This document shows, piece after piece, positions 1-29,776 of a stretch of DNA of 29,776 nt. The notes beneath the pieces are model-generated. The model had not been told where the DNA came from. It made no database searches and worked only from the letters and a program-made list of their open reading frames with translations. The stretch is from a virus. The DNA lies in IMG/VR virus record IMGVR_UViG_3300032086_003302, positions 1 to 29,776 of that record; one strand, 5' to 3'. Both the position numbers and the translations under genes were made by a program. Each line of letters opens with the position of its first letter. Positions within the stretch are counted from its first letter, which is position 1.

Positions 1-1
1 T

Positions 2-739
2 GATGCACTAGATCTCAGCGATCTTTATGATGGCGAGACGGTAACTTTTGGTGTCGTATCCGATACACATATGGGATCGAAGTTTGAAGCGCTTGATGAA
101 TTACACCAGTTCTATGACTATGCAGCAGATCAAGGCGTGGATACCATTTTTCACATCGGTGATATTAGTGATGGTTTTTATACCAACCGTATGACATCGA
201 TTCGTGACTTACATTCGATTGGATTCTCAGAACAACTCAGTCATATTATAGAAAATTATCCATCGGTTCCATCCATTCATACTTATTTTATTACTGGAAA
301 TCACGATTATACGCATATGCGTAACGGATTTGCAGATATTGGAGAAGAAATAGAGAGAAGCAGAGACGATATGACCTATCTTGGTCACAATTTTGCGCGT
401 ATTGACATCGCTCAGGGTATTGATTTAGCAATGATACACCCTACAGACGGTAGTGCGCGTACATTATCACTAAAATTACAGAATATTGTTGACAATAATA
501 TGAACAGAAGAGCCAATATTATGCTTGCTGGTCACTATCACAAGTCTATTGGTATGAAATACAAGGGACATTACGCATATTTAGTGCCAAGTTTCCAACA
601 TCAGACTGGATTTATGGCAGATAACAACTTACAAAGTGATGTTGCAGGTATGATTTTCACTGTTAAGGTGTCAGATGGCAAGATTTTGTCTATTACAACC
701 GAATATGTCGACTTTTCTAGACCAAAAGAGGTGAAATAA
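2..739 (+). CDS. Metallophosphoesterase (calcineurin-like), 5' end outside window
   Basis: Predicted metal-dependent phosphoesterase of the calcineurin-like superfamily. The reading frame is open from base 2, so the gene begins upstream; 245 residues are visible. All core metal-ligand motifs are seen in order: VVSDTHMGS (D-x-H), HIGDISDG (GD-x-x-D), TGNHDY (GNHD), a later IHP histidine and AGHYHK (GH-x-H). An ATG at 71 lies inside the first motif (it follows SDTH), so it cannot be the true start. The gene ends one base before the TTG of the next gene and sits directly upstream of the terminase genes. In phages such enzymes may act on nucleic acid ends or on nucleotides; the substrate cannot be told from sequence. 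The fold assignment is firm and the role is unknown. Confidence 0.88.
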   Translation, partial: DALDLSDLYDGETVTFGVVSDTHMGSKFEALDELHQFYDYAADQGVDTIFHIGDISDGFYTNRMTSIRDLHSIGFSEQLSHIIENYPSVPSIHTYFITGNHDYTHMRNGFADIGEEIERSRDDMTYLGHNFARIDIAQGIDLAMIHPTDGSARTLSLKLQNIVDNNMNRRANIMLAGHYHKSIGMKYKGHYAYLVPSFQHQTGFMADNNLQSDVAGMIFTVKVSDGKILSITTEYVDFSRPKEVK

Positions 740-740
740 C

Positions 741-1130
741 TTGGCAAGTAACCTAATTGCAATCGTTGCAGAAGATAAAATCATAAATAAAACCAATCGA
801 CCGATCTTTTCTGCAATGGCAGTTAAGTTTGAAGAAGATTTATTTGAAAATATTGACCTAACATCAATGGAATTGTTCACAAAGTACCGTGAAATCACAG
901 AATCACCGAGTTTATGGCAACGATTTCTTAATCATAAGCCGATTCGTGAGTATATTCAAGGATTTTTGAACGAAAAAGCAAGAAAAGCAGCCAATATGTC
1001 TATGGTCAACCCTATGAAAGCATCAGATGCAGTAAAAGTATCAGAACATTTAGCAAAAAACGAGATCGTAGAGGATAATACCAGCATTGTTGTGATGTTG
1101 ATGCCTCAAAAAGCGAGTTGGGACGGATAA
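741..1130 (+). CDS. Hypothetical protein, candidate terminase small subunit
   Basis: 129-residue protein with no family I can name. It starts with TTG at 741, supported by an AGAGGTGA site just upstream (about 727-734) and a one-base gap after the previous stop; no ATG fits better. The middle (about residues 50-85) is helical, with a WQRFLNHKPIREYIQGFLNE segment that could be a DNA-binding or oligomerisation helix pair. It lies immediately before the terminase large subunit, with a one-base gap, where many phages place the small subunit. That position is the only reason for the suggestion; no clear helix-turn-helix consensus was recognised. Confidence 0.6.
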   Translation: MASNLIAIVAEDKIINKTNRPIFSAMAVKFEEDLFENIDLTSMELFTKYREITESPSLWQRFLNHKPIREYIQGFLNEKARKAANMSMVNPMKASDAVKVSEHLAKNEIVEDNTSIVVMLMPQKASWDG

Positions 1131-1131
1131 A

Positions 1132-2685
1132 ATGGTTATCAAACCGCGTCTAAGAGACCACGAAGGTAATCGTTTTTACACTTGTCCTGTATGTAAGACA
1201 GGTGATGTTAAAGTAACACATAATGTGTTCTATGGTAAATGTTCACGATGCAATGCAACACTTATTGACTACATTCCATTACAACATCAAGAAGCTTTTC
1301 ATAGTAGTCCAGCACAATTTAGAATGTCTATTGGTGGTTTTGGTAGTGGTAAGACAACCGCAGCCTGTGCAGAAATATCGAAACACGCATTGTCTGTAAA
1401 AAACGGTCGTTCACTGATTACTGCTCCAATATTATCTCAGGTCAAAGACGCAGTTGTTCCTGAGTTACTTAAATTTTTACCACCGTGGCATATTAAGAAA
1501 TATGTAAAAAGTCCGAATCCGTATTTTCTATTACGCAACGGACACGAGATCGTTATCTATGCGTCAAACGATCAACAAAAATTAAGATCATTAAACTTAA
1601 CAGCGTTCTATATTGAAGAGGCGAGTGGGGTTGAATATGATATATTTGACCAGTTAACCACGCGTTTGAGAAATAGAGCCGCAGCTGTTTATGATAAAGA
1701 TGGTAAAATTGTTGACTTTAACTTTATAGGTATTGTATCAACCAACGCAGAGTACGGTTGGATTCGTGATAACTTCTTATTGATTTCAGATAAGATTGTA
1801 GGATCGAAGTCCATTGATACATCGGTATATAACAATATCGTTAAAGGTAAAGGAGAGAAACACTATCACTCATTTATATCAAGCACACGAGATAACAATA
1901 ACTTACCACCTGACTTTATTGATCGTGTCACCGCAGGTAAAACACCAGCGTGGATTCGTAAATATATTGATTGTCATTTAGATGTCAAAGAAGGTGCAGT
2001 TTATCCAGAACTTATTAAACATATGGTTGAACCATTTCCAATACCAAGAGATTGGAAACGATTAGTAGGTTTTGATCCAGGTTATAATGATCCAACAGCA
2101 ATGGTATTTGCAGCGATCAGTCCAAACAATGGTAAGATTTATATTTATGATGAATATAAAGTACCAGAACAACCTGTTGGTTATCACGCAGAAGAATTAA
2201 GATTAAAAATTAGAGATGTTGATTTAGCCTATCCGATTCAAGCCGATCCATCAGTCAGAAAACGAAGTGATCGCGATGGTGTGAGTTATGCAGATTATTT
2301 TAAGAGAACCTATGACATCTTTTTAGAACCAGGTGATAATAATATTCTTTCTGGTATCGAGCGTGTTCGTGATTACTTCTATCACGACAAGTTAAAAGTA
2401 TTTAACAGCCTTGTAGAGCTAAAAAATGAAGGTACAAAATATTCTTATAAAGAAGGTAAGTTAAATAGTAATGATAAACCAATTGATAAAGACAACCACT
2501 TAATGGATGCAATGCGTTACATTATTATGAGACTACCAAAAGATCCTAACCAGACATTACAAATCTATCATAAATCGAATTGGTTCGGAGATGGTAAACC
2601 AAAAACAGTATCAGCATTTGCAGGAGATGCAAATAAACCAAGAGTACGAAGAGGTAGTACAGTGTTAGGAGGTATAAAATTATGA
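1132..2685 (+). CDS. terL: Terminase large subunit (packaging ATPase/nuclease) with N-terminal zinc ribbon
   Basis: Motor and nuclease of DNA packaging; it docks on the portal, translocates DNA with ATP and cuts concatemers. Walker A is GGFGSGKT at residues 68-75, and Walker B with the catalytic acidic pair is LTAFYIEEAS near 156-165. The C-terminal RNase H-like nuclease shows its acidic residues at FDPG (D315), QADPS (D372) and HLMDAMRY (D459). An additional N-terminal zinc ribbon is visible with cysteines at 18, 21, 37 and 40 (two CxxC pairs), which many terminases lack. The length of 517 aa is normal. The ATG follows the previous stop by one base. The stop overlaps the next start as ATGA. 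Confidence 0.95.
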   Translation: MVIKPRLRDHEGNRFYTCPVCKTGDVKVTHNVFYGKCSRCNATLIDYIPLQHQEAFHSSPAQFRMSIGGFGSGKTTAACAEISKHALSVKNGRSLITAPILSQVKDAVVPELLKFLPPWHIKKYVKSPNPYFLLRNGHEIVIYASNDQQKLRSLNLTAFYIEEASGVEYDIFDQLTTRLRNRAAAVYDKDGKIVDFNFIGIVSTNAEYGWIRDNFLLISDKIVGSKSIDTSVYNNIVKGKGEKHYHSFISSTRDNNNLPPDFIDRVTAGKTPAWIRKYIDCHLDVKEGAVYPELIKHMVEPFPIPRDWKRLVGFDPGYNDPTAMVFAAISPNNGKIYIYDEYKVPEQPVGYHAEELRLKIRDVDLAYPIQADPSVRKRSDRDGVSYADYFKRTYDIFLEPGDNNILSGIERVRDYFYHDKLKVFNSLVELKNEGTKYSYKEGKLNSNDKPIDKDNHLMDAMRYIIMRLPKDPNQTLQIYHKSNWFGDGKPKTVSAFAGDANKPRVRRGSTVLGGIKL

Positions 2686-2852
2686 GTGAAAAACAATTAA
2701 CAAAAGCAGAATTATTGTTAATGATCAATGAATTAAGAAAACGCGTAGAAGCATTAGAAACAAAACAAATAGAGAAATCAAAAGTGATCGTTTCAGGATC
2801 AAGTCCGAGAGCTCAAGCATATTATTCAGCTTTTAAGGACGGAGGTAGATAA
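2682..2852 (+). CDS. Small coiled-coil protein between terminase and portal
   Basis: 56-residue protein. Its ATG (2682) overlaps the terminase TGA in an ATGA, its TAA overlaps the portal ATG in a TAATG, and an AGGAGG lies at 2667-2672, so it is very likely translated and coupled to both neighbours. Residues about 5-32 form a leucine-rich helix (LTKAELLLMINELRKRVEAL) of coiled-coil type; the C-terminus (SSPRAQAYYSAFKDGGR) looks flexible. No family was recognised. Its position between terminase and portal suggests a packaging or portal-associated accessory, but that is inference only. Confidence 0.75.
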   Translation: MSEKQLTKAELLLMINELRKRVEALETKQIEKSKVIVSGSSPRAQAYYSAFKDGGR

Positions 2853-4780
2853 TGGAAAATGTAAAAGAACGCAATGTTGTCCTAAGAGAAGATAAAACAG
2901 CTGAAGATTACATTGAAATGTTTCGTAAAGCAATGGATTTTGATACCCAACGCTTTTCAGACTATGAAGAATATATGGCTTTCTATGAAGGAAAGCAAAA
3001 TTTCTTATCAAGTTACACAGGTGAAAAACCGTGGGTAGTTGATATTAACACTGTGTATGCTTCAGATGCAATTGATTTGCGTGTAGCATCTCTTTTAGCA
3101 AACGACTATAAGGGCGAGCTAGAGCCATTATCTGTAGAAGATGTTGTATCTATAGAAAATTTAAACGAAGCATATAGTAATTTTTGGGATGAAATGAATA
3201 TGGACAAACATATCACATCTGCAGTAACAACTTCTGCAATTGTGAGAGAAGCATATACACATATCATTTTTGAGAATGAGCGTGTAGGATCTGCAGGTAG
3301 ACAACGAAAAGGTAAACTTGTTCCTTATTCACTAGACACAGCAAGTGTACTTATTGATCCAAATGCGAAGTCATTAAAAGAAGCAGATTATGTTATTGTT
3401 CGTGGTCGTATCAGTCCGCAAAAAGTAATGGATCAATATCCAGAGTATGACTTTGAAAGAAAAGGTGCATCATCAATGTTCTCACCATATGAACGCGGCG
3501 AGATTGCAATTGAAGGTGGATTTACAAATGAACAAGAAGATGTACTAACACAACTTATTATTTATGAAATAAAAAACAATGGCAAGAAAAATCAAGAACT
3601 ATACAAAACCGTTCTTGTAGAAAGTCAAATGGTTGAACCAACAAAGAAAATGAAAACATCATTGTTACCAATTGCACAACTTCGTTGGTTAAAGAAACAT
3701 CATTCACCATATGGTCTATCACTAATGGATCGATTGATTGCACAACAAAAAGCAGTCAACGCAGCTGAAAGTGCAATTATCAATACAGCATTACAATTTG
3801 CTGCACCATCACTTGTAGTTAATGTTGATTCAGGTTTAGATCCAAATGATATTGCATTATCTGCAGGAATGCCAGCAGCAGTCTACCCAGTAAGTGGTGT
3901 ACAAATAGATAACGCGATTCGTCCATTATTTTCTGGTAAAGCAGTCGATCAAACAATGTTACAAATTAAAGATCGTACAGTAGAAACTATTTATGAGATT
4001 GCAGGAATTACAAGAGAGTTCAAAGGAACATTAGGTACAGCAGGTAATACTTCAGGCGGAGCAAACGCAGTTGTATCTCGTGCAAAAATTATTGAACAAA
4101 AAGTACTTGCAAACATTGAAGAGTATGTTGAAGATCTATCAAATATCATTGTAGAATTTATTTCTAAAGTATTCGGTGGTGAAACGATATACACAAGAAG
4201 TGAAAAGAAAACAGATGGTAGTTTCGACTTCAATCGTATTGAAGTTCCTAAGATTGATATGAAAAATTTCCAATATACTTTTGCTGTTAACTTAGATGTC
4301 AAGACACCATATAGTAAAGATCAAAACAAACAATTGATGTTAGAGTTATTCCAAATGGAAAGACAATACAATCAAGGCGAACCAATTATTACAAATGTAT
4401 TAGATGTAATGAAACAATATAACTTACCAGAGCGTAAAGAGTTAATGAATCGTTACAAAGAAATGTTAACAAAAGATACACAAACGAAAGCACAAATTAT
4501 TTCTGAGATAACTGCAGCTGCAGAACAATATGGTATTGACCAACAAATGTTATTACCAGCAATCACAGAAGTTATTGAAGGTAAGAGAGAAACACCAGCA
4601 CTTGATCAATTATTTGCAATGATCGAACAAGGTATAAGACAAAAAGAAACACAACAAGTAGAACAAGCAAGAATGCAAGCTCAAGCATCACAACCAGCAA
4701 CAGGTGAGGAACAATTTACATCACAAGAATCAGCAGAGCAACCAGAATTAACAGGTGATGAAACATTTAATATTGCATAA
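2852..4780 (+). CDS. Portal protein
   Basis: 642-residue portal, the dodecameric ring at the capsid vertex through which DNA passes and on which terminase and tail assemble. The call rests on size, position directly after terminase and before scaffold and capsid, and portal-like features: an N-terminal helical YEEYMAFYEGKQ segment (about residues 39-50), a stem-like DPNAKSLKEADYVI region (about 168-181), and a helical, Gln-rich C-terminus (from about residue 560) with predicted coiled coil, resembling the barrel of P22-type portals. The ATG overlaps the previous stop by one base and GGAGGT lies at 2841-2846. After the gene comes a 161-base regulatory gap, the longest in the window. Confidence 0.85.
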   Translation: MENVKERNVVLREDKTAEDYIEMFRKAMDFDTQRFSDYEEYMAFYEGKQNFLSSYTGEKPWVVDINTVYASDAIDLRVASLLANDYKGELEPLSVEDVVSIENLNEAYSNFWDEMNMDKHITSAVTTSAIVREAYTHIIFENERVGSAGRQRKGKLVPYSLDTASVLIDPNAKSLKEADYVIVRGRISPQKVMDQYPEYDFERKGASSMFSPYERGEIAIEGGFTNEQEDVLTQLIIYEIKNNGKKNQELYKTVLVESQMVEPTKKMKTSLLPIAQLRWLKKHHSPYGLSLMDRLIAQQKAVNAAESAIINTALQFAAPSLVVNVDSGLDPNDIALSAGMPAAVYPVSGVQIDNAIRPLFSGKAVDQTMLQIKDRTVETIYEIAGITREFKGTLGTAGNTSGGANAVVSRAKIIEQKVLANIEEYVEDLSNIIVEFISKVFGGETIYTRSEKKTDGSFDFNRIEVPKIDMKNFQYTFAVNLDVKTPYSKDQNKQLMLELFQMERQYNQGEPIITNVLDVMKQYNLPERKELMNRYKEMLTKDTQTKAQIISEITAAAEQYGIDQQMLLPAITEVIEGKRETPALDQLFAMIEQGIRQKETQQVEQARMQAQASQPATGEEQFTSQESAEQPELTGDETFNIA

Positions 4781-4803
4781 AATTACATAAAATCACATAA
4801 TAG
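4776..4803 (+). repeat. 10-bp tandem repeat, almost three copies
   Basis: CATAAAATTA, CATAAAATCA and CATAATAG follow each other with a 10-base period, starting in the last codon of the portal gene and running into the gap before the scaffold gene. The period is close to one helical turn and the tract is AT-rich, so it could be a binding site or an UP-like element for the TATAAT box about 25 bases downstream. This could also be chance low complexity. Confidence 0.45.
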
Positions 4804-4827
4804 TGAAAAATAATTGAAAAAAAAGGG

Positions 4828-4833
4828 TATAAT
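4828..4833 (+). promoter_or_regulatory. Possible -10 promoter element (TATAAT) upstream of scaffold gene
   Basis: A consensus TATAAT lies inside AAAAGGGTATAATATA. No well-spaced -35 box is seen: TTGAAA at 4814-4819 is only 8 bases away. The same 16-base string recurs at 20279-20294. It may be a promoter for the scaffold and capsid genes, placed just after the portal gene, but the evidence is weak without a -35. Confidence 0.35.
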
Positions 4834-4850
4834 ATAGTGTAATAAGGCAA

Positions 4851-4869
4851 ACTCCGTCCTTTGCGGAGT
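4851..4869 (+). terminator. GC-rich hairpin in portal-scaffold gap
   Basis: ACTCCG (4851-4856) pairs with CGGAGT (4864-4869) around a 7-base loop TCCTTTG. There is no run of T after it, so it is not a standard intrinsic terminator. It could be an mRNA-stabilising or processing hairpin in front of the highly expressed scaffold and capsid genes, or a partial terminator. It lies between two TATAAT-like boxes. Confidence 0.5.
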
Positions 4870-4912
4870 CTAAACATACGATTGTATTACCAATTTCACC
4901 CCACCGCAGGGT

Positions 4913-4918
4913 TATAAT
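4913..4918 (+). promoter_or_regulatory. Second possible -10 element (TATAAT) before scaffold gene
   Basis: TATAAT within CAGGGTTATAATATGTG, 29 bases before the scaffold ATG. The GGG-TATAAT context matches the upstream box at 4825-4833. No consensus -35 at 16-18 bases; TTGTAT at 4882-4887 is too far away. Weak call based on the paired motif. Confidence 0.3.
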
Positions 4919-4941
4919 ATGTGTGTAGAAGGAGGTTTCAA

Positions 4942-5781
4942 ATGCCAGATAACAAATTAAAGCAACTTGATGATAACTTTGACGCTTTGTTGGAAGAGTT
5001 AGATAAAGATGCAGAAAAATTAGAGGCAGACAAAAAAGAGGAGAATGTTGAAGAAGTCAAGCCAGAGCCTGTGGAAGAAGATACAAAAGAAGTAGAAGAC
5101 GAAAGTCTGGGAGATACTACTTTTAGTGTAAAAGAAGAAACAAAGCCTGACAAGGACGCAGCAGCATTTAAACAAATGAGAGAAGAACGATCTAGATTAA
5201 AAAAAGAACTTGAAGAAAAAGAAAAAGTTTTAGAAGAGTTTACAAAAATGTCTAGAGCTTCTGGTTTTGGTAATGTCGAAGAACTCTTAGATGAGTGGCG
5301 TAACCAACAAATCAAAAAAGAAGCAGAATCAAAAGGCGTACCTGCTGATGTGTTAAAACAAATTGATGAACAAAAGAGACGACTTGAAAAGTTAGAGCGA
5401 GAAAAAAATGAGCTCGAACAAAAATCAAAACAACAAACTGTTGTAAAACAAATTGACTCGATTGTTGCTGAACTTAAATTAAGCACTAAAGAAGCAGATG
5501 CACTGATTGATACAATGGGTAAAGATGGTGTGACTTGGGAACAGCTATTAGTTTTACCCCCTGCTGCAATATCAAACGCGGTTCGCGGATATGCGACACC
5601 GATTGTCTTGGAAAGAGAGAGACAAGCATTGATTAAAAAAACACAATCAAAAGATGAATTTCAAGAAGAAAAAATCGCAGAGAAAAGACAGAAATCTGTC
5701 AAGAAGGGCGAATTCTCGAGAGAGTCACTAGAAAAAGAAATTGCGGCGTATAGGAAAAAGAATTTCCCACATTTAAAATAA
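4942..5781 (+). CDS. Capsid scaffolding protein
   Basis: 279-residue, highly charged, largely helical protein directly before the major capsid gene, the usual place for a scaffold that guides procapsid assembly and then leaves the shell. The N-terminus is strongly acidic (many Asp/Glu, residues 1-75). A long coiled coil with heptad-like Lys/Glu/Leu pattern follows (about residues 80-175), and the C-terminus is basic (YRKKNFPHLK), as in scaffolds that bind coat protein through a positively charged tail. The start at ATG 4942 is chosen because AAGGAGG at 4929-4935 stands 6 bases before it. An in-frame GTG at 4921 would place this site inside the gene and is rejected. Confidence 0.82.
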   Translation: MPDNKLKQLDDNFDALLEELDKDAEKLEADKKEENVEEVKPEPVEEDTKEVEDESLGDTTFSVKEETKPDKDAAAFKQMREERSRLKKELEEKEKVLEEFTKMSRASGFGNVEELLDEWRNQQIKKEAESKGVPADVLKQIDEQKRRLEKLEREKNELEQKSKQQTVVKQIDSIVAELKLSTKEADALIDTMGKDGVTWEQLLVLPPAAISNAVRGYATPIVLERERQALIKKTQSKDEFQEEKIAEKRQKSVKKGEFSRESLEKEIAAYRKKNFPHLK

Positions 5782-5801
5782 ATCATAAGAGGTGACTTAC
5801 T

Positions 5802-7025
5802 ATGGCATTAAGCGCATACGCTAATAAGCTCGCTGTTGCTCAAAGAAACGACATAAAAGTCGATGAGTATTTTAGTGATCGATTATTAGAAATTATTAAA
5901 TTGGAAGCATCTAACTTTGTTTTTTCAAACTTAGGTAAAGATATTGTTATTCCAAAAAACGAAGGTACTACAACTGTAACAATGAGAAGATACAACTCTC
6001 TACCAATCCGTACTTTATCAGGAGCTACTGGTGCTGGTGAAGCAATTGAAGGATTAGTTGAAGGTGTTGCTAACCGTCCGTTGAAAGTTGAAGCACACAG
6101 AGTAGATGTATCTGTTGACCAATATGGTGCTTGGATCGAACTTACTGATCACACACAAGACATTCATATGGACGACATCAAATCAATCTACCAACCAGAA
6201 TTGGCAAGACACGCAGCAGAAGTTCGTGAAAGAGCAATTATAGCTAAATTTTCAGAAGCTTCTGAATACTTCGTAGGTGGTCTTGCAACTGCAGGATCAG
6301 AATTAGTTCCAGCAAATGTATTAACAATGAGAGAGCTCCGTAAAGTAGCACTTTCAATGAGAACACACAAGAGAAAAGGACATACATCATTTGGTTTAAA
6401 ACCAGTTGCTGTATTACATCCAGCAGTAATGGAAGACTTACTTGACGATGAAGATCTAAAAGACAGAATTTTAGTTCCAGGTCAAGAAAATGCTCCAATC
6501 AAAATAGGTACATTACAATCATATATGTTCTATGGAATGTATGTTATTGATTCTTTAATTGCAGAAGAAACATTAGTTGATGTATCAGCATTATCTGGTA
6601 AAACTGCAATTACTGCAGTTCCAACATCTGCAACTGTAGGTGCTAGATTCACTGTAGCATCTGATATTTCTAACTTCTTAACAGCAGGTTCATACCAATA
6701 CATTGGTGGCGCATTAGGTTCTGTATCTTCATATGTTGCAGAAGCAGACTACAATGTTTACACTTCATACTTCTTGGGCTTTGAACCATATGTTGTTTCA
6801 AGCTTAGGTGGCGGAAATGTTGAATTCAAGATGACTGGATTCGAAGCTACTAAAGATGATCCACTAGGACAAAGAGCAACTTTCGGTTACAAAATGTGGA
6901 GTGGAGCAAAAGTTATTGATCCAGTTGCAATCGTTAAGATTCAATCTCGTTCAGCTTTTGACTTACTAACAGGTGTATCATTAACTGATTCATACGGTTG
7001 GGAAGACACAGCTTCACAAGCATAA
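5802..7025 (+). CDS. Major capsid protein, N4-gp56-like
   Basis: 407-residue coat protein that builds the icosahedral shell. The N-terminal half resembles the N4-gp56 capsid family: an F-x-x-L-G-K-D-I-V-IPKNEG segment (about residues 42-55), TVTMRRYNSLP, and the VDQYGAWIELTD strand (about 105-116), followed by a helix rich in Ala/Glu and an LHPAVMEDL segment near 205. The last 150 residues include a Ser/Thr/Val-rich part that may be a surface domain. A GAGGTGA site lies a few bases upstream. The gene follows the scaffold and is followed by a strong hairpin, as expected for a highly expressed gene. Confidence 0.85.
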   Translation: MALSAYANKLAVAQRNDIKVDEYFSDRLLEIIKLEASNFVFSNLGKDIVIPKNEGTTTVTMRRYNSLPIRTLSGATGAGEAIEGLVEGVANRPLKVEAHRVDVSVDQYGAWIELTDHTQDIHMDDIKSIYQPELARHAAEVRERAIIAKFSEASEYFVGGLATAGSELVPANVLTMRELRKVALSMRTHKRKGHTSFGLKPVAVLHPAVMEDLLDDEDLKDRILVPGQENAPIKIGTLQSYMFYGMYVIDSLIAEETLVDVSALSGKTAITAVPTSATVGARFTVASDISNFLTAGSYQYIGGALGSVSSYVAEADYNVYTSYFLGFEPYVVSSLGGGNVEFKMTGFEATKDDPLGQRATFGYKMWSGAKVIDPVAIVKIQSRSAFDLLTGVSLTDSYGWEDTASQA

Positions 7026-7045
7026 TTAGATTTTAACAAGGCTTC

Positions 7046-7068
7046 GTAGGGTGAGCCTATCATCCTAC
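7046..7068 (+). terminator. Hairpin downstream of capsid gene
   Basis: GTAGGGTGA (7046-7054) pairs with TCATCCTAC (7060-7068) with one G-U pair and a 5-base loop. AAAAAA, not T, follows, so it is more likely a 3'-end stabilising or processing hairpin, or a weak stop, than a classic terminator. It lies 20 bases after the capsid stop codon. Confidence 0.55.
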
Positions 7069-7096
7069 AAAAAACTTTAAGGAAAGAGTGATAAAA

Positions 7097-7426
7097 ATGG
7101 CGGAAAATGAAACTGTCAAAAAGACGACTGCAGCACCTAAACCAAAAAGGAAAAGTGATGCAGCTTTAAAGGGAGAAATAAAGAGAGAAGCACTGACTTT
7201 TATACAAAAACTAAAGCAAGAGCCTTTAGTAAAAGTACACGGTGCAAAAGTTTTCCAAAAATCATTGGGAGATTATTACACATTTTTAGTTAACGGTTAT
7301 TCTGTAACAATTTACTTTGATGGATCTTATCAAGAGTTTCCACAATCAATTGCAGAATTACTACAAAGAAAATTAGATGACATTGCGTTGTCAATCAGTC
7401 CAGTTAATGAGGATGTGAAACTTTAA
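7097..7426 (+). CDS. Hypothetical protein after major capsid gene
   Basis: 109-residue protein of unknown function. The N-terminus (about residues 1-30) is Lys/Pro/Ala-rich and probably disordered. The rest looks like a small folded domain with a strand-rich middle (YYTFLVNGYSVTIYFDGS, about 58-75) and a C-terminal helix (IAELLQRKLDDIALSI). ATG 7097 is preferred over the in-frame GTG at 7088 because a GGAAAGAGTGA stretch precedes it. The gene is flanked on both sides by RNA hairpins, suggesting its expression is set separately from the capsid gene. Position suggests a minor head or decoration protein, by inference only. Confidence 0.7.
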   Translation: MAENETVKKTTAAPKPKRKSDAALKGEIKREALTFIQKLKQEPLVKVHGAKVFQKSLGDYYTFLVNGYSVTIYFDGSYQEFPQSIAELLQRKLDDIALSISPVNEDVKL

Positions 7427-7428
7427 GA

Positions 7429-7450
7429 TGAGGGACTGCAAAGTCCCTTA
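7429..7450 (+). terminator. Hairpin with GCAA tetraloop, possible weak terminator
   Basis: AGGGACT (7431-7437) and AGTCCCT (7442-7448) form a perfect 7-bp stem closed by a GCAA (GNRA) tetraloop, extended by a G-T and a T-A pair. TATTTTC follows, a short imperfect T tract, so partial termination is plausible. It starts right after the preceding stop codon. Confidence 0.65.
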
Positions 7451-7472
7451 TTTTCATATTTGAGGTGATATA

Positions 7473-8093
7473 ATGCTTTTAACAGATATAACAACAATTG
7501 CAAATAATGCAACAGATGAAAATTTTAGTCAAAACTTTGTAAAAGAATATTTTAACGAAGCGATTGCGAATATCAATGTCGCGATTTCTGCAAAGTTACC
7601 TTATATCACTACTGCAACCGCTAGTGATGATTACATTGCATTAGATGAAGAATGGATTCGTTCTACAGTCATACCATATGTTTGCTATTTAATTAAGACA
7701 AATGATGGTAGTTTAAATGAAGCAAGTTCGGCTTTTTTCCAAAGATACCAGATCAATTTAGCAGAGATGAGAAGATTAAAAACAAAAGCAGTTAAACCAA
7801 GGTATCGTTTTTTCTGGTTAGAATCAAGTGAGCTTGAATTTAAAGATTCAGCATTTAGATTAGAATTCAAAACAGGAACAAATACACCTTCGGAATCTTA
7901 CTTACCGAATGCTTGGGACACCACACCAGGTACCGTTGCTGCTGTTTATACAGACGATTTACAAACTGTTGCATTCTACAAAGTAGAAGGAGGAACAGGA
8001 GTAAAACCAATAGGAGCTGTCGGATCTAACAATGTAGGTTGGTTTAATTCTAAATCAAACTCTACAGAAAAAAGCGGAATTTTAGGAGACTAA
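7473..8093 (+). CDS. Candidate head-tail adaptor (connector) protein
   Basis: 206-residue protein. The first about 110 residues (LLTDITTIANNATDENFS, then EYFNEAIANINVAI, then WIRSTVIPYVCYLI and a FFQRYQINLAEM helix) have the length and helix pattern of phage head-completion/adaptor proteins that bind under the portal. The C-terminal about 90 residues are strand- and Gly/Thr-rich. A GAGGTGAT site lies 5 bases before ATG 7473. The order capsid, small protein, this gene, large tail protein fits a connector. The call rests on pattern and position; no single diagnostic residue is known to me. Confidence 0.6.
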   Translation: MLLTDITTIANNATDENFSQNFVKEYFNEAIANINVAISAKLPYITTATASDDYIALDEEWIRSTVIPYVCYLIKTNDGSLNEASSAFFQRYQINLAEMRRLKTKAVKPRYRFFWLESSELEFKDSAFRLEFKTGTNTPSESYLPNAWDTTPGTVAAVYTDDLQTVAFYKVEGGTGVKPIGAVGSNNVGWFNSKSNSTEKSGILGD

Positions 8094-8096
8094 CAA

Positions 8097-11000
8097 ATGC
8101 CTTACCAACCACATAGAGGTAATCCTGAATCTAAACAATACTTTGTGGTGAATAACTTAATTGGAGGGATGAATACATTATCAGCAGATGATGTCATTTC
8201 TACGATTGAAGCTAGAGAAGTATTGAATATGGATTTGTCAGGATCAGGTGCTTTAGTTAAAAGAAAAGGATATAAATATTCAGATATTTTAAATAAATGG
8301 CTATATGAAATTTCTCCTAATTATTTACCAGATGGTGATATTTACTTTTTAAAAGTAATAAAAAATGAAGGAAATATTTCTAAATATTTAGAAGAGTTTA
8401 GCGATTGGAATGAATTTAAAAATTTCATTCGTACACGATCTTACTCATTTGTTATTCTTATAGGATATGCAACAGGAACTGCAGATGAGTTAGGAAATAG
8501 AACAATTAAAGTAGATTTAATTAAGTTTATCAATGATGAAGATTTAACAATTATTTCTGGGGGAGGTTTAACAACAACAACTTTTCCAAGCACATACAAT
8601 GCAGCTCCAGATGGCGACGACTTCACAGATAGTGTGACAGCTAGTTTAGATGGTGGTGATTTTACAGATAACTCAGGAATACAAAACATTGTTACATTTA
8701 ATAATGTTTATCCAGAACCAATACAATTAACTAATAAAGACATTGTGCCTTTTTTAGGAAAACATTACATATTACTTAATCAATTAAGTAAATCATTAAA
8801 TGGTATCTTAGAGATAGACGAAACAACAATCAATACATTTACACATAGAATTTTTAATAACGATAATCAAAACAATTTATACAAACCATCGCCTATTGAC
8901 ACAGCAATTACAAACACATTAGGTGGTTATAATATGTTATATAGTTCTCCAAAAGACTATGTAAAAAATCATACATCTCTTCGAGCAATACACGCGGTGT
9001 ATATAACAGATGTAGCAAATAATAATTTGTTTGAAGATTTATCAATACCAACAGACGGTGATTTTAAAATAAATATTATTTTTAGTGGTTCAGGTGTTAA
9101 TTTAAATAGTTTTGAATTTGATTTTTTCTCAGAAGATGCTTTTGGAAATCGAACTGTAATCCCTTATGATTCAGGATTTGATCCTTACACACACAGTCAA
9201 ACATTTATCCAAGATGGTATTGCATCGTTTAGAATACAATTAAATTTAACAAGCTTTACAAATATTAACACAATAACAGCTGAAGTAAGGTTAATGAAAT
9301 CATCCGAACCTATTATTCCAGCTAAACAATTTAGTTCAGAAGTTGCACTTCAAGAATACTTTGTCGATAAAGATTTCTACATTATATCTACAGAAAATAT
9401 TGTTTACAACACACAAAGTGCTGCTGTAGAAGATGCGTATCATTTATTAAAACAACGAATCAATCATTCCTATACTTTTAATGATAGAGAACTTGTTGTT
9501 TATAAAAACAGTGCAAAACTACACAATTTCAATAGAGCTGGTTTAGTTACAACTGATTTGTATATATTAAGACAAGATAATATTGTATATAGAATGAACA
9601 ATCGTCATCGTGCTAATTCAGATGCTACTACTTACAACTCTGCAACTTATCAGTTTGAAAAAGATGTTATTCAAGATACAGGGCAAACTGCTACTAATGC
9701 AGCACATAGTTACATTGATAATAATAACATTCCTTATAAGTTACGACACGATACACAAATTAAATTAAACATATATGGAAGTGATGGTACAACTTTTGTT
9801 GAAACACAGTATTATGAAGTTACCAATGCAGACGCATCTATAGGAACTATTTTTAAAGATGATGATTTCTATGTACAACAAGCAAATATTTCTTCTGCAG
9901 GTGTAGTACAAACATCTAGTACTAATAATATCATACCACAACTTCAAACAGCTGGTGATAATGAATCAGGAGACATATATGCAATAGAGGATCGTCAAAT
10001 AACAACAGACAGTACAACTTTTTATAAATACAATGGAGGAAGCTCAGCAACTTTTTCTGGAGACTTTGAGTTCTTTATCTCAGAGTTAGATACAAGTATT
10101 AAAAAAACAATCGAGTATCCAGTTATTGATGTTGACACAGCACCAGTCATCGGAATTGATTTTGATGATGCACGCATATTAGAAATTGAAGATAGACTTG
10201 TTGCTTATCAAGGAAATACTATATGGTTTAGTGATTTTCGAAGATTTAATTACTTTCCATCAAATACTTATTTTAACTTATCATTAACAACAGATGACGA
10301 AATAACAAGTATTAACTATTTTAGAGGATCATATATTATATTTACAAGAAAAATGATTTGGAAAATGAGAGGTAATCTTGATCAAAATAATATTGAGTTT
10401 CAAATATTAAATGACAGTATTGGTTGTATCGCACCAAAAAGTGTCAAACCATTCAACAACACACTTGTGTTTATGTCAAGAGATGGATTATATCGAATTA
10501 AACAAAACTTTTACTTAGATGGTTTAGAGAATGTAGAAAAAATAGATAAAAGAATTGTAGATGTTCTACCAAATTTTTCAACAAGTTATGAGTCAATGTT
10601 ATATAATGAACAATACTTATTATATATCAGAGATGAACATCAATATGATGTATTAAGACATTATTATAATGTAAACTTGGGTTCAAGTGGTAGTCCATTT
10701 GTAGTGGATAAATTTGCACAAAAACCAGAACATATTTTTGAAGTATCTGGAACACTGTATGCAGTAAAAGATCGTAGATTCTGGATTTATGACCAAGGAT
10801 ATACAGATTTCTTACCAACATATACAACTTATACAGCAACAGATACACAAAATGCAACATATAAAACACGACTACAATTACCTAATTTTTCTTTTGGTTA
10901 TCCAACACACGAGAAGAAGTTTAAAAATATATTCCTAAAAACATTTACAGAAAAAACAGCACCTTTGTTTATCACTATTAAGATCGATGGTTACGAATAC

Positions 11001-11267
11001 GCAACTCCTTATCACTTTAAAGTGACACGAGATGCAGACGGTATTATTCAATACGATTTTACTTTAGATATTGAATCTTCAGCACTTGGTAGTTTTGTAA
11101 TCGGAGAACACGAATTAGGTAGTAGTGATGTCAATCAACATAAAGTAATTGTAGGTGGTAAAGGGAAAAACATAACACTAATTTTAGAACAAGAATCAGA
11201 CAGTTATTTTGGATTAACAAATATTGGATACTTGTTCAAACTAGGAAAGGTAAGAGGTGATATATAA
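8097..11267 (+). CDS. Large tail protein (podovirus tail hub/stabilisation-type)
   Basis: 1056-residue structural protein. The N-terminus (FVVNNLIGGMNTLSADDVI, then EAREVLNMDLSGSGALVKRKGYK, about residues 15-60) matches the pattern of phage tail proteins that begin with a GG-x-N-T segment followed by N-x-D and G-x-L-x-K-R-x-G-Y. The body is beta-rich with Asn/Thr/Tyr-rich loops, and the region near residues 690-830 (IWFSDFRRFNYFPSN and FMSRDGLYRI) looks like beta-propeller blades, as in tail tubular B or stabilisation-type proteins. It may form the tail tube/hub on which fibres sit. The stop shares a base with the next ATG. Confidence 0.72.
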   Translation: MPYQPHRGNPESKQYFVVNNLIGGMNTLSADDVISTIEAREVLNMDLSGSGALVKRKGYKYSDILNKWLYEISPNYLPDGDIYFLKVIKNEGNISKYLEEFSDWNEFKNFIRTRSYSFVILIGYATGTADELGNRTIKVDLIKFINDEDLTIISGGGLTTTTFPSTYNAAPDGDDFTDSVTASLDGGDFTDNSGIQNIVTFNNVYPEPIQLTNKDIVPFLGKHYILLNQLSKSLNGILEIDETTINTFTHRIFNNDNQNNLYKPSPIDTAITNTLGGYNMLYSSPKDYVKNHTSLRAIHAVYITDVANNNLFEDLSIPTDGDFKINIIFSGSGVNLNSFEFDFFSEDAFGNRTVIPYDSGFDPYTHSQTFIQDGIASFRIQLNLTSFTNINTITAEVRLMKSSEPIIPAKQFSSEVALQEYFVDKDFYIISTENIVYNTQSAAVEDAYHLLKQRINHSYTFNDRELVVYKNSAKLHNFNRAGLVTTDLYILRQDNIVYRMNNRHRANSDATTYNSATYQFEKDVIQDTGQTATNAAHSYIDNNNIPYKLRHDTQIKLNIYGSDGTTFVETQYYEVTNADASIGTIFKDDDFYVQQANISSAGVVQTSSTNNIIPQLQTAGDNESGDIYAIEDRQITTDSTTFYKYNGGSSATFSGDFEFFISELDTSIKKTIEYPVIDVDTAPVIGIDFDDARILEIEDRLVAYQGNTIWFSDFRRFNYFPSNTYFNLSLTTDDEITSINYFRGSYIIFTRKMIWKMRGNLDQNNIEFQILNDSIGCIAPKSVKPFNNTLVFMSRDGLYRIKQNFYLDGLENVEKIDKRIVDVLPNFSTSYESMLYNEQYLLYIRDEHQYDVLRHYYNVNLGSSGSPFVVDKFAQKPEHIFEVSGTLYAVKDRRFWIYDQGYTDFLPTYTTYTATDTQNATYKTRLQLPNFSFGYPTHEKKFKNIFLKTFTEKTAPLFITIKIDGYEYATPYHFKVTRDADGIIQYDFTLDIESSALGSFVIGEHELGSSDVNQHKVIVGGKGKNITLILEQESDSYFGLTNIGYLFKLGKVRGDI

Positions 11268-11665
11268 TGGCAAATAAAATTATTACAGATCAAACATTAC
11301 CTAATCAGTTTAAAAATGATGGTGAAATATTATACGGACAAGATGTAAACAAAATTGTGTCTGTATTAAAAGAAGCAGCAAATGCACTTAAAAAAGATTT
11401 AGATACAGTTATATCAGGTGATTCAACAACAATTGTAAAATATAGTTTAACTGAACTAAATAATGAAACCGCTGCAGATAATACTTACGCTTTTGTTTAC
11501 ACAAATAGTGGTCTTGATTTATATCAAAGACAATCATCCGTTTGGGTTAAACTACAAGAAGTTTCACTTTTAAACGCAGTTACAAAAAGTTCAGTACATT
11601 ATGAAACATTAGGAAGTGACGCACGAGCTGGTGATTTATTTATAGATTACGATGAAGGAGAGTAA
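11267..11665 (+). CDS. Hypothetical small tail-associated protein
   Basis: 132-residue protein of unknown function. The N-terminus (TDQTLPNQFKNDGEILYGQD) is followed by a helix (VNKIVSVLKEAANALKKDL, about residues 29-47), then a strand-rich part with a YTNSGLDLYQRQSSVWVKL stretch (about 77-95). Its ATG overlaps the stop of the large tail protein and a GAGGTGATAT site lies just upstream, so it is translated with that gene. Context suggests a minor tail component or fibre adaptor; this is inference from position only. Confidence 0.68.
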   Translation: MANKIITDQTLPNQFKNDGEILYGQDVNKIVSVLKEAANALKKDLDTVISGDSTTIVKYSLTELNNETAADNTYAFVYTNSGLDLYQRQSSVWVKLQEVSLLNAVTKSSVHYETLGSDARAGDLFIDYDEGE

Positions 11666-11666
11666 T

Positions 11667-11990
11667 ATGGATTACACAAGTTTAACAAAAAAAGAGCTTA
11701 TTGAAAAGCTAGAAGAACAAAAGCATTTAGCAGAAGCTGTAGAAGCAAAAGACAAAGAAATTACAGCAGCAAAAAAAGAACTTCAATCAGTTATAACTTC
11801 TCACCAAGGTTGTCTTAACCAAGCAGAAGTGAAAGCATTGACTGATAAATTAGAAGCAGAAAGAAAAAAAGCAACAGAACTTGCACAGCTTTATATAAAA
11901 ATGCACCACGATTTATTGAAACAAACACAACAAAATCTAGAGATGGCACTATTCACAGAACAAGTTGTCTCAGAAAAATTTAAAAAATAA
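11667..11990 (+). CDS. Small coiled-coil protein before fibre genes
   Basis: 107-residue protein, nearly all helical and rich in Lys, Glu, Ala and Gln with heptad-like leucines (LTKKELIEKLEEQKHLAEA, then KALTDKLEAERKKATELAQL). ATG 11667 is chosen because the GAAGGAG site (11654-11660) lies before it and the gene then starts one base after the previous stop; an in-frame ATG at 11652 would include the ribosome site. No family recognised. It could be a fibre-linking or trimerising component, or a chaperone for the neighbouring fibres. Confidence 0.68.
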   Translation: MDYTSLTKKELIEKLEEQKHLAEAVEAKDKEITAAKKELQSVITSHQGCLNQAEVKALTDKLEAERKKATELAQLYIKMHHDLLKQTQQNLEMALFTEQVVSEKFKK

Positions 11991-12003
11991 GAGGTGAATA
12001 ATT

Positions 12004-13260
12004 ATGGCACTAAAAGAAGTTACCCTCAAAAGGGTAATCGATACAAGTGGAAACACAGATGAGTTATTTCCATCGACAACAATGGCACAAGTTAGAGTGT
12101 CAACAGGAGATGCGACAACTTTAACTTCTCACTTAACAAGTACTTATATTCCTTTATCACAGAAAGGAGCGAACAATGGAGTTGCAACTTTAAGTAACAC
12201 TGGTAAAGTTCCAGAGTCACAATTACCAAGTAGTGTTTTTGGTGGTATGAGACTTATAGATACTATCTCATCTAACACAACTGCAGAAGCGTTGATGGAT
12301 TTAGCACAAACTTATGTGGCTTCTAATGGTGGAGTATTAGAGGGAAGTTACTTTATTATTGGTGGTAACAGTTCAGTTCCTGTTGTTATTACAGGAGGAG
12401 CAGACAGTAACAATGGTGTGACACACACTTTTGATGCAGAACAAACAAACACTGTTGGTGAAGAAAATGACGATGATTTAGACGGAGGAAATGTTGCGTT
12501 AGAACCAGGAGACTGGATCGTTATGGGTGGACAATGGACTTTAAATACGACAACTTATCAAAGATGGGGTGTTGTTAACAACACTTATCAAGATGCAAAT
12601 GTAGGTGTTGCAGGTATTGTTGAACTATCAAACGCTACATCTGTTACAGGAATGAGCGGAAATGATGTTATTACAGAAGGCGTATTAGCAGGATTAGTAG
12701 GAACAGCTTCTGGAGACTTAGCGGCTGGTGATCACTTACACGATGGTAGATACTACACAGAAAGTGAAGTACAAAACTTCTTTGATGGTACAACAAGTAT
12801 ATCAGGTTACAACAAAACAAACTGGGATGCAGCATATAATGATAAAGTTAACTCTGTTGGATTTGCAACAGGTACAGGGGTTTTAACTTTAACACAACAA
12901 GACTCAGGAACATTAACTGTTGATTTAGATGGTAGATATGCAGAAGAAGTTACTGCAGGTGGTGGAATTACTGTAACACAAACTGGAGACAGTTATGAAG
13001 TTGCACACACAGATACATCTAGTCAAGCAAGTGTTAACTTTACAGGTGGTACTGTTATTCAAGATCTAACTCTTGATACATACGGACATATCACAGGTTT
13101 ACAAGGTTATGACTTAGACGGAAGATATTACACAGAAAGTGAATTTAACAACTGGTTAAACGGAGATACAGCAATTGATGGACACAACTTCACAGAAATA
13201 ATCTATGGAGCAACCCCATCAAGTACAAATGTAGGTACAATACTTATAGATGAAGATTAA
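12004..13260 (+). CDS. Tail fibre protein, short paralogue
   Basis: 418-residue fibre-like protein. The first about 27 residues (KEVTLKRVIDTSGNTDELFPSTT) match the start of the next gene closely, which suggests a shared virion-binding anchor. Fibre-type segments follow: VATLSNTGKVPESQLPS (about 57-73), the AGIVELSNAT segment, and a twice-repeated DGRYYTESE-x-x-N module near residues 247 and 373 with DG-x-x-x-x-x-G-x-N after it. Composition is Gly/Thr/Asn/Asp-rich without cysteines. GAGGTGAATA lies just upstream. It is probably either a proximal fibre segment or an alternative fibre. Confidence 0.8.
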   Translation: MALKEVTLKRVIDTSGNTDELFPSTTMAQVRVSTGDATTLTSHLTSTYIPLSQKGANNGVATLSNTGKVPESQLPSSVFGGMRLIDTISSNTTAEALMDLAQTYVASNGGVLEGSYFIIGGNSSVPVVITGGADSNNGVTHTFDAEQTNTVGEENDDDLDGGNVALEPGDWIVMGGQWTLNTTTYQRWGVVNNTYQDANVGVAGIVELSNATSVTGMSGNDVITEGVLAGLVGTASGDLAAGDHLHDGRYYTESEVQNFFDGTTSISGYNKTNWDAAYNDKVNSVGFATGTGVLTLTQQDSGTLTVDLDGRYAEEVTAGGGITVTQTGDSYEVAHTDTSSQASVNFTGGTVIQDLTLDTYGHITGLQGYDLDGRYYTESEFNNWLNGDTAIDGHNFTEIIYGATPSSTNVGTILIDED

Positions 13261-13274
13261 GGAGGTGATAGTCA

Positions 13275-16200
13275 ATGGCTAAAAATGTCACATTAAAGCG
13301 TGTTAATAATACATCAGGTGCAACTGACGATTTACACCCAACAACGGATTGGGGACAAATAGAAAGCAAGCCTAGTACTTTCACGCCGACATCACACACA
13401 CACGGTAATATTACAGATGGTGGTGAAATAAATACTAATACACTTATTGCAACTGGCGACCGCCTTGTTTTTGCTGATAGTAGTGCAAGTAATGACTTAA
13501 ATGCTTCATATATTACATTCGATACAAGTAACACAACGCAATTTCTTAGAAAAGACGGTACTTTTGCTACGCCTGCAGGTGTAGATAATTATGTAAACAT
13601 TACTGGCGATACAATGACAGGTGATTTATCATTTACAAATGCAACAGACATTGGTGTTCAAAATGCAAGTGGTAATTCTTGGTATCGACCAGAGGACCAA
13701 TATGGAAACACACATATAGAGGTAAGGTCAGGTAAAGGTATTTATGTAGATGCTGACACAGTAGCATTTAGAAGTCAAGCAAATACAGATAGAATGAGAA
13801 TAACATCAGCAGGTAATGTAGGTATTGGAACAACAACTCCAAGTGAACTATTAGAAGTTGAAGGAAGTGGAACAACACGATTAGCTGTAACATCAACAGG
13901 TGGTGCAACATTAAAATTCAAAGCAGCAAGTGGTAATGCTTATATTTCAACTTCAACAAATGATAATATTATATTTCAAATAAACGATACTTCACAACAT
14001 ATTTTTAATACAGCAGGTAATGTCGGTATTGGAACAACAAGTCCTACACAAAAATTAGATGTTTCAGGTAATATAAGAGCTTCAAGTAATATGTATGCAG
14101 CAAGATATTATGACTTAAATAATACAAGTTATTATGTAGACCCAACATCAACAAGTATTTTATATAATATAGATGTTCAAAACACTACAACAACAAGAGG
14201 TTCAGTTGTAGTAGATACAGATACAAACCAAAATTTATTTTATATCTCAAGAACAGGTAGCACATCTCAAGAATATACATCTTTTGGTAGAGATGACACA
14301 ACAACTCATATACACACAAAAAATGATGAAAGTTCATCAACAATTAGATTTAGAATAGAAAACACAGATACTGAAAGTGGCGGTGGTGCAAACGCTAACG
14401 ATAGAAACATTGATTTTATTAGTGATGCAACCAGAGCGCAAATTCAAATAGCTGGACAAAGAGTAGCAACAGAAAGTTATGTGGACACAGAGATAGCAAG
14501 TCTTGTAGATACAGCGCCAGAAGCGCTAAATACACTTAACGAATTAGCAGCAGCACTAGGTGATGACCCTAGCTTTGCAACAACAGTAACAAATAGTATT
14601 GCAACAAAACTACCTCTTACAGGTGGCACACTAACAGGAACATTGACATCAAGAAGTATCAATATGCAAAACTATACTTTAAGTAATGTAGGACAAATGA
14701 CTTTTAATGACCCAGGTCCAAATGAAGGTATTTCTTGGAGTGGTGGTAATTTTAGCATTTATGAAAGCCCAAATGATTTATCAACCAATAGTGCAGGTAA
14801 TTTACAATTTGTAAGTGGTGGTTCAAGAAGATTGACTGTCCAAACAGATGGAACTGTTTATGTGCCAGGAACACTTAAGACTGAAAAACTTGAAGTTGAA
14901 GGTGCAATCTTTGATGTAGAAACAAATAGTTTAAGAATGCCTATGGTTAAAGGTGGACACTATAATACAGATACATCAAGTGTAACAGGTGCGATTGCAA
15001 TTACTTTACCAAGTGGAACATATGCGAATGCAACAATGATGAATTTTTTTGTTGATGTCTTTGACTATGCTGGGGCTAGTGATGGTGAAAGTTTCACACT
15101 TCATATTGGTGGTTATAATTATACAGATGGAACTTTTCACAATGTTTTTGCCAATTTAATTAGTGGTAGAAACGATAGATTTTTTACAGTAAGATTTAAC
15201 TATGATAGTGCAAACTCTGCAAATATTATTTATATTGGTGAAACTACAAGTAATTGGGCATATCCAAAAGTTACAATTAGAGATTTTAGTGCAGGACACG
15301 CTGGAGCAGATGATGTAGATTGGTATAACAACGCATTTAATATTTCATTTGCAACAACACTTCTTGGAACAACAAGTAGAAGTAAAACGGCAGAAAATGT
15401 CGCAAGTAATTCACTACAATTAGGTGGTGTAAATGCGTCTAGTTATTTAAGAAGCGATACAGCAGACACAGCATCAGGGGACATAACATTTACAGGAAAC
15501 ATTGTTGCAGATTTAAGAATAAAATTAAATACACCAGATAATAATATTGCACCTCTTAACATTAAGAGTGATGCAGAAGCACAAGCAATACATATAGAAG
15601 AAACAGGCACAGGAAATAGTGAAAGTTGGCAAATTGGAGTTAATGGTGATGGTGATTTGAACTTCTATAATAGTGGTTCAGCAACTCCAACGATACAATT
15701 TTACGATAGCAATAGTGTGTTCTTTCCAGAAAATGTTACTATGAAAAACTTGCAAATGACATCAAATCAAAACAGAACAAAAATTAGAGTGTGGAGTGGT
15801 AGCACTTATGGAATGGGTATGCACTCTGGGTTCACTTATGGTGGTCTTGGTGATTATGCTATGACTTTCCAAATGAATGATGATTTAGACAGAGGTTTTT
15901 GGTGGGGTCATTCAGTTCACACAACTGCACAAGGTGCTATGGCACTAACCACAGATGGTGAATTAACAGTTGCAAATGCTATAAGAGTTGGCTATGGTGA
16001 AGCAGATACAACCACACCAGCAGATAATGTATTTGATATAAACGGAAATGTAACCATAGCAAAAGTATCATCAGGTGGACAAAACCAAATTAAATTTCAA
16101 GAAGTAGGAACAACAAAAACACAAATCACAAGTAACTATGGTGATGACAAATTTTATCTATACCACGAGGGCGATAACAGAATGGTTATTGATAGTAGTG

Positions 16201-17357
16201 GACGAATAGGTATTGGAACAACAACTCCATCAACAAAAATGCACATTTCCGAAAGTGGCACAACTACAGCCTTAACCGTTCAAAATGCAAGTTCTAACGG
16301 AACAGTAGTAAAATTAACTTCAACAGGTGATAATAGAAACTTATACTTACAAACAGACCACATTTATAGCAACGGAAACTTATATTTTGGCGACAACTCA
16401 TATGAGACTATCATAAGAGGTAGTGATGTAAAAATAGAAAATGAAATACTCCATACAAAGACTTCTTATGGTGAACCTAACACCGAAAACTTTTATAGAA
16501 TTAAATTACAAGACCAAGGTGGCGTTCACAATGATGTGGGTATAGGACAAACTACTTCAGGTAATATGGGTTATAATGTAACAGCAGCAAATGCTCATAT
16601 CTTTTTTGAAGGAACAAATGGTGAAATTGCAAGACTTCAACCAAGTGGGTTAGCACTAAATCATAGTGGAACAGGAACAGTAGAAAGTAAATCAATAACA
16701 TTTACATCACAAACTGCAGGTACAGATGTTGTAAGAGTTTTAAAAACAACAAGTGGTGGTAATTTAGATTTTAACGCAGGTGCAATATCTCTAAATGGTA
16801 ATGGTAATATAACTGCTAAAGGTAATTTATATCTAAACAATGATAATACAAATACAGACACCTTTGTTTACTTTGGTGATAGTGGAAGTGATACAGACCA
16901 TTATGTGTCATTTGATACAAGCGAACAAAAATTTAATTTTTCAAATGATATACTTGTCAATGGTTCAGCTATTGGTGGCGGTGGTGTCACATCCATTAAA
17001 AACTTTGCAGGTCCATATGTCAATACAAATGGATTTACAGCAAAACAACTACCATTAAGTAAAACATTATCAACTGGCGATAGAATTGGTTTATCCGTTA
17101 TCGTAGGTACAACAACAAACTATGGAACACGAACACAACAAACCGTTTGGTTAGAAGTGGGAACAAGTAGTCACGGATTATTGTTTTCTTACTATGATAA
17201 TGCTACAAGTACAATGAGATTGTATTCAGCAGAAGTGTATATATCAAGTGGTAACTTATACATTGATGATGCGGTCGCTTGGACAGATGGTGCATTTGGT
17301 CACAGTGGTTCAAGTACAACTGCCATCTATGTGATGGATGTACTAGAGTACGCATAA
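13275..17357 (+). CDS. Long tail fibre / receptor-binding protein
   Basis: 1360-residue fibre. The N-terminal anchor (NVTLKRVNNTSGATDDLHPTT) is shared with the preceding gene. Then come a SHTHGNITDGGEI segment, an NYVNITGDTMTGDL segment and three GIGTT-x-P repeats starting at residues 182, 250 and 978, a motif common in fibres of environmental phages. A classic fibre segment lies near 400-460 (ESYVDTEIASLVD, LNTLNELAAALGDDPSF, KLPLTGGTLTGTL). The C-terminal about 120 residues are a distinct strand-rich domain that probably binds the host. No intramolecular chaperone (S74-type) end was recognised. AAGGAGGTGATA precedes the ATG, one of the strongest ribosome sites here. Confidence 0.88.
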   Translation: MAKNVTLKRVNNTSGATDDLHPTTDWGQIESKPSTFTPTSHTHGNITDGGEINTNTLIATGDRLVFADSSASNDLNASYITFDTSNTTQFLRKDGTFATPAGVDNYVNITGDTMTGDLSFTNATDIGVQNASGNSWYRPEDQYGNTHIEVRSGKGIYVDADTVAFRSQANTDRMRITSAGNVGIGTTTPSELLEVEGSGTTRLAVTSTGGATLKFKAASGNAYISTSTNDNIIFQINDTSQHIFNTAGNVGIGTTSPTQKLDVSGNIRASSNMYAARYYDLNNTSYYVDPTSTSILYNIDVQNTTTTRGSVVVDTDTNQNLFYISRTGSTSQEYTSFGRDDTTTHIHTKNDESSSTIRFRIENTDTESGGGANANDRNIDFISDATRAQIQIAGQRVATESYVDTEIASLVDTAPEALNTLNELAAALGDDPSFATTVTNSIATKLPLTGGTLTGTLTSRSINMQNYTLSNVGQMTFNDPGPNEGISWSGGNFSIYESPNDLSTNSAGNLQFVSGGSRRLTVQTDGTVYVPGTLKTEKLEVEGAIFDVETNSLRMPMVKGGHYNTDTSSVTGAIAITLPSGTYANATMMNFFVDVFDYAGASDGESFTLHIGGYNYTDGTFHNVFANLISGRNDRFFTVRFNYDSANSANIIYIGETTSNWAYPKVTIRDFSAGHAGADDVDWYNNAFNISFATTLLGTTSRSKTAENVASNSLQLGGVNASSYLRSDTADTASGDITFTGNIVADLRIKLNTPDNNIAPLNIKSDAEAQAIHIEETGTGNSESWQIGVNGDGDLNFYNSGSATPTIQFYDSNSVFFPENVTMKNLQMTSNQNRTKIRVWSGSTYGMGMHSGFTYGGLGDYAMTFQMNDDLDRGFWWGHSVHTTAQGAMALTTDGELTVANAIRVGYGEADTTTPADNVFDINGNVTIAKVSSGGQNQIKFQEVGTTKTQITSNYGDDKFYLYHEGDNRMVIDSSGRIGIGTTTPSTKMHISESGTTTALTVQNASSNGTVVKLTSTGDNRNLYLQTDHIYSNGNLYFGDNSYETIIRGSDVKIENEILHTKTSYGEPNTENFYRIKLQDQGGVHNDVGIGQTTSGNMGYNVTAANAHIFFEGTNGEIARLQPSGLALNHSGTGTVESKSITFTSQTAGTDVVRVLKTTSGGNLDFNAGAISLNGNGNITAKGNLYLNNDNTNTDTFVYFGDSGSDTDHYVSFDTSEQKFNFSNDILVNGSAIGGGGVTSIKNFAGPYVNTNGFTAKQLPLSKTLSTGDRIGLSVIVGTTTNYGTRTQQTVWLEVGTSSHGLLFSYYDNATSTMRLYSAEVYISSGNLYIDDAVAWTDGAFGHSGSSTTAIYVMDVLEYA

Positions 17358-17367
17358 GGAGGTTAAA

Positions 17368-17730
17368 ATGATTAGACATTTATTATTAAGTGAAGACAAC
17401 TCTATCAATGCTTTTGTAAACGAAGCAACAGATCAAACAATTGAAGTCAATATTACTAATACAAAATTTAACGAATTGTTTGAAAAGGGACTAAGTTTAT
17501 GGAAGTATGAAAACGGAAAGTTTGTCTTTCAACAAGAACAAATTAACAAAGCAAACCTACAAGAAGAATACTTTGAGATTAAAGGTTGGTTAAGAGAAAA
17601 CGACTGGAAGTTTAATAAAGTGTTTATAGGTGAGTGGGAAGAAACAGACTCAAGATGGGTAGAGTACAAAGAACAAAGAATAGTTAAAAGAGCAAGATTA
17701 GATGAAATAAAGAAAGCGTTAGGTATATAA
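17368..17730 (+). CDS. Fibre-associated small protein, possible assembly chaperone
   Basis: 120-residue protein directly after the long fibre gene, with AAGGAGG at 17356-17362 and a stop-to-start gap of 10 bases. The C-terminal half (about residues 70-118) is a helical hairpin with EYFEIKGWLRENDWKFNK, GEWEETDSRWVEYKEQR and a basic last helix, a layout seen in small proteins encoded beside phage fibre genes (tail-fibre chaperone or XkdW-like). Family membership is not certain. The position supports a role in folding or attaching the fibre. Confidence 0.6.
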   Translation: MIRHLLLSEDNSINAFVNEATDQTIEVNITNTKFNELFEKGLSLWKYENGKFVFQQEQINKANLQEEYFEIKGWLRENDWKFNKVFIGEWEETDSRWVEYKEQRIVKRARLDEIKKALGI

Positions 17731-17731
17731 G

Positions 17732-18229
17732 ATGAAGAAAAGGGTAAAGGGTATATTAGCAATTGTTGCAAAATGGACAGGGTTTAAATGGGCAGCAGAC
17801 TTCCTAAAAAAATATGGAATCGATGCTCTCCTGGCACTACTCATATTTAACTTCCCAATGTATGCAGTTGCATTTATTCCTGATCCAGGTTTTCAAACAT
17901 TCGCACTTGGTTGGACAGCATTTTGGTGGGGACTTGGTGCCCTAACACCTGGATGGTTAGTCACAATCTTACTCGCATTATTTATTCGATGGTTACGCGG
18001 TTGGTTAGTACAGGCATACCTAGATGTCAAAGAGGCATTTAGAAAATTACAACTACAAAACCAACTGTCGGTTTACCTAACAAGTGAAGAGATTGATATG
18101 ATACTCGAGATGGCGAAGAAGGTAGAATTCCAAAGTGAAGGTAAAAGAAAAGAATTTAGAGAGAAACTAAGAAAAGAAAGACTACAAATGATTGACGATC
18201 AATGGACAAAGGAGGCAAACAAAGGATGA
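17732..18229 (+). CDS. Membrane protein, holin candidate
   Basis: 165-residue protein with a hydrophobic N-terminal half: likely membrane segments at about residues 29-48 and 56-90 (the second may be two short helices around GALTPGW), with tryptophans at the borders. The C-terminal half is a charged amphipathic helix region (about 95-160) that would face the cytoplasm. Two or three membrane segments with a charged tail fit a holin, but no endolysin is nearby to support it. The ribosome site is weak (TTAGG), so it may be translated by coupling to the previous gene, which ends one base before. It overlaps the next start as ATGA. Confidence 0.68.
   Translation: MKKRVKGILAIVAKWTGFKWAADFLKKYGIDALLALLIFNFPMYAVAFIPDPGFQTFALGWTAFWWGLGALTPGWLVTILLALFIRWLRGWLVQAYLDVKEAFRKLQLQNQLSVYLTSEEIDMILEMAKKVEFQSEGKRKEFREKLRKERLQMIDDQWTKEANKG
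18208..18215 (+). promoter_or_regulatory. Ribosome binding site deciding the start of the HPr-like gene
   Basis: AAAGGAGG inside the end of the preceding gene, 10 bases before ATG 18226. It supports that start over the in-frame ATG at 18202, which has no such site and would put this sequence inside the coding region. Confidence 0.65.
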
Positions 18230-18432
18230 ATTATATGCACAGTCGATTAGCTATTAGTATTATAATGGAAGCACAAAAATCAAAAAAGCTAGTTTATTTA
18301 AAAAAAGGTTTCATTCAAGTAGATGCTAAATCTATCCTAGGTGTGATGTCACTTGTAGATGTAGAGAATGTTGAAGTTATAACAGAGGATAAGGAAGTGT
18401 TACAAAAAATAAAAAAAATATTGGAGGGTTAG
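18226..18432 (+). CDS. HPr-like protein (PTS phosphocarrier family)
   Basis: 68-residue protein with the two diagnostic HPr sites. HSRLA at residues 5-9 corresponds to the HPr active-site H-A-R-P-A (His15 and Arg17), and DAKSILGVMSL at 33-43 corresponds to the Ser46 region (x-KSIMGVMSL). The His-to-Ser distance is 31 residues, exactly as between His15 and Ser46 in Bacillus HPr. The remaining pattern fits the HPr fold: helix after the His, strand KLVYLKKGFIQV, helix at the Ser, strand NVEVIT and a final helix. The first strand of HPr is missing with this start, and the Pro after Arg is Leu. HPr normally carries phosphate from Enzyme I and, when Ser-phosphorylated, controls carbon metabolism; here it may act as a mimic, decoy or virion protein. 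Confidence 0.78.
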   Translation: MNYMHSRLAISIIMEAQKSKKLVYLKKGFIQVDAKSILGVMSLVDVENVEVITEDKEVLQKIKKILEG

Positions 18433-18436
18433 AAAG

Positions 18437-18544
18437 ATGCCAAAAGGAATCGGATACGGAAAAAAAGCTGTAGCAAAATACGGTAAAAAGAAAGTCGAAG
18501 AGATGAAGAAGAAAAAAGCAAAGAAAAAAAGAGGTAAAAAATAA
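18437..18544 (+). CDS. Tiny lysine-rich protein, 35 aa
   Basis: 35-residue protein; by count 16 Lys and 1 Arg, about half of all residues. It starts MPKGIGYGKKAVAKYG and ends in long lysine runs. GGAGGG at 18423-18428 lies 8 bases before the ATG, and its TAA shares a base with the ATG of the next gene, so translation is likely despite its size. Such a peptide would bind nucleic acid or acidic surfaces. It may be a DNA-condensing virion component; no family was recognised with certainty. Confidence 0.65.
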   Translation: MPKGIGYGKKAVAKYGKKKVEEMKKKKAKKKRGKK

Positions 18545-18825
18545 TGCCTAGTAAAAAAGATCCTAGACTTGCTCGTGCAGGAGTATCAGGATATAACAAA
18601 CCAAAGCGTACACCCTCGCATCCCACAAAATCACATATTGTTGTGGCTAAAAGTGGTGAACAAGTAAAAACAATTCGCTTTGGACAACAAGGGGTATCAA
18701 CAGCAGGTAAGAAAAAAGATGCCAAGTCTAATGCTAGAAGAAAATCATTTAAAGCAAGACACGCAAAAAACATAGCAAAAGGAAAAATGTCAGCAGCATA
18801 CTGGGCAAATAAGGTCAAATGGTGA
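18544..18825 (+). CDS. Small basic phage protein (DUF6321-like)
   Basis: 93-residue protein, about 27% Lys+Arg. Visible blocks: DPRLARAGVSGYNKPKRTP at the N-terminus, SHIVVAKSGEQVKTIRFGQQG in the middle (a short strand pair) and a basic C-terminal helix ending MSAAYWANKVKW. From memory this matches a small conserved protein of many aquatic phages annotated as DUF6321; the domain number should be checked. AGAGGT precedes the ATG, which overlaps the previous stop. Function is unknown; the charge and conserved form suggest binding to DNA or RNA. Confidence 0.78.
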   Translation: MPSKKDPRLARAGVSGYNKPKRTPSHPTKSHIVVAKSGEQVKTIRFGQQGVSTAGKKKDAKSNARRKSFKARHAKNIAKGKMSAAYWANKVKW

Positions 18826-18835
18826 GGTGATATAA

Positions 18836-18994
18836 ATGGCTAAACGAGGATTATACGCGAATATACACGCGAAAAGAAGACGAATCAAAGCAGGTAGTGG
18901 AGAAAAAATGAGAAAACCAGGAAGTAAAGGTGCGCCTACAGCGGCAAACTTTAAGAGGGCAGCAAAAACTGCTAAGAAAAGAAGAAAGAGGTGA
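18836..18994 (+). CDS. Small arginine/lysine-rich protein, 52 aa
   Basis: 52-residue protein with 20 Lys+Arg (38% by count). It begins MAKRGLYANIHAKRRRIKAG and contains MRKPGSKGAPTA before a basic helix. I recall similar MAKRGLYANI proteins from marine phages, without known function. GAGGTGATAT lies just before the ATG. Third of three consecutive very basic proteins, which suggests a shared job such as DNA packing in the virion or binding host nucleic acid. Confidence 0.72.
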   Translation: MAKRGLYANIHAKRRRIKAGSGEKMRKPGSKGAPTAANFKRAAKTAKKRRKR

Positions 18995-18998
18995 TTAG

Positions 18999-19892
18999 AT
19001 GGCAACTAAAATATTAGTTCGAAGAGGTCTTGAAGCAGATCTTGATTCACAAACTTTAGATGAAGGTGAATTAGGTTTTACAACTGATGGTCTTGATTTA
19101 TATATAGGTTCAGATAATTCTTCAGTAACAGAAGGTTTTATTAAAATAAATCAAACTAATCGTATTGAGTATGATGGAACTGCTTTGACTTCAGCAACAG
19201 ACACAGATAATTTAAAAGAAGTTATCCAAAATCTTGATGCTGCATTAAAAGCAGAACAAGACGGTGTAGATTGGAAACTACTAGTAGAAGTAAATTCAGA
19301 TAATGTGAGTTCTTTATTGCTTAATTCCACATTAAACTCAGCAATCACTTTTGACAATACAAACTACGATTACAAATTTGTTGTTGATGCTTATACAAAT
19401 TTAGCAGATGTTTCTGGTTCATTTACAATAAGATTAGAAGACGACTCAACAGCAGGAAAACATTCAAGCCTTAGACAAATTGCAAAAATGGAATCAACTG
19501 GATCATCAAGTGTTACAGGTGGTAATGAAGGAAACACAGGAGATTCAATTGATACAGGTCTTGTATTAAACACAGGTTCTCAAGGGAATCAAACTTTACT
19601 ACAATCTGAATTTGTTATATCAAAAGGTTTAGCATTTGCAACAGATACAAATATAAATGCTGATGTACATCCTTACATTGTTCGTGGTTCAGGAAGTATT
19701 GTAGGTGCAGAAACAACAGGACAAGCAAGTTCAACAGTATCATACAGTACACAATCAACATTCTCAGGAAGTTATTCCAAAGGTGTAGCTACAGGAGCTT
19801 CAGGAAATTTAACAAGTGTTCGTATATTTAACTTACCAGACGCTGGTTCAGTTGATAAAGTAAAGGTAAGAATTTATAAAAGAGTACGATAG
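18999..19892 (+). CDS. Fibre-like protein with phage GELGF-type N-terminal module
   Basis: 297-residue protein. The N-terminus (KILVRRGLEADL, then LDEGELGFTTDGLDLYIG, about residues 4-37) matches the short module found at the start of many phage fibres and virion-bound adhesins (R-R-G ... L-x-EGELGF-x-T-D ... L-x-IG). The remainder is Ser/Thr/Gly-rich and beta-type, with a stretch of Ser/Gly repeats near 155-195 and a strand-rich C-terminus. AGAGGTGAT lies just upstream. It is probably a second surface adhesin on head or tail, distinct from the long fibre; its attachment site is unknown. Confidence 0.75.
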   Translation: MATKILVRRGLEADLDSQTLDEGELGFTTDGLDLYIGSDNSSVTEGFIKINQTNRIEYDGTALTSATDTDNLKEVIQNLDAALKAEQDGVDWKLLVEVNSDNVSSLLLNSTLNSAITFDNTNYDYKFVVDAYTNLADVSGSFTIRLEDDSTAGKHSSLRQIAKMESTGSSSVTGGNEGNTGDSIDTGLVLNTGSQGNQTLLQSEFVISKGLAFATDTNINADVHPYIVRGSGSIVGAETTGQASSTVSYSTQSTFSGSYSKGVATGASGNLTSVRIFNLPDAGSVDKVKVRIYKRVR

Positions 19893-19902
19893 AGGTTAGG
19901 CT

Positions 19903-20091
19903 ATGAAAGTATATATTAAAAGAGATGGAAAACAAGAAGCAGTAGAAGCTTCGACCGTACAAGTTGGAAACACAACTTTAGAACAAATGTATGTAAAAAT
20001 ACAAAAATTAGAGAAAGATATGAATAAACTGATCGAAGAAAAGAAACAAGAAACAGAACAAACCAAAGCGTTTTTTCTCAAAAGACTATGA
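19903..20091 (+). CDS. Small protein with coiled coil, 62 aa
   Basis: 62-residue protein. The first about 20 residues form a short strand-type segment (MKVYIKRDGKQEAVEASTVQVG); the remainder is a charged helix (LEQMYVKIQKLEKDMNKLIE) with heptad-like spacing. AGAGGTTAGG lies a few bases before ATG 19903. Its TGA overlaps the next ATG in an ATGA, so the two are coupled. No family recognised; it may be a linker or regulator of the neighbouring virion genes. Confidence 0.62.
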   Translation: MKVYIKRDGKQEAVEASTVQVGNTTLEQMYVKIQKLEKDMNKLIEEKKQETEQTKAFFLKRL

Positions 20092-20417
20092 TAAAAAAAG
20101 AAGATATGTTAAAAATGTTTGATCAGTTTATAGAGGAACTTGCTCAGTTTTTAGTAGACAGTGGTGTCAAAGTAAAATCTGGAAAAATGGAGAATATAAA
20201 AAAACAAATAAAAGAATTAAAAGTATTAAATCCTAATAAAAGTTATGTGTCAATTATTACTGACAAAAATGGTTATGTAAAAGGGTATAATATAATGGAT
20301 GGTTTTATCGAGAATGTAGATCTCCCTGAAGATCTAATTAGAGGTTACTATAAAATAAATAAAAACAACAAGCCTGTGTTAGACAAAGGAAGACGCAGAG
20401 AGTTGTGGGGTGATTAA
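20088..20417 (+). CDS. Hypothetical protein, 109 aa
   Basis: 109-residue protein of unknown function. An N-terminal helix (about residues 4-25, KEDMLKMFDQFIEELAQFLV) is followed by a Lys-rich stretch, a strand pair (SYVSIITDKNGYVKGYNIMDG, about 52-72) and a basic end (KGRRRELWGD). Translation is coupled to the previous gene through ATGA. A TATAAT-containing string is embedded near 20283-20294 and could be a promoter for the following membrane genes. Confidence 0.62.
   Translation: MIKKEDMLKMFDQFIEELAQFLVDSGVKVKSGKMENIKKQIKELKVLNPNKSYVSIITDKNGYVKGYNIMDGFIENVDLPEDLIRGYYKINKNNKPVLDKGRRRELWGD
20279..20294 (+). promoter_or_regulatory. Possible internal promoter element, copy of the 4821-4836 string
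   Basis: AAAAGGGTATAATATA, identical over 16 bases to 4821-4836 in the portal-scaffold gap. CTGACA at 20260-20265 is a fair -35 match but 20 bases from the TATAAT, longer than usual. It lies inside a coding region. Low-confidence candidate for a promoter reading into the membrane-protein genes. Confidence 0.25.
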
Positions 20418-20825
20418 ATGCAAGATTTTTTAGATTTAGTTAACAATAACATCGAATACATTGTAGGTATCCCAGCGGTATCTGCAGCGTTTGCACTTGT
20501 TGCAAGATGGTCTGTAAATAAGTTAACAAGAGTTATTATTCCTTGGGTTGAAACTATTGTAGTTAAAACTATAGGACAGTTTTTCGGTGGAGAAAAAGCA
20601 GAAGATGTAAAACAACTTCCAATTGTAAAACAAATGGAATCATTGTTAAAAACTAATTTAGCTATTGCTGAAATGGAACTTATTAGATTAAAGAAAGAAA
20701 CTGTAAACCCATTGTACAGTAAAAAAGAAAGAACTGTATTTACAGCAATGTTTAATTCATTATACGAAATCTATAAAGATAAAATTTCTGAAGAAACAAA
20801 AGAAGCGTTAGGCGTATTTAAATAA
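20418..20825 (+). CDS. Membrane-associated protein with one transmembrane helix
   Basis: 135-residue protein with a likely membrane helix at about residues 13-29 (EYIVGIPAVSAAFALVAR), a second amphipathic or membrane-dipping helix at about 37-55 (TRVIIPWVETIVVKTIGQF) and a cytosolic helical C-terminus with many Lys/Glu. The start directly follows the previous stop, with GGGGTGATT before it. The stop shares a base with the ATG of the next membrane protein. The layout could fit a holin or antiholin, or a membrane-bound assembly factor; none can be chosen. Confidence 0.65.
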   Translation: MQDFLDLVNNNIEYIVGIPAVSAAFALVARWSVNKLTRVIIPWVETIVVKTIGQFFGGEKAEDVKQLPIVKQMESLLKTNLAIAEMELIRLKKETVNPLYSKKERTVFTAMFNSLYEIYKDKISEETKEALGVFK

Positions 20826-21238
20826 TGAGTAAATATATTAAACTATGGTTTGCTGTAGTTATGTCTTATTTAATAGCATATGGCGTACCATTAGTTGCAG
20901 CATTCTATTTATTTTCTACAGAGATTGAAGAAAAAGATTTCGGAGGATTTTTGTTTTTTACAATTGTCGGTTTTATTTTATTATTTCTATTGTTTAGAGC
21001 AAAGTATATTCTCAAAAAAATGAAAATGGGTTTTACAAAAATATTTATCAGATTGACACTAGCGTTGCTTGTTTGTTTTGTCTTTTATCAGTTTTTAATG
21101 TATGTTGATACAAATACGAAACTATTAGCACAGCAATTGATAGCAATTGTTGGTGGTCTTGTTTTAGCGTTTCCATTTAAAATGTGGGCAGTTAAACTTG
21201 ACAGTGAATATATTGAAAGGATAGGTGTCTTAGGATAA
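20825..21238 (+). CDS. Four-helix membrane protein
   Basis: 137-residue, very hydrophobic protein with four likely membrane helices at about residues 8-30, 40-57, 74-93 and 101-119, joined by short loops, and a Lys-rich loop between the second and third (RAKYILKKMKMG). No family recognised. Its start and stop each share a base with the neighbouring genes, so it is part of a tightly coupled trio of membrane proteins. A holin-like or membrane-remodelling role is possible but not shown. Confidence 0.68.
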   Translation: MSKYIKLWFAVVMSYLIAYGVPLVAAFYLFSTEIEEKDFGGFLFFTIVGFILLFLLFRAKYILKKMKMGFTKIFIRLTLALLVCFVFYQFLMYVDTNTKLLAQQLIAIVGGLVLAFPFKMWAVKLDSEYIERIGVLG

Positions 21239-22335
21239 TGGCTTTATATGAAAAAGAGTTTGAAAAAAGTAAAAATATAGCAAAAAATCAAGATAAGGCT
21301 TGGGATTGGTTTAAATCATCCGTGTGGGATCTTCTCATTGGTATTACAGTTATTGTATATATCACAACAGGTCTTATTGAGATTAGAGAAACAGGAAGAA
21401 GTATATGGGAAATATTAGCAACAGGCGCAGTGGCATTTATTTTTGGTATGACGCTGACACTTTTGTTTAATAAAAAAGGATTGATAAAAGGGACAACACA
21501 TCCTGAAGTTTTAAAGACAAATGAAGAACACAATCAAGCATATCGAGATGTTTTACCTTATATAAGTAAGGGAGATCAATGGTGTGAACTAGAAAACAAA
21601 GCAGCATTAAAAATTGTCAGAGAGCGTATTTTATCAAAAGCAGCACTTAACTACAAAGATTATTTTGACGAAGAAGGAAGATCACTAGATAATGATATGA
21701 CTTTTCCAAAAAGATTAAACAAAGCACAGAAAAAAAGATTTGTAGATAAAAGAAAAGCAGTTAGAAAAGCAATAAATGCAGAAATAACTTATTTAACACT
21801 TAGTGATTTAATTAGTAGTGGAGAAAAAGAAATGGATCCTAACTACTTAGGTCGTTCAAAATCAGATTATGACAGAGCAACTATTATAGGTAATACATTA
21901 GGTCGATTGATACCAGCAGCTATTGTAGGTTACTTTACTGTCAATTTACTAGACAACACATCAATTGCTCAGTTTATATGGACGGCATTACAAGCCCTAA
22001 TATTTGTTATTATGGGTTACTTAAAATATCTAAACGCATTTTACTTTGTAGTAGATGAAGATCGTATGAATAATAAAAAACGCATTGCGTATTTATATAA
22101 ATTCCTAGAATGGGTTAAAAAAGAGGTGAAAAAAGATGGCAACAGTACTAACGCCGCAACAGCTGGCAGCACAGAGGGAAAAGCTATTCCAACAACAGGA
22201 ACAAGCAACAATCCGATCAGCACAGCAGTCAGCGATGGCACAAAGAGCACAACTGCAACAGAGCCTGTCAGCAGCGAGACAGGATTACGAGTCAGCGAGA
22301 CTCCAAGCGCAGGAAGGCTTTTACCAACAAAATAG
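21238..22335 (+). CDS. Membrane protein with overprinted Ser/Thr-rich tail
   Basis: 365-residue protein. Likely membrane helices lie at about residues 29-47, 58-77, 221-238 and 246-265, with a charged cytosolic domain between the second and third (about 85-215). From about residue 300 to the end the sequence is Ser/Thr/Ala/Gly-rich and low complexity, and this part overlaps the next gene by 200 bases in another frame. The ATG shares a base with the previous stop. The four-helix core resembles no family I can name. The tail probably arose by reading into the neighbouring gene. Confidence 0.72.
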   Translation: MALYEKEFEKSKNIAKNQDKAWDWFKSSVWDLLIGITVIVYITTGLIEIRETGRSIWEILATGAVAFIFGMTLTLLFNKKGLIKGTTHPEVLKTNEEHNQAYRDVLPYISKGDQWCELENKAALKIVRERILSKAALNYKDYFDEEGRSLDNDMTFPKRLNKAQKKRFVDKRKAVRKAINAEITYLTLSDLISSGEKEMDPNYLGRSKSDYDRATIIGNTLGRLIPAAIVGYFTVNLLDNTSIAQFIWTALQALIFVIMGYLKYLNAFYFVVDEDRMNNKKRIAYLYKFLEWVKKEVKKDGNSTNAATAGSTEGKAIPTTGTSNNPISTAVSDGTKSTTATEPVSSETGLRVSETPSAGRLLPTK

Positions 22336-23155
22336 AGATGTATTAAGAGCGACATCAATGAGAGGACTTGCAGAAAGTGGGCAAGCTAACATTGCAGAAG
22401 TTCAATCTCAAGCAGCTTATGGAGAAACATTGTCTGGATTATATGGACAAAAACAAGCTGTTGAACAACAAGCAGTAACACAATCACAATTGATAGAACA
22501 AAGTGTTGCAGCTGCAACAACCGAAGCAAATATACAAAGAGGACAACAACAATTACAAAGTGACCAACAATTATTTAATGAAGTACAAGCAATCGAAGAT
22601 AATAAAAAAGCACAAATTGCACAATTAGCACAATTAGCAGACACAGGTGAGTATAGTGCGTCAAGACTTCAAAATCTTGCAGAAGCTTATGGAATCACAG
22701 ACGAAGATTTAACAATTGTTTTAAATGCGTCAACTTACTTTGATCCAACAGGTGATATTAAAATGCAAGAAAGATGGAATTGGGAAGAATTTTTTACACT
22801 TGTAGGAGCTTCAACCGCAGCAGGCGCAACGGCAGGAACCATAGCAGGAGCTCCAGGTCTTGGTACAGGTATAGGCGCAATTATAGGTTTTGTTTCTGGA
22901 GTTATTTCAGGAGCAGCTCAAAATTTATCATCAACAATGACTGTTTCAGGAGGAGGACAAGAATTTTCAGGTACTTCTGCACAAGTTATCAATCAGGTTA
23001 ATAATTTTTATGCAGGAAAAGAAGGTTCTGAAGCTATTTCTGCAGCAATTGATACATCTTTTACAGGAACAGCAGACAAAGTTGTATTTAAATACAGAGG
23101 TCAAACTTTTAGTACATATAATGAGGCTTTAAAAGCGTACAGAGATTCACAATAA
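22136..23155 (+). CDS. Internal virion (ejection) protein candidate
   Basis: 339-residue protein with an N-terminal Gln/Ala-rich helical region (about residues 1-165, predicted coiled coil) and a Gly/Ala-rich membrane-active segment at about 223-262 (STAAGATAGTIAGAPGLGTG, then GAIIGFVSGVISGAA) with small-xxx-small spacing. Such a glycine-zipper segment fits proteins released from the capsid to form a channel in the host envelope. The start is supported by AGAGGTGA at 22122-22129, 6 bases before the ATG. The first 66 codons overlap the previous gene. It sits right before the very large internal protein, as ejection proteins do in podoviruses. Confidence 0.7.
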   Translation: MATVLTPQQLAAQREKLFQQQEQATIRSAQQSAMAQRAQLQQSLSAARQDYESARLQAQEGFYQQNRDVLRATSMRGLAESGQANIAEVQSQAAYGETLSGLYGQKQAVEQQAVTQSQLIEQSVAAATTEANIQRGQQQLQSDQQLFNEVQAIEDNKKAQIAQLAQLADTGEYSASRLQNLAEAYGITDEDLTIVLNASTYFDPTGDIKMQERWNWEEFFTLVGASTAAGATAGTIAGAPGLGTGIGAIIGFVSGVISGAAQNLSSTMTVSGGGQEFSGTSAQVINQVNNFYAGKEGSEAISAAIDTSFTGTADKVVFKYRGQTFSTYNEALKAYRDSQ

Positions 23156-23167
23156 GGAGGTAAGTAA

Positions 23168-26100
23168 ATGGCAAAATTTAGTATAGTGTCAAAGAAAACC
23201 AAAGCAACTAAAGCTTTAGAAAAATTGTTAAGAGAAACAGAAAAAAGAAAAAAGAAAAAAGAAATCTTACCTTATGATCCTAGTAAACAAGCTGAAGGTA
23301 TAAAACAAAGACTTGAAGGCTCTGATCTTGATGTTAAAAAATTCACAGATAAAAGAAATGTTATTGAAAAATTCTTCAATGTGACACCAGAACAAAACTT
23401 TTTGTTTGATGTATTTGAAGTTATTGGTCGACCACAACAAGTTCTTTTTAACGCAATTAAAGCAGGTCAAGAAGGTGAAGATGTTGGTAAAGCAATGCTT
23501 TCTGGTCTCAGAGGAGATCAAGAAGTTTACTTTAAAGAAATATTAAATAATGCTGGAATCACAGAAGAAAGTGGCGACACTTTTGGTGCAGATGATGTTC
23601 TTGGTTTTTTAGGAGATGTCTTTTTAGATCCTGTTGATTTAGCACTTATAGCAGCTTCTCCATTTACAGGTGGTGCAACAGGTGCAATTGTATTTGTAGA
23701 TAAATCTTTAGATGGTTTAGAAGCAGCTAAAAAGTCTTTAAGAGTGTTAGAAACAGCGGCAGAAAGTTTAGAAGCAGGAAGTAAAGCATTAAAACAAGCA
23801 ACAAAAAGAATAAAAACTTTAAAGAAAACTATTAACAAATTAGAACCAGCAGTTTCTAAATTTAATGATTTGAAAAAAGCAGCACAAAAAGTTATTGACA
23901 TAGAAAAAGTACAAGATGCGTCAAAATTTGACATAAAAGAAGCAAAAAGAGCATATGAAAAAGCATTATATCCATTAAAAGTTAGAAAATCACCACTAGA
24001 TATGGCATTTAGAGCGTCAAAATGGGGAATAAAGTCAGGTGCAAAAGTATTTGATAACTCAGTAACCAAATTTTTAACAAACTTAGACGCCAGAGCAATT
24101 GAAAAATACGGTGGTGAAGGAACAGAATTAGCTAAAAGATATATTAAAAAATCAGAAAGCTATACAAATTTTAAAGGACAAGTCAAAGCTATTTTTGATG
24201 CAGGAAAAAATTTACCAAAAGAGATGATTCGTAAAGTAATGGGTAGAGGAGACGCATTAACAGAAGAACTTTTAATATTACAAGGAGCTTTGGGAGAAAA
24301 TATAGACACATTCACAAAAAAACTTAATCAATTAACAGGAAAAAATTATTCAGTTGATCAAGCATCCGTTATTTTACAAGATATGATCGAGTATAAATTA
24401 AAACCTAAAGGAAACTTTAGAGAAATGATTGCAAAACCATCTAGAGCAAAATTAGATGCTAATTTAAAAGACACTTTTGTACAAACAATACATAAATATT
24501 TAGGTGGTGATGAGTACAAAACAGTAGATGAACTATCTGAGTTTTTATTTACACAATATACAACTAAAGATGGAACTGTTGTGTTTACAATGAACTCTGA
24601 AAATGCAGCAGTTATACAACAAAAAGTAGAAGATGTAATTAAAGCACAAGAGGAAGCATACAAACCTATAGCAAATCAAGTTAGAGAAATACAAGAACAA
24701 AAAAGAAAAGCACTTGAATATTATAACGCAAGAGATAATGACTTAATTATTGAAGATGTCGATGGCAAACCAACATTAACGCGTTCAGGCGCATCAAATG
24801 CAACAAAAAGACAAGCTAATGATTTAATCGATTCTGATATTATATCTAGAAATGTAGGCGAATCTGGTAAGTTTGACAGTAATGAAGATATTACAAGAGC
24901 GGTAGTAGAACAAAGAAGTCGATTAAGACAACAAGAAAAAACATTAAAAGCACAATTAAGAAATGCAACTGGAGAACAAGCACAAGCATTAAGAGCACAA
25001 TTAAATGAAATTACAGAAAAAATAAATCGTGTTCAAGAATTAAATAAAGAAGTAACAAGGGCAAGAAGAACAGCCGCAAGAGAGTTAGATCCATTATTAA
25101 ATCCTGACAGATATGACATAGAAGCAGTACAAGCACCATATAAAGGAAATCTTTTAGAAGTTGATTTAGCTAACGAAGTTGATTTACCACGATTTTATAG
25201 CACAGAAGAAAGACAATTACTAGATGCAAGATGGGCTGATGAAGAATTAGCAGGTATTGTCAACGAATCTAAAAAAAGATTAGATTCAATGTATCAAAAA
25301 ATAGATGAAGCGATGGGAACAAACTTTGTTGCAAGAGGAGGAGATGGTTATGTACGACACACGCTAACTCCAGATTCAGAAGAATTATTAAAACTAGATG
25401 GAACACCAAAAGATTTTGATGGTGAACTAAAAGGTAATACTTCTTCATTTGCATACAGAGAATGGCGTATGTCTGTTTTAGAAGCAAATAAATTACAGGA
25501 AACTTTTTTAGAAGCACGATTAAAAGATCGTAATTTAAATCCTAAGAAAAGAGCTATTATAGAAAAAGCAAAAGAATCTGGTTTATTTGCAAGAGAATTA
25601 AATAAATCTGTAGCTGATTTTATTGTAGACGCTAAGAAAATATCGAAAACTTCTGCACTTTATGATGAACTTATACTAGCAGGAACTTTTGATGATGATA
25701 ATCTTGTCACACCGTTAGCAGAAAATAAAAAATATTTTGGTAAAACACGCATTGAAAAGAAAGATCTGATTGAAAAATTAAATAAAATTAAAGAATATAG
25801 ACGAGATTCTAAAGCAATAGATAATTTTATCGAACAATTTAAAAACAGACCAGGTGAAGTATTTTTTATAGATCAAGGATTATCTGACCTTATTGGTGTT
25901 GCAGGAAATACAAAACAATCATCATTCTTTTTATCAATGATTGAAGGACTAAATAATATATTTAAAAAATTCTCACTATTAACACCAGGTTTTCATTTAC
26001 GAAATGGTATTGGTAACTACACAAACTTATACTTATCTGGTATTGATATGCCAAAGTATAATACTTATTTAGGAAGTACTTTAGAGACACTAAACAAAGG

Positions 26101-27196
26101 ATCAGATGTTTTCCAAAGAGCAACAGTAAATGGTTTAGACAGTCTAAGCGCTGCAGAAAAACTTATTTATAATGATTACAGAATGTTTTTAGAAAGTGGA
26201 TTCCACGATATTGCTTATGAACTTTTCGATCTACCTGATTTAATGAAAACAAAACTAACAGGTAAACTAGAAAAAGATCGTTTGTATAAAAAGTTTTTAC
26301 AAAAGAATATGGATGCGAACAAATATGTTGATAATATGTATCGTATGACATTATTAAAATATGCAGCAGATAATCCACAAACTTATACGAGACTAGGTTT
26401 ATCAAGTCCAGATGAATTTGTTCGTTATGTACTCTTTGATCCAAATGATTTATCAAATTTTGAGAAAAAATATATCCGTAGTATGGTTCCGTTCTACACA
26501 TTTATGAAGAAAAACCTTGTATTTCAGATGAGAAATTTACTTGACAATCCAACAAAATACAACAAAGTATTTAAATCTGTAGAAGGAGCGTGGACAGCAC
26601 AAGATATTGATCAAGATGAGATAGAAATGTATAAGAAAGAGAACTTCTGGATACCTATTTATAAAAAAGAAGGTGGTGACTATGTTGCTATTAAATCTAA
26701 CTTACCTGTAGGTGACTTAGGAGAATTCTTAGGTGATCCAATAAGAAAGATATTAGCATCTACAACACCAGCAGTCCGTGCACCGTTTGAACTTGTATCT
26801 AATACACAAGTATATACAGGTTTACCTATTGAACAATTTGAAGGACAGAAAGGTTTTAAACTACCATTCTTAGATAGAAAGTCTGAATATATTATATCTC
26901 AGTTAGGTTTAGCGAATCCAGCAGGTGTTGTTGCAAGTTTAGTCAATCCTTTTGTGAAAGGACAAGTTGCAGCAGATGACATTACAGGAGCTTTAAGTTT
27001 AACTTCTACAGGTAATGTTGCTAGAGAACAGAAAAACCGCGCATTTCAAGAATTAGAGACTCTCAGAGGTGCTGTGAGCTATTATAAACAACAAGGTGCT
27101 GAAATAAAATCACTAGAAGAAATTAGAGAGAAAGTATCATTAAATAAAACAACGACAGCACAAATACTTGCAAGGTTACAATCAACACTTAGATAA
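23168..27196 (+). CDS. Very large internal virion protein
   Basis: 1342-residue protein, the last gene of the virion block. Recognisable segments: a Lys-rich N-terminus (about residues 8-32), DVLGFLGDVFLDPVDLALI near 143-161, coiled-coil regions near 185-250 and 610-680, LTPGFHLRNGIGNYTNLYLS near 937-956 and DPNDLSNFEKKYIRSMVPFY with TFMKKNLVFQMRNLL near 1085-1120. The last two patterns recur in large internal/ejection proteins of phages. Size, gene order and the absence of a tape measure favour an ejected core protein. No lysozyme or transglycosylase motif was noticed. AAGGAGG at 23154-23160 precedes the ATG. It ends at the bidirectional terminator. Confidence 0.78.
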   Translation: MAKFSIVSKKTKATKALEKLLRETEKRKKKKEILPYDPSKQAEGIKQRLEGSDLDVKKFTDKRNVIEKFFNVTPEQNFLFDVFEVIGRPQQVLFNAIKAGQEGEDVGKAMLSGLRGDQEVYFKEILNNAGITEESGDTFGADDVLGFLGDVFLDPVDLALIAASPFTGGATGAIVFVDKSLDGLEAAKKSLRVLETAAESLEAGSKALKQATKRIKTLKKTINKLEPAVSKFNDLKKAAQKVIDIEKVQDASKFDIKEAKRAYEKALYPLKVRKSPLDMAFRASKWGIKSGAKVFDNSVTKFLTNLDARAIEKYGGEGTELAKRYIKKSESYTNFKGQVKAIFDAGKNLPKEMIRKVMGRGDALTEELLILQGALGENIDTFTKKLNQLTGKNYSVDQASVILQDMIEYKLKPKGNFREMIAKPSRAKLDANLKDTFVQTIHKYLGGDEYKTVDELSEFLFTQYTTKDGTVVFTMNSENAAVIQQKVEDVIKAQEEAYKPIANQVREIQEQKRKALEYYNARDNDLIIEDVDGKPTLTRSGASNATKRQANDLIDSDIISRNVGESGKFDSNEDITRAVVEQRSRLRQQEKTLKAQLRNATGEQAQALRAQLNEITEKINRVQELNKEVTRARRTAARELDPLLNPDRYDIEAVQAPYKGNLLEVDLANEVDLPRFYSTEERQLLDARWADEELAGIVNESKKRLDSMYQKIDEAMGTNFVARGGDGYVRHTLTPDSEELLKLDGTPKDFDGELKGNTSSFAYREWRMSVLEANKLQETFLEARLKDRNLNPKKRAIIEKAKESGLFARELNKSVADFIVDAKKISKTSALYDELILAGTFDDDNLVTPLAENKKYFGKTRIEKKDLIEKLNKIKEYRRDSKAIDNFIEQFKNRPGEVFFIDQGLSDLIGVAGNTKQSSFFLSMIEGLNNIFKKFSLLTPGFHLRNGIGNYTNLYLSGIDMPKYNTYLGSTLETLNKGSDVFQRATVNGLDSLSAAEKLIYNDYRMFLESGFHDIAYELFDLPDLMKTKLTGKLEKDRLYKKFLQKNMDANKYVDNMYRMTLLKYAADNPQTYTRLGLSSPDEFVRYVLFDPNDLSNFEKKYIRSMVPFYTFMKKNLVFQMRNLLDNPTKYNKVFKSVEGAWTAQDIDQDEIEMYKKENFWIPIYKKEGGDYVAIKSNLPVGDLGEFLGDPIRKILASTTPAVRAPFELVSNTQVYTGLPIEQFEGQKGFKLPFLDRKSEYIISQLGLANPAGVVASLVNPFVKGQVAADDITGALSLTSTGNVAREQKNRAFQELETLRGAVSYYKQQGAEIKSLEEIREKVSLNKTTTAQILARLQSTLR

Positions 27197-27197
27197 A

Positions 27198-27221
27198 AAA
27201 AAGAGCCAATTGGCTCTTTTT
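27198..27221. terminator. Bidirectional intrinsic terminator between converging gene blocks
   Basis: A perfect 24-base palindrome: AAAAAGAGCCAA followed by its exact complement. A GAGCCAA stem core is flanked by A5 on the left and T5 on the right, so it gives a hairpin plus T tract on both strands. It lies between the stop of the 1342-aa gene (27196) and overlaps the stop of the minus-strand gene (27220-27222). Confidence 0.92.
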
Positions 27222-27417
27222 ATTTTAGCTTTTCTGACAACAATGCTTCTAGGTTTGCACCTGTATCAGTTAATGTTCTAAGTTGTGTTATTAAATCTCT
27301 GTGTGCTTTGATATAAGCATTTGTCACAGCTACAATCTCAGACATTCTTTTTTCTGTTGCTTCTAGTTGTTTTTCTATTTCAGCCACTGTTGGCTTTTTT
27401 ACTTCTTTCTCTGACAT
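27220..27417 (-). CDS. Small coiled-coil protein, last gene of minus-strand block
   Basis: 65-residue, mostly helical protein (VAEIEKQLEATEKRMSEIV, then AYIKAHRDLITQLRTL) with heptad-like spacing and no cysteine. A GGAGGG site lies directly upstream of its ATG (27417), and the gap to the nuclease gene is 10 bases, so it is probably co-transcribed with the nuclease. Its stop codon overlaps the bidirectional terminator. No family recognised; it might be a cofactor of the nuclease, by adjacency only. Confidence 0.7.
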   Translation of the reverse strand: MSEKEVKKPTVAEIEKQLEATEKRMSEIVAVTNAYIKAHRDLITQLRTLTDTGANLEALLSEKLK

Positions 27418-27427
27418 TATACCCTCC

Positions 27428-28294
27428 TTATAATTTTTTTATTCTAATTGTTTTATATGCCATATCAGGCAAACGGTACTTCTCTATATTTAATTTAGGA
27501 TTCTCTAATACAAGACGATCAACATCAATATTACCTTTTCTCTTATACACAGAAAGACTAAGACTAATTTCATTATTCTCAAATTTACCTATGCCATAAT
27601 TTTGTTTTAAATGATTTTCTAAATGTTTTTTCTCTTCGTATAATTCTTTTATTTGTTTGTTAACTTCAACAAGTTTTTTCGCATAGTCAATCTCAAAGTC
27701 TTCAAGTGTTTCTATTTGTGGTAATGGTTTGTTGCCTGAAAATTTTTCTACAAGGTCATAGGGATAATCATCCCAACTATTTGTACCATCCATCAATCCT
27801 AAGACAAAGTCAACCATTGTTTTTATATCTTCAATCATCTCAGGATCACGAGGAATATAACGATAGACAGGTTTACCATTTTGTAATCCTAACAATAATG
27901 TACCAGCAATCTCTGGATCATCCATCATATAACATTGTGATTGTATATGATAACCTTTATTTTCTATAAATTTTTTATAGTTACTGTTGCTCATTTTTGC
28001 TTCAATAACTACAGGTAATCCTTCATAGATTGCACGACCATCTAACTTACCGTGTAACTTACCATCATAAAAGTGGACAACTTTTGTGTTTCTATCTGTA
28101 ATAATAATTTTTAGTTTGTCCTCAAAGTAATTAAGAATTGTATCTTCAAAAAAGTTTCCCAAAGCCATACGCGACTTGGCTTCATCATCAAACACAACCT
28201 CTTCTTGTCCTGTGTCATACTTAAATTGTTGTTCTGGTGTATTAAATCCTACACCGAAATAACTTCCCAAACTACTTGGTCTTAAATAATTCAT
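27428..28294 (-). CDS. YqaJ/lambda-exonuclease-type recombination nuclease
   Basis: 288-residue nuclease of the PD-(D/E)xK fold, which in phages chews one DNA strand to start recombination or works with a single-strand annealing protein. Motifs in order: RPSSLGSYF at the N-terminus, GNFFED with E50, LDGR with D85, VIEAK with E98 and K100, and YHIQSQ with Q118/Q120. The C-terminus (about residues 200-232) is a coiled coil followed by a tail with EKYRLPDMAYKTIRIKK, typical of YqaJ-like enzymes. GAGGTGAGA precedes the ATG, which overlaps the stop of the 46-aa gene (ATGA). No annealing protein is seen in the window. Confidence 0.88.
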   Translation of the reverse strand: MNYLRPSSLGSYFGVGFNTPEQQFKYDTGQEEVVFDDEAKSRMALGNFFEDTILNYFEDKLKIIITDRNTKVVHFYDGKLHGKLDGRAIYEGLPVVIEAKMSNSNYKKFIENKGYHIQSQCYMMDDPEIAGTLLLGLQNGKPVYRYIPRDPEMIEDIKTMVDFVLGLMDGTNSWDDYPYDLVEKFSGNKPLPQIETLEDFEIDYAKKLVEVNKQIKELYEEKKHLENHLKQNYGIGKFENNEISLSLSVYKRKGNIDVDRLVLENPKLNIEKYRLPDMAYKTIRIKKL

Positions 28295-28431
28295 CTTCTC
28301 ACCTCTGCTAGTGGATCTACTACCACTTCTCCATTTTTTATAATTACTACAACTTCTCCATATATATTTTTTACAATATCTTTTAAAGCATCTTGTATTT
28401 GTACTATTTCTTCTGATGATATTCTTTTCAT
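28291..28431 (-). CDS. Small protein, 46 aa, between nuclease and ribonucleotide reductase
   Basis: 46-residue protein: a helical first half (RISSEEIVQIQDALKDIVKN) and a strand pair (GEVVVIIKNGEVVVDP). It starts one base after the ribonucleotide reductase stop and its TGA overlaps the nuclease ATG in ATGA. The ribosome site is a modest GAGGCG, so translation probably depends on coupling to the upstream gene. No family recognised. Confidence 0.65.
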   Translation of the reverse strand: MKRISSEEIVQIQDALKDIVKNIYGEVVVIIKNGEVVVDPLAEVRR

Positions 28432-28432
28432 C

Positions 28433-29776
28433 TTACGCCTCACAAACTGCACAGCTTTCAATTACAGCCTTTTTACGCGATAATACTTGCGCCTGGCTCA
28501 TACTGTACTGATAATATAATGATTTGATACCCATTCCGTGCGCATACATATATAACGCATTGATTTCTTTCACTGGCATATCTGGTGGTATCATCAGATT
28601 CAGTGACTGTGCTTGATCTAAATACTCTTGTCTTACAGACGCTTGGTCTACAATTGTATATGGACTAATTTCAGCAAATGTTTTAAATACTGCTTTGATT
28701 TCATCACTCATAAATTCTAGATGCTGTACAGATCCATCTGCTAATCTTATAGACTCCCACACTTCTGGTGTATCTTTACCTATAGATTGTAGGTGTTTTT
28801 TAAGATACGGATTTTTTATTGTTACTTTTGTTTTAGACAAGTCTTTAACATAATAGTTAGAGAACTCAGGTTCGATGGACTGAGATACTTGACCTAAAAT
28901 AAATGATGATGATTTTGTTGGTGCAATTGCCATTAGTGTTGTATTTCTACGACCATAACCTTTTAAGACTTCTGGTTCGCCAAACATTTGTGCAAGTCTT
29001 ACAGATGCTGCGTGTGTTTTCTCTTTGATTACCTGCGCCATCTCCATATTTTTTGCAGCGGCGTCTCTGCCTTCAAACGAGAATAGATGTGATTGTAAAA
29101 ATGAGTGCCAACCCAAGACTCCGATACCGAGTGCGCGGTGTCGTTTAGCAAAATTATGCGCTCTTTCATAATATTTTTTACCCTCTGTTTTCTTTATAAA
29201 TTCTGTTACCACCGTGTCTAGGAACATTGTTAATGTCTCCACCGCATCTGTCTCCTTTATTTCATCCCAGTGTAACAAGTTAATTGATGATAACACACAA
29301 GTAAAAGTCTCATCTGGACTTGAAGGCAATGCAATCTCACTGCACATATTACTTGCATAAATAGTCATATCTTTATCTTTATACACTTGTGGTTTATTTT
29401 TATTTACATTATCTGCAAACATTATGTAAGGAAAACCAACCTCACTTCTTCTTTTTAATACTTTTGCCCACAGTTTTCTAGCTTCTCTATCACCGTTAAA
29501 TACACGCTGTATAAATTCACTAGTGACTGTGATACCTGTAGTCAATCCTTGTATTGGATTACCTTCTGTGGCAATATCTAAGAACTCTTCAGCATCAGGA
29601 TGCTCAATAGGTAGATACGCACTAAAATATCCTCTACGCACATTGCCCTGAGAAATAACATTAGCTAGTGTATCAAAGAGTTGCATAAAATGCACTGCAC
29701 CATTCGATTCACCACTGTTTGTAATTTTAGAACCACGAGGTCTAAGCTCACCAAAGTAACCTGATGTACCTCCACC
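28433..29776 (-). CDS. nrdA: Ribonucleoside-diphosphate reductase alpha subunit, class I, 5' end outside window
   Basis: C-terminal 447 residues of the catalytic subunit that reduces ribonucleotides to deoxyribonucleotides for phage DNA synthesis. The frame is open to the window edge, where GGGTSGYFGELRPRG is visible, so the start is outside. Catalytic NMCSEIALP gives the Asn, Cys and Glu of the radical site. CVLSSINL carries the second redox cysteine. The radical-transfer tyrosine pair is in KSLYYQYS. The C-terminus SCAVCEA provides the CxxC pair that takes electrons from thioredoxin or glutaredoxin. This tail and the YY pair point to class I rather than class II or III. A small subunit is expected outside the window. 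Confidence 0.93.
   Translation of the reverse strand, partial: GGGTSGYFGELRPRGSKITNSGESNGAVHFMQLFDTLANVISQGNVRRGYFSAYLPIEHPDAEEFLDIATEGNPIQGLTTGITVTSEFIQRVFNGDREARKLWAKVLKRRSEVGFPYIMFADNVNKNKPQVYKDKDMTIYASNMCSEIALPSSPDETFTCVLSSINLLHWDEIKETDAVETLTMFLDTVVTEFIKKTEGKKYYERAHNFAKRHRALGIGVLGWHSFLQSHLFSFEGRDAAAKNMEMAQVIKEKTHAASVRLAQMFGEPEVLKGYGRRNTTLMAIAPTKSSSFILGQVSQSIEPEFSNYYVKDLSKTKVTIKNPYLKKHLQSIGKDTPEVWESIRLADGSVQHLEFMSDEIKAVFKTFAEISPYTIVDQASVRQEYLDQAQSLNLMIPPDMPVKEINALYMYAHGMGIKSLYYQYSMSQAQVLSRKKAVIESCAVCEA

Follow-up and report, generated by a model that had tools for sequence, protein, structure and literature searches.

In Bacillota, the bacteria in which HprK and CcpA operate, HPr acts as the central switch for both sugar uptake and catabolite repression. 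Its helix-2 patch around Ser46 contacts Enzyme I and EIIA too, and the helix-1 face, around residues 15–24, also takes part in the binding of Enzyme I. The described protein closest to the one studied here, by sequence and by Foldseek, is Bacillus subtilis Crh (PDB 1mo1, 1mu4, 1k1c), which is devoid of His15 and binds CcpA once the HPr kinase has phosphorylated it on Ser46 (PMC9631020). We analysed a viral stretch of 29,776 nucleotides (IMG/VR record IMGVR_UViG_3300032086_003302, hereafter the window) that encodes a small HPr-like protein. Like Crh, this protein is predicted to have the HPr fold and retains the Ser46 helix KSIxGxMSL, and neither Crh nor the phage family consists of dependable His15 phosphocarriers. 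It differs from Crh in being phage-encoded, in lacking strand 1, in its length (68 vs 85 amino acids) and in the replacement of Pro18; position 15 is H, N or D in the phage family vs Gln in Crh, and Arg17 is often lost in the phage family. The window copy shares with HPr itself (PtsH, PF00381) the His, Arg and Ser at positions 15, 17 and 46, but it has neither strand 1 nor Pro18, its His15 and Arg17 are unconserved in relatives, and it scores 30.5 bits against the NCBIfam HPr family model TIGR01003, below the cut-off of 47.9. The features of the locus are collected in Table 1.

Table 1. Position of the features discussed, in the window unless a contig or locus is named
Feature	Position	Strand	Remarks
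165-aa protein	17732..18229	+	two likely membrane helices (read from sequence), charged C-terminal tail
Shine-Dalgarno AAAGGAGG of HPr-like gene	18209..18216	+	within end of upstream gene; from sequence
HPr-like gene	18226-18432	+	68 aa; translation MNYMHSRLAISIIMEAQKSKKLVYLKKGFIQVDAKSILGVMSLVDVENVEVITEDKEVLQKIKKILEG; without HPr strand 1
Codons for DAKSILGVMSL (residues 33-43), Ser46 helix-2 patch	18322..18354	+	residues 33-40 invariant in family
35-aa very basic small protein	18437..18544	+	directly 3' of HPr-like gene
93-aa basic protein, phrog_7595	18544..18825	+	frequent in marine phages, whether or not these carry the HPr-like gene
52-aa basic protein, phrog_16028	18836..18994	+	
297-aa protein with Mtd_N (major tropism determinant N-terminal) domain	18999-19892		
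Class I ribonucleotide reductase (RNR) large subunit	28433-29695	-	91% identical to that of G001
548-aa BMP/PnrA-like substrate-binding lipoprotein, L168 (G001, contig 3300025151_000114)	25091-26737 (oriented)	-	strand relative to HPr-like gene; extra C-terminal domain; unusual phage cargo
81-94-aa membrane genes of relatives	L014:2346-2606; L016:2799-3062; equivalents		mostly with out-of-frame 43-49-aa membrane ORF near start

The initial annotation had read an HPr-like protein from this ORF, with a His15/Arg17 site and a Ser46 site (KSILGVMSL) at the exact HPr distance of 31 residues and with the first strand and the Pro after Arg missing, and it had named a Pfam PTS-HPr search and a structure prediction overlaid on HPr as the checks to make. 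The ORF is present and translates as described, and both checks came out in its favour. Against Pfam the protein matches one family only, PTS-HPr, at E=2.6e-6 and 27.8 bits, which is above the curated gathering score of 23 that defines PF00381, and the same model is matched by 12/12 aligned family members (E<=0.01). The best solved structures by sequence are those of Bacillus Crh, and the family profile matches Crh/HPr structures at E about 1e-8 (Crh, E=1.4e-8). An AlphaFold model obtained with the family alignment (pLDDT 87) shows the beta-alpha-beta-beta-alpha-beta-alpha order of HPr minus strand 1; Foldseek returns Crh 1mo1 as its best match, and a structural aligner places residues 1–68 on HPr 11–83 (Z up to 9.7, rmsd 1.7 A, 67 residues), with His5, Arg7 and Ser36 at the places of His15, Arg17 and Ser46, so that the His5–Ser36 spacing equals that of His15 and Ser46 in HPr. 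Profiles and model together indicate that the protein is a true HPr homologue, a chance resemblance being ruled out by the Pfam match, the family profile, the fold and the dN/dS values. Matches to Synechococcus phage scaffold proteins (E=5) were dismissed as noise, and gut 'Bacteriophage sp.' matches (H1, H17 and H18) were set aside as ordinary host HPr carrying GLHARPA, a host contamination; H19 gave an equally weak match.

The ORF is a real gene, having a strong ribosome-binding site and being under purifying selection. Its start ATG at 18226 shares bases with the stop codon of the 165-aa gene that precedes it, a GGAGG-type element is also found 5' of the gene in several relatives, and dN/dS against relatives is about 0.1–0.2 in most comparisons. 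The phage context claimed by the initial annotation extends to these relatives: in IMG/VR, 12 contigs carry close relatives, which amount to 11 distinct proteins (two contigs have identical copies), 46–69% identical to the window protein, and the carriers are uncultured phages, mostly marine or estuarine.

We aligned 12 distinct proteins, window copy included, using HPr position numbering. Position 15 is His in 7/12, Asn in 4/12 and Asp in 1/12; position 17 is Arg in 5/12, Gly in 4/12, Asp in 2/12 and Lys in 1/12; position 18 is Leu in 9/12, Ile in 3/12 and never Pro. The His15-x-Arg17-Pro18 signature of a functional PtsH is not shared by the family. The His15/Arg17 site of the initial annotation does exist in the window copy, but this copy is the only one of the 12 that has both residues, and the pair is unconserved in the family. 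The Ser46 site fares differently from the catalytic one, as positions 43–50 (DAKSILGV) are invariant in all 12 proteins. The Ser46 motif had been part of the search pattern of the scans, and this bias was checked by using neighbour genes as bait. With the 165-aa gene, whose product is 73–92% identical in seven other phage contigs, 7/7 contigs carry the HPr-like gene with the motif intact (for locus L069, the HPr-like gene was counted on the same contig as L015). With the small membrane gene found downstream, 10/10 contigs with a complete upstream region carry the gene and its motif, and two more contigs are cut by the contig end and keep the HPr tail. The conserved Ser46 helix, a hallmark of Crh, is therefore also present in contigs found without the motif, while the other hallmark, the loss of the catalytic His15, is seen in 5/12 members only and not in the window copy. 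The same small-membrane-gene bait found two more distant phages with the TerL / small membrane protein layout that are devoid of the HPr-like gene, and because of these the gene looks accessory in its phage group rather than structural.

In the window, a fibre gene is followed by the genes for a product of 120 aa, the 165-aa membrane protein, the HPr-like protein and the products of 35 aa (basic), 93 aa and 52 aa (basic), in this order. In most relatives the HPr-like gene lies between TerL and portal, and an 81–94-aa single-membrane-helix protein is usually encoded immediately 3' of it; contig G006 carries both the HPr-like and the 165-aa genes, at separate loci. The 93-aa gene used as bait yielded no further HPr-like gene among 80 loci fetched, and this gene is, judged from its distribution, generic and not tied to the HPr-like gene. 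The relatives' 165-, 93- and 52-aa products are mostly 67–94% identical to those of the window (57% for the 52-aa product of one relative), with figures of about 40% for TerL, 22% for portal and 25% for MCP. Synonymous sites of the three neighbour genes are near saturation (pS 0.52–0.69), which rules out recent transfer as the source of this identity and points to constraint, not recency. The AlphaFold model of the 165-aa membrane protein was set aside (pLDDT 56), and PADLOC defence models gave no match. The 81–94-aa membrane genes of the relatives and the out-of-frame ORF near their start (Table 1) are a possible overlapping gene pair.

The host can be approached through several genes. The window TerL is 37% identical to those of two Paenibacillus larvae phages, the next matches being at about 25%; the DNA polymerase of the relative G001 is 41% identical to the same Paenibacillus phages, followed by Bacillus phages at 35%; and for the window RNR the nearest sequences are those of Staphylococcus phages. 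A Bacillota host is likely for these phages on this ground. The BMP lipoprotein of G001 gave no host assignment, its best Bacilli matches being at about 40%. The portal and capsid genes of the window and G001 are only about 21–34% identical, and the contrast with their RNR genes (Table 1) denotes, at the level of the sequences compared, strong module mosaicism.

The initial annotation had envisaged three roles: competition for Enzyme I or HPr kinase, a Crh-like co-repressor, or a small structural protein. The role that fits best is that of a Crh-like co-repressor or a ligand of HprK, given a Ser46 patch that never varies and a His15, Arg17 and Pro18 that do. For the group as a whole, the protein probably rewires, decoys or blocks sugar control in the host and is not there to carry phosphate. 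Accordingly worded, our preferred reading, to which we give a probability of about 0.4, is that of a phage-carried truncated HPr paralogue that would work like Crh, as a ligand or decoy of HprK/CcpA and not as a phosphocarrier; it is favoured because the Ser46 face is kept while the catalytic face drifts. Beyond homology, fold and conservation, we infer the following steps: the phage protein would present its Ser46/helix-2 surface to the host HPr kinase/phosphorylase and its partner CcpA (or to another helix-2 partner), Ser36 would be the phosphorylation target, and host carbon control would be shifted, or HprK sequestered, during infection, in a direction that we can only presume, all of which would require a Bacillota host with HprK. 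Further support comes from a separate His-less type of protein in unrelated phages that keeps the same Ser46 motif (see below). Several observations stand against this Crh-like reading: 7/12 members have His at position 15, including the window copy, Arg17 is frequently missing, the phage contigs encode no HprK, and the host is known by its lineage only. In addition, the helix-2 patch also touches Enzyme I and EIIA, and its conservation is thus not specific evidence for HprK.

This last point opens the way to a decoy of the PTS itself, docking on Enzyme I or EIIA via the helix-2 patch with no phosphate passed, which would slow sugar uptake in infection or block superinfecting phages that enter via PTS components. 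The invariant helix-2 surface with relaxed catalytic residues would suit such a decoy, as would the small membrane-protein genes that adjoin the gene in the window and relatives, one of which weakly resembles SieB superinfection exclusion; however, this match is below threshold (E=0.0063, 16.6 bits for a cut-off of 26) and may reflect membrane-helix similarity only, the helix-1 face (residues 15–24) varies in the phage family, and no EI/EII gene was identified near the HPr-like gene, so that we regard a PTS decoy as unlikely. The helix-2 surface could instead serve another host partner or regulator, leaving sugar control untouched. HPr does bind non-PTS partners, and complexes with Rsd, glycogen phosphorylase and a fructose regulator are among the fold matches of the model, but there is no direct sign of such partners in the inferred host, and this explanation seems to us rather improbable. 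Recruitment of the HPr fold as a structural, packaging or membrane-docking part, acting together with the membrane and basic proteins encoded next to it, would agree with the position of the gene, which in the window is surrounded by late genes and in relatives lies between TerL and portal. It is disfavoured by the two relatives that have the TerL / small membrane protein layout and not the gene, and by the different loci that the gene occupies in different genomes, and it leaves the invariance of an HprK/CcpA-type surface unexplained; we consider it improbable. Finally, a functional mini-HPr, phosphorylated at His5 by the Enzyme I of the host, could be proposed from the window copy, with its catalytic pair and its Pfam score above threshold. 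Such a phosphate-accepting competitor for Enzyme I is disfavoured for the family, in which His15 is replaced by Asn or Asp in 5/12, Arg17 is lost in 7/12 and Pro18 in 12/12; with the low TIGR01003 score and the missing strand 1, an active phosphocarrier is very unlikely.

The second, His-less type of HPr-like protein occurs in unrelated, mostly larger, gut phages, namely the IMG/VR contigs of loci L152, L153, L155 and L161 and the isolated Enterocloster phages CB473P1, CB457P1/P2, CB473P2/P3 and PMBT24. Like the window family, it is phage-borne, non-catalytic at position 15 and keeps DAKSI[LM]G; unlike it, it has the N-terminal strand (by sequence) and no LA pair at positions 18–19, and it is only 21–29% identical overall to the window protein. 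A wider proposal, which we hold more tentatively than the Crh-like reading, is that a minimal strand-1-less HPr manipulates carbon catabolite control, its Ser46/helix-2 surface capturing HprK or CcpA or its open sheet edge taking a strand of host HPr, and that non-catalytic HPr paralogues may have been taken up to this same end by unrelated lineages, each on its own. That HPr-like proteins recur in phages of unrelated lineages suggests a strategy of general use, and if the family retains no more than the regulatory face of HPr, it would offer direct access to the way in which phages reset the carbon metabolism of their hosts. The initial annotation knew of no described phage HPr. A search of the open-licence literature for published accounts of an HPr or Crh from a phage yielded none, which is not proof of absence, and the PMBT24 paper makes no mention of its HPr-like protein. 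The initial annotation is nevertheless right only in part, as phage HPr-domain entries exist in databases: the PMBT24 protein is already deposited as 'phosphocarrier protein', and BFVD has another three entries from metagenomic phages whose names refer to HPr or CcpA.
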